Origin: Pilaira anomala
Lineage: Eukaryota; Mucoromycota; Mucoromycetes; Mucorales; Mucoraceae
Reading direction: 5' to 3'
Assembly: GCA_025716855.1 (NCBI GenBank)
Contig: JAIXMQ010000037.1
Span: 186,001 to 250,000 of the forward strand
Length of the DNA stretch: 64,000 nt
Of this stretch, positions 1 to 64,000 are shown piece by piece. The notes below the pieces were generated by a model. It ran no database searches, was not told where the DNA came from, and saw only the letters and a program-made list of their open reading frames with translations. How positions within the stretch are numbered: position 1 is the first letter of the stretch; every line of letters begins with the position of its first letter. Made by a program: the position numbers and the translations under genes.

Positions 1-765
1 ACAAGCGTAAAAGGAGTGATGTCGAATAATGTAGAGTGCTTCAACGGGTAGATAGGGTTTACAAACTTGATAAAAGTATTCATCGTGTCCATAACTTAAA
101 TGTACTTGATCCAAACCACAATGAGGAGAGTAAATACCATATTTTGTAGAGTAGATAGGATGATGATAATCTGGATTTTTTTCCAAGTAACTTGAATAAA
201 CTATTTTTGAAGAGAATTCACAGCCAACAGGAAAAGTATCTCCAACCACCTTTAAAAAAAAAAAAAGGGGGATTGCTTATAGTAACTATAATAAAGGAAT
301 CTAAGTTAAACTTACTGTCCACTGAGGCTCACCTAAAAAGAACAAATATTTCCCAAGATCATGAATAAGTGCAGTTAAAATCATCCAGCGTGGTTGATTG
401 TCTCTTCTTGCAGCTTCTGCAGATTGAATTGAATGTACAATTTGAGACATTTGTGTATCTGGATCCGATTCATCTACAAGTGTATTTAAAAGTTCAAGTG
501 CTTCCCAAATACCCATCTCGCCATGGTTCAATTCACCATACAATTCCTTTTTTTCTAATACATGGGCCAATGTTTGCTTTTCATGATTTTCTTTATAGAA
601 TGCTGATACAAGTGGTTGCTCTTCATCGGCTACTTGGTAATTACGAAACGCACTTGTTTCCTTATCTGATTTATTCGTACCATACTTTGTTTGAATGAAA
701 CCTTCCCATGCTTCTGCAATCTTGATAGCTTCAGATAATGGATTTCTTGCTGTAATCACTCTCAT
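1..765 (-). CDS. MIOX: myo-inositol oxygenase, 3' end cut by the window edge
   Basis: The enzyme is a di-iron oxygenase that cleaves myo-inositol to D-glucuronate in the cytosol. Two exons are visible, 316-765 and 1-249, joined across a GTAAGT...AG intron (250-315), giving 233 residues of a protein usually near 285. Family hallmarks in order are [17 protein letters not shown] (iron ligands His and Asp), [15 protein letters not shown] just after the splice, LSYGHDEY and RHHSFY (later His ligands). The last part of the domain, with the final Asp ligand, lies beyond base 1. I chose the ATG at 765 (MRVITARNP) because the open frame further upstream is only low-complexity Lys/Tyr sequence. It diverges from CDC50 across about 600 bp. 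The family assignment is secure. Confidence 0.93.
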
Positions 766-1366
766 GATAAAAAAAAAAAAAGAGAAAGACAGACGAAAAA
801 AAAAGAAAGGAATCAATTCAAGAATATATAGGCTGGGGATTTTTACTTCTCCTTTTATGTCATATTGTTTGCTTTTGTTTTCTTTCTTTTTCTCACGCTT
901 GTATATATATATATATATATATAAATACGTTGATATTTTTATATTGACACACACACACACGGTACTCCTTTATGTATTTGTTTACAGTGTAAAAAAAAAA
1001 AAAAAAAAGACTGATATAAACAAGTCAAGAATAATTATTGAATATAATGCAAGTGTGTTACAAGAATAATAAAAGGATTCTGGTTTTTCAACGGACTTGA
1101 TCAAAATTCTAAATCAAAACGAAGCATATGATTTTGCATCAATATTTATAATATTCAAGATCATACAACCCAGGTCTCATGCAAACAATACTTTGTGTTA
1201 CAATTTGCTTCAGATATGAAAAAATGTCGATCATCGTAGTGACTTGTTAAAAAAGGACCGGTCTTCCAATACCTACACAATTCATTTTTTAGGAAAAAGA
1301 GAGAAATAATTCTGTAATATTATTTTCTTTTTCTCATTGTTTTCCAGAAAAAAAAAAGAAAAAGAA
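766..1366. promoter_or_regulatory. divergent intergenic region between MIOX and CDC50
   Basis: This 601-bp gap separates two divergent start codons and must hold both promoters and 5' UTRs. It contains A and T runs, a (TA)n stretch near 900-922, a short (CA)n at 949-960 and an 18-A run near 991-1008. I see no convincing gene and no specific factor site. Confidence 0.5.
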
Positions 1367-2851
1367 ATGTCAAAAAAAGAGAAACAACAAAAGGAAGAAG
1401 AAAAAAAGACAAAACCAAACAAGCCAACTGGTACAAAAAAAAAAAAAAAAAAAAAAAAAAGAGAGAGAGAGATTGTTATTAACTTTTTTAAATAGATGGT
1501 GCATTTCGTCAACAGAGGTTACCTGCTTGGCAACCCGTTATGACACCTCGGCTAGTATTACCTTCATTATTTATAATTGGTATCTTATTTTGTCCAGCAG
1601 GAGGATTGTTATGGTGGAATAGTAATAAAGTAAAGTCTTCAAATATATATATATATATATATTCATTATTCTTTTTTTTTTTCATTGTATTAACAACATT
1701 TACGTAAAAGGTTGATCAAATCATGATTAATTATTCATATTGTAAACAATACGAAAATCCAGTATACATGGTGGGAGATCTTTTTGATTATCAATTGTCG
1801 GATTCCAGCGTAAATATGTCAAACATACAAGCACCTGCCTACAGTTACAGAAACGAAAGTACTTTTCTTGACCCAAACTGGGGAAACCCGAATAATTTAT
1901 CCGTACCTCGCTGTACAATTGACTTTACAGTCCCAACCACAATGAAAGCTCCCATCTTTATGTATTATAGACTTACAAACTTTTATCAAAACCATAGACA
2001 GTATATTAAAAATTTCGATTTTGACCAATTGTTGGGAGATGTAGTAGGTTCGAGTGTCTTGAGGACAAGTTGTGATCCTTTGGCTTATTCTGAGGACGGA
2101 AAAGCTATTTATCCTTGTGGATTAATTGCTAATTCCATGTTTAATGGTAAAAAAAAAGAGCTTATACCTTATATATATATATATATTTATATTGATCATT
2201 ACTATTATTTAGATACTGCTTCTAATTTAACTAGAGTTGATGGAGACCAACCTTCAACTTATATCATGAGTACGAACGATATCGCTTGGCCAACTGACAA
2301 GCAAAAATACGGTCCTACCAAATATCAAACTTCACAAATTGTACCACCACCCAATTGGGCGCTGCGTTACCCAGACGGAAAGTATACAGATGAGTACCCA
2401 CCACCCGACTTATCAACACGAGAGAGGTTCATGGTCTGGATGCATGTGGCTGCTTTACCTGACTTTCGAAAGATTTGGGCCAGAAATGATTCAGATGATT
2501 TACCAGCAGGTCGATGGAGAATATCGATAGATATGAGTATGTATTTTTTTTTTTTTTTTTAGTGTATTATATTTATATATTAATTGTATCACATTAGATT
2601 TTGATACACTTCAATATGGTGGAACAAAATGGATTGTATTATCAACAACTACATCATTAGGTGGTCGTAATCCATACTTGGGTATTGCTTTTATGTCCAT
2701 TGGTGCACTTTGTCTCTTACTTGGTATCTTATTTACTCTTCGACATTTAATTCGACCTAGAAAGTTGGGTGATGAGTCTTACTTATCTTGGAATCAACCA
2801 GGTGGCGGTTTACCAACGAACAAGCGTGCACCTCATCTTCATAATGAATAG
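1367..2851 (+). CDS. CDC50: CDC50/Lem3 family subunit of P4-ATPase lipid flippases
   Basis: This is the accessory subunit of phospholipid flippases, needed for their ER exit and activity in Golgi, endosomal and plasma membranes. Exons are 1367-1430, 1496-1629, 1711-2146, 2213-2536 and 2598-2851, 403 residues in total. The signature FRQQRLPAWQP precedes TM1 (about residues 41-61). A long lumenal loop follows with Cys residues, IYPCGLIANSMFN and N-glycosylation sites, then YGGTKWIVLSTTTSLGGRNP and TM2 (about 343-368). The third intron is 66 bp and stop-free, so a naive reading frame runs through it; the family alignment (NSMFN-DTASN) shows it should be removed. No defects seen. Confidence 0.95.
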
Positions 2852-2951
2852 TCACAACACATATTTTTTATTAAAATAAAAACAAAAAGGGAAGATTTAA
2901 TTTTAGTGTTCCTTTTTATTTTTTATTTTTATTCACTTTAATATATATATT

Positions 2952-4368
2952 ATGAAGAGTTTGTTTGGTTTGGCACTTGTATTTTATTCTGCAAGCACAG
3001 CACTTGCACTCCAATCTTATTGTCAACCTGGTTATAAACCTATTGCAGGAAAGGACTTGAAATTGGATTTAGGTGCACTTAACAAGTATAGTACAAGGTT
3101 CTTTTCTTGAAGTTACTTTTGTTACTTACATATATTTATTATAGAGAGTTTGTTGTATATCAAAACACGTCGTCAGAACCGGGTTATATTTCTATTGCAA
3201 CTCAAGTGAATATTTGTGACCCACTTCCTATTCCCGAAGAACCTAAAGGTATCTTTTGTGAAAAGGGTGCAGTAAGTATTATTTACAATGTGCTGTGTTT
3301 CCCTTTTATAAGTTTAACATATTCTCTTGAATAGCTTATTTGTAGAAGAACAATTGGAGCAAGAAAGATTGAAGATAGAATTCAAGAGTTAGTTGTTATT
3401 GTACAAAATATTGCTGTTGATGCTGATGAGTAAGTTGAATCCGAGTAAAAAGAAAGTGTGTATGTGTGTTTATGTGAAGGAAAGTTTAACAATAACTTTC
3501 ATTAGTCGATTAAAACCCGAGTTCAGACCTATTGATGAAAACGCCGATCCTACAAAGAGTAATTATACGAAAAAAAGAGAGAGAGAAAGAAAGGAACGGA
3601 AAAGTTTAACCTATTCTTTTAGGTGGTTTTCAATATATTTTAACATTGAATGGAGGACGTTATAGGGAAAAAGCTCAATCTGCTTCCATCACTTTAGAAT
3701 GTGATGAGTCTCAATCTCGTTCGGTAAGTTTTTTTTTTTTTTTTTACGTAATTTCTCGAGAAGATACTAATACATATTTATTTATTTCCAGGAAAGAGCA
3801 AAGGATCCTATTGTTGTAAACTATAACGAAAATAACCACGTATTAACTCTTCAATGGAAGACAGTTTTTGCATGCGCGTGAGTATAAACATAGATTTGTC
3901 ATTGACGTATAAACTGACGTAAACACAATGTAGTACGAAATTGGATGAAAAGGTACCTGATCATAAAGATGATGATAAAAAGGAGGGAGATAAGGAACCA
4001 GTGAAGGGTATGTCTGGTATTGGTATCTTCTTTACGATTGTACTTGTATTAGGCGCCGTTTACTTTATTGGTGGTGCTTTTTATAACTATAAGGTATATA
4101 ATGCTAGAGGACGTGATTTAATTCCTCATGTTGGTAAGTTTTTTTTTTTTTCGGTTGCTTAAAAAAATGAAGCGAGCATTTAATGAATTTCTTTTTATGT
4201 GTAGATTTTTGGGCAGATCTTCCTTATCTCATCAGAGTAAGTAAGATATAACAATGATATATTTATTTGTCTAATATTTGTTTTCTTTTTTTCTAGGATC
4301 TCTTTGCTCATGTTGTTGATTCTGTCATGTCTCGTCGTCCCGGTAGTGGTGGATACGTTGCAGTCTAA
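2952..4368 (+). CDS. ATG27: Atg27-like type I membrane receptor
   Basis: Nine exons (2952-3085, 3145-3271, 3335-3429, 3506-3558, 3623-3723, 3792-3877, 3934-4133, 4205-4236, 4297-4368) encode 299 residues. The N-terminus is a signal peptide ending near residue 19. A Cys-containing lumenal region with the look of a mannose-6-phosphate-receptor-homology fold follows, then an acidic/basic stalk, a TM helix at about 228-247, and a cytosolic tail with NARGRDLIPH, DFWADLPYL and a C-terminal GGYVAV. That tail is typical of fungal Atg27, which cycles between Golgi, endosomes and vacuole and helps Atg9 traffic. It lies 100 bp downstream of CDC50 on the same strand and is tail to tail with the SMP gene. 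A related Mrl1-type receptor is the main alternative. Confidence 0.85.
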
Positions 4369-4536
4369 TATTTTTAATATACTCCAAAAAAAAAAAAAAA
4401 ATTAAATTTTATAATGTAATGATTTTATTTTTTTATACAAATGTGAGTGAGTGAGTGAGTGTATGTGTGTGTCTTTTTTTTTCAAAAAAAAAAAAAAAAG
4501 AAATGAAGATAATACAAAAATGGGAAAAAAAAAATA

Positions 4537-6669
4537 CTATAAAGAAACAACAGACACGGAAACAGAATCCGAATCCTTTTTATCTTGTCCTTTATGTGCC
4601 ATAGCAGGAGATACGTTAATAGCAGTGGAAGCACCCGTTTTAGGACGAAGAATAGCTAAAGAAGACGATTTTCTTAATCTTACTTTTTGTTGTTGATCCT
4701 GTTGTTGTTGGTTATTGGTATAATCTTGTGAATAGCTGATTTGTTGAATACTAGAAGAATCACATGCCAATGAAGAAGGTGATACGATAGTTGTATTATC
4801 GTCAGTAAGTACAGTACGTAATGAATCGTCCATTGCACAAGAAGAAGGAGATGAACTTAATGTATCCGGAGAAGAAGATAAAAAGGATCCAGAATCATGA
4901 TTATTGTTTGGATTTGATATTGGAATTTGTCCATCTATTACTGATTGACTACTACTAGTAATAGTAGTAGTAGGTATAGGTATAGAAGAAGGTAAACTGT
5001 TGGTTGATAGATTGGGTGCACTTGATGCATAAATACTGTTATTATCTACATCATATTGGTGTCTTAATTTTGATTGTTGTTGTTGTTGTTGTAATCTTTC
5101 GGGTACAGCGGAAAATAATTCGGGTAATGATTTTGCAGTAGTTAATAAAGCTTCGTCATGTTTATGTCTCTCTTTTTTATCCTCCTTAGCAGCAGTAGTA
5201 GTAGTAGTATTGGGTTGTTCATCAGGTGATGATCCTTCATCTTCATCTTGTTGAAAAATCCCCCCAACCCCATTCGTTGGAAAGAATGTGATATCATCGA
5301 AATTTGGTAAAACCATGGTTTCCATTATAAATTCTTGAATTTTAGTTTCTATTGCCTTGACAACGACAGAATAACCTACACGCTTTTCCCAAACAACCGG
5401 TTCAACTTTCCACTCCATTTTAGGACATTCATAAAAACCATACCAAAAACGATTTGTAGGAGGTTCTTTAATCTTGAGTAAGAATTTACCTTCAATTTCT
5501 TTTAAAGTGATACCTAAAACTAAATCGATGGTTAAAGGTCTTAGGAGATCAGAATATTTCCATTTCAAGACAGTTTCTATCTCAATTCGAAAACCACCAT
5601 CGTATTGCATATGAGCTTCCGCAGATAATTCACCCGTTGGACTTAGTCCTAATAATTTTGGTTGTGTAAAACGGGGTAAAGCATGTCCAGGATCCACAGA
5701 TCGTACAGTGATTTCACCTAAAAAAGGAGGTCGTTTTGCATTTATCTTGTCTAATTTGGACATGACCTTTTTATAGAGTGCTGTTTTAACATCATTTGTA
5801 CGATAAATTCCAAAAAATATTCTACCTAATATTGCATTTAACCACTGTGTTTGAAATTGATGTTGGTCACTGTGAACCATGGTGATTAAATGGTTCATGG
5901 CTGATTGTTCAAATCTTGTATTATCTTCTTTTAATTGTTGTTGAATTGGTGTTGATCCTAATTTTGATGCACGAATAAAGCTAAAAAACCAGTCTTCTTT
6001 ATCAATACACTTATTACAATTAATATAGTACGAATTATTATCATCTTCCAAGTTCTTTAATTTGATTAAATGTGGTTTAGAAAATAATTCAAAATCTTGT
6101 AGTCCTGCTGGATGTGTTGTCACTTTATGATTGCTTAATTTAATTACACCTTTACTATCCAATTGCTTTTCTGAATCATATAAATAAAGTGTACTGTATT
6201 TTAAAACTGCAAAATATACGTTGGCTGATTCTCTTTTACTGGCTTTACCGGAAATATATGATTTAACCATATCTCCTATTGATGCATCTGGTAAAGCTTG
6301 TTCTTCGTCTCGAGATACTCTTAACCAACCAACTTTATATAGTTGTTGTTGCTCTTCTGCTGTGGTTGTTTCTGTCTTTACTTTTTTATTCGTCTTTTCT
6401 GAAAAGAGTTGATTCCATTCGTCTTGAATGTCACTTGGGTTCACTACTAGGCTTTGTATTGGTATTATCAGTCGACTATAAATTAAATATAATGTAAATA
6501 GAAACAAGATAAATAAAGGAAATAATGTTAGGCCACCTAAAACATAGGCGACCAAAAATTGAAAAGAAAAAGTCATGCAGAAGATAGAAGAAAAGAGAGA
6601 TAAATATATACCAAAGGGAGTTTTTATATCTCTCTGACCACAACTCGTGCTTTTTACAACTGACCACAT
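4537..6669 (-). CDS. PH-SMP domain lipid-transfer protein at membrane contact sites (Nvj2/TEX2 type)
   Basis: The coding region is a single exon. An N-terminal hydrophobic hairpin (about residues 32-66) is followed by a PH-like region (about 105-235) and an SMP domain (about 270-475, with QTQWLNAILGRIFFGIYRTN and FLGEITVRSVDPGHALPRF). The Ser/Asn/Gln-rich tail of about 230 residues is probably disordered. This architecture matches yeast Nvj2 and animal TEX2, ER-anchored tubular lipid-transfer proteins at nucleus-vacuole and ER-Golgi contacts. The first Met gives 710 residues. The Met at 6576 (MTFSFQFLVAYVLGG) starts right at the membrane helix and looks like a better family start, so residues 1-31 may be 5' UTR. 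Poly-Q and poly-T codon runs occur in the tail. Confidence 0.88.
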   Translation of the reverse strand: MWSVVKSTSCGQRDIKTPFGIYLSLFSSIFCMTFSFQFLVAYVLGGLTLFPLFILFLFTLYLIYSRLIIPIQSLVVNPSDIQDEWNQLFSEKTNKKVKTETTTAEEQQQLYKVGWLRVSRDEEQALPDASIGDMVKSYISGKASKRESANVYFAVLKYSTLYLYDSEKQLDSKGVIKLSNHKVTTHPAGLQDFELFSKPHLIKLKNLEDDNNSYYINCNKCIDKEDWFFSFIRASKLGSTPIQQQLKEDNTRFEQSAMNHLITMVHSDQHQFQTQWLNAILGRIFFGIYRTNDVKTALYKKVMSKLDKINAKRPPFLGEITVRSVDPGHALPRFTQPKLLGLSPTGELSAEAHMQYDGGFRIEIETVLKWKYSDLLRPLTIDLVLGITLKEIEGKFLLKIKEPPTNRFWYGFYECPKMEWKVEPVVWEKRVGYSVVVKAIETKIQEFIMETMVLPNFDDITFFPTNGVGGIFQQDEDEGSSPDEQPNTTTTTAAKEDKKERHKHDEALLTTAKSLPELFSAVPERLQQQQQQSKLRHQYDVDNNSIYASSAPNLSTNSLPSSIPIPTTTITSSSQSVIDGQIPISNPNNNHDSGSFLSSSPDTLSSSPSSCAMDDSLRTVLTDDNTTIVSPSSLACDSSSIQQISYSQDYTNNQQQQDQQQKVRLRKSSSLAILRPKTGASTAINVSPAMAHKGQDKKDSDSVSVSVVSL

Positions 6670-6837
6670 GGTTTATTTTTCGGGTCGGACCTATTTTTGT
6701 TCAAATTGATTATTATTATTTTTTATTTTTCTATAAGTACACAGAGTCGTTGTTATTGTTATTGTTGTTGTTGGGGAATTAAAAGTAAATTAAGGGTTTT
6801 TTTTTAAATAAATTTGTATACAATTTGATGAATTCTA

Positions 6838-9800
6838 TCATTTATCAGTCACCGCTAAAGATTCTATATGTGTTGGTGACAATTTGTTATTGGTATTGGT
6901 TCTTCTACAATATTTTCTTAATGATTCAGCAAGTATCTTTTGATTTAATGGTTTAGTCAAATAACCATCCATGCCTGCATTAAGACAAATTTGTTTCGCA
7001 CTTTCTTGTACATCCGCTGTCAGTGCTACTATTGGGAACCTACAGTCTCTTTTTTCTTCCTTTTCAATCTCTCGAATTCTCTTTGTTGCCGCCACACCAT
7101 CACACTAAGTAAATAGAATAAGAGTAAGTATTTAAAAAAGACATTTAATAATATACATATTAGTTACCTTGGGCATATGATGATCAAAAAAGGCCATAAC
7201 GAAAAATCCTACTGGATGATTACTCCATGCATTGACTGCTTCTAGACCATTATTTGCACATTCAACTTGGAAGCCTAGTCTTGTAAGCTGTTTTAATAAT
7301 AGTTTTTGTGCTACAGGATTGTCTTTTAAAAATGAAATGACATAATGGTGATTAGTATAACAATAAAAAAAAAAAAAAAAAAAGAGAGATGTATTTTTTA
7401 CCTTCTGCAATTAAAATATTCATCGTACTAAATAAAGCTCTTTCTTCATCCGTAATCAATTTCACTGTCCTAGAGCGTGCATTATCTATTTTGGGTGCAG
7501 GCGCTACTTTTTGAAGCATTTCACCGATTGTACGTAATAGCTTAATTCGACGGAATGGTACAGCCATACGAATAGACTTGCAGTGCATTTTATCATTTGA
7601 AACAGGTTCAACTAAACCGGCTTGTCCTTGTGTCATACCTCCTGCTGGATAATTCATAATGATCACTAAACCATCCTTATTTAATTTACTAGCATCTTCT
7701 AACCAGGTAGATGAACTAGTTGAGGATGTATCCTTATTCATAAATAATCCTACAATAATCACATCGTACTTGTATTGTGTCACCATCTCATTGAATTCTT
7801 GAATCTCTGTTACTCCATCTACTTGAATACCAGGTAATATATGTCGAATCATATCTACTGTGGATGTAAATTTCGATATAGCTAATACTCGTATATTTGA
7901 AATACACTTCAATAATGCTTTACGATCATCTAATTGTTGTCCTTCCGTTTGAAGACTCTTGACTTGCTGAGTACGAAGTTTAGAAACTTGTACACTGAAA
8001 TAAAAGTCGGACCCTTTCCCTGGAACACTTGATACGTTGATTGTACCCGACATGAGTTCAACCAATTGAAGACAAATAGAAAGGCCAAGACCCGTACCAC
8101 CATACTTTCGACTGTAAATAAAAAACAAAAAACAAATAAATATCAAATAAATTAAGCTTTTTAATGCAACTTACGTTGTACTGCCATCCACTTGAGAAAA
8201 GGGTTCAAAAAGTACTTTTCTTTGTTCTTGACTAATACCAATACCTGTATCAATCACTTCAAACAATAAAGAGATTTGATCATCTTTTGTATGTGTTACA
8301 GTAGGATTAATAGAACATTGAATACGTATTTCACCTTGATGCGTAAACTTGATAGCGTTTCCAAGTAAATTAATAAGTACTTGACGTAACCTATTTCCAT
8401 CTGCCATCACAACAGAAGGTACATCTTCTGTCACAATATAGGAGATATTAATACCCTTTTGAATCGCCATCGCAATTAACATTTCAACCACATCCGCAAC
8501 AAGGTCTTCAATCACAACTGGTGAAATATCCAATGTCACTTTACCCGCTTGTAATTTAGAGAAATTCAATAAATCATCAATAATCTGTAACAAAATCTCA
8601 CACGATTCTTTTGCTGTCTTGACCAAATCACGTTGTTCATTATCAAGTGCCGTCTCTGCCAACAAAGAAATCATACCGTAAAAGCCAGAAAAGGGTGTAC
8701 GGATTTCATGACTCATATTGGCTAAAAATATCTCTCGTAATCGGGTTGCACGCACTGCTGCTTCTTTACTCTTCCTTGCATCTTCCAATGCTTGCTTTTG
8801 CATTTCAATCATTCTCATATTAGCCATCGTCACACGTTGCACAGATTTAAATAAAAATGCATTTGTGATAGAGATACCCATTTGCTGACAAAGTAAACTA
8901 AGCACTGTAATATGTCTCTGTGTGAAAATACCACTAGATCCTTCAATAAATAAACATCCTGCAAGTGCGCTTTTATGAATAATTGGCATACAAATCACCG
9001 ATTTACTACCAACGCGTTCGTACCATGGTCCAACTGCAAATCTTGCATCTTGATCTACGTTGTGTATAAATATACTTTCACCCGTATTGATCGTATGATG
9101 AATAATTCGACTTGAAACTAATCCATCGTCATCGGATAATGGTCTAGGTGGATCAAATGTCATAGACCCGTCTTGTTGACTTCCATAGGCACACATGCCA
9201 TATTTTTCTTCCTTGACTATAATCGCACCACAATCTGCACCCGAGTTCTCCAAGATGATAGCCATCATTGATTTCAACAAACTATCAAATTTCACTTCAG
9301 AAGAAATCACTTGTGAGCTCTTGAGAATCGATGCCATATCCAATATATCTAAAGTCAAGAGCGTCTGTTCTGTCGTGACGGGTGGAATCGTTTCAGACAC
9401 AAAAGGTTCATTAATTGTATTGATTTGACCCATAGAGGAAGTACTCCAAGTATTTTGTGGGCCCAAGAAAGGGAACGGATCAGTTTGAATACCTGTATCA
9501 TGAGACTCAAGACGTTCATCATCGTATTCACTCAAGAGTTGACTATACTTCATTCCTAAATGATTGGCCTTTCCATACGATCCATGATTGATATACAAAT
9601 TCATGGCCTTTTTGATCAACCCATAAGCTGCATTCTTTAAACCAGAACGAGCATAAAATCCACCTGCATATTCATGGCATACACATAAATCCAAGAACCA
9701 ACCTCCTTCTCTACATTGATCAATAGCCTTTTCATATAACTGGACTGTCTTTCCCATATCGTTTGTCAATGACGATTTCTCGGCTTCAACAAGTGTATAC

Positions 9801-12800
9801 CACATATTGAAATTCACTTGTGAATGAGCTACCCATTCTTCCAATTGAGCTTGATTTGCGTTCACACGTTCCATATAAATCTCGATTTCTTCTTCTGTGA
9901 GTTGTTCACACCGTAATTTTTCAATGATGGCTAATGAATGGTAAGTAAGCATCATACGTGTATGACGATGACCTGGATGGTTATGAATGCCACGAATACA
10001 CATGTACCCAACCGCAATCGCGTGTTCATAATGACCGTACAAGACCAAAGGCACCAATCTGAACGAATCGTACCAATTTAAGGGTACGTCCAGATTAGAA
10101 CTTTGTTTACAACTTTCTGAAATAAAATGTACGTCGTTGAACCCATCATCACCGTCAAAGATTTCAAAAGAGGAAGTATTGAATGTATGACCTTGAAGTG
10201 CTTTGATGGTACGAATGACGGCCATGATCAAAATATTCGAGTCTACAGAAGAGGACCAAGCGTGTATATCATCATAACAAGATTCAGCTTCAACCAATGT
10301 ATCTGCTAAATTCTCGCCCATGTAGTATAGACTAGTAGCAATATGTAAATGAGCAAAAGATGCATAGATACGATCACCGGCTGATAACGAATATCGAAGC
10401 GTAGATCGATAAAGAGGTAAGGAATCCTTGTAATGATGTTTCCAGACATGCAAGAAATTCGCGTATAAAAATCCAGCACGTCCCTTTTCATTGTATCCAC
10501 CCAATTTCTCTGTGATGGCTACACCTGCTGCACCCAACTCTTCACCATAGCTATACTGGTGATAGAATTCAACCGATGCTAAACCCATAAACACAAGTGC
10601 AATACCAGAGACTGAGGTCATACCTTTTGTGAGCGAAAGATGAACGATTTTAGAAGCCAAATAAAACATTTCAGTTTGATTTCCAAGCCAATAAGCTGCA
10701 GTACACATTTCCTCAAGTATGCTCATAATGGCTTTCAGTTTAGGATCTTCACATGGTTCTATCTTGAGCATCTCTTCAAATCCAATGCGATCAATGATCT
10801 TGATCACAGTAGTGTACTCGTTATCTAATTCACATCGTGTCAAGTTGTATCGAAAGTCTTCAATATCCAATTCAAATAAACATTTTCGTAACGATTCAGC
10901 TCCTTCATCATGCATCTGTCGAGCGAAAAAGTATTTGTTTTGAATGCGGTAAGCAGTGACTCTGTCCATAGGCTCAGTTGTGTTCTCAAAGATAATTGTC
11001 AAGTACTTTTCTGTGGTATCGTATTCACCTACAACCCAGCTCAATGCAACTGCATTTGAGTACAAGTAGTGTGTCATGGTGTATTCTTCTTGCCAGCTAT
11101 TTGGGTTCAAGAGAGAAATAGCTGCTTTATAGTATGCAAATGCCATCTTGTGTGCACCTGATGCACGCGATTTGTTACCTGCTTCAATCAAAATATCTCG
11201 ATAACATGATTTTTCTTCAAGTTCTTGAACGAGATTTAAACATTTCATTAAATGGTCTGAGACCAGGAAACTGTCCACAGTTTGTTCCATCAATAAGTAC
11301 TTTGCAATCTTTAAATGTATCTTTTCTCGACTCTTTGGATTAGCTAATTCCATTGCAGCTTGTGAGTATCGATCATGAGACCATTTGAATTCATCACTTT
11401 CTAACGGCAAGATATATCCTTCTTGAAGTGCAGCTTGTAATCCATTAATTGGATCTCGAGCTTCTTTACCACGAGACCGAGAATTCGAATGATGAAGTCC
11501 ACTTGCACTACTACTACTACTTCCACCACCTGTACTTCCATTTATTAACCCTCCACTTGAGCCAGTATTATGAGAGAACTTGATCAAGGGATGGAGTGAT
11601 TCGATCAACATGCTTGGATCCTCTACTTCATTTCCATTCACACTACGAGATCCAGAAGTGATTGTATCAGTATCAGAGAACTCGGATTCAGGATCTGAAT
11701 GCACCATTAAATGTTTGACTGTATTCCAAGAAAACGTATCACCTACAAACGAAGCCCATTTCAATAACCTTTGACCGTCCAAAGGTAATTCCTTTAATCG
11801 ATTGACCAAAAAGCTTATATCTAATTCTGCATCACGATCGGCACCTTCATGTGTCATAATCGCTTGTTGAATATCAGCCAAATTATAATCCCATTCGTTT
11901 TCTTCCCAGTTGAAAAAGATCATCTTCTTTTTTTCCAGCGTGACCAGCAGCTGTGAGGTGTAAAATGCATTACCGCGCGTCTTTTTGTATACGATTTCAG
12001 CTAGTGGTAATATCGTGTCTCGATCGACTTCTAAAGGTCGGTGAAGTGCATCACTAATATAATCTACAAGTGAATCAAAGTCCAATGCATCTACCTTGAT
12101 ATTACGGATCGTAGCATAATCGTTTGAGAGGAGCTTTTCGAGCGATTCATTTACTTCTTGATCTCGATAGGCTATAAAGATTAAGATTTTTAACCTTGAT
12201 CCAATCATACTTTCTATTAATTCGAGTGAAGGTTCATCAGCTAAATGCAAGTCATCTAAAAACTAAAATGATAGTATTTTAGTATACGTCTCCTCTTTTT
12301 ACTACGTATGTGTGTGTGTGTGTGTTTGCTTACCAAGGTAACCATACGCCATTGAGTGAGTGCTCGAAAGACTTCGACAAATAAATTATGAAATCGAATA
12401 CGAGTTTCTACATTATCCAAATGTACTTCATTCAAAGGTTCTTCAGAATCTTCACTATCGACTGGATCCAATAAAGGCTTTAACTCAGGCACTAAATCTG
12501 CTAATAACTCTATTTTACAAAACTGAGAACCTAAATGTGATTTCAAATGATTATAGAATAAATGAATTTCTTCTTCTGATTCTGAAAGTATTTGTTGCAA
12601 GATTTGTGAGAGTGATTTTAAAATACAACTGTAAGGTACTTTATGTCTTGAATCAAATTTAGATGTAGCTACATAACTATAAATACACAAATAAAGTCAG
12701 AAATTGAATATATATAATAATAGTCGTCATTGTATCTTTTTACCCGTGTTGTCGTGCTACATTTTGAACAGCACTAAAAATGGTAGATTTACCAACACCA

Positions 12801-14651
12801 CCTGGGCCGCAAATCGATACAATCTCTACACCTTGTCTATGTCCATTCATCACTCTACCATTTCCACTTGAAATATCACTTCCATCAAATCCACTACAAT
12901 AACTAGGCGATGCATTTGATTTAGAACCAATACCACTGAGTCCTACACCGCCTGGAAAACTACTTGTATCTGGAGCAGAACAATGATCACTTAAATCATC
13001 ACTGACACTGGCATTACCTGCATGAAAACTTTCGCTAGTAATTGTTTGTAATGTGGAACCGGCAGAATGTGATTTATCTCTTCTAGATCGAATTGATTTA
13101 TATACACCTGCAACACGTTGAATGATATATGTCATTTCTACTATCGTGCCTTGTCTACCATAAATTGTCTTTGGTAAAGTAAATACAGAGGCTACATCTC
13201 TTTCAGCTAAAGGAAATGATGGAATAATCTGTTGTAAGATTATATATATATATATATATAAAAATTAGTGTCTTGTAATAATTATCTAATATGTATACTT
13301 ACTTCATGTGCAGATTCGGGCGCAAAATTAAGTCGTTTTAAACATTCCTTTAGATCTGCTCTGATACCATATGCACTACTGTATCTATCATCAGGTGACT
13401 ATTAAAATTAATTAATAAGAAGTTATTATTATTGCTACTATGATTTACCTTATTCGTCATTTTTTCAACTATGCGAGCTAATACTTCAGGTACTTCTAAT
13501 TGAATTTCATGAATTAAAGGTATTTTTCTACTAAGGATACCATTTAATATCTCTAGAGGGCCACCATCAAATGGATTTCTTCCAGTCAATAAAACAAAAA
13601 AGACAATACCCAAAGAATAAATATCAGAACGATGATCAGGTACATAAGTAGTTCTACCGGTTTGTTCAGGACTCATATAAACTAATAGATTCTGTAACAT
13701 TTCCATTGATTCTTTATTATTTGCAGTCTTTCTCCAACCTTCACTTGTTAAATAAGCTTCTAATGATTTTGAGCCAGAGCCAAAATTCCACATTTTTACT
13801 CGAGCAGAATCTTCACCAGACCATTGAAATGCTGATAATCTAACTTCTCCATGAACAACATTATTTCTATGAATGAATTCTAAACAATCTGTACATTTGA
13901 TAGCAAAACGAAGAAAAGTACTGAGATCATATCTTGGCCCTACACTTGGTAATCCTGATGCAGATGGCATAGGTTGATAATAATTATCTGATTGATTATT
14001 ATTCATATTATTATATGTTGTTTCTATTTGTCGATTATTTGTATATCGTCTTGTCTTTTCATCGATTTCACTTCCTATACTAGAACTTTTATCAGAGTAA
14101 GCTATTCCACCACCACCACCACCACCATATTTTGAAAATGTCGCGTCATCTGATTGTCGTTTAATATCTAAATAATTTTGTCCTTCGTCAGCATATATTA
14201 CAACTGTTAATCCACTAGGTAAATGAATATATTCAAGTGGTCTAACTATAGATTGAGATCAGTAAAAAAAAATAATAATAACAAACTCCGAATAAAACAC
14301 AGTGTTCTAGTTCTCTTACCTAAAAACGAAGATCCATCACTAAGTTGAAATAACCTTTTCATGATATAATATTCTCTTTCTAATCTAAGAGAATTTGGAG
14401 ATACTTTTGCAACAACTGGTTTTTTATTTGAAATTCTAATAATATCATGTTAGGAAACATAAAATATAATATATTATATTATTATTTTGTATACAATACC
14501 GATATCCCGATACAATATCCACATTTTCACCGTGTGCTAAGCTAGGTACTGGTGCTGATTTAAAGTGGTAGTTTGGTATTTGTAAAGTGTCGCTCATAAC
14601 ACTAAACCCTGTTGAATCTGTAAACGATCCTGTGGATCCAGAATTCGACAT
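6838..14651 (-). CDS. group X hybrid histidine kinase: pseudokinase, AAA-type ATPase, helical repeats, GAF, HisKA, HATPase and receiver
   Basis: Ten exons (14500-14651, 14320-14435, 13449-14245, 13303-13398, 12744-13228, 12334-12676, 8175-12262, 7402-8111, 7168-7322, 6838-7104) encode 2402 residues. In order: a Ser/Thr-kinase-like domain (about 50-390), a P-loop GPGGVGKST (about 527) with Walker [13 protein letters not shown] (about 661-672) after the splice, a long TPR-like helical region, GAF (about 1640-1800), HisKA with NMSHEIRTP (about 1842), HATPase with [26 protein letters not shown] and GGTGLGLSI, a degenerate spacer, and a receiver (about 2240-2390) with AEDN, phospho-acceptor FFDHHMP, LTAD and YLTKP. 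This is the architecture of S. pombe Mak2/Mak3 and Candida Chk1, which signal oxidative stress through phosphorelay. The kinase-like domain has lost HRD and DFG aspartates. The missing start of its pair partner is not an issue: every expected phosphorelay residue is present. Confidence 0.94.
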
Positions 14652-15003
14652 TTGAACTTGTTTCTACTTTTCCTCAAAAAAATAAAAAAATAAAAAAATA
14701 GGGTTTTTTATAAAAGAAGAAAAAGGAAGAAAATTTATAAAAAAAAAAAAATTGTGGAACAAAAAGGGAAAAACAACTAATAAAAAAATAAATTCTTTTC
14801 GTTTTATTGGATTTCTTTCATTTACAGTCGTTTTCCCCGCTAATTTTTTTTTATTTATTTAAATCAAAAACCAAAGAGAAGGTAAAGAACTCCCCAGAAA
14901 GAAAATTTTCCGGATGTACCATCACATTTTAAAAAAGTTCTGTATTTGGTCAAGTTTTGATTATGTAATATTGACGTCTTTTTTTTTTTTTTCTTTTTTT
15001 TTT
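14652..15003. other. intergenic, hybrid kinase 5' side
   Basis: A 352-bp AT-rich gap sits between the stop of the Nic96-like gene and the start of the hybrid kinase, both on the minus strand. It holds A-rich blocks (for example 14733-14750) and T-rich blocks. I see no continuation of the Nic96 reading frame here and no other gene. Confidence 0.5.
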
Positions 15004-15655
15004 TTATATTATCATGCCTGCTGCTACAACACGTGTAGCATCAAACTTGGCTTTAGATAAATTCAATCCATTCGTATCTACCATGTTAACCTTGAGTTCA
15101 TTTTGCATTAAATCTGTCCAATATGAATCTACATCTTTATTGAAATTATCCTCTGAGTAATTTAAAATCTATAAAAGTTATAAGTAAAATGTATACTTGC
15201 ATTTTGTAATAGTATTTACCTCTTGTCTTTCATCTTCAATAATCTTCATAACTGTCTCTGTACGTTGTTGTTCAAGATATCCTTCAACGTCCATATCTTG
15301 AATGGGTTGTCTATGCTCTTCAAGTCCACCTAAATGAATCGTACCTAAATCCTTAATCAGTTCTTTTGTACTGACACCACCTTGAGCTAAAAAGTAATGA
15401 CTGTATATATATATAATATTTAATCATTCGTCTGATAATTGATATATTGTATTTTATACTTTACGCTCGAACATCGCCACCTTCTTCGTTGCTGGCTGTC
15501 TTTGAGGAAATCTTTTTAGATTGTGAATCAATTTGATCTAAACCTCTTTCAATAGCAGGTAATTCTTGTGGAAGAATTTTACTGTTGGTTAATTTAGACC
15601 GTTCAAGAATTTGCTTTAACGATGCTGCTGGTTTTTCTTCGTTATTTGTGGTCAT
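15004..15655 (-). CDS. short protein matching only the N-terminal region of nucleoporin Nic96/Nup93
   Basis: Three exons (15465-15655, 15220-15400, 15004-15168) encode 178 residues. The sequence follows the N-terminal region of Nic96: an LKQILERSKLT-type helix, LPAIERGLDQIDSQSKK, HYFLAQGGVST-KELIKDLGTIHL, and DMDVEGYLEQQRTETVMKII. In full-length Nic96 (about 800 residues) this leads into a long helical solenoid. Here the last exon reads a further 54 residues, loses the resemblance and ends in a stop, and only 352 bp separate it from the next gene. It therefore looks like a stand-alone N-terminal fragment, either a partial duplicate or a short paralogue able to hold the same Nup partners. Splice sites are canonical and the frame is intact. 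That a full NIC96 exists elsewhere is inference. Confidence 0.75.
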
Positions 15656-16065
15656 TGGATTGATTTGAAGGAATAAGTGTATATCTTTTTTTAAAGAAAA
15701 AAGAAAGAATTCACGAAAAAAAAAAAAAAAGATTAAAAAAAACACGTTTGAAGCATTAGGCTGCAAGTCACATTTCGGTTTTTTTTAATCCTTTGGTATT
15801 CTCACTGCATACGCGCACAAAAAATCAGGTAAATACGTTTTGTTATCTTGCAGAAATATATCTATTTAATGTGCATAATAGAAACATTGCAATGAGTACA
15901 TTTGAAAAGAAAGATTGTTCCGTATAAACCATCAATTACTTTTTTTTTATCATTTCGAATTCTTATTGGTTGACAAAAATCAGGTACCAATTTATCCGAG
16001 ATATCTATATTTTATTTCACACGACCTTCACTCTACTTTTTTTTTTTTTTTTTTTTTACATACCA
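15656..16065. promoter_or_regulatory. divergent intergenic region between the Nic96-like and YCII genes
   Basis: This 410-bp region separates two divergent start codons. It contains T runs at about 15779-15787 and 16039-16056 and the A run near 15718-15731. Nothing gene-like is seen. Confidence 0.45.
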
Positions 16066-16562
16066 ATGTTTCATCGTTATAGGCTCGTTTTACCTCAAGC
16101 AAATAGCTTTAGAGCCTTTTCAATTTTTTCTAGAATGCAAGGTAATGAGAGTTTTTCTTGAAAAAGTAAATGACCTAGGCTGAATGTCATTCTAGCTCCC
16201 AAACAATTTGTAGTTATCCTTAAAGACTTTACCGATCCCGAGTGTCTTCAAAGACGTCTTGCAAACCGTGAAGCTCATTTAAACGGTGCTTTTGTAAATC
16301 AAGATAAAGGCGCAATCCAATTAGGTGCTGCTATCTTGGATAAGCCTGAAGATGGCAAAATGATTGGTAGCTGTTTAATTGTTACTGCCGAGTCTACTGA
16401 AGAGCTTGATGCGATGTTGAAGGAGGATCCGTATTACAAGGGAAAAGTATGGGAAAAATGGGATGCATATCCCATCAAAACGTAAGTGATAAATTTATTT
16501 TATAGTGAGAGATATTTAACCGTTTTTCCATAAATATATTAGTGCTCTTGGTAAAATCAGTA

Positions 16563-16567
<5 letters not shown>
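16066..16567 (+). CDS. YCII-domain small protein
   Basis: Three exons (16066-16141, 16196-16481, 16543-16567) encode 128 residues. After a basic, hydrophobic N-terminus of about 25 residues that could be a mitochondrial targeting sequence, the YCII-like ferredoxin fold starts at KQFVVILKDFTDPE. It continues through HLNGAFVNQDKGAIQLGAAI, a SCLIVTAESTEELDAML segment and a KVWEKWDAYPIKT ending. Family members are small dimeric proteins, usually of unknown function, with a conserved His and Asp in the fold. The last exon encodes only the C-terminal eight residues. Its stop is 62 bp from the stop of the convergent MFS gene, with a (TAA)n tract between them. Confidence 0.85.

Positions 16568-16603
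<36 letters not shown>
16567..16603. repeat. (TAA)n microsatellite
   Basis: About a dozen TAA units fill the short gap between the convergent YCII and MFS genes. The tract probably lies in both 3' UTRs. Confidence 0.85.
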
Positions 16604-16607
<4 letters not shown>

Positions 16608-16629
16608 AGTTTTCTTTATCCTTTTTTTT

Positions 16630-18432
16630 TTAAAGAATATAACGATAGCTTCTATCACCTACAATTCCATCTCTTTCAATAATCTTATTTAATCTAGATA
16701 AATGAATTCGTAAGATGAGAGCACAGATTGCAGCCAGTAACATGGCACCGCCGTTAATCATATTAGATCCAATATATCTTGGTGCATCTGAGGGCCAGCC
16801 TGAGTAAAGTGCGAATGTACAAATTAATGCACCAAAGTTGGCTACAGAGGAAACAATACCTGTAGCTGATGCAACTGCCACTGGATCTTCTTTTGAGTTT
16901 GCAGTCCATGCCATACTCTAAGAATAATGATTAATTTTTTTTTTTTTTTACAAGTATTTTTTTTTTAAAGCTTTACCAAAGGGACGGTAGGATAAGTACC
17001 ACCTGCTAAAACCATTAAACCAAAGTAACGAGCACCAATTGGCTCAGCAAAACTCAAGATACAAAATCCTATAAAAGCAACACAAGAGGCACCAATAATA
17101 AACGTGCTACGTGTGTTATAATAATCACTAAGTCTAGTAATAATATAAACCATAATACCACCAAACACAAAGGGAGGAATACTTAATAAACTAACTTCAA
17201 TTGAACTGTAAGTACCGATCTGTTGAACAATCTTGGGAATAAAGTAACCTAATGAGGTAGCTGCCATAACAGGTGTAAAGTACAAGACACAAAATAACCA
17301 AATTTTGAAATCTTTAAATTCTCCAAACACTTGCTTCAAATTACGCTTCATATTACGTTCATCTGCTGTATCTAAAATCACGCGTGCCTGTGTAGATGCC
17401 TCCAATCTATTCTTAACACGTAAACGTTCATCTTCATTCAGGAATCGTGTAGATTTCTCAGGTGTAGAAGGTAAATAGTAAATTGTGATTACACCAAATA
17501 CCACAGAGATTAATCCTGAAATTAAAAATAACCATTGCCAACCGTATAATCCTCCACGTGTATCAATCAATTGAATACCGGCAGAGATCAATCCACCAAA
17601 TGCTCCTGAGGCTGGTCCTGCAAGATAAACAACGCCAAGACGTGCAGAAATTTCTTCTGGTCTATACCATAAAGTGTTGTAATACGCTAAATAAAATAAA
17701 TTAATTCATTTGTTGGCGGTTTTAATTTTAACTTGATCTCCTTACTGATGCCTATCAAAAAAAAAAAAAAAAAAAAAAAATTAGAACGCTTTAAAAAAAA
17801 AAAGTGAAACCGCTTTTTTTTTTTACCTGGCCAGAATCCAGCTTCAAATGCACCCTAAAGAAATAACAGCAAATAAGTTTAAATCCATCAGCTGAGGTTT
17901 CATAAAATTACTTACTAATAAGAAACGTAAAAGATAAAAATGCCAAGCAGTCGAAATAGCTGCCATACAGCAAGTAACAATACTCCAAGTAATCATAATA
18001 CGAGCAATCCAATGAGCAGGATTTACATGCGCCATCATTAAGTTCGAAGGTACTTCAAATATCTTTTAAACTTTATGAGTTTTGAAAAAAAAAAAAATAG
18101 AGTTTTTGTCTGTATACACTTACAATATATGCAACATAAAATAAACCAAGCCCAATATTATTTTCTTTCCCAGATAAATTAGCAGTTTCAGCTAAAGTAT
18201 GATTTTCTGCTTTATTCATAGTCATGGCGTAACCTACATTAGAACGATCCTCAACAGATAAAAAGTAAAGACAAAAGATCCATGGCACAATTCGCCAATC
18301 GATCTTTCTTAATAGTTTTTTATCTTGTTCTATCGCTTGCTCATCAAGACTGACTTTACTGCTGGAGCTCACAACGGAAGGACTCGTACGTTGTCGAATG
18401 TCCAACTTGACGTCTTCGCTAGAATTCTTCAT
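16630..18432 (-). CDS. MFS transporter, Dal5/anion:cation symporter family
   Basis: Six exons (18124-18432, 17916-18062, 17827-17854, 17746-17751, 16977-17686, 16630-16917) encode 495 residues with about 12 TM segments. A charged N-terminus of about 50 residues leads to WRIVPWIFCLYFLSVEDRSNVGYA, split here as WRIVPWIFCLYF then SVEDRSNVGYA, the TM1/loop motif of the allantoate, pantothenate and vitamin H permease group. Further landmarks are GAFEAGFWPG, YYNTLWYRPEE and the long central loop with LPSTPEKSTRFL. The substrate cannot be read from sequence but is probably a small carboxylate or vitamin. The fourth coding exon is only 6 nt (GCATCA) and supplies Gly-Ile of the FWPGITYYN junction. Confidence 0.9.
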
Positions 18433-18562
18433 TGCTTTTCTTTCACCCTTTCCGAATTGTAGAATAAAAATATTTTATTATTTCTCTCTTTTTTTTTTTG
18501 GGACTTTATACACGGTCACACTGTGATACATTGGACCTGTTTTCTTTACACCATGGATCTGT

Positions 18563-19050
18563 TAATTATAATTGTTATGCAGCAAAACGAGGCAAGGTAG
18601 CAAGTTGTATGATAAGACATGTACATTAGTTCGAGATGGGGTCGTTTTTTTAGGACGTATAACATTGTCGCTTTCTACTTTTTGATTGTGATAAAATTGA
18701 TGTTTCGAATACTGTTGTCGTGTGAGCGAATGTAAGACAATACAGTAGTACCCGCTCCATTTAAGCTCGTCTTTTCCGATTTCAGGCCACAATTTCTTGA
18801 AAGCGCTAGCCAAAACGATCTTACTTCATTCAAGGCAGTGATTTCTATAATTCTTGCATGTTTGTATTCCTTAGCAATCATTTGCATTGGACCGATCAAT
18901 ACATAGCTTTTTTTTTTTAGATAATAATCCAAGCCAAACAAAAGGCAGTTTGATATGTATAGTGCAGACTTATCATTTTCTCTATCGGCAAATTCTAAGG
19001 AGGGCCCACAGTAGAGTCCATCTAATGGTGATTGCACTGTCAGAACGCTG
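18563..19050 (-). pseudogene. frameshifted remnant of an unrecognised protein-coding gene
   Basis: Two overlapping minus-strand frames read as successive parts of one protein. The upstream part runs from about 19050 (QSPLDGLYCGPSLEF, YVLIGPMQMIAKEYKHAR, ITALNE). The downstream part follows in another frame (KIVLASAFKKLWPEIGK, LKWSGYYCIVLHSLTRQQ, HVLSYNLLPCLV). The switch falls near 18820-18835 and corresponds to a one-base shift. There is no upstream ATG in frame; the first usable codon is GTG. Composition and phrasing look like real coding sequence, and I suspect a dispersed mucoralean gene family, but I cannot name it. A short unusual intron is the alternative to a frameshift. Confidence 0.45.
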
Positions 19051-19142
19051 ATTTCCTATGTAACCAATTTGAAATAGACGGCTGGATTGTGACTAGTTAG
19101 GCGCCATACATGATTGAATACATTTGCCCGGTTGATCCTACC

Positions 19143-19180
<38 letters not shown>

Positions 19181-20247
19181 TACATTCAATCTAAAGTTTC
19201 TATTTAGATTTTAAAAGACTCATGCTATTAGAGATATAAAAGAAATAAAGATGCAACAAGGAAACTATGGTATAAAAAAGGGACGGTATAAGCTGTAAGG
19301 CAGATTAAAAGATATTATTTGGTACAAAAAAAAAAAAAAAAAAAAAAAAGATTACCTTAAGTCAGCATCAAGATTATCCTGGTTGATGTATTGAAACTAT
19401 AACAGGTTTTATTATTTCTAGTTCATGTAACCCCAGTGGATACTTGCTTCGATTAAAAGGCAGAGGGATATAATTCTACAAGATCTTCTATAAAAGATCT
19501 CTATAAACCCTACTATGTAACATATCTAAATATAAAAAGACTAAATCCTTTGCTTCGAATAAAAAGTAGAGAAAACAAAATAATTATCAAGACAAGTTTT
19601 TTTTATATATATATATAATAGGTACTATAATCAAACAAGTATTTTATTAAGGTAGAATGATCATTATGTCTGGACCATTTAAAGAGTTTCTTGAGAAAAA
19701 AAGACTAGTGATACTTGTTGATAGAGCGGTTTTGATTATAGTATGAAAAAGGCATTGATGTTTGCAGCCTTAGAAAGAAGACCAGTGATACTTGATAATG
19801 TTGTAATTGAATGATATGCACCAAAAGCTATTTAAAGGGTTATAGCTTGCTTGCCTAGAGTATCATAGCCTTGTTCACCAGTGAGAAAGAAAGGCGAAAT
19901 CGTGGAAGCAAGTCTCTTGTATGTTTAAGCCAGACCAGCCATGAGAAAAAAAAAAAGGGAGCTTAGAGAGAACACCTAAAGGGAGAGAAACCAATGTAGA
20001 CAAGACAGATGGACTTTTTTGATTGACAGTACTCAATTGAATCCTCTCGAAATTACTCTGGTTAAGCAACTTTGGATCCTGAGAGCTCTTATACTTCCAG
20101 CTTCATCTCAAACAAAGAGAAAAGAATAATAGCAAACTGTTGAAGTTTAACTACTTTCCAAATTCAATGTATTCACCACAAAGAATCGCGTATTCCTTAA
20201 TCTTCAATCCCATTAAAGGGCCGAATACTTACAAAACTCAATTTACC
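19051..20247. other. gene-poor region with homopolymers and an 18S-5'-end-like scrap
   Basis: About 1.2 kb without a supportable gene. It contains an 18-base stretch at 19127-19144 close to the 5' end of eukaryotic 18S rRNA, directly followed by 35 T (19145-19179), and an A run at about 19326-19349. The rest is purine-rich sequence. The 64-codon minus-strand ORF near 19875-20069 shows no recognisable domain. Confidence 0.4.
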
Positions 20248-20577
20248 CACGTAATCATCCAGTATCCAATAAAATCCAGTATCCAATAAAATTCAATATC
20301 TAATAGCAGTACAAATTCTAACATCCAATTAAATTGCAGTGTTCAATTAATTCCAATGTCCAATTAAATTCCAATGTCCAATTGAATTCCAGTATCTAAT
20401 CAAATTCCACACGTAATCAAAGTCCACACGTAATCAAAGTCCACACGTAATCAAAGTCCACACGTAATCAAAGTCCACACGTAATCAAAGTCCACACGTA
20501 ATCAAAGTCCACACGTAATCAAAGTCCACACGTGATTGAAGTCCACACGTGATTAAAGTCCACACGCAATCCACCGC
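20248..20577. repeat. 17-bp minisatellite with graded divergence
   Basis: Seven perfect tandem copies of ACACGTAATCAAAGTCC start at 20409 and recur every 17 bp to about 20527. Three variant copies follow at 20528, 20545 and 20562. To the left, from about 20248, the same frame continues as increasingly different 17-18 bp units such as AGTATCCAATAAAATCC and AATGTCCAATTAAATTCC. There are no spacers, so it is a simple tandem array. Only perfect and near-perfect units are certain; the left part is a judgement by eye. Confidence 0.9.
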
Positions 20578-21690
20578 AGCAACGACACCAGATTATTCAA
20601 GGAGTTGGGACAAAAGACAAAAGACTATAGAATGAAAAAAAAAAAGAGTTAGAGAAATATACTTTTATAATTTTAAAATTAATATACATACCATTATATA
20701 TTTTATTAAAGAGACAACTTAAAAATCTACATAAAAGATAAAAAAAAAAAAAGACAAGGTTAGTTAATAGAATCATAAGCAATATATTTGTATACGTACC
20801 AAACAAGAAGGTGGCCACCAAAAAAAGACTCAAATATATGAAGAAGAAGAAGAAGAAAAAAAATACATACACACGCAACACTTTATACCCATTACACAAC
20901 ATTGTTGAGACATGTCCATGGCAGAACGGAAAACCATGTCCCTAAAATATCAAGTAAAATAAAAAAAAAATAAAAAAAAAAATTACCCGTCGGCCCTAAC
21001 CAAAACTAATGGTACCAGCAAAAACGAGATGAAGACCTTCTAATATAATGTTGAATTATTATAGAAGGCAAGCAAGAGGGAATACACCAGAAGCAAAAGA
21101 GTACCATCAAAGAAAAAAGTAAAGAAGGGAGGTTTTTTTTTTTGAAAAAGCTCTTATCTTTTTAGTACAAAACACTTGCAGGTTTGTCGATCTTTTTTCA
21201 GCCCAATAAAGACTAAGCTCAAAATTCATGCTGTTTCTTCCATGCATCTCTATCAACATACTTTTCTTGAAAACTTCTTTCGCTGAGAAGATATTGTATT
21301 TTATGTACATAAGGCAATATGAAAAAGTGACAACTACTCCACGCAATTTTTTGTATGTATGATGTAGCTTTCACTCTTCACAAGTTCATAAAAAAAAAAG
21401 ACACCATTTTATTATTTGTAGTTACATAATCCTTATTTACGTAATTATTAATCAATTATTCTTTCTCACAATAATAACATAAAAAATAATAAAGAGTAGA
21501 TACAAGAAATAAATAAGAATATCTATATAGCGAGACCTTAAAGCACTTTGAAGAAAAGGGCTCAAATTTGCTATTCAATAAGAAATAAGGTATAATGTCA
21601 GATAGTTATAAAAGGTGGAACTACCCTTTTAATAATAATCAATGATAAAGATATATAGCTGTTATGTATAAAAAAAAAACTATTTTTGTT
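20578..21690. other. gene-poor region, possible transposon flank
   Basis: No gene is supported. A and T runs are frequent. At about 21034-21070 an imperfect inverted repeat (CCTTCTAATATAAT and ATTATTATAGAAGG) sits in sequence that could be a decayed LTR or other element end. This is a guess from position next to the RNase H relic. Confidence 0.3.
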
Positions 21691-22265
21691 GGTATAGGTA
21701 TTATCACTCAAGACATTGATGACCCTACCATTCTTCGTGCTATCTATTACTGGCGCAGAACTATATATTGTAAGAAATGAAAAGAATTGTGTAGCTTATG
21801 TATGAACTAGGAATGATGGCTATATAGTTTACTTTCTGATATATTGTAGGTACTATCCCTTGGAAAAGAGATGTAAATTATGTAATCACGGATCATCAGA
21901 GCCTGAAATATGCAATGCCTGTTAAAGAAAACTCATCAGCTCGAGTAGTCAAACGGCTGTTAGGTATAATGGAATACGATATAGAAGTTTATTATATGTA
22001 AGCCCGGTGCAAAGAGCGACAATGCAGATGTGTTGTCTCGTATATACGCACATACCTCTTACTGAAGGAGAAGAGAACCCTGTCCAAATACTTTCAGTTG
22101 AAGAAGTGATTACGGATTATTATCCACCTGTTTTCAATAAATGTATCTATACACCCCTAGATGATCAGTATCAGCTATACCTAAACAAACGGATATCAGC
22201 CCACCAACAGTGGTCCATAATAAAAGGGCTCAATTATGTATATACATATGTATATGTATTTATTA
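21690..22265 (+). mobile_element. decayed Ty3/gypsy-like retrotransposon fragment (RNase H region)
   Basis: Fragments of a retroelement RNase H domain can be read on the plus strand across several frames: a GIITQDIDDP segment near 21695, then the characteristic VITDHQSLKYAM at about 21879-21914 followed by an RLLGIMEYDIEVYY segment. After a stop and frame change comes KPGAKSDNADVLSR at about 22002-22043. The linker beyond it stays open to about 22270. Frames are broken by stops and shifts. I see no reverse transcriptase, integrase or clear LTR pair in this window. It is a dead fragment, described here only as found. Confidence 0.7.
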
Positions 22266-22274
22266 TAGATTGAT

Positions 22275-23086
22275 CAGCATAGCTTATAACTTGAATTAGA
22301 GGGAGAATTACTGTTGCAGAACCCGTAATCCCTGTAGCAGGAGCAAGTGAACAATGGGATTCATTGTAAAACAAACAAGTTGGATTTGTTGAAAGACAAT
22401 CAAAGAAACTCTTAAAGTAAAGGCGGTCCCGTAACAAATTGACGTATATAAATTTTTATTCCTTGTTCTGAATCTAACATATTTTTTTTTATTGATACAT
22501 AGAAATGCAAGAATGAAGGTATTTAATAACTTCAAGTTCTGAAAGTGATTGAAATACTTCACTGTCATATGATAATGACAAAATAGTAAAAAAATAATAA
22601 AACAATTTTTTTTTACTTTAATTTCTGATCGTTCCATGTTTTCGCTTAAAAGTAATAATAATGTTGGTGAAAATAGTTTAAAGACTCGGATAATGCAACT
22701 AGTAGCCCTTCCCCTCATTAACTATCACTTCAAACTATCTGTAAATGAACACTAACGGTTTACTGATGGAGTATATTATAGATTTACATTAAATCTAGAA
22801 ATGTATCTAATTTTGTAATTAGCTTTATCAGCCTCTATTTTAAATACATCATGTTGACCTTGTAAGTCTCAATTTCCCTAATAAGTACAACAGTAAATGC
22901 TAAATCTACATATGTATATGCATCTATCATTCAATTAGTTTTTGATATACACCCATTCCACATGCTCTTTTCAGTATGTACCAAAGTGACATTATTTATC
23001 GTATTCGAATTATTATTTATTATTGTAGTATTATTTCTATGATGTATCCAATTTCGATCTATTTTTTTTTTTTCGTTCTTTCCTTC
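22275..23086. other. intergenic, no gene seen
   Basis: About 800 bp of AT-rich sequence between the retroelement relic and the RING gene. A minus-strand open frame (22308-22718) lacks any domain, is rich in Phe/Leu/Lys and has no plausible splice partners. Confidence 0.4.
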
Positions 23087-24529
23087 TTAATCTAAATCAA
23101 ACAAATAATAGGCAAGTTGAACTACACCAATGATAATCTAATTTTTTTTGTCAATTTTGGAATTTATAATCAAGTTGTATATCAAAAGCTACTTACTGGT
23201 TGCCAAACTACCAAATAACGGACACCATCTAATAAATTAAGATAAAGTTGTTGTTGTGTATCCCATCTATGATCGAGTATATATATATATAAGTACAAGG
23301 CACTATTCCATTGTTATTTTGGTATACTTACGGATTACGCTTGAATTCCTTAAGATCGACCTTTTCCTTACTATCATAAAATAATTCGATTAGAGTGAAA
23401 TATACACATTTACCTACTAACTCTCTCTTACCAATAAGGACAGATATCTTTTTTGCCAATCATAACCCAGCCTCGAATACATTTTTCATGGAAAACGTGC
23501 TTACACGTCAATTGGTGTACAGGATCGTCAGAAAACATGGGACGTACAGCTGATTCATTGTGTAAAGCAATATGACCTGTAGAATGTGAAGTGGCATGTC
23601 CACAGACTGCACAGATATCTTCACTCAAAAATTTACTTGGTAGTCCGTCTTTGGAGTAATAACCAATTGTGGCAGCCATTCTATCGCTACAAATCTCTAC
23701 AAAATCTCTTCCTAAAACACTACGCCATATTGTCAGTCAAGCGTTAAATAATTACTTGTAAGTATATTTACCCAAAGTAAAGACCATAACTAAGTAAAAG
23801 TATACCAACTTGAATAAAATCAGGTTCAAATCCAAATATAGCTGCAACACCGAAAAATACACCAAGGATGATAAGATAACCAATTAAACCAACTACAAAT
23901 GATACATTGTAGAGCACTGTAAACCACTTATATACCATACGAGGTGTCATAGATTCTAACGGCTTTCTTGAAGCTCTATAAATGACTACATTAACAATAG
24001 GAGTGATAAAAAAAAATGAGTAAATTTTAACTAGAAAGGGAAAGAAAATTAAGTACCAAAGCCATTCAAGATTGAAAATACTAGCCAGAACATTAAGAAG
24101 CGATACCATCCAGAGTAAACTGCAAATAACATGGGGAAAAAATAAAGACCACCTAAACTGATGGCTTGATATGACCTGTAATGTTTCTTTTTCCAGTACA
24201 AGATTAAAAACTGCGAAGCGAATAAAGCAAATAACAAAATGAAAGCCATAATCTCATGCTGCGATTCGTGACCTAAAAAACATAACCATGTCAAATATGA
24301 ATTTCTAGATGATGAAATAAAAATATTTACCTTTGTGTTCCTGATTGTACTTTAATTGGTTATTGTAACTAGAGAAACATTAATGAACGGAACAACATAT
24401 TGTTTATTGTTAATGTTACTTTTCCAACTGTTGAGAAGTCAAGCGGTCAATTTGCTCATCGGTAAGAGACCCTTCTAACCAGGCAGAAGTAAAAGTTATA
24501 TCATGCTGTCTTTCATGTTCCATTTCCAT
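23087..24529 (-). CDS. RNF121/RNF175-type RING membrane protein (E3 ubiquitin ligase)
   Basis: Eight exons (24420-24529, 24331-24368, 24057-24272, 23772-23985, 23432-23719, 23332-23370, 23197-23266, 23087-23137) encode 341 residues. An acidic N-terminus leads into HESQHEIMAFILLFALFASQ, several TM helices, ASRKPLESMTPRMVYKWF, then GRDFVEICSDRMA. The RING (about 228-292) has ICAVCG, LTCKHVFHEKCIRGW and DICPYC split by an intron. It ends KEKVDLKEFKRNPW, YLVVWQPIIIGVVQ, as in RNF121, a Golgi/ER E3 implicated in membrane-protein quality control. Between the second Cys and the later RING ligands is a longer loop, also usual for this family. Yeast lacks an obvious orthologue. Confidence 0.92.
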
Positions 24530-27500
24530 TTTTACAACTATAAAAATAAATTAAAGAAGATAGAAAAACAGAAAATTTTATTTGTGTTTCAAAATAAGGC
24601 AAAAGTTTTATTTGAATGAATGTTTGAGGTGCAGCTTTAAAAGTTAAGTTTTACAGTACGTACATTACCAGGTACAGAAAGTTGCTTGTGTATCAAATAT
24701 AATCTATATTTTATGAATTTTTTTTTCGTAAAATGAATACATTTTGTAAAGGCCTACTCTTTTTCTTCTCTTTTCTTTTCTTTTTCTTTTTTTTTTTACT
24801 CACAAAGAATGTAATGTTGATTTATACCTTTCGTAAATTCTCCAAATGATATTTATTGACAACATTTTTTGTACAACAAATAAAAACAGTTGGTCAAATG
24901 AAAGTCAAATGAAATAAATAAAAGCTTGCACAGATCAAATGTTTAAATATTAGTAATGCCCTTTGAACTTATGATTAATGTTTGCTAAACCGCTTTTTTG
25001 CTTACCATAACATCCATTTTGAAAAGTTTTGCAAGTGTTTTTGTATTAAATTAAGTTTTTTCAAACAATAAGAGAATGTGATTCGTTTAGGTGGTGTTAT
25101 GTAACCATTCATCTCTTGTCCCTTTCGGACTGGCGTAGTTAGTAAATATACTCCTTTATATGTCGGATGACTCCATATAACTTGATAAAGACAAGAAGAA
25201 ACTATAGAAAAATATTGCTCATTGACAAATTTCAGCCCTAAATTTTTTCAATTACGGTTTGAAGAGTTTGATTTTTAAAGTGATATATATAACTAATGCG
25301 AAGGCAAAAAAAAAAAAGGTAGCAAGTAATGACAGGTCCGTATTTTTTAATACATTTGATCTGTATTCCTCAGATCCTTAAGTGACAACCCTTTCATTCT
25401 TAAAGAAAGGTAAAGATAATGTTACCAATGAGATGAGATGCAAACTACGTAATGTTTTGTATTCCTGTTTCTGTCTTGTTGAACTTGGGATCAGTCCTAA
25501 CTAAGAGAGACACGCTTGAATACCTTCCAGAGCTTATCGGGAGTTTGCAACATTGGACTTCTTTGAAAGTATGGTGCAAAGAAAAATATGTAAGGAGAAT
25601 TTAAAGCTGGTAATTTGCTTATAACAAAAACATCTTTCATATCGTTTATGTATTGTAAGGCTTTAGCATGGTCTTGTGATTTGCGGGCAAGTTTTGAAAA
25701 TAGAAAAAACACATGTTTGCCAGTTAACAAAAAAAAAAAAAAGATTAAAAATACACAGGGAAAGAAAAGTAATAACGATGCCAAGAAATGCCGATTATGA
25801 AACCAAAAAAGATTAAAACATTATATTATTAGAAGTTTAAAGCACACAAGCGTTGTAACATTCTATTATGATAATGCTTTAAAGACTTGGTGCTAAGTCG
25901 ATATTTTTTTTACAAAATTCTACCTTAAAATGATAACTATTGTATCCAAAAACTAACCATTAATTAAATTGTCATAATGCTATTTATAAATTTTAAAACC
26001 GGGAGTTTTTGTCAAGACAGCGTGATTCCAAATCCTACATACATATTATTAAGATTTCATACTTTTCAAGTGATTACGAGCTTACCTAAAAGTAAATATT
26101 GGTATATACCCTAGAAAGAAGCCTGAATCAACTACATCTTTAACTCACCTGATATTAAAACATGAAGGTAAAATGCTTAACGTCACGATATACAAATATT
26201 TGTGGTTGAGAAGAAGCGCTAATATCCTCTGTGATACAAAGAAGTCTTTTTATTATCATTATGGAAATCCCAGCCTTGACTTAAATAGAAAACTTATATC
26301 ATAGTTATGACATTACGGTAGCTACTAATAATTTATTGTTGATATAAATAATATAATATGAGATCATATTCTATTATACGTTTTTTCTCTAATTCCACGT
26401 GATGAGTTAAGGAGACCGTACATCTGGTATAGTATAGTTCTAAGAAAAGCTAGAAGCAATATATAGATCGTAATTGCCCCGAATACACAGTGTCAAACTC
26501 TAAGCTGAATTGAATAATATAAGTGAAGGAAAGCACCAATTTAGGTGATCTGATATTGAACTTGATTTGATTTAAATATACAAAGGATATTGCAATTGTT
26601 TCATTTTTTTGAAAGGCAATTCTTGCAAGTATTTAAATGCGTTTGTATTTGATTTTTAGTGGGAATATTTAGGTAAAGTTGTTGAGTATAAACCAATCGA
26701 CATAAATGGATACATAAGATACACCTGCCTCAGGTCTTCAATAATAGTATATATCTAATAATTTTAAATATGAACTTTTAGTTAGCATAAACGACAAGTA
26801 TTTCATGAGAAACTCTCCGGTCTTTTCAATTGACTCTGGTTGATACATACTTCAATTAAAACCCATAAAATGAGAGAAAAGCTTAAGCAATGTTTTATTA
26901 AATAATTTAATATGGTAGATAGACTTATTATAGATAGTAGCTGGCTCAATCTTGCAATGAACGGAAATATGAATTCTTAAGGACATGAGTATTAACAATA
27001 TCGCGAAAAGTAACTACTTATTATTATTATTTATAAACCAGAATGTATAAACCATAAGAAAAGCTCAATTGCCTGCGAATACTATATAAGTTCCAAGTAG
27101 AAAACGTATATATACATGAGATTCGAGCTGAAAGAGATTACGGTTCTAGTTATTAAAAACTGTGTAAATAATTGGTATTTGACATTTATTTATAAAATAC
27201 TTCCTCATAAAATACCAATCCTGATATTGATTTAAAGATCTGTAGTAATGTCTCTGTTTTCCTGAGGATTAAGTTTTTTGTTTTTACTATTAACAATGGC
27301 ATTATTACTTTATCGTTTGAAGGCTTTATACAAAATTGATTTTATCTCTCAACATTACAGTCATTCTAGATCTTTGTGTTACAGAAGTATCTTTTCTTCT
27401 TTTTGCCAACATACGTTTAAATCAAGAGAGTTTATTTTAATCAAATGAATGCATTTTCTAACAAAACCAGAGTCTGTGATACGATTACAGTGGAACTGTG

Positions 27501-28778
27501 CTTTTTTTTTTGACATCTGTAAGCGGAGTTGCTCATGCTGATGTGCTGCTACCAAACGAGAAATTTAAAAACCTTCTGATCGGTTACTTTTGAGTTTTTG
27601 TCACTGATGTTTTTGGAGATGGATATTAAATCGTGTTACGGAGGTAATTATAGATTTTTTTAAAATGAGCCTGTGCTTATTAATTTTAAAAAACGTGTAT
27701 GTAACATTATGAAAAGTTAGTCTCACGATGTAGTAATTGACGTATTATATTATTTATTGAAGAGAGTGTGTGTATATAATAAAGAAAATCTATTAAGAAG
27801 CACCACCGGTTTAAGCTACATAACTATAGCTCATTTAACCCTGTCACTTAGCTGCAAATACTATGTAGAACTAAGTCAATTGCTATGATAAGATTACAAT
27901 TATGGTATATAGTTAAAGCAAAACGATTGGATCTAATAATCTGTGATTTAAGAATGACTAGCAATCGTATGTTTATCCTTTTTATGGTTCGATGGCTTAT
28001 ATATACTTTAAAATGGAATTTTCAGTAACAATCCAGCTATTATAAGCTTTCAGGAGTAATGACAATCTAAATTAAAATTAACATAAAAACGGCCCAATCC
28101 ACGTTTTTTTTTGAAAGTTGATGACGACTGTAATTTAATATTAAGTTTTACTAAAACAGTGGTATGTGCAAAACAAAACAAAACAAAACAAAGAGCTTTT
28201 TAATGATAAAACTACCATTTTAGTCTTAACAAATCGCTTCAAAGCCGACTGTTTGAGAACTGTTATTTTATTACAGGTGACACTATTTTTCATAGATTTA
28301 ATCAGGTGATAAAACATATTATATAAATAGACACGTTGGGTGCTCTAAGTTATAAATATATGTCAATAGTCATGTGATTATATCAATGGTTTATGGTTAA
28401 ATAGATTTTATACACATATACACATACACACTATCGACAAACGTTAAGATGTCATGATTACAAAAGCGTAGATGAAACATCATAAAATTTCGGAGATCAT
28501 TATACTGATCGGTGCATAATCTCAACCATTTTTTTTAGAGAAACAAGTTTTGAACTTCCCATTGGTGAAAAAAGAAAGTTCCAATGTCGAAAAAAAAAAT
28601 TGTGGGAAAATAATCATACAAACAAGGCTCTTGACAAAAAAAAGTTGACTGTCATAAATAAGAACAATAAATGTCTAGACTCGGTCTGTGCGAGTATAAA
28701 TACGTGCAAAGATTTATTTTATTTTATTTTATTTTCTATTCTTCTCTACTACATTACATATACATATTAAAAATTAAA
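24530..28778. other. 4.2-kb gene-poor stretch
   Basis: No gene is supported on either strand. It is AT-rich, non-repetitive by eye, with scattered short homopolymers. A 95-codon minus-strand frame at 25497-25784 has a passage (KSQDHAKALQYINDMKDVF, SKLPALNSPYIFFFAPYFQ) that looks more protein-like than its surroundings and may be a fragment of a decayed gene. I cannot identify it. Confidence 0.4.
28695..28702 (+). promoter_or_regulatory. candidate TATA box of the TLDc gene
   Basis: A TATAAATA octamer lies 77 bp upstream of the proposed start codon of the TLDc gene. In such AT-rich DNA the match is suggestive only. Confidence 0.4.
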
Positions 28779-29732
28779 ATGTCCACAAAATTAAATTGCT
28801 CTATTTTACCTTCCTCAATATTAACACCTAGCACAATTCAATGCACTAAATTTTATAGTGATGTGCCCAAAAGAACCCCATTTTATCGTAAACAAGACTC
28901 ATATACTGCTTGTACAGAAATGAAACGATATCTACCTAAAGATCATCGACGAATTGTAAAAAGTGCTACAATGCCATTAATAAAACCCAGATGCTATAAT
29001 ACACCAACGCTATTAAATAGATCTTCTCAAACATTTCCTTGTCTTAATCGAAACTTAGCAGAAAACGTGCGAACGAGTATTTATTAAACCATTGAATGAT
29101 TTATTCAACATACTAATACAAAATTCAATTTAATAGATACAGCAATGGTTACCTTCTAGAATATCAGTTTCATCAAACTGGTCACTTGTCTACAGTTTAG
29201 ATCAACACGGTGCAAGTTTAAATACATTATATAATCGTACATCTCAAAATAGCGGCCCATGTTTGTTGGTGATACAAGATAGCAATGATGAGGTAACTAG
29301 AAAATTATGCAAAGCCTTGTAATGAATGTTTTTTTTACTGATAAACTAATTGAAACAGGTATTCGGTGCTTATTTATCTCAAGGAATTCACATAGATAAT
29401 AGCTGTTATGGCACAGGTGAATGGTTAGTGCTTATTATACTAATATATATTCATTATTATTAACGAATGCATAAATTAGCTTTCTATGGAAACAAAATAA
29501 AAAGACAAAAATGGTGATTGTTTACCCATGGACGATGGTCAATGATTATCTAGTTTATTCGAACAGTGAATTCTTTGCTGTTGGCGGTGGCCAAGGAAAA
29601 TTTGGACTATGGCTACATTCTGACCTGACACATGGCTATACTGAATCGTGTGGTACATTTAATAATCCAAGTTTAACAAAAGATCCCTCTTTCGAATGTG
29701 TAGCATTAGAAATTTGGGAGTTTCAATTCTAA
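28779..29732 (+). CDS. TLDc-domain protein (OXR1-like)
   Basis: Four exons (28779-29066, 29137-29292, 29359-29423, 29480-29732) encode 253 residues. A basic N-terminal part of about 95 residues has no recognisable domain. The TLDc domain follows: WLPSRISVSSNWSLVYSLD, HGASLNTLYNRT, VFGAYLSQGI, GTGEC-FLW across the third intron, and MVNDYLVYSNSEFFAVGGG, ending FECVALEIWEF. TLDc proteins such as Oxr1 protect against oxidative stress and bind V-ATPase; in yeast Oxr1 promotes V-ATPase disassembly. The first intron uses GTGCGA as donor, which is unusual but needed for the frame. A longer N-terminus from the ATG at 28671 is possible but reads as low-complexity Phe/Tyr. Confidence 0.88.
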
Positions 29733-29821
29733 ATAACAAAATAAAATGGCTCAAAGTTTGCGTTATTTTTTATTATTATTATCATTATTTGTTTGTTTGT
29801 AAAAGAGAAGAAACGGGGTAT

Positions 29822-30283
29822 TTAGTACAAGAAGTCTTGAGTCATATTTGATATCAACATGTTTGACTTTTCACGATTCATTTTACAACGTACGTTTGTA
29901 TTGTGTGTATGAATATTTAAATAGCGAATGGCGTTGCTCAAATCTTGTGCTAACGTTCTTTGTCTTTTGACGTAGCTATCTTCTTCTCTAATTCTCCTAC
30001 GTTTATTACTATATGTCTCTTTAAATTCGTCAATAACACTGTCTTGTTCCACTTGATTCCATACGTTTAATAAAGGCAACTTTTTACGAATGATAACCGG
30101 TGGTTCTTCTTCTTTTTGTTGGAAGTAGTGTTCAATTGATTTTTTTGAAACTCTTTTCGGTGTAATATAGTCCACAGGTTGGATAAACGCGATCGAAGGC
30201 TTAAAATCTATTGCTTTAGAAGAAGCTGAAACCTTTTCTCCTTTACGTCTTGGGGCAAACCCAAAGGCTTTAAGTGTTGACAT
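29822..30283 (-). CDS. small basic protein of unknown function with a PIP-box-like motif
   Basis: Single-exon frame of 153 residues that I do not recognise. Composition suggests a nuclear protein: many Lys/Arg, a KRRRIREED cluster near residue 95, and a KKSIEHYFQQKEEE segment around residues 48-61. KxxIxxYF resembles a PCNA-interacting (PIP) box with Lys in place of the usual Gln. A second possible short motif (STLKAFGF) sits at the very N-terminus. It is tail to tail with the TLDc gene, 89 bp between stops. The start is preceded by a 39-A run in the 5' region. The function suggestion is inference only. Confidence 0.6.
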   Translation of the reverse strand: MSTLKAFGFAPRRKGEKVSASSKAIDFKPSIAFIQPVDYITPKRVSKKSIEHYFQQKEEEPPVIIRKKLPLLNVWNQVEQDSVIDEFKETYSNKRRRIREEDSYVKRQRTLAQDLSNAIRYLNIHTHNTNVRCKMNREKSNMLISNMTQDFLY

Positions 30284-30301
30284 TTAGGAGAATTTGAATG
30301 G

Positions 30302-30347
<46 letters not shown>

Positions 30348-30762
30348 AAATCGTTTTTTACAGAATGAATTGGACTGTGCTTTTCGAAGTACTCAGAATC
30401 TTCTGGAGTTTAACTTGTAATGGCGCTATTACAAAAGCTTCAAGCAAAAATGAGAATTATTTAACAGAAGTACTACATACTCACGATTTCTAGATTTGGA
30501 ACGAACTGAATCTGTTCAGCCTGCTGGATAATATTTAATCCCAAACTTGCTCTTCTTTAGTCATCTCTTCAGTTACATACTTTTTTTTGCATACATATCC
30601 TTTTTAACTATTCAAAACCAATTTGGAATCATTAACTACATTTAAGCTATTTCCATTTCAGCACATCAAATTTATGTTTAAATCAATTTTTTTCATTTTA
30701 TTTTCGATCCATATCTTTATTTTTTATTATAAAAATTTCTAATAAAAGTGTAATCTAATTCT
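30284..30762. other. intergenic with a 39-base A run
   Basis: About 480 bp between the 3' end of the SPX fusion gene and the start of the small basic protein gene. It includes a 39-A homopolymer at 30307-30345. No gene is seen. Confidence 0.5.
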
Positions 30763-32842
30763 TTAATTATTTCCACCTAATTCTAACATGTCTTGTTCAG
30801 AATATCCAAGTAAAGTCAACACATATTTCAAACTCTTTTGATTGATTCTAGCACCAGCTTGTTCTTGAACACGTGGCTTGGCATTAAATGCAATTCCAAG
30901 ACCAGCCTTATTAAGCATCCACAAGTCATTTGCACCATCACCGACAGCAATGACTTGCTTTAATGTCAAACCCTCAGCCTGAGCAATAACTTCTAATAAT
31001 TCTGCCTTACGAAGACCGTCAACAATAGGACCAATAGTCTTACCAGTAAGAGTTAATCCATCTGGCGATACTTCGAGCTTATAAAGATAAAGATATATAA
31101 TTAATCAATCTACGTACACACATACACACAGACCCTGAATTTACCTGGTTAGCGAATGCATAATCTAATCCTAACTCTGCCTTAACATAAAGCGCCAATG
31201 GCATGAAGCCACCACTAATAACAGCTAATTTGAAACCAAGCTTTTTTAAAGCAAGACATAAGAAACGTGCACCTTCAGTAAAAGTAAGAATTTGCTTGAC
31301 ATTTTCCAGCACACCAACACTTGTTCCATTCAAGAGAGAGACGCGGCGACGTAAAGACTCCTTGAAATCAATTTCGCCATTCATAGCAGCTTCAGTAATA
31401 GCCTATCAAATAGAAAATAAGTAAAAAAAAAAGCCACATTAATACTACTATAAAACACTTACAGATACTTGATCAACAACACCTGCATATCTGGCAATTT
31501 CATCAATAACTTCTTGATAGATTAGAGTGGAATCCATATCAAATACAACAAGTCGTTTATTCTTTCTGAAAACATCATCACGCTGGAAGGCAACATCAGT
31601 ACCATGACTAGCAGATAAACCGATAAGTTCAGTACGGAGGGCACTCATATCCATGCCTCTAGGTACACTCAAACGAAGGTCAGCACAAGAGAGTTTACCG
31701 TTATCCTTATTTAACCTTATCATCTTTTCAACAGAGATACGATGTTTCAACAATAAACTAGTCCATTCACTTAAGAATGCAGAATCTAAACCATTTTGAT
31801 TCAAAATGGTGGCAGCATATTTAATACGCTCAGAATAAGGAGCTTCCTCGAGAGAGTGAGGGATATAAATGGGTTGGGAAACACGATTTTCCTTCTTCTT
31901 TTCTTTTTTCAAACTTTCTTTTTGTTCGCGAATCATTGGTTCTGTAGCTTGAGAATCAGGAATATCATAAGTCAAGGTAGCGTCCCATTTTTGAGCAGCC
32001 TCAGCTAAATCACGGAAAATTGCAACATTATCAGATTGTAAAGTAATGAGCACACCAAAAGTAACGTTATGATAAAGACGAGATAACATAAAATCATCAA
32101 TATTACAAGGGTGTTTAGCAAGGCAACCAAGAACAGCACCAACAATATCTGTTCCATGAGGACCTGATAAAGAAACCAACACTTTTTGATTTGGTACGAT
32201 AAAAGTAGGCGGTAATACGGTAGAGGGATTTAAATGTGTAGAGCGGCTTCTTACCATAATAGGAGATGTTGGAGACAAGGTTGCAATAGCAGCGTTACTA
32301 TCTGAGTGTTGTTCGTTTAATTTATTCATGACAGTTTTCTTTAAACCTGTCAAGTCTTCAGCTTTAACTAAAGGTAACTGAGCAACGCGTTGTAAGTAAG
32401 GTTCAGATAAGGAAAGACCTGAATGACGGTCATTCTTCTTCAAAATCTTTGTAATTCCAGAGTAATTAAGAAAGACAAACCTTTCGAGTGTGATAATTTT
32501 TTTCAGCAGTTCAGTTGTTGCTTCAGAAGAGTTATCGCTGACAACTTTTGGTGCCTCAGCAACGAGTTTTTGAGACTCTGCCTCGAAAAATTTAGTGGCC
32601 TTCTCAACTTGTTCGTCTAAGCTTTCAATAAACAAAACTTCGCATTTTTGTAACTGACCAAGACGCTCAGATACAAGTTGAGCAAAAGGCTTTTGTTGTT
32701 GTTGTAAGTTTTCGAGCTTTATAGAGTTTGGATAAATTCGTTCCTTTAATAGAGTCTTGAGCTTGTTGTATTCAATACAGTTGTTGGCATAATCTGTAGG
32801 TAAATAAGATTTACGCTCCTCCAAGTAGTTTCCAAATTTCAT
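30763..32842 (-). CDS. SPX-ACT-phosphoserine phosphatase fusion protein
   Basis: Three exons (31463-32842, 31145-31402, 30763-31077) encode 650 residues. Residues 1-145 form an SPX domain: MKFGNYLEER, CIEYNKLKTLLK, a coiled helical middle, LERFVFLNYSGITKILKKND with the Lys pair at 135-136 that in other SPX domains helps bind inositol pyrophosphates. Residues about 219-300 are an ACT domain (VLVSLSGPHGTDIVGAVLG). From about 386 the sequence follows bacterial-type SerB: a second ACT-like strand set, then the HAD core with DMDST (nucleophile D435), SGGF and GDGANDLWML. SerB makes L-serine from phosphoserine, releasing phosphate. The fused SPX suggests control by phosphate or inositol pyrophosphate status. 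The whole SPX-ACT-HAD start is one uninterrupted exon. I know of no characterised protein with this arrangement. Confidence 0.93.
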
Positions 32843-33456
32843 ATCTTTGTACTGATAAAGAGAAGAAAGATAAGTACAGAGTAATCGCGAATAGATCCAA
32901 ACAGGGAAACAAAATTCCAACAGTCCCAATGACTCAGATTTACAAATACTTTTACAGATAAAAGATGCGGAAATCAAATACTTTATTGGCCTGATAACCA
33001 CTTCAATAAATTTTTTTAGAGTAGCGTCTATGAAAGCAGTGTATGATTAAAGGAGGGATTAGTCAAGTGGCACGTAGAGAATAGAAGCATTTTTTTTCGT
33101 CTTTTTACTTTGGTAAATGTATATATAAAATATATATCAAATCTTTAGCAAATATTTAGTCTGATAGATATATGATCCTTATACCTTTATCGCCAAGTTA
33201 CAAATAGCTTTTTTTTTGTCGTCGTAGAGAAAAGTTTAATGTGTAGTTTACATAAAAAGTGACTCGAGAATATTTTGCATACATATTATTTTTGTATATT
33301 CGCTTCAAAATCCAAGTTATTCTTACTACTAAGCAAAGATCTAATTACACAGTAAACAAAATTAACCAAATAATATGTACATAACAATTAAAAAAAAATA
33401 AAAGAGAACAGTTGAAACTAAATCATTCAAATCAAGCAATAAATTCCATCTATGCT

Positions 33457-33530
33457 ATGTCTGGTGCCTACAGCAAAAAAAAAGAAGTTGGTAAAACCTT
33501 ACGCTCATGGTTTGAAGATAGCTTTGCATA
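33457..33530 (+). other. short open stretch, possibly a relic
   Basis: A 24-codon plus-strand frame beginning MSGAYSKKKEVGKTLRSW is more protein-like than its surroundings. It has no splice partner that I can support and no recognised homology. Confidence 0.2.
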
Positions 33531-34531
33531 AACTTAAAATTGTGGACTCTATAGTTAGCCACACCGAAAAAACTGGACTCTTATTGTGGAAATAGTAATC
33601 TACACTGAAAAATTAACTTTTTTCCTTTGCAAAACACTTCAAACACAGACAAACAAAAGTTAATGTAAAATGGTAAAAATAGCGTTACATATATATTGAT
33701 TAATTTTATAGTTCTACATATGTTACATGAAGATAAACGTATTGGTGATTTATATCATGAAGAATAGAAAGAATTGGCCGCTGATAACCCTTTTTTTCTG
33801 TCTTTAACTAATTATTTCGCAGGAATTTAAAAAAAGTTGACTAACTACACCTACCTATTCATTTATAAATAACCGCACTCAAACCTTTTGCAAAACTGTT
33901 TTTAACAGTGTGAATCTTGTTTTTCCTTATTTTCCTTTCTTTATCTTTAACCTTTTGTTATACATATCACCAAAACAAACCGCTTTCTCTCCGTGAAAAA
34001 AAAGGTAGTACCTATTTATGTAAGTCTTATTGTAATAATAAGTCGGTGACTTTAGAACTTCTTCTACACTGTAAGAGTTATATCCTAATCTATACTTATG
34101 CAAATAAAAAGCATACTTGTTTAAACCCCTAATTCTTAATCGTATTTTTTCTTCCTTCAGCCATTAATTAAATAAATTAAATTATTAGAGATATATTATT
34201 TGAGCCTTAAACATCGTAGCAAATAAAACATATCTAAAAAAGTGTTTAGTTCGTGTTTGCAATGTCAAAAGAAAAAGCGCATTTAACATAGTTAGCAAGC
34301 CGATACATATCCTGTTTGTATTTTCGACCTATTCCCCAGAATTTTGCCAAAAATCATAAAGAATGAGCGATATATAAGTCTATATACGGCCTTTAGCTTT
34401 TTATATATCGCGTCTTAATAAAGAATAAGTGTTAGAGAATATAATAATTCTAAAAGATTTCTATTGTATCACATTTTCTTATTTAGTAATGTCACAATAC
34501 AAAAATAAATACATGTGCACTATTTTTTAAA

Positions 34532-34537
34532 ACGCGT
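34532..34537. promoter_or_regulatory. ACGCGT MCB-like element upstream of the APSES gene
   Basis: The palindromic MluI cell-cycle box ACGCGT, the core site of Mbp1-type complexes, lies 50 bp before the APSES start codon. Family knowledge makes autoregulation plausible. A single hexamer is weak evidence. Confidence 0.4.
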
Positions 34538-34586
34538 TCTCCAAAGTCGACAAAAAAATTAACTGTTGTATCAAAACCAAACAGAA

Positions 34587-35073
34587 ATGTCTGATTTAAG
34601 CAAGATTTACTCTGCAGTATATTCTGGAGTTCCAGTATTCGAAATGGTAGTGAATGGAATAGCTACTATGCGTAGGAGAACAGATTCGTACATGAACGCT
34701 ACACAAATTTTAAAAGTTGCAAACATTGATAAAGGAAGACGTACAAAGATCCTTGAGAAAGAAGTATTGAGTGGTGAACATGAAAAAGTACAAGGCGGGT
34801 ATGGAAAATATCAAGGCACTTGGTAAATAGACCTGTACCCCTTCACTCTTTCTTTTTTACTAATGCTTTAATTAAATGCAGGATTCCTTTTGATAAAAGT
34901 AGAGAATTAGCAGAAAGATACGGTGTTCTTGAGGAATTAAGTCCTCTATTCAATTTCGAATTAAATAATCTTCGTACCAAAGACGGTGAAGACTCTCTGC
35001 TCACAAAAGAACAAGCTATTGCTGCTAGAAGAAAATTAAATACTGAAGCTTTGAAACAGCAACAGCAAACAAC

Positions 35074-35115
<42 letters not shown>

Positions 35116-37463
35116 GCAACAACAGCAACAGCAACAACAACAGCAACAGCAACAGCAACAACAACAACAACAGCAACAACAACAACAACAACAGCAACAT
35201 CAACAACAACAGCAATATCAGCAACAATCTCAATCACTGCCGCAACCACCACAACAACAGCAATATCAACAGCAGCAGTATCAACCACGGCAATATCAGC
35301 CTAACCCACAACAGCAACAAAAGCCACCACCACAACGACCACAACAAATCCAGCAACAGCCACAACAGCCACAACAGCAGCAACAGCAGCAACAGCTTCA
35401 ACAGCAGCAATCACAACATACACAACAATATACGCAACAGCAACAGCATCATCATCAACAACAACAACATCATAATAATAATCATCATAATCATAATCAG
35501 CAGCAGCAACAACAACAAAGACAGACCCTTCTACCCCCCAACGACGAGGAGGAAATTTTAAAGCCACGTAAAAAGCCCAAGATAGCAGTAGAAGAAACGG
35601 GCGAACAAGCTGCTGCCAATGAAAGGGATCGAAGTATTCTGATGTCTATTTTCTTATCAGACAAACCTGAGCAAATCCCAGACTTACTTAAAGATGCACA
35701 TGAGGGTTCGAACTTCAATGTGGATATGGTGATTGATGAACAAGGCCATACGGCACTTCATTGGGCCACTGCATTAGCAAGAGAAAAGACAATTGAATTA
35801 CTGGTTTCTAAAGGCGCAAATATTTCATGTAAAAGTTATACGGGCGAAACTCCGTTAATGCGTGGTGTGATGGTAACAAATAGCTTTGATAATAACAGTT
35901 TCTCAAGAACCTTTGAGCTCTTGAAAGATTCAATTACAATGCAGGATAATAAAAAAAGAACTGTTTTGCATCATGCTGCCTTAACTGCTGGTATTCATGG
36001 TCGTACGAACGCCGCTGTGTATTATATGAAGATTTTGGTGAATACTATTTCGAATGGAAATGAAGATGTTAAATCAATTATAAATGCTCAAGATTCCCTT
36101 GGTGATACTGCTCTTAATATTGCTGCTAGGTTGGATTGTCAACCACTTGTAGACATTTTAGTTGAAGCTGGAGCCACGCAATCTGCTGAGAATAATAATG
36201 GGCTACAAATGAGAGACTACAATGATACGGTAAACTATTTCTTTTATACTTAGCATAGTGCATGTGACTGATTTTTTTTTTTTTTTATCTTTCTAGGATA
36301 CACATATGGAAGATGTGTCTCGAAGCCAACGCGATTTTCCTAGTTCTTCTACACCAGCCAAAAAACCTTTTCCTTCTAGTCAAAGAGGAAAAGAGATTGT
36401 TGCTAGTAAGTAAATGTTCTGTCTTTTTTAAATCGCATGTTTATATAACCGATATATCTTTTTTTTTTCTGTAGCCGTTCAAAAGATTGTTGATGCCTTG
36501 GATGATGAGTATGGAGGTCAATTAGCAACTAAGGAACAAGAGCTTCAAAGTGTCCAAAACGAACTAAACTCTGTAACTGAAGAATTAGAAGCTACAAGAA
36601 AAGGACTAGAGGAACGTCAAGCACAATCGCAAAAATTATCAGAAGCTCAACAAAAGACTAGAAATATTGAAAGCGCACTTCAGTCAGGCTGGAATCACCT
36701 TGAAAAGGTTATGAAGAATGCTGGTAAAACGATGCCGAGCTTGAGTGATATCGAAAATATAGATGAAGATGAGGATATTGATTTATTATTTAACGTGCCT
36801 GAATTAATTATACCTGAAGACGCAACAGAAGAAGAAAAAAAGAAGAAATTGAATGAATATATTAGAAGCGTTCAAGCCAAGGTCAAAGCTTATACTAGGA
36901 ATGATCAAGAATTACAAGATGAAATTAAAGAATCAGAAAATATATTTTATGAAAAGGAAATGCAATGTAAACGTTTGATAGCTGCTTGTTGTAATCTTCC
37001 AATTGATAAGATTGATGAGTTAGTTGAGCCTCTTACTTTAGCTATTGAAAGTGATCCACCAGACCTTGATCTCGCTCGTGTTATTGGATTTATGGATAAG
37101 ATTAGGAGACAAGGTGCATTTACTGAACCTACTACTAGTGATAATGGTCCTTCTTCGGCTATCTCTGTTTCAGCTATGCCTGATACGCCTACTACACCAA
37201 TGGCACCTCATATCGATATGGATCCTATTGTGGCTAATACACCAGAACATGATACTCTCAGTCCAGAAAATAGTCAATCATTCACGATCGATTCATCATC
37301 TGCCGTACCTATTGTAGTCACCTCTGAACCCGATAAAGTTCTTAAAGAAGATATCAATATTGAATCAAGTATAACAGATCCTGATACTACAACTGTCGAA
37401 CACCCACTAAAGGAAATAAAGGAAGAATCACCAGATAATGATGTTAAAATGACTTTAGCTTAG
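34587..37463 (+). CDS. APSES/KilA-N transcription factor with polyQ, ankyrin repeats and coiled coil (Mbp1/Res family)
   Basis: Four exons (34587-34822, 34882-36229, 36297-36405, 36475-37463) encode 893 residues. The APSES DNA-binding domain (about 8-105) has [29 protein letters not shown] and [15 protein letters not shown] then IPF across the first intron. A Gln-rich tract with His, Pro and Tyr interruptions covers about residues 137-291. Ankyrin repeats occupy about 363-510 ([46 protein letters not shown]). A coiled coil (about 570-640) and acidic Ser/Thr/Pro-rich tail finish it. This is the Swi4/Mbp1/Res1-Res2 architecture, the DNA-binding half of MBF/SBF that drives G1/S genes with Swi6-type partners. 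The Q tract is much longer than in the yeast proteins. Confidence 0.93.
35058..35525 (+). repeat. CAA/CAG repeat tract encoding polyglutamine
   Basis: An almost pure run of CAA and CAG codons, later broken by His, Tyr and Pro codons, inside the APSES gene. It yields long spurious open frames on the minus strand. Confidence 0.95.
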
Positions 37464-37722
37464 AGTTGCTCATTTTAGTTATTTATTATCTGGCATCTAC
37501 TAAGCTTCGTTCATCATTTGTATATATATATATTGACTTTCTGCCCCCCCCCCTTTTTTTTTTTAATAATAAATGATTTTGGATATAAACTTTTTTAAAA
37601 TACCTCGTCTCCAACAGCACAATTATAAGAAAAAAAAAAAATAATAAAAACACAACAAAATATGTATTTCATAAAGAAAATGTATTACATAAAAAAGAAA
37701 AAAAGAAAGGGATATTATCTGT
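37464..37722. other. convergent 3' region of the APSES gene and HIS4
   Basis: A 259-bp gap between two stop codons facing each other. It includes ten C followed by a T run near 37543-37564, and an A run near 37630-37642. Confidence 0.6.
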
Positions 37723-40327
37723 TTACTTTCTCAAGTCTGCAATACGCACAGCGACAGCATTACGATGAGCACCAAGACCTTCAATTTCAGCAAGACGCAT
37801 AACAGTATCACCAAGTAAATCCATACCTTCAGCGGTGCATTCTTGAGAAGTGATGTGCTTAACGAAACCGTTGGTGTTAACACCAGAATACATACGAGAA
37901 TAACCATAAGTAGGTAAAGTGTGGTTGGTACCAGAGGCATAGTCACCGAAACTTTCAGGTGAGTAGGGGCCTACAAACACACTACCGGCATTATCAACTT
38001 GAGGTAAAACGTGAGCGGCGTCTTCGATATGTAAGATTAAATGTTCAGGTGCATAATCATTTGAGAATTGCATAGCTTCCTCTAAAGTCTTCATAGATAA
38101 AGTGTATGAATGAGGGATACTCTTACGGATGATATCACAACGAGGCAAGACAACAGCTTGTTCATGAACTTGATCTTCAATTGCCTTCAAATGCTCTGGG
38201 GTTAAATCAACAGCCAAGAGAACAACTTGTGAATCAGCACCATGCTCTGCTTGAGATAATAAATCAGCAGCAACATAGCTTGGGTTACTCGTCATATCAG
38301 CAATGACAAGTACTTCAGATGGACCAGCAGGCATATCAATAGCAACAAGACTAGCTGTATCATTTTGAGCTACCATCTTGGCAGCTGTAACATATTGATT
38401 ACCAGGACCAAAGATTTTATCAACTTTAGGAATGGTTTCAGTACCATAAGCCATAGCAGCTACAGCTTGTGCACCGCCTGCTTTAACGACATGAGAAGCA
38501 CCTACTTTATGAGCAACATATAAAACTTCAGGTACAACAGATCCATCAGGACGAGGAGGTGTAGCCATGACGATCTCACGACAACCAGCGACCTTGGCAG
38601 GAATACCCAACATGAGAGCAGTAGAAGGTAAGACAGCAGTTCCACCAGGAACATAAAGACCGACACGTTCAATAGGACGAGTGAATCTAGAACAGGTGAC
38701 ACCAGGCATAGTTTCAACAACTAAAGTTTCTCTATCCAATTGAGCATCATGGAATTTGAAGATATTATCATAAGCTTGATCAATTGCCTTCTTTGTCAAA
38801 GGATCTAATTCCATTAAGGCAGGATCAAAAGGTGCTTTGATTGTATGAGATTCAAGTTCAACACGATCGAATTGACGTGTGAAATCTAAAATGGCTTTAT
38901 CACCACCTTGTCTCACTTTTTGCATGATAGGAGTAACACGGTTAATGATTTCAGTAGAATCAATAATAGGACGTAATAAAAGACGATTACGTTGTTGACC
39001 TGAAATTTCGTTCAAGTTGTACTTCATCATTTCAATACGACCTGTACTGTTATCTTCTGGTTGAACAGCAGCAACAGGTTCTTCTTTTTTCTCTTCATAC
39101 TTGGGCTTAGCGTTACCAGGACGACGGGTTACCTTTCTAGCCTTCTTATTCAAGTTCTTTTCAATATCAGCTAAAGATACACCAGCACTAACACACTTGG
39201 CAAGAGCAAAATAAATTAAATCAGCTGCTTCCCATGCAATTTCTTCTTTATCGGTAGCATCACAAAGTTCTTCGGCTTCTTCTAAAATCTTGGCACGTAA
39301 TAATTTAGGATCGTTGAATAAACGTGCGGTGTAAGATCCAGCAGGTGCATTACTCTTTCTATCCTTTAATGTCTTTTCTAAAGCAGTGATACCAGAATCG
39401 TGACCGAAACAAGTACGAGTGTTCAAGTGACAGAAACCTAGAAGAAGAAAAAAAAATATATTAGCAATTGTGTATTTAATATTTTTATAAATTTATATGC
39501 TTACCAGCACCATGTTGTTCAACAACAAAACGTAAAGCATCTCCATCACAATCATAATCAATATGCTTCAATGTTTGAGTAGCACCAGAAGTCAAACCCT
39601 TATGCCAAAGACCTCTATTACGAGATTGATAAACGCCTTGACCAAGTCGAATGGATTCAGCAACACTTTCCTTGGAAGAATAAACTAATCCAAGAGCCTT
39701 ATTGAATTCATCGACTACCATAGTAGTATAAAGACCATCAGGACGATCCGTCTTTGCAGTAGCTAAAAAGGCTTCAGCAATATTCAATTTTCCAGATTTG
39801 TCATCATCTACTTTGACAGTTAAACGAGAAGCAGGTACAATCACATCCAATTGGTGAGTTTGATATTCAGCAATTGCTTCAATTGTGACATTTTCCAATT
39901 GAACAACAGTAGTCTTTTCTCCACCATGACCTAATAAACAGGACTTGGTCTTCTTGGCAAAGGCACTGACAGCTTCTAAATCTTTAGCATTTTGAATGAT
40001 AAAAGTAGAGGCCTTGACAGAATCAAGGTTAGCAATAGAAGGAGCAACGACAGCAATACGTTCTTGACCAATGTCGGCTAATTCAGATTGAGCAGCTTGA
40101 TAAGTGTCCAAAGAAAAGATAACTTTTAATACACCAATATCCCATAACTGAACAGCTTCTTCAACTGAATTGGCATATGCCCAGTAGAGAGTAGAACCAG
40201 TTTGGTTGATCAAGGACTTAATTTGATCAACATTACCGTTCTGGAGAATAACAGAGCCAAAAAAGGATAAAGAAGAATAGAGAGAGGCTTGGTTAGTGTC
40301 AGCCAAGTCAAGTGAAGGTATAAACAT
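37723..40327 (-). CDS. HIS4: trifunctional histidine biosynthesis enzyme HIS4
   Basis: Two exons (39505-40327 and 37723-39437) encode 845 residues. The protein catalyses steps 2, 3 and 10 of histidine synthesis. After an N-terminal segment of about 200 residues comes the phosphoribosyl-AMP cyclohydrolase part (HKGLTSGATQTL, DYDCDGDALRFVVEQHGAG, FCHLNTRTCF, with metal-binding Cys and His spanning the intron). Next is the phosphoribosyl-ATP pyrophosphohydrolase helix bundle (EEAEELCDA, EIAWEAADLIYFA) and, from about residue 415, histidinol dehydrogenase (GLYVPGGTAVLPSTALMLG, KIFGPGNQYVTAAK, MPAGPSEVLVIAD, AEHGADSQVVL, GDYASGTNHTLPT). Order and length match fungal His4. All expected motifs are present. 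Confidence 0.97.
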
Positions 40328-41638
40328 TTTTAAGGGAAAAAAAAGAAGTTATATATTTCTTTTTTAGATGAAAAAAAAAATATATATATACATATACATA
40401 CACCCCCAAATTATGTCAAAACTTTACACAGTCACCTCTTCCAATGATGCCTTATGAATCACCTCAACTTTAAATCCAGAGAATCGGACCAGTAGAAATA
40501 AAGGTGATAAACTGAATGAGGTAACTTGAATATATGTAGTATTACAACTTGGTAAAAGCTATTAAAACTTCAGCTTACAATAGGATCAACTTCTATTTCA
40601 ATTGAGTATAAAAGAAAAGAGTAAAAAAAAAAAAAAAAGGAAAAGTTTAAGCCTACCGAATCTGTCAAGGGTAGAAATATTCTATTAGCAGCGGGTAGCT
40701 GGCCTAGAAAATTTACACGAATGAGCTCATAGTAGGTAACCAAGCAACCAAAAAACTTTGGTGTATCATGAGCAACTGAATTCATTATAAAGTTGCATTT
40801 GTTATCATCTACTATTATTACTACCAAAAATTCTTTTAAAACCCTCCGTATGATTACTATAGACAAGTGTAATTGAGAAGATTTTATCTTGAATACTTAC
40901 TACTATTATCATTGATAACTAATGGTATCACAGTTAGCGTTAGTAACAACATACATGTTCACTAATAATTTTAATACATATATTCATGTCATATTACTAG
41001 TTACCATGTCTGAGATTTTCCCCTGAATATCTTTATTCTCAGGTACATACCTATCTGCATAGTTAAAATTCTTTTGATGTCTTCCGCCTATACTTTTGAT
41101 ATCGTACTAACAACTTTATTCTAAGAAACAGTTTAAAGGTCAAGAGCATATTAAAGGATAAGTATCAAACAATGCTATAATTAAGTTTTTGAGATGTAAT
41201 CAAATTGCATTTGAGGATATTTTTACGGTCTAGTTACTGAAACCATAATGTAAAAGAAAAAATATGATTACATAACAAAGGGGTGTCAAATACAAACTTG
41301 TACCTGAATTTTAAGAAGTAAAAAAGAAATATATATGGTATGTGTACAAAAGGTTTAACCTGAGAAGGATGAAAAAGAAATATCTTTAATGACAATGTAT
41401 ACTATTACACAGATGCAAAGGATATCCATGTTGTGCAGATCACTGAAAATATTACGTGCGATATGCATTGCTTTTGCTTTAATTACAAATCTCCTTTTCC
41501 ATATCATTGTCGCGTCATGATTGGTTTATTATAAAAAGTAATGAAAAAGATCAAAATTGTGCAGCATGAGAAAAATGGTTCGGAGTATGCGTTTTTAATA
41601 TTTAGCTCTTTCTCCTTTTTTTTTTTTTTTAATTCAAG
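40328..41638. promoter_or_regulatory. divergent 1.3-kb intergenic region between HIS4 and VPS35
   Basis: No gene is seen. It contains a (TA)n stretch at 40380-40390 and short homopolymers. A minus-strand open frame at 40570-40866 has no recognisable domain. In other fungi HIS4 is under general amino-acid control, but I did not find a clear TGACTCA element in the HIS4-proximal part. Confidence 0.4.
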
Positions 41639-44627
41639 ATGAGTTTACAAACGAACAATGCACAAGAAGCAGCTTATTTAAAAGAAGCACTCGTAGCTGT
41701 TAAGGTTCAGTCTAAATTAATGAAGCTATGTCTTGTAAAATACAGTAATAAACGAACAAGAAAAAAAAACCCCCTCCCAATTTGAAAAAGGATAAAGTAG
41801 TCTTAACAACTTTTTTTTTATTTAGGAAAAAAACAAGTTATTGGACGGTATTAAACAATGTTCCAACATGTTGACCGAGTTACGTACTTCAGACTTGACA
41901 CCTAAACCTTACTATGAATTATGTAAATATAATAACAAAAATAATGGATTTACATAAATAGTAATATTTTTTTGTGATAATAGATATATCCGTATTTGAT
42001 AATATGCGTTATCTGACTGATTATTTACACGAATGTCATGAAACTGGTAAACATCATTTAGGTGACCTGTACGAACTTGTTCAGTATGCAAGTAGTATTA
42101 TACCACGTCTCTATCTGATGATTACAGTCGGATCAATTTATTTAAGCGTCAAAGATTCTCCTCCGCCAGGAGAAATCATGAGCGATATGATGGAAATGAC
42201 AAGAGGTGTTCAACATCCTATTCGTGGATTATTTCTTCGACATTATTTAGGCGGTATGACGCGAGATTTCTTACCAAACAAGTAAGTTTTAACTGTAAAA
42301 AAAAAAGATAACTTTATTTTATAATGCTTTTTTTTTTCTTATATGTAGTGGTGAACATTTAGAACCAGCAATTCAATTTATATTAACAAATTTTGCTGAA
42401 ATGAATAAATTATGGGTAAGATTACAGTATTTGGGTCATACAAGAGATAAAGCAAAGCGAGAATCAGAAAGAAAAGAATTGGGTACATTAGTCGGAACAA
42501 ATTTGGTGAGATTAAGTCAATTAGAAGGAGTTGATTTAAAAGTCTATCAAACCGTGAGTTTTTTTTTTGAAAAAAAAAAGTTTATTATTCTGTATGAATT
42601 CATAATAATCTATTATAGAGTATTTTACCCGGTATGTTGAGTCAAATTATTAGTTGTAATGATATCATGGCACAAGAATATTTAATGGAAGTGATTATTC
42701 AAGTAATGTAAAACTATATATATATATACATAGATTGTATATACATATGCTAAAAATGGAAAGTCCTTAGGTATTTCCAGATGAATTTCATATGCATACA
42801 TTGAAACCCTTTTTGGCAACCACTGCACAACTTCATGCAAAAGTGAATATCAAGATGATTATTATGGCTTTACTTGATCGTTTAACTGCTTTTGCAGAAA
42901 ATGAAGAATTAGCAGAGGATAGAGTGATCATGGAGGAAGGAACGACATTATTCACCATGTTTTGGAATGAAATTATGGAGCTGGTCAAGGTAAGATGCAT
43001 AGTTAGCAGAGTGATATATCTATATATTGACCTTTTATACATATGCAGACTCGTCAGGATTTACCAGTGCAAGATCAAACATCTTTATTTCTATCACTAG
43101 CCAATTTCTCACTCTCTTGTTATCCAGATCGATTAGATTACATTGACCGTATCCTATTATTTACAAAAGAATCCATCTTTTCCAAAAACTATGCAGATTT
43201 ACATTCAAAGCAATCGGAAACAAATGTCATGAACTTATTACTTGCACCAGCTCACACTTGGGATGTTCTCGTCTTGATTACCACTTTGAAATATTATCAA
43301 CCCTTATTAGCCATGCAACCTTATACCACCAGAAAAACAGTTGCTTTAGCTATCCTTGATAATATCTTGACAAAAGAAACTAAACTGAATCAACCTGAAC
43401 AAGTATATCAGTTATTAGAAATTTGTAATGTCTTGATGAGAGAAGAACCTGCTGTGCTTTCTGTTGCACAACAGTATTATGGAGATGAAGATGATCGGGA
43501 TGAAAAGGGTTGGGTTGCTAGGTTAGTTCATTTGTTTTATTCTGAGGATGAAGATGTACAGTTTCTGGTAAGGCTTAGTTTAAATATAGATATGATGTAA
43601 ACTACAAGCACTAATATATATATGTATCCATAGCTACTGTCTGCAGCTAGAAAACAATTGGAAAAAAGTGGAAAGAACAGAATAAAAGCCATTTTTCCTT
43701 CGTTGATTATATCCAGTTTAAAATTAGCCAAGAGGTACTACAATAGCAATAAAAGGATAAACGGAAATCAAGAGGAAAATCTAGTCCCAATAAAAGAGGA
43801 AAGTAATAATGATGATGACGAAGATGATGATAGCTATATAAAGAAAATGACAACGCTTTATCGATTTATTCATCAATTGATCATGATTCTTTACCGTGAA
43901 AGTGAAAATAGTGAATCAGAATCAGTACAATTTGCAGTGATGGCAGGTCAAAGTGCAGATTATTGTGAATTTGAAGAAATCGCTTATAACTTCTATTTGG
44001 ACGCATTTAAAATATACGAAGACTCTGTTTCACACTCAAAAGCTCAATACAATGCGATTATATATAGTATTGGGTCTTTATTAAAGACATCAGAAAGGTT
44101 AAGAAATCAAGAGCATCATCATTATAATATTCTAAGTACCAAAATCACTCTCTATTCAACAAAGTTATTAAAGAAACCAGATCAATCTCGAGCTATATAT
44201 TTATCTTCTCATTTGTGGGTTCATGAATCTCCTTCTCGCGTATTAGAGTGTTTACAGAAATCATTAAAAATTGCTGATAACTGTATGGATATTGTTACTA
44301 ATGAATTACTCTTTCTCGAATTATTAAATCAGTATATATACTATTACGAACAAGAAAATCCACTGGTAAAAAGAATTAAAAGAATTTGATCTGATGATTC
44401 TCTTACTCACACATATATCACATTTATAGATTACAATTGATTATTTGGATGGTTTAATTGAATTAATTCAATCTCATTTGGATATAATCGATCAACCAGA
44501 TCAACATCCTCTTACTGCTAATTCATCCGCTTTAATAGAACATGAAGAAACTGAAGTTGTGGATTATATTAGACGTCAATTTAATAGTACAATAACCTAT
44601 TTGAATTTAATAAAACAAAGACAATAA
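41639..44627 (+). CDS. VPS35: VPS35, cargo-recognition subunit of retromer
   Basis: Nine exons (41639-41734, 41826-41922, 41984-42281, 42349-42553, 42619-42702, 42771-42989, 43049-43567, 43634-44365, 44430-44627) encode 783 residues. The family signature is clear: [12 protein letters not shown] near the start, [37 protein letters not shown], and [11 protein letters not shown], the conserved patch that contacts Vps26. The rest is an alpha-solenoid that ends in the Vps29-binding half. Retromer returns cargo from endosomes to the Golgi. An acidic loop (NDDDEDDDS) around residue 535 varies in length among fungi. The stop is only 48 bp from the calmodulin terminal exon on the other strand. Confidence 0.96.
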
Positions 44628-44675
44628 TTGTGATTTATAATTTTATCTTTCTTTTTATTTTTTTATTTACAAAAT

Positions 44676-45444
44676 CTATTTGGACATCTATATGTACATA
44701 CATATAAATAATAAGTGTTAGCTTTTTATAATACAAACAAGAAATATATTTATATATATATATATATATTTACCATCATCTTTACAAACTCTTCATAATT
44801 AATTTGACCATCACCATCAATATCAGCTTCACGGATCATTTCATCCACTTCTTCTTCAGTTAATTTTTCTCCAAGAGAGGTCATCACATGACGTAATTCG
44901 GCAGCAGAAATATATCCATTACCATCCTTATCAAATACCTTGAAAGCTTCTTGAATCTCTTCTTGAGAATCAGTGTCCTTCATTTTTCTAAATAATGTTG
45001 TATAATAGATACTTTTTCAGTCTTTCTATCTATCTATATGCATGTATATACTTTTTTTTTTTTTTACCTTGCCAACATGGCTAAAAATTCACTAAAATCG
45101 ATTTGACCATTACCATCACTATCCACTTCATTAATCTATCATATATTCATATCAATAAAAGGTTTTGTTACTATGACAACAACTTTTTTTTTTTTTTTTT
45201 TTTTACCATATCTTGAAGTTCTGCTTCGGTAGGGTTTAAATTTAATGAGCGCATGACTGTGCCAAGCTCTTTAGTGGTGATGACTCCATCGCCATCCTTG
45301 TCAAATAATTGAAAGGCTTCACGGAACTCGGTAATTTGTTCTTCAGTAAGTTGGTCAGTCTTTTTAGATATATATATATATATACATTTAAATTAGAATG
45401 AGAGCTTGTATTTTTCTTTTTTTTTTTTTTAGATACACTACCAT
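44676..45444 (-). CDS. CMD1: calmodulin
   Basis: Five coding exons (45442-45444, 45207-45359, 45068-45135, 44774-44987, 44676-44687) encode exactly 149 residues, the canonical length. The four EF-hands are complete: [36 protein letters not shown] and [12 protein letters not shown]. The first coding exon is just the ATG, an intron position shared by many calmodulin genes. The last exon supplies Met-Ser-Lys and the stop, restoring the FVKMMMSK end; without it the frame would run into (TA)n sequence. Calmodulin is the main calcium sensor, acting on kinases, calcineurin and myosins. All calcium-binding side chains look intact, unlike the degenerate fourth loop of budding yeast. Confidence 0.97.
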
Positions 45445-46617
45445 TTTTTTTTTAAAGAGAGAAAGAAAAAAAAATTAATTTGGGTGCTTCCACTCTCGAA
45501 AATATAATGGAACATCCAACCAATTAAATTCGAACTTCAAATAACCTATCTTCCGTAATCTGCGAGAAGTTGTCATTTGATTTTTTTTTTTTTAATAACA
45601 ATGTGTCTTCTGAACTAATTTTCTTTTTTGGTATAAAATTTTGCAAGCACACATCTATCATGGTCTTTAATTTTCTGTTGTTTATATCATGCATAACATA
45701 GTTCTATAATACATTGCAAGTGTTTATGCTGCCACACCACATGTTTATTCCATTTATATATATATATATATGCATATTTACATTTAGAAAGAGATGTACG
45801 GTATCTGCGTAATTGTGTTTGTTCATGAAGAAAAAGGGCTTCAGGAATAAATAAATCCTTTGCTTCAATTTTAATTTTAAGCAATTAAAATCCTATAATT
45901 ATTAATAAGGGCTGATTGTCACTGGAGTTGGCATTAGCCACTTTACTTGATTGTTATTGTTCTCACGCCACGCAAACAAGTTTTTATCTTTTAGTTTCGC
46001 CATTTTTTTTTCTTTTTCTTTTTTTTTTTTTCTTTCACTTTATTATTGTTATTATAAAACATGAATCTTTCTTGTCCTTATCCTTTTAATCTCTTGTTTG
46101 ACAACATACGCTATCACGGCAAGAGATTGTTTTAAGAAATAAATAACTTTGAAACCTGCATAATACGTGTTGTCAGTGGTAAGTTATATCAAATATTTAA
46201 TAATATTATCAGAAAAGAAGTGATTCATTGTCTAATAAATCTCAATAGCAGATGCTCCTTTCTGTGCAGACTGTATGTTTTGGATATGAAAGATATCCTG
46301 TCCAAGCCCGTTAGTAGTGGTCGTCAGCAAACGAAGAGAGTCTTTATTAAGAGAAATTACGAAGAGCAGCAAAATGCTGTTTAGAAGGATTTTTACCAAA
46401 CAAGAGCCAAGTGCAAATAATCAAGAAAACATTGACAAACACGTGTGTAGTCGGTTCAAAAAAAAACTTTATAATAAAAGCCTTACGCGTATCTTTTTTA
46501 CTCGACCTAAAGGAACCCAGCATTGGAATTGAATGGCCCAGATTAATTAAAAAGTATCACCTACTTAGCGCACAGCATTGCTGAGTATATAAACTTTTTT
46601 TCACATTAGATCTGGCA
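45445..46617. other. intergenic, calmodulin promoter side
   Basis: About 1.2 kb. The left part is the calmodulin 5' region with T and A runs. Small plus-strand open frames between about 46290 and 46532 are basic and unrecognised and I could not join them into a convincing gene. Confidence 0.35.
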
Positions 46618-46852
46618 ATGGAATTCCCCCCGAGACCTGACTTAAATAGGGATTTATACGAGAAGTACATGCAGAATCACGATTTAGAGCAGTATACGCT
46701 CCCAGTCATTTTACGTAATAATCTTGATCCAACAATTGCTACCGTAACTATGTGCATTTCAAATATTAAATACTGTGAACATATGTTACTTAATCGTTAT
46801 TTTTTTATAGTACATAACAGTAGTAGAAAAGACATCGAAGTTTAATACATAA
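46618..46852 (+). CDS. possible 55-residue protein of unknown function
   Basis: A reading frame starting MEFPPRPDLNRDLYEKYM continues to LDPTIAT at 46743. A GTAACT...TATAG intron (46744-46810) then joins to YITVVEKTSKFNT and a stop, giving 55 residues. Read unspliced, the frame instead passes through typical intron sequence ending in a T run. An AG acceptor-like sequence just before the ATG hints at an intron in the 5' UTR. No homology is recognised. It could also be a remnant of a longer gene. Confidence 0.35.
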
Positions 46853-47025
46853 AAAAAAAAAAAAAAAGATGGTTTGAAATTTTAAGCAAACATAACAGAA
46901 AAAAAAAAAATAAAAGAAAAAGAGGTTATTGTTCATACAAATTTTATTCGAAATATTAATGAAAAAGTCTATTATTGGTATATTTTAATATCTATGCACA
47001 GGAATATATTGTTTCAAGAGATAAT

Positions 47026-47883
47026 TTAGATAGCAAATTTTGACTTTCCGATATTGTCAAGAAGACCGAAATGAGATTCAATTCCGCTTTCCTTCCAGCT
47101 AGAATCTTGCCATTCAAAGAAGTAATAGGGGATAGAAGATGACATAAGTGCATTAGCGAATGTTCTAGTATTTGAGACACTGGGTACAGCCTTTCCGTAA
47201 GAAGCACCTTGAGATGGCCAGCCAACTTCGGCAACGAAAACTTGAGATTTACCATGAGCCAATTTCTTAAAGTTTGAATATCTAATGTTCACATCGTTCA
47301 AAGCGTCCTTAACATCAACCTGAGAAAAGTAAGGATGAATGTTGACTGCAGCAATATCTGAAGCTTCCATTAAATCAGTAGGATAAGTAACGTCCATTTC
47401 AGCTGTTCCAACACGAATACCATTAGAAAAGCCCTTGACAGTTTTAATTTTCTTGACTAATTCAGAAGAGGACATAAGGTTTTTAAAGATCACTTCGTTT
47501 CCAACGAGAATACCGGTAATAGGACTGGTATCATGACTCTTAATAACGGATTTGAGTGTATTGATTTCGTTGTCATCATTACTTGAACCATCGATCCAGA
47601 CAGCGGCCAGCACTGTCATACCACCACCATTAGAGTTGATAGCATCCAAAATAGCGGGAAGTTGGTCACATTCTTGAGAATAGGTACGGATATGATTGAT
47701 GCCTTTGCTCTTCATTGACTTCACAGAAGCTGCAATTTCATCAGCAGATTGACATGCACCACTTGAGCTACGAGCTGTATAGGTAACACCGTAAAGTGAT
47801 CCCCCACCGCGAGGTTCAATAGGAAGAGATTGGATAACACCAGCAAAAGTAAGTGCAATTGTGATAATAGAAGTGAAACGCAT
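47026..47883 (-). CDS. secreted GH17 beta-1,3-glucanase/glucanosyltransferase (Bgl2/Scw type)
   Basis: A single exon encodes 285 residues. The first 18-20 residues are a signal peptide (RFTSIITIALTFAGVIQSLP). The GH17 barrel starts at LYGVTYTARSS, passes HIRTYSQECDQLP, and carries the acid/base Glu in ILVGNEV and the nucleophile Glu in FVAEVGWPSQG, then YYFFEWQDSSWK and HFGLLD near the end. These enzymes remodel beta-1,3-glucan in fungal walls. There is no GPI-anchor signal, so it is expected to be free in the wall or medium. I start at the Met followed directly by the signal peptide; a Met 33 bp upstream adds only polar residues. A TATATATA lies about 130 bp upstream. Confidence 0.93.
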   Translation of the reverse strand: MRFTSIITIALTFAGVIQSLPIEPRGGGSLYGVTYTARSSSGACQSADEIAASVKSMKSKGINHIRTYSQECDQLPAILDAINSNGGGMTVLAAVWIDGSSNDDNEINTLKSVIKSHDTSPITGILVGNEVIFKNLMSSSELVKKIKTVKGFSNGIRVGTAEMDVTYPTDLMEASDIAAVNIHPYFSQVDVKDALNDVNIRYSNFKKLAHGKSQVFVAEVGWPSQGASYGKAVPSVSNTRTFANALMSSSIPYYFFEWQDSSWKESGIESHFGLLDNIGKSKFAI

Positions 47884-50800
47884 TGTTAATTTGTTGAGTA
47901 TAAATTGTTCGCTCAATGATTTAAAAAAAAGGAGTAAGAGGAGAAGAAATGAAAGGGAAAAGTATGCTTTTTAAAAGAGATAGACTGATCCAGCAGTAAA
48001 GGTATGATTGTATATATAAAAAAAAAAAGGTAAAAACCATCAATTGTCTACTATATATACTTGTAAAAAAAAATCACATAACTTCTCACATATATTTTCA
48101 AATGCCGTTTAATTTGAATAATAGAGGCTCAGTTCCATCCCCTGATCTCGAAAATTTGACGTGATTTGTCCAGTCTTAAATTGAATTTGATAAAGCTCAA
48201 ACCTGCCCACTAAAGATTGTTTCTTTAATGAACCTGGATTCTTTTAATCTCTTTCTTTTTTTTTTTTAGATGCCTACCATACGACCGATTAAGCAATGGA
48301 AAACTCAATTTCATTGAAAAAGGCCCAGGGCAGTCCTTTTTTCTTTCTCTACATTCTCGACTCATATGAAAGAAAACTTTTATGACGTTTCGATTGTTTT
48401 TTATTTAATATTTGCCGATCGCTTTACCGAGAAAATTAATAAAAATCATCATCAAATCGAAAGCATCATTTTATTTCATCATCATACTTTAAATTAAATG
48501 AACTGATTCTACTCGTATTATTCATTATTTAGAAAATTCATACCTTTTTCATATCCATGGAATATTTTTATCTAATGGGTTTAAAATTTCCCCTTAATAT
48601 GAGGTCCCATTTTTTTTTTTTTTTTTTTTTTTTTTGACTATAGCGTTTTTTTTTCTCGAGCAGTTTTTTCAGATTTCTATTCCAGTTTTTCTGTATTTAT
48701 CTTTAATGGCTCGGGCGCCTTACGACTCGAGCCATTCTTTTGTGTTTTAAAACCAAGATAGTAGTTAAAACGATAATCAAAACCTCAGAAAACGGCTTAC
48801 ATTACTTTTTTTTTTGTAGGATCATAAAATTTAAAGATCCACTTGATGTATATATATTTTTTTTTTTCATTTGATTCTGGAAAAAATATATCAGCGGCGT
48901 GTCTGATGGCGGCAAGATGATTCTATTGTATTTATCATGATCTAGTTACTATTTCAATATCTAATAAAACTGGTTATATTTTTTATGATGATGTCTTTTA
49001 TTAAGAAGCACACTCTCAGAAAAACTTTTATTAAATCTGACGAAGAGCTTTTTGCTACATTTCCGGTTCAAATCACGGCGAAAAAAAGAAAAAAAAACGT
49101 CATTGAATGACTGAGTTAAGATACATGCAGAGGCGGTATAACATACTAAAACCTTCTTTGATATCCCTCAAGAAAAAACGCATTTATATTTACATCGCAA
49201 CTCGTGCCTGTAAATGTAATTTGTGAGCATAAACCTACCAAAATATACTGTAATCGAACGAATTAGAAGGCTTTAATCCGGAATAAAAAAAAACAACTGA
49301 TAGAATATATACTTTCAAGTACTTAGTTGACTAACTACTGAATAAAAATCTTTACCAGTCGGCGAATCTCTAGAACAATTGCACACAAGCTATGAAATAG
49401 AAGTTTTTTTTTTTTTTTTTTAAAAAAAAATAATTTTAATTGACTCCGAAAGAATTGCTTTGCCGATTGTCACTTTATATACTTGATGATTCAATATGAG
49501 TATGATCAATAGTATGCAGTTGTAATGAAAACTTTTTCTATTTTAAATTTTTTTTTTTCATTGATAAAGTGTGAAGTAAGAATAAATATAGAACTTAGTA
49601 CATAATAAGTTTCAATGTATGTAAAAAAAAAAAAAAAAAAAGTTTTTATGGAAATGGTTGATCTTTTAAAATGGAGAACACAACTTCAGTAGAGCCGCGG
49701 TTTCACATCACTGAGTGTTTTGATTATTTTCAAACCCTCGTGTATAGTCTCCTCCGCACCCGGAAGGGTCCAAGTCACCCGTTCCGTCTTAACAAAAACT
49801 ATCTTTTTTTTTAAAAAATAACTGCATTGTCTAACATAAACTTTGGTCCTGTTTTATATTGAAAACTTGAACTATTAAGTTTACATAAAAGTCAAAATAG
49901 CCTATTGTATTGTATATCGTCATGTATCAAAAAAAAAAAGAGGGAGGCCCTTCTAATTTATATTTGGTTCCGATTGAAGCTTGTTAATTATCCCCCAGTT
50001 TACAAGCTTTATGCGATACTATCTATATTTTGTAACACTTCCTTTTATGTCTTTCAATCGACTTATAGCATATTGCATGAATCAAAAATTACTGTTTCAA
50101 AGATATATAATAAACATGCAGGATAAGGGCGATCTTTACATCCATGTTGATTGCAGATCTAGTTTAATTTTATAAAACTTACCTAAATATAGTGTAGTCT
50201 ACAAGTTTGTTTTATTTAACCTTTTTTGAATGCCTGACTTTGTAATGTCTATTGTTTGACTGAGTTAATTAACTGTGATGATGGGCCTCAATTTTTTGTG
50301 GTGGTAAGTGCTGAATATGTAATTGATTGTCGTTGTTTCTATTTTCCTGTCAAAAAGTTTTTTACAAGCTCAGGCTAGTGTTGTTGTATACTAGAGCAAA
50401 AGACATTCTGTTCTTGGTATTAGTATCGTAACTGTATTTTTATTATCCACTTGTGAATATATTTTAAGCCATAGCTCATCACTTCGATTTTAATAAGGTA
50501 GATTTCTGTGTTATTAAACATTCGTTTCTCCAACGACTACTTTTTGCTATTATTAATATGAAATGCCTATAATATATAAATGTAAGATATATGACACTTT
50601 ATATGATAGACTTTTATTTAAATTTCAGATTTAAATGAAGGGTAAAAGATTTTAACCGACATGTCAAAAAAAAAAACTGGACTTGTAATAAATATGCACT
50701 TAATTTTAGAAATTTAAATATACCTCAAGAAACGCGCGGTAAGTTGTTTGAAATATGATAGATCTCAGCCAGATTCTTTTCACGGTTGAAGATAACATTT

Positions 50801-50960
50801 ACATGCTCGCCCCTCGTTCTCTTTTTTTTTTCTATTAAGTTTATAAATATATTTATAGAATATATTAAATGCGATCATTTACGAGGTACCTTAAATTTAA
50901 GGATAATAGCTTTATTGCTTCCATGCATGTATATATGTACAAATATGCAACCTTATTTTT
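47884..50960. other. 3-kb gene-poor region
   Basis: AT-rich sequence with T runs of about 25 (48610-48635) and shorter A and T runs. No gene is supported. A GC-richer patch at 49690-49790 (AGCCGCGG, CCGCACCCGGAAGGG) stands out in composition, does not fold by eye into a tRNA, and may be a relic of a small mobile element. Confidence 0.4.
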
Positions 50961-51157
50961 TTATAAATAAAAGTCGTTTTTATCGATGTAGTTAGCTTCC
51001 GATGATTGGGCAGCAGCAGCTCGACAGCGTATTTTGTTTTCAACAAGATCTCTAACCATGTCAAACATGTCCTTATTTTCTTCTTTCTTTTCATCATCAT
51101 CTTTATCATCATCTTCATAATCACCATCATCTTTCTCCTCCTATTGGAAAATACTGT

Positions 51158-51244
<87 letters not shown>

Positions 51245-51340
51245 ATTTTCTTAAATGAATTCAACTTACTTCTGCTCTTCGTTTGCAGTACATGACCGCC
51301 TTACCAGTCATGCGCTTGATCTTGGGTTTAATGCCCGTGG
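50961..51340 (-). pseudogene. last two exons of an unrecognised, probably decayed gene
   Basis: Two exons can be joined: 51270-51340 (TTGIKPKIKRMTGKAVMYC, KRRAE) and 50961-51140 (EEKDDGDYEDDDKDDDEKK, MFDMVRDLVENKIRCRAAA, then a stop). Both use canonical GTAAGT and AG sites and the frame is open. Upstream pieces with plausible splice sites can be seen to about 51800 (RCFKCI with a CxxC, KLQSFENP, LKKLDYFLGAG), but these contain stops or shifts, so the gene looks broken at its 5' side. The Cys pattern plus basic and acidic stretches would suit a transposase C-terminus or nuclear protein; I cannot decide. The intron carries the (CT)n repeat. Confidence 0.4.
51159..51242. repeat. (AG)42 microsatellite
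   Basis: An uninterrupted 84-bp AG dinucleotide run. On the minus strand it lies as (CT)n inside the putative intron 51141-51269, about 16 bp before the acceptor, where it would act as an extreme polypyrimidine tract. Confidence 0.97.
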
Positions 51341-52805
51341 CTATTGATTTTAAGCTTTTACTTGTTTTATTGTCGAATTTTTTTTACTGATGCATTTGAA
51401 GCACCGAGCTTGTTAACAGGGAATACATGTGATAAGGCGCTAGATCAAAAATAACTGGTTTGGTTTAAGTTAGTTTCTGAAGAGAAATAATAAAATATAG
51501 TTCTTTGAAACTTACAGGATTCTCAAAGGATTGAAGTTTTGATCTTTCTCTACTTACTTGATCGAATTGTTTTTAAATTCTCTTAAAACTTCAGTAACAT
51601 TTACAACGTTTATAATGAGCTAAACGTAATCGTTAGCGTTCTTTGCAGTTATATGTATTTACACACTCTTTTACCTCTTCTTTTGGCCCCTAAGTTTTGG
51701 ACCCAGCACCCAAAAAGTAATCAAGCTTCTTTAATGCGCTTTGCTTCTATGGAGGAAGCAGACTTGTCCGAATTGTCGCTCTCAGTTTTGATCTAAAATA
51801 CCGATTTGATCCATTAACAACCAGCCCTTGGGAGCGGTCCCCCCCCTTTTTTTTTGTTCCAAAGCTTGGCGGTCTGGAATCTACATAAAAAAGAACATTT
51901 TTTATTGAGATTCATTTAGAATATGCAATATTTAAAATCCAAAAAAAAAAAAACTGGAAGAAGGTCACCTGGAGATTTTCGAGTGACCTAAAATAAAATA
52001 AAACGACCCAAAAATTCAACTCAGCGTGTTCATTCCTAAACCCAAAAAAAAAATAAACGACCTATTTATTATATTGAGAGTGGCCTGAAAACAATAAAAC
52101 GAGAGATGGGTCGTTGCTGTGAATAAAAATTTCGGCGACGCTTCAAAAAATTTTGCCTTGAGGACGCTTTGATATAAGCTTGGATTTTACGATTTGGAAT
52201 TTGATAAAAAAAAAAAACTTTTTAAATGAAACGGTTCAAAATATATTATTGTATGTAAGTTTTTTTTTTTATATATATGTACTTATTGAATAATATGAAT
52301 TATTTAAATAAGATATACATTATACGAGGGGGGGGGGGTACATTATTATAATACTAGGGAAATATATTACATAAGGGACTACATTAGAAGCAATATAATA
52401 GAATACGCGAATAATTCGAGCTTATTACAACACCTACCTTATACACATCTTCATATTATTGGAGTAACAATATAGTACCAGGAATACCGGGAAAATAAAC
52501 CAAGAAAATCCTATACATATATATTTATAAATGTTTGTTTGTTTATACTATATTAGCTAATAAACTTACCAAAGGGCACAATAATAAAATATGAGAGAAT
52601 AAGGGATTATGCCTTTGTTATTTTTACTTCTAAAAGATAATGACATTAGGTTTATTAAATATATATTCAGAGAGGAATGCTTACTTACGGTTTACCATTC
52701 AATTATATGAAAGGGACTTCATGTATTGTTTATGTCTATTGAATTATTATTATTAACTTTAAGTTTAAAATTTAAAACCCATTTTATTATATTTACCAAG
52801 TTACT

Positions 52806-52845
<40 letters not shown>

Positions 52846-53212
52846 AAAAACCATCCTTTTGAAATGTTTATTTAACTATTTTGAGACTTTACAATAAAAA
52901 ATATATACAAGAGTACTGGGAATATTAATTATTAAGGATAATAAACAGCTACATTACTTTATATAACAGATAGAATGATCAATCAGACTTAATCCATGTA
53001 GCTGCATTTTCTTCTTAAAATTCAGCTCTTACTACTCTTCTAACTGCATCAGTGTATATTAATTCTTTTCTTCTATAAAGCTTATACATGTAAATTATTT
53101 TCTTCCTTCTCATTAAAACTATTGCTATTATTACCTGTGTAAGCCCATCCCATATTTTCTACTGAAAGGCCCACTATTTTGCAAGCAATAAATAATATAA
53201 GAATTATTTATG
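51341..53212. other. gene-poor region
   Basis: Contains the degraded upstream pieces of the preceding remnant (to about 51800), C runs at about 51840-51847, a nine-G run near 52329, and AT-rich sequence with no supportable gene. Confidence 0.4.
52806..52847. repeat. (AAAG)n microsatellite
   Basis: About ten tandem AAAG units in gene-poor DNA. Confidence 0.95.
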
Positions 53213-53500
53213 TCATCTGTATGGCGGTTCTATCCCCTCAGCTAGCATTGCTTCTGGAGTCACCATATGCGTACTAATATATGACAGCTCCAAATAGAAT
53301 CCGGGATCATTGATATCAGCTTTATTTAACACAATATTTTTTGCGACTTCGTCTTGCTTAATTTCTCTTGCCATACTAACTTCTTCTGTTGATAACCTTT
53401 TTGTATATTGCGGAGAAGGAAAAATATTTTTCATTTTAAGCTGATCTACTCTCTTCGCTAGAATATTACAGCCGATTGAGACCTGTGAGTGTCTTTTCAT
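53213..53500 (-). CDS. possible 95-residue protein of unknown function
   Basis: A single open frame starts MKRHSQVSIGCNILAKRVDQ and ends LAEGIEPPYR. Composition is balanced (Lys, Glu, Ile, Asp, few Phe/Asn runs) unlike the low-complexity frames around it, and it includes EEVSMAREIKQDEVAK, which would be helical. I see no known domain, signal peptide or TM segment. Surrounding DNA is gene-poor and it could be an exon or relic of a larger gene. Confidence 0.4.
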   Translation of the reverse strand: MKRHSQVSIGCNILAKRVDQLKMKNIFPSPQYTKRLSTEEVSMAREIKQDEVAKNIVLNKADINDPGFYLELSYISTHMVTPEAMLAEGIEPPYR

Positions 53501-54476
53501 AAAGAGCTTTTTTCATTGAAATTTATTAGTGATAAAGTTAATGGAGTTATTTAATAATATCTTACCACATTACTAACAGATGTATTATACTACAGGTTTC
53601 AAAGTTGTTCTTTCTTGATGAAATATCTTGCCTGGATAGTGTATGTAATCAAACAAGCAGTGGCATGAAAAATTCATGTTTTGTTTAGTGATAAAAAAAA
53701 ATTAAATAAACATGTTTGCGTTTCATCAATATCATCTTTCTTGGTGCCGACAAATAAAAAAGCCTCTTACTTTATAAATTAGAATAATATCTCAAAAATT
53801 AAAGCTTCGTACCAATGCTTATTTTTGAGTTGACATTATGAGGATTTTCTATTTCAAAACACACTGCTGTAACTTTAACTGAAAAGGTATTGAATTTTTT
53901 GTTGAAACCCGAGTATTTTGGTTTATTTAAGCTTTTTTTTTTTTTTTTTTTTTTTACTTCAAATCAGCAAGAGCTGTCGGATTAATGACATGTTGTCATA
54001 CGGTAAAATTAAATGCAAAAGAGAAAACTATTTCATCAAAAGAAAACTATTTCATCAAATGAGAAATTAAAGTAATGCATTTCTTGAATTATATAGGCAC
54101 TCCCATTATTATATAAAATAAAGAAAAGTGAAATTAGGTTTTATTTGGTGGGCGTTAGAAAAATGCTTTTGTATAAGATCTGATGGGAATTATCATATTA
54201 TTTCGGACTAAAGAACCGAAAATTAATTTGCATTGTGTACTTTTCCTATGATTACATAACCTTTTTAATAACTGGGCTATAAAAAAAAAACTAGGTTGAT
54301 GGTTGTGTTGATAAACAAATACCATAGCCTTGTCCTTTTTTAAAAAAAACAGTCTTTCTAGTAAACTTTATTTTATATAAAGCTGGTTGTCCTTTCACCC
54401 TCTTTTTTTTTTTTTTTTTTTTTTCTTCTTCTTTATTCAAACAACTACTTTATTTTATTCTAAAGTCTTAATAACT
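53501..54476. promoter_or_regulatory. upstream region of the repeat-protein gene
   Basis: Nearly 1 kb without a gene. It holds a T run at 53933-53955 and an 18-20 T run at 54403-54424 just before the start codon of the repeat protein. Confidence 0.4.
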
Positions 54477-56641
54477 ATGTTCTCATTCAAGTTTTCTTCT
54501 GCTTCTACTTCTGCAAGACAATGTCTTTCCTACATCTCCAGCTGTTTTGACAGCCTCAAATCCTCTATCAAAAATTATCAAGTTTATGCTACTGGTGATG
54601 ATAAACGTTCAACCAGATATTATACTACAGATGCCCAATATGATCCTTATTATGTACCTCCTCGTGTCACTCAAGAAATGGAAGAGCTTATGAATTCCTA
54701 TGTGCCCCGCCGTAAACGTCTTGATATTATGGCTAAAGGTTTATCAACTGGTATTGCTCAATCACTTGTCTATGGTGCTTCCGCTATGTACAACTTTTTT
54801 GTTATGGAGAAGAAATCAATGGGAGATTATTTATTCCAAATGGGTTGCAATGAATCTCAAGCAAAAGCAAATGTTAATGGTGTTGGTACTGATCATTCCG
54901 CTGCAGTACTTCTTTGTAAATCCACTGGGCATCCAGCTTCTTTTGCCGATGCTGTCAAATTAAAAGATAGTAAATCTTTGTATGAAACTAATTGTGGTGA
55001 TGTTGGTGATGTTGGTGATGTTGGTGATGCTGGTGATGTTGGTGATGCTGGTGATGTTGGTGATGCTGGTGATGTTGGTGATGCTGGTGATGTTGGTGAT
55101 GATGATGATGCTAGTGATGCTGGTGATGATGTTGGTGATGTTGGTACTGACCTTTCTGCTGGTGTACTTTACCATGAATCAAACTGGTATCCAGCTTCTT
55201 TTGCCGATACTGTCACAGAAACTGTCAAATTGAATGATAATAAATCTTTGTGTGAAACTAATGTTGGTGATGTTGGTGATGATGATGATTTTGGTGATGA
55301 TGATGATTCTGGTGATGATGATGATTTTGGTGATGATGATGATGATATTGGTGATTTTCTTGCTAACATTTCTGCTGCTCTACGTTATCATGATCCAACC
55401 TGGTATCCAGCTTCTTTTGCCGATGCTGTCGCAGAAACTGCCAAATTGAAAGATAGTGAATCTTTGTATATGACTAATGCTAGTGATGCTGGTGATGTTG
55501 GTGATGTTGGTGATGTTGGTGATGATGATGATTCTGGTGATGATGATGATTTTGGTGATGATGATGATGATATTGGTGATTTTCTTGCTAACATTTCTGC
55601 TGCTCTACGTTATCATGATCCAACCTGGTATCCAGCTTCTTTTGCCGATGCTGTCGCAGAAACTGCCAAATTGAAAGATAGTGAATCTTTGTATATGACT
55701 AATGCTAGTGATGCTGGTGATGTTGGTGATGTTGGTGATGTTGGTGATGTTGGTGATGATGATGATTCTGGTGATGATGATGATTTTGGTGATGATGATG
55801 ATGATATTGGTGATTTTCTTGCTAACATTTCTGCTGCTCTACGTTATCATGATCCAACCTGGTATCCAGCTTCTTTTGCCGATGCTGTCGCAGAAACTGC
55901 CAAATTGAAAGATAGTAAATCTTTGTATATGACTGATGCTGGTGATGCCGGTGATGTTGGTGATGCTGGTGATGATTTTGGTGATGATGATGATGGTATT
56001 TATGATTTTCTTGCTAACGTTTCTGCTGCTCTATTTTATCATAAACCAACCTGGTATCCAGCTTCTTTTGCCGATGCTGTCGCAGAAACTTCCAAATTGA
56101 ATGATAGTACATCTTTGTATATGACTAATGCTGGTGATGCTGGTGATGTTGGTGATGATGATGATGTTAGTGGTGATGACGATGATGATGTTAGTGATGT
56201 TGGTACTGACCTTTCGGCTGGTGTACTTAACCATGAATCAACCTGCTATCCAGCTTCTTTTGCCCATGCTATCAAAGAAGCTGTCAAATGGGATTATAGT
56301 AGAAATTTTTTTAAAACTAAAGCTGGTGATGTTGGTGATGTTGGTGATGTTGGTGATATTGGCGATGTCGGTGATGTTAGTGATGATGATGATGTTAGTG
56401 ATGTTGGTACTGACCTTTCTGCTGGTGTACTTTACCATGAATCAACCTGGTATCCAGCTGCATTCGCCGATGGTATGAAAGATACTATCCATATGAAAGA
56501 TGGTATTTCTTTACATACTGAAGATATCGATGATATGGTTCTTATCTAAAAACCAGAAGTTCCAACCTTTGATGAAGATTGGACTTTTGTAGATAAAGAT
56601 TTGAGCTTTTCAAAGAAGGTAAGCTGATTCACACATACACC

Positions 56642-56689
<48 letters not shown>

Positions 56690-56771
56690 AACATCTTCCA
56701 CCCATTAGCCTCCCAATATTTTCAGAAAATTTAAAAAAGCCGCCAGGAGTAGTATTATCAACAAATGTTGA
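54477..56771 (+). CDS. acidic GDV/GDD repeat protein of unknown function, in-frame stop near the C-terminus
   Basis: From the ATG at 54477 the frame encodes 690 residues to a TAA at 56547-56549. The N-terminal 150 residues are non-repetitive: a Ser-rich, possibly organelle-targeting start (MFSFKFSSASTSARQ), then YYVPPRVTQEMEELMNSYVP and a weakly hydrophobic SLVYGASAMYNFFVM. Then about eight modules alternate: an acidic GDVGDVGD/GDDDD linker followed by a 35-40 residue unit around WYPASFADAVAETAKLKDS. The three central modules are almost identical in DNA (period 225 and 234 bp). Past the TAA the same frame stays open for 23 codons, meets a GTAAGC donor (56619) and joins to an exon at 56709-56771 ending in a second stop. 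The continuation adds 43 residues with an acidic patch and a basic C-terminus. I recognise no domain. The range given includes the extension; the stop is either a nonsense change or a readthrough site. Confidence 0.65.
54998..56405 (+). repeat. nested coding tandem repeats: GATGTTGGT triplet arrays and 225/234-bp modules
   Basis: Short 9-bp units (GATGTTGGT, GATGATGAT variants) make the acidic linkers. On a larger scale, the string GTGATTTTCTTGCTAACATT begins at 55351, 55576 and 55810, giving periods of 225 and 234 bp; the 9-bp difference is one extra small unit. All three forward frames and the minus strand are open over parts of the array because of the repeat. Confidence 0.95.
56646..56687. 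repeat. about 40-base T run in an intron
   Basis: A long T homopolymer in the intron that joins the post-stop extension of the repeat protein to its last exon. Confidence 0.9.
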
Positions 56772-58833
56772 ATAATCCTTTTGTTTAGTTCCCCTACAAA
56801 CTAAAAATAATCCATTTGTTTCAAACTATAATCATTATTATATTATATTTTACCTCATTCTTCTTCGTATATTTTATCAGAAATAAACATTTACCTTTAA
56901 AACTTCTAAAACGACCCCAATAAAGAATATGACTATAAGTACATAGAATCTTTATTTAGTAATTCCATCGAAAGAAATAATAGTATTATTAACGGTTGGT
57001 ATGAAGATCTTAATATAAATAAACGCCAACTTTTTTTTTATGACACGCTTACATAAAGTTATTAAAAACCTTGTGGTTAGCTGATAATGACGACATGGTT
57101 TTTTTTAGCATAATTTAGACTTGTAATATTGGCGTATGAAAGTTGCTGTATCCTTCTTAACTGGAAGGGCAAGAAGAATAAATCTAGTTCTGAAAGTGCT
57201 GTTGTGATAGAAGAAAGCTGCAACAAATATTGACACATCTACTTACTTTCGCTCTATCATAGATAGAAAATTCACCAGTTACATATTATATAAAGGTATC
57301 AGTTTTTCAAAATATCTGTATCATCCTCATATTATATCACCATAATACTATTATAGTGCAAGCTTCCATGTTAGACATATTGCGAAGTATTACTATCACC
57401 CGAGACGTAGCAAGCAATCCCTTATACTTTTGTATTAGCGGCAGGGTACGCTATTTATGGTTTTTCGCAAAGTAGAAATTCATCGATTGGCTTAAAAACA
57501 AGAAAGTCCTTTTTATTTCCAAATACAGTTTTATTAAACTGACATGGTATAGACTGTTGTTGATGCATGATTTAGTTACCTTTTTTTTTCTCGTAACAAT
57601 ACAGTTTACAAAGCGAGAAATAAATAATGAGAAAAAGGAAACAAAAGGAAGAAGTCTTCTTGATTAAAACTTTAGTGCTATAAACAATGAACAAAATATC
57701 ATATTATATTTCTCTTTCTCTTAGGCTGTTGCCTAAAATCAAGATTAGACTTATTACATTTGTATTTCCTAAATAGTTAATACCAAAAAAAAAAAAAAAG
57801 GTAGTCGATTAGACTTTGATAAAGCTACTTTTTATCAGGAAACACATAATCGATGTGACCTATTTTTTGTATGGAGGAGTATGAATATCGGAAGTGACGA
57901 GAGGGGGAAGAAAAAGTGGTTTGATCTTTCACACTGTAAAAATAATCATCTGCTGGATACGAAGATTTTTATTTGATAGTAGTGTATAATATACAAGTTT
58001 ATGGAGAAAATAACAGTGGTTCAAGTATAAGTTTTATTTTGCATTAATATACCTTCTACTTCATATACATAATATGATATAATAGTATTCATAGTAAGTG
58101 CTTTGTAGTTAACAATATCTCTGATCAACAAGATCTGTAGCAGAAGAAGACTTGTAACTCCTCATTCCTATTTAAGAAGTGATTAAAAACAAAAGAAATC
58201 GATGTATGATTTCTTCTTATCGGTTTCCATCTCTTTTTATTATGAAAAAAACGACTGTCAAAAATATGATCAACTTTTCGAAATGTTGTCAGATGTACTT
58301 TTTTTGGATCTTTACGGGTTTCTTTTCAATTAGATAAATGAATAAAGAGAAGCATATCGTATGTTGTCGCTGTATACACAATATAACCTAATTTATTTTC
58401 GGGGATGAATTTTTAAAAGTGACAATATTTTTAAAATCTTATATGAACCCTTGTTTTGGTTCAATAACAGAAGAGCTGTTGTAGAAGTATATATTTAATA
58501 AAGCAGAAGAGATAAAGGTACATAGGTAGATTGTATTGGCTGAAATAGAGTCCACATACTAAATATAGATTAAAATTCACGAAATCACTTTATATAAAAG
58601 ATAAGGAACCAGTTTTTGAAAAAGAAAACAATCGGTATGACATGGAAAGTTTCCATTTCTGACAGGAAACTTTTATTCGCTAATCATTTTTTTATAAAGG
58701 GCGAAACCTTAAAAGAAAAAAGAAAGTGTGGTCACTTTGCCCGGAAAATGAAACAGATAAAATAAAAAAAAAAATTAAACAATTTAACCTTTTATCTTTT
58801 TTTTTTTTTTTTTTTTTTCAAATAATACAATTA
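56772..58833. other. 2-kb gene-poor region upstream of the PKA gene
   Basis: No gene is seen. AT-rich with scattered homopolymers and a 20-T run just before the PKA start codon (about 58798-58818). Confidence 0.4.
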
Positions 58834-60339
58834 ATGAGTACGAAAACAGTAGAGTTTATGGATTCGTATCCTACATTCTCTATGAGTAAAAGCCAAAATG
58901 ATGATGGAACCAGAACACAAGTAGGCCCATTAACTCCTGAACTTACACCGAGAACATCTATCAATCATCCAGTAACGGCAACAAAAGGTAACTTAAATAG
59001 AAAAATCAAACCCTTTTTTTTTTTTTTTTTAACTTACAAAAAAGTTCTGTTTTTAGAACAAATGTTTACTCATAAATTACCGCATAATTTCTTTACATCA
59101 TGTTCACCTCCTACACCTATCTCACCTATTGCATCTTATGCCTCCAAAAGAAATACCCCAACCCCTTCTCCTCGCTTACATCCATCATTTAATATTACAG
59201 AAACAATGGAAGAGTTAGAGCTGAATGAACCAGTGACAATAAAAAGACCGTCACCATCACTGGCCTCCATCACTGAACCATCAACTCAAAACCTGGTCAA
59301 GCTAAAAAAGATTAGAATGAGCTTAGAGGATTTTGACATCAAGCAAACAATCGGTACAGGTTCATTCGCACGGGTACATGTAGCTAAAAGTAAAATCAAC
59401 GAAAAATACTATGCGATCAAAGCTATCAATAAGAAGGACCTGATTACCAGACGTCAATTAGACCATGCACAAAACGAACGTTACATTCTAAGCTCAGTCA
59501 GGCATCCATTTGTAGTGAAACTATGGGGAACATTTCAAACGGAAACGCATGTATTTTTAGTAATGGATTATATCTCAGGTGGTGAACTATTTCGAATGTT
59601 GAGAAAACATAAAAAGTTTACAGAAGATCAGACTCGATTTTATGCAGCAGAAGTCATGTTGGCTATAGAGTATTTACATACGTTGGATATTGCTTACAGA
59701 GATATTAAACCAGAGAATATCTTGATTGATCAACGTGGGCATGTCAAATTGACAGATTTTGGATTTGCTAAAATTGTGCCATGTACTACTTGGACTGTTT
59801 GTGGTACACCAGATTATTTAGCGCCTGAAATTATTCGTTCTCAAGGATATACAAAAGCAGTTGACTGGTGGGGGTTAGGTGTATTAATATATGAAATGCT
59901 TACTGGGTAAGTTTATAATTCTCACTGTATTTTGTATCAGCAATATATATATACTCACTCTCACTCTCTCTCTCTCTCTATATATATATATAGTCGTCCT
60001 CCATTTACAGCAAAGAATCCAGTAGATAGATATCAAAAGATTTTAGAATGTGATTTTGTTTTACCAGATGACATGAGTGAAGAAGCAAAAGATTTAATAC
60101 AAAATTTATTAAAGACGAAAGCAAGTGAAAGATTTGATGCGTCAGATATAAAAAAGCATCCTTGGTTTAAATCAATTGATTTCAATCAATTATTGACACG
60201 AGAGGTAACACCACCATTTGTACCTGATATTAAGTTTGAAGGTGATACAGGTTGCTTTGATTACTATGAAGAAATGACTGTACCCTATCATCTTATTCAA
60301 ACCAATAAGCCCTACTGCGATCATTTCCCCAACTTTTAA
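58834..60339 (+). CDS. cAMP-dependent protein kinase catalytic subunit
   Basis: Three exons (58834-58987, 59057-59906, 59994-60339) encode 449 residues. The N-terminal 135 residues are Ser/Thr/Pro-rich and probably disordered. The AGC kinase domain (about 143-400) has GTGSFARV (Gly loop), YAIKAI (ATP Lys), YRDIKPENIL (catalytic loop), LTDFGFAK, and activation loop TTWTVCGTPDYLAPE with the PKA-type Thr. It finishes with the AGC tail and ends exactly in FPNF, the truncated FxxF hydrophobic motif typical of PKA. The kinase is freed from its regulatory subunit by cAMP and controls growth, morphology and nutrient signalling. The 69-bp first intron has no stop and would be translated in a naive reading. 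(AC/CT)n and (TA)n tracts fill the second intron. Confidence 0.95.
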
Positions 60340-60648
60340 TTCTGTACATAACATTTATATCTTTTAACCTTTTAATACCAAAATATACATTTTATTTTTA
60401 TTTATTTATTTATTTATTTTTTATTAAAGAACACATGTTTTTTTTTTAAAATACGCTTAAAGTTGCTAGTGCTTTCTATTCAAAAAAAGAGGAAGAGAAG
60501 AAAATGTTGTAAAAAGCCACCAATAAACAAATGTTTCTTCTTCGGGACTTGAAGGATTTTTTTTTTTTTTTATTTTTTGTAAAAAGATCTCGTTCTAATT
60601 AAAGCTTCTTTTATTTTCTTTTTTTCATCATCTTTTAATAAATTAAAA
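60340..60648. promoter_or_regulatory. intergenic between PKA and CCT1
   Basis: A 309-bp gap holding the PKA 3' end and CCT1 promoter. It includes (TTTA)n near 60395-60420 and T runs. Nothing else is seen. Confidence 0.45.
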
Positions 60649-62600
60649 ATGTATCAAAGAGACCAAAACTCTTCACTCTTTTTAGGAGGTGAACGTACTT
60701 CTGGTCAAGATGTTCGTGCAAGCAATGGTAATGGATACTTTATATATTTGACATGACGCGTCTCCTTTTATAAATCAACTAAATACGTTTCTATCTTTAA
60801 TTTTAGTTCTTGCTGCTGCTTCTATTGCCAATATTGTTAAAAGTTCTTTAGGTCCTGTTGGTTTAGACAAGATGTTGGTTGATGAAATTGGTGTAAGTTG
60901 ATTTTTATTTTTTTATACTTTTTTATTTTTCAAGGGGGACTTATCATCATCATCATCTTTTTTTTTTTTTTTTTTTTTTTTATAGGATGTCACTATTACT
61001 AACGATGGTGCAACTATTCTTGGCTTACTTGAAGTTGAACACCCAGCTGGTAAAGTGTTAGTTGAACTTGCTCAACAACAAGATCGTGAAGTAGGTGACG
61101 GTACTACCTCTGTTGTCATTATCGCTGCCGAACTTTTGAAACGTGCCAACGAACTCGTAAAGAACAAAATTCATCCTACTACTATCATTACTGGTTATAG
61201 ATTAGCTTCCAAGGAAGCTTGTCGTTTCATTGCTAATGAAATGGCTACTAAAGTAGATACACTCGGTAAGGAATGTCTTGTCAATGCTGCCAAGACCTCC
61301 ATGAGTTCAAAGATTATTGGATCGTAAGTTAATACATTGGGGGATGGAAAAAAAAATACGAGATTAAAAAAAAAAGAAAAAGGAAAAATGAACTAATGCT
61401 GCTTTCATTTTTTTTTTTTTAAAAAAAAAAAGAGATTCCAAGTTCTTTGCTAATCTTGCTGTGGAAGCTATTTTAGCTGTCAAGTCTACCAACACACGTG
61501 GTGAGACCAAGTACCCAGTCAAGGCAGTCAATATTCTCAAGGCACACGGTAAATCCGGACTTGAATCACAATTTGTACGTGGTTATGCACTCAACTGTAC
61601 AGTTGCATCTCAAGCCATGAAGAAGCAAATTAAGAATGCAAAGATTGCCTGTCTTGATATGAACCTTCAAAAGGCTCGTATGCATCTCGGAGTAAATATT
61701 GTTGTTGATGACCCCGATAAGTTGGAAGATATTCGTAAGAGAGAGATTGAGATCACAACTGAACGTATTCAAAAGATTTTGGATACAGGCGCCAATGTAA
61801 TTTTGACAACAAAGGGTATTGATGATTTATGTCTCAAGCTTTTCGTAGAAGCTGGTGCTATGGCTGTACGTCGTTGTAAGAAGGAAGATTTAAAGCGTAT
61901 CGCTAAAGCTACTGGTGCCACACTCGTTTCTTCTTTAGCTAATTTGGAAGGTGAAGAAACATTTGAGGCAAGCTCTCTTGGTCAAGCAGAAGAAGTCATT
62001 CAAGAACGTATCTCTGATGATGAATGTATTTTGGTCAAGGGTACTAAAATCCAAAATTCCGCTTCCATCATCTTGCGTGGTGCTAATGATTACATGTTGG
62101 ATGAAATGGAGAGATCTCTTCATGATTCTCTTTCTGTCGTCAAGAGAACTTTAGAAAGTAACAGTGTTGTACCTGGTGGAGGTGCCGTCGAATCCGCTTT
62201 AAGCATATACCTTGAAAATTTCGCTACAAGCTTAGGTTCTCGTGAACAACTTGCTATTGCTGAATTCGCTAATGCTTTACTCGTTATCCCCAAGACCCTC
62301 GCTGTCAATGCTGCCAAGGATTCTACAGAATTGGTCGCTAAACTTCGTGCTTATCATAATACCGCTCTTAACGCAGATGCTGATGATCGTAAACGTGCTC
62401 TCAAGTGGTACGGTCTTGAATTGATTGATGGATCTGTTCGTGATAACCTCAAGGCTGGTATTTTGGAACCTACTATGTCCAAGATCAAGTCACTAAAGAG
62501 TGCTACTGAAGCTGCCATTGCTATTTTGAGAATTGATGATTTCATTAAGGTTGCTCCTGAACAAAGAGGAAACCCTGAAGATGATGGTCATGGTCATTAG
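60649..62600 (+). CDS. CCT1: chaperonin TCP-1 alpha subunit (CCT1)
   Basis: Four exons (60649-60727, 60807-60892, 60986-61323, 61433-62600) encode 556 residues, the usual length. Group II chaperonin motifs include [39 protein letters not shown] and [13 protein letters not shown] (nucleotide binding), the apical region, and [13 protein letters not shown] near the C-terminus. The Asp in GDGTT needed for ATP hydrolysis is present. It is one of eight subunits of the cytosolic CCT ring that folds actin and tubulin. The Asp-rich tail ends DDGHGH. An ACGCGT hexamer sits in the first intron. Codons are more regular (AAG for Lys, CGT for Arg) than in neighbours, in keeping with high expression. Confidence 0.97.
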
Positions 62601-62743
62601 AAGAAAAAATAAATATACATATATAAATATATACAAAAAAAAAAAAAGAGAGAGACGAATGATATATAAAATAAAATAATAAACTTATATAAAAGGAAAG
62701 AAGATATTTTATTATTAAAGTTATACTTTTTTTTTTTTTTTTT

Positions 62744-63653
62744 TTAAGAGAAATATTGTACTTCTACACCAATTGTTCTAATTGGACTTGTACTTTTTAA
62801 ATCAGCAGTTAAACCTAAACTGAATAAAGTATTCTTAAACTTTCCTTCCCACATTAATGCAAGACCCTTTGCGATACTCCATCTTGCTTTTATTAAACCT
62901 TCTAATTTCTCTGTACGATCTACAGTTAAGGTAACTACACCCGTTTCTTCATCCACATCTGTCTCTATTTTTTCCTTATTCTTTGTACGATATTCGAATC
63001 CAAGTGCCAAATCACTTTCATAAGAGTAAATACTGAAATCAAATCGAGAACACATCACTAATTCTTCCGTCACTTTAGTTACATAACTAGATGACATGTG
63101 TCCGACAATTGGGTTCAATGTATATGTAAAACTAATTGGAAGTGAACTAGAACAAGGTAAAGTACGATAACGAATACCCGTAGATACTTTTTTTTTTTTT
63201 TTTGTTAATCATAAACCTATATCTATACACACATATTCTATATTTTGTGTTACTTACATCCTCCACTTTTATCAAGTACACCATAATAAATCTCTGTACC
63301 AATCGACCATTGTCCTGTCGAAATAGGTTGACCAAAATTATATAACGCTCTTAAACCTAAAAGACCATCATCCGAGGTATATGAGCATTCAGAACACCAT
63401 TTTCCAACGTCGTATTGCAATTGCATGGCTACTTGTGGTGATACGTATGCTCGAGGACTATTGACAGCTGTAACAAGGTATTGAAGGTGTTCCGATATAC
63501 GACGTACGTACATGGCCTCTAAACGAGCACCTGGAAAGAACATGCGTCCATAAAGTAAATAGTCGGGTGTCACTAAGAAATATGTATATACATATATTGA
63601 GATGAAAGTCTAAGACGTATGGTCATTTGTACTATACCTCGGTAATCTTTTGC

Positions 63654-63685
<32 letters not shown>

Positions 63686-63995
63686 GTGATTTAATAACGA
63701 TTCGAAAACGATCAACCAATTCTTGAAAATCAACAGTGGCACTTGTTCCAATTTCAAGTGGTTTTGAAGTATACAAGTAACCTATACTACCATTCAAAGT
63801 CGGTAAAGCATTTAAAGTATATGAAGGTTTAAATTGAGGGGTTGGTAATTTTGAAATAACGAGAGATAATCCTCTTGGAGTATGAAAATCAAGTATAGCT
63901 CTTGACCATGAACATAAATTAGAGTATTGGTTTTCTTCATTCCAACCTGAAGAACGATAAAATCGTTTCAGGCAATATTCCATAAAGTCGTACAT
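62744..63995 (-). CDS. MDM10: MDM10, beta-barrel subunit of ERMES and SAM complexes
   Basis: Three exons (63638-63995, 63258-63572, 62744-63186) encode 371 residues. The N-terminus MYDFMEYCLKRFYRSSGWNE, then NQYSNLCSWSRAILDFHTPR and LPTPQFKPSYTLNALP, is diagnostic of Mdm10. Later strands include TPDYLLYGRMFFPGARLEAM, a LSTGIRYRT segment restored by the second splice, and a C-terminal beta-signal ending VEVQYFS. Mdm10 sits in the outer mitochondrial membrane, linking ER and mitochondria for lipid exchange and helping assemble Tom40. A run of Thr codons (TAGTAG on the plus strand, about 63655-63683) forms a variable loop. The start is complete but only five bases of upstream DNA are in the window. 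Confidence 0.95.
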
Positions 63996-64000
63996 GTTTA

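Follow-up and report, generated by a model that had tools for sequence, protein, structure and literature searches.

The fungus Pilaira anomala has a gene in which an SPX domain is fused, through two ACT domains, to a phosphatase of the SerB type, and the encoded protein, referred to here as SPX-SerB, joins a known sensor to a class of effector that is new for it. SPX domains are known as receptors of inositol pyrophosphates in proteins of phosphate transport, storage or signaling, and the enzyme part is best explained, from its sequence, as the fungus's phosphoserine phosphatase, i.e., the Ser2/SerB ortholog that would carry out the last step of serine synthesis. Computation shows that a single open frame spans the domains, that the ligand and catalytic residues are conserved, and that the distribution is wide. 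The reading that we favor, with a probability of about 0.66, is that inositol pyrophosphates gate the phosphatase, whichever the sign of the effect. All coordinates refer to the window, a 64,000-nt stretch of contig JAIXMQ010000037.1 (assembly GCA_025716855.1).

Gene structure and domain organization

The features of the gene are collected in Table 1. The initial annotation placed the SPX domain, the ACT region and the start of the phosphatase in one continuous first exon of a single gene, and this description holds: the 460 codons of exon 1 reach the HAD motif DMDST without a stop, the two short introns that follow are both phase 0, and a homology search with the spliced product returned a full-length homolog of 93% identity over 100% of the length. 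Met at position 1 and Lys at position 2 each occur in 92 of the 96 sequences of the full-length alignment (the window protein and 95 homologs of at least 600 aa), so the start codon is well supported. The fusion is thus confirmed at the level of sequence as real and as one gene. The opposite view, that two adjacent genes or an annotation merge created it, could appeal to the single-gene structure being read from genomic DNA, but no intron is needed between SPX and HAD motif I, and 95 of the 120 homologs listed are at least 600 aa long, many of them from separately annotated genomes. The stop-free exon and the full-length homologs led us to reject such an artefact, whose probability we regard as negligible.

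Table 1. Features of the SPX-SerB gene in the window
Feature	Position	Strand	Description
SPX-ACT-ACT-SerB gene, full coding span	30763..32842	-	Spliced translation of 650 aa, 3 exons
Exon 1	31463..32842	-	SPX, linker, ACT1, ACT2 and HAD motif I; single stop-free frame
Intron 1	31403..31462	-	60 nt, GT..AG
Exon 2	31145..31402	-	From spliced translation
Intron 2	31078..31144	-	67 nt, GT..AG
Exon 3, including stop codon	30763..31077	-	From spliced translation
SPX domain	32300..32842	-	Residues 1-181
Tyr25	32768..32770	-	Vtc4 Y22, phosphate-binding cluster; 57/58, the remaining one a gap
Lys29	32756..32758	-	Vtc4 K26, phosphate-binding cluster; 57/58, the remaining one a gap
KILKKNDR	32426..32449	-	Residues 132-139; K132, K135, K136 and R139 match Vtc4 K129, K132, K133 and K136
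Low-confidence linker	32192..32299	-	Residues 182-217; pLDDT <50 at 183-211 (ortholog model)
ACT1	31964..32185	-	Residues 220-293; Pfam ACT_6 (221-290) and predicted model
GPHGTDI	32144..32164	-	Residues 227-233
ACT2	31580..31828	-	Residues 339-421; model secondary structure and alignment to M. avium SerB2
HAD phosphatase	30766..31561	-	Residues 428-650; span includes both introns; TIGR00338

The alignment is poorly conserved at about residues 176-200, where SPX passes into the linker, and the placement of SPX relative to the enzyme has low confidence in the predicted model of an ortholog (pTM 0.60, linker pLDDT <50). The Pfam scan called ACT1 only and did not call ACT2; the two ACT domains preceding the HAD part are seen in the predicted model and in the alignment with M. 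avium SerB2.

Several other features lie in the window. A 39-A homopolymer on the plus strand (30307-30345), unusually long and possibly a feature of the assembly, separates the serine gene from the next minus-strand frame (29822-30283). An ankyrin-repeat protein (34563-36253, plus strand) has an N-terminal part that, to our eye, resembles an APSES/KilA-N DNA-binding domain and, following it, very long glutamine/histidine tracts. A phosphoribosyl-ATP pyrophosphohydrolase fused to histidinol dehydrogenase (HIS4 type; 37723-39492, minus strand) has beside it a further open frame of 287 codons (39485-40348), and one dual-kinase gene (8171-14258, minus strand) may be made up of a protein-kinase frame (13350-14258) and a GAF-histidine kinase frame (8171-12262) that share this strand.

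The SPX domain and its ligand residues

The identity of the SPX domain, asserted earlier from the letters, was borne out by a Pfam scan of the 650-aa product, narrowly, as the PF03105 match reached 28.2 bits with a gathering score of 27.8. In the genome scan the gene's own SPX profile match scored 24.9 bits, or 35.5 bits with its neighbors in frame. Regarding the fold, the VIA-align comparison gave an SPX match, and no SPX chain occurred among the 50 Foldseek rows shown.

The InsP6 site of Vtc4 comprises Y22, K26 and K133 together with K129, K132 and K136 (PMC9911596). These residues align with Y25, K29, K136 and K132, K135, R139 of SPX-SerB, so that the phosphate-binding cluster and the lysine surface cluster are both present. 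In a set of 58 non-redundant sequences, less than 88% identical to each other, K132, K135 and K136 each occur in 58 of 58, while position 139, a Lys in Vtc4, is Arg in 51 and Lys in 7. The mean identity at the six ligand positions is 0.974, a value attained by 22 of 100,000 random sets of six K/R/Y positions taken from the domain, a test that treats the sequences as unrelated, their kinship being common to all SPX positions. Among the 175 SPX positions, Y25, K29, K132, K135, K136 and R139 rank 8, 8, 1, 1, 1 and 32 in conservation. Since K33, Y149 and K168, which lie outside the named ligand site, are about as conserved as the best positions, constraints of the fold may contribute to this signal.

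The pattern YKKKK(R/K) is found in 107 of the 117 proteins that match a family SPX model, built from the window protein and the 95 homologs of at least 600 aa, which match it by construction. Six of the ten exceptions are fragments or shortened models with gaps at the first two positions and an intact Lys cluster, two, both from Smittium, have Arg at two Lys positions, and Absidia cylindrospora (P0023) lacks part of the cluster, probably through a gene-model error. In the remaining one, from Neolecta irregularis, most of the basic cluster is absent. To judge from these residues, the SPX domain of SPX-SerB would bind inositol pyrophosphates.

The phosphatase and ACT domains

The HAD part matches the TIGR00338 equivalog with 262 bits (cut-off 144.15). 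All the SerB motifs are present, namely DxDST, Ser, Lys, GDGxND and the substrate Glu/Arg, and the residues D435, D437, E444, R480, S523, K570, D593 and D597, with catalytic or substrate roles, are invariant in 58 of 58 sequences. In M. tuberculosis SerB2, D185, D187, S273, K318, D341 and D345 have been mutated (PMC4270767).

ACT1 reads GPHGTD at the place of bacterial SerB motifs like GxDxPG, and in fungal SerB the conserved GPHGTDI stands in for the ligand loop usual in ACT domains. The motif also occurs in a Coelomomyces protein that itself lacks SPX and is, for this reason, no consequence of the fusion. Gly18 of M. tuberculosis SerB2, the glycine of the ACT1 motif, aligns with Asp232, which all 58 sequences share, so that the serine-binding glycine of ACT1 is missing. 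Gly18 and Gly108 of SerB2 are needed for serine binding (PMC4270767); with Asp232 in place of the former, any feedback by serine could follow a different route from that of SerB2.

The rest of the P. anomala genome

A TIGR00338 search of the assembly, which may be incomplete, gave 16 matches, three of them the exons of the SPX-SerB gene and the others at most 32.1 bits, and no second SerB was detected. With exon-by-exon scoring, which keeps both below their cut-offs, the SerA family gave ten matches (best 258.4 bits, cut-off 454) and SerC scored 419.2 bits (cut-off 443.6). The inositol-polyphosphate kinase family (IPK) is represented at four loci and the N-terminal domain of PPIP5K at two, and from these loci it would seem that the inositol pyrophosphate messenger can probably be made in P. 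anomala.

The SPX profile has 26 matches in the genome, grouped into 20 loci including the SPX-SerB gene. The other 19 were sketched by scanning 20 larger open frames with the exons unjoined. A usual SPX partner was found at 15 of them (VTC at seven, a CitMHS transporter at four, ankyrin/GDE1 types at three, EXS at one), and L031, L035, L038 and L040, the last two outside the scanned frames, have no partner assigned. No biosynthetic enzyme was found at any other SPX locus in the frames scanned.

Distribution across fungi

The SPX-SerB fusion is widespread in early-diverging fungi, well beyond P. anomala, a point that the initial annotation, which had called for a taxonomic survey, missed. The homolog search scored 7997 candidates and found 1704 homologs, and 110 of the 120 listed carry the Pfam SPX label, a count that, unlike matches to the family SPX model, does not depend on these proteins having built the profile. 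By source name, the listed rows with the fusion come from Mucorales, Umbelopsis, Endogonales, Glomeromycotina (Rhizophagus, Ambispora, Geosiphon, Diversispora), Mortierella and its kin, Basidiobolus, Syncephalis, Thamnocephalis, Martensiomyces, chytrids (Spizellomyces, Rhizophlyctis, Powellomyces and others) and the gut fungus Piromyces.

The ten listed homologs without the label are of several kinds. P0010, P0023 and P0030 carry SPX by the family model, which the first two helped to build, and P0120 is a fragment. The models from Rhizopus microsporus (P0028), R. stolonifer (P0038) and Cunninghamella echinulata (P0041) begin in the SPX-ACT linker, probably through annotation, SPX-less isoforms being possible; two of them begin at a Met matching Met172 of the window protein (MNKL). 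Finally, the proteins of Lichtheimia, Fennellomyces and Circinella (P0074, P0080, P0096) lack SPX and start just before ACT1. They adjoin in the tree inside Mucorales (100/99), and no listed SPX-bearing row stands under these genus names; by sequence, this looks like one real loss of SPX.

A second search, with the yeast Ser2 sequence as bait and restricted to long proteins, listed 120 of 2000 matches, 108 of them new. The listed rows include proteins of named ascomycetes (358-480 aa, and 1083 aa for one from Pichia), an aphelid protein and one from Coelomomyces. The family SPX model matched three of these 108, two from Smittium and one from Neolecta irregularis, and had no match in the other listed ascomycetes, the aphelid and Coelomomyces proteins, or the dinoflagellate and other non-fungal rows. 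The Neolecta protein (590 aa) matches at model positions 55-180 with the ligand segment deleted (52.8 bits, best stretch 51.8 bits) and may be truly eroded or a faulty gene model; with its residues 1-340 as bait, it was itself the sole match. No basidiomycete-named protein was among the matches listed by either search, neither of which was aimed at Basidiomycota. Since SPX is absent from Lichtheimia, Fennellomyces, Circinella, Tieghemiomyces (P0174, 466 aa), Coelomomyces, the aphelid and the listed Ascomycota other than Neolecta, it is not needed for catalysis.

Origin of the phosphatase and of the fusion

The tree comprises 54 rows, i.e., 52 hand-picked from 228 proteins, the window protein, and yeast Ser2 (309 aa). 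Nine rows are non-fungal, three from protists and six from thinly sampled bacteria, four of the latter being unnamed and called bacterial from their domains. The suggestion that the SerB part came by transfer from bacteria and was then fused gained no backing from this comparison: over 258 residues the HAD part and yeast Ser2 share 48% identity, and a branch with support 90/84, recovered in 93% of 200 bootstrap trees, has the nine non-fungal rows all to one side. A recent bacterial transfer is thus not supported, as far as six bacterial rows can tell.

The tree broadly matches fungal groups, with chytrids and Piromyces together (97/92), Endogonales to Mucorales together (95/92), and the SPX-less Tieghemiomyces grouped with the SPX-bearing Martensiomyces and Smittium (83/85). 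The tree program flagged long branches, Ser2 and the aphelid foremost. The nine other ascomycete rows form a separate group (96/88), and the ascomycete Neolecta stands beside early-diverging fungi (86/81), a position that counts against a simple loss story in Ascomycota. Any one of long branches, a second enzyme lineage, or a loss with rapid change after it would account for this position. The SPX label changes three times on the tree, and the least number forced by well-supported branches is two. The simplest reading of the sequences would be that SPX was gained near the base of fungi and later lost, including in Ascomycota; SPX may equally well have been gained once Blastocladiomycota or aphelids had branched off.

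Proposed mechanism and alternatives

For SPX-SerB, we infer ligand binding, an effect on activity, and its direction as follows. The catalytic HAD part would convert O-phosphoserine to serine and phosphate, with the ACT pair as a regulatory platform; a flexible linker, about 35 residues long, would tether SPX to ACT1. SPX would bind InsP7/InsP8 through its Tyr/Lys clusters, binding would move the ACT-HAD assembly toward a more active or a less active state, and serine output would track phosphate status. In mycobacterial SerB2, ACT1 swaps between partners, and where it sits distinguishes active dimers from inactive forms (PMC10564941). In SPX-SerB a disordered linker connects SPX to the front of ACT1, so the same equilibrium could be shifted when a large anionic ligand binds or when the ligand controls SPX contacts, as it does in VTC (PMC10167327). 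Phosphate-dependent control of serine output, the idea raised by the initial annotation, would be a sensible one, and it makes sense with either sign, as growth control (on at phosphate plenty) or as phosphate recovery (on when phosphate is scarce). We slightly favor a ligand-free SPX that restrains the enzyme and a ligand, at phosphate plenty, that would release it, because the ligand activates the enzyme in VTC (PMC9911596 and PMC10167327). The reverse, in which the ligand inhibits and starvation opens the phosphate-releasing step, is a tentative sub-case of the same gating; the final step of the route from 3-phosphoglycerate to serine sets one phosphate free (PMC7864628), and phosphate overaccumulation is said to oppose phosphate-liberating reactions (PMC10511240).

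The SPX domain might instead bind inositol pyrophosphate mainly for location or for docking to partners, e.g., VTC or other SPX proteins, with little direct effect on catalysis. The long linker, disordered in the model, and the SPX-less relatives that still have the enzyme would fit such a role, but we know of no partner protein for SPX-SerB. Homotypic SPX-SPX contact does control the VTC complex (PMC10167327), but SPX here directly precedes ACT1, the domain whose repositioning controls SerB2 activity (PMC10564941), making direct control structurally easy, and we consider docking unlikely. Quite improbable is a structural leftover that senses nothing now: SPX is absent or eroded in several lineages, as the Neolecta remnant illustrates, but a leftover is expected to lose its ligand positions early, as that remnant did, and in SPX-SerB five of the six are joint first or joint eighth across phyla and the sixth is basic in all 58 sequences. 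Conserved lysines do not prove regulation, given that in the SPX domain of Vtc3 the equivalent residues are present but partly buried and their mutation had little effect (PMC9911596).

Comparison with known systems and significance

Fungal Ser2/SerB (yeast SER2; TIGR00338) resembles the window protein in the HAD part and the catalytic residues, but yeast Ser2 is without SPX, whereas the window protein has SPX and a recognizable ACT1. Mycobacterial SerB2 (M. avium 3p96/5jlp, M. tuberculosis Rv3042c) is likewise without SPX, and the ACT1 segment is DQPG in the M. avium protein and HGTD here. VTC and Gde1/Pho81, enzymes or regulators of phosphorus metabolism, also carry SPX at the N-terminus, Vtc4 sharing the six ligand positions, but the effector of the window protein is a serine-synthesis phosphatase; in XPR1/Syg1 and the Pho87/90/91-type proteins it is a membrane transporter.

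In public databases, many SPX-SerB proteins are labeled phosphoserine phosphatase or HAD-like, with SPX assigned automatically. The earlier remark that no SPX had been described on a serine-synthesis enzyme agrees with a full-text literature search, whose coverage excludes most subscription journals and which found no description of SPX on a phosphoserine phosphatase, and the accessible parts of PMC7614388, PMC13412362 and PMC7864628 contain no description of the fusion. The architecture is thus apparently visible in databases yet undescribed within reach of this search.

The arrangement suggests that early-branching fungi tie serine production to phosphate supply. We give even odds to the wider proposal that early fungi evolved a phosphoserine phosphatase gated directly by inositol pyrophosphates, which would connect the phosphate-status signal with the supply of serine and one-carbon units; on this proposal arbuscular mycorrhizal fungi, most Mucorales, gut fungi and chytrids retain the connection, while Ascomycota and the Lichtheimia group dismantled it. 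As a soluble enzyme with a simple assay, SPX-SerB would make SPX allostery directly measurable, with the SPX-less relatives as natural controls. If the proposed gating is true, SPX receptors control central amino-acid metabolism besides phosphate transport and storage, and their presence on what is seemingly the only phosphoserine phosphatase of a fungus, in a fusion retained from Mucorales to chytrids and also in arbuscular mycorrhizal fungi, would extend the signal to amino-acid and one-carbon metabolism.
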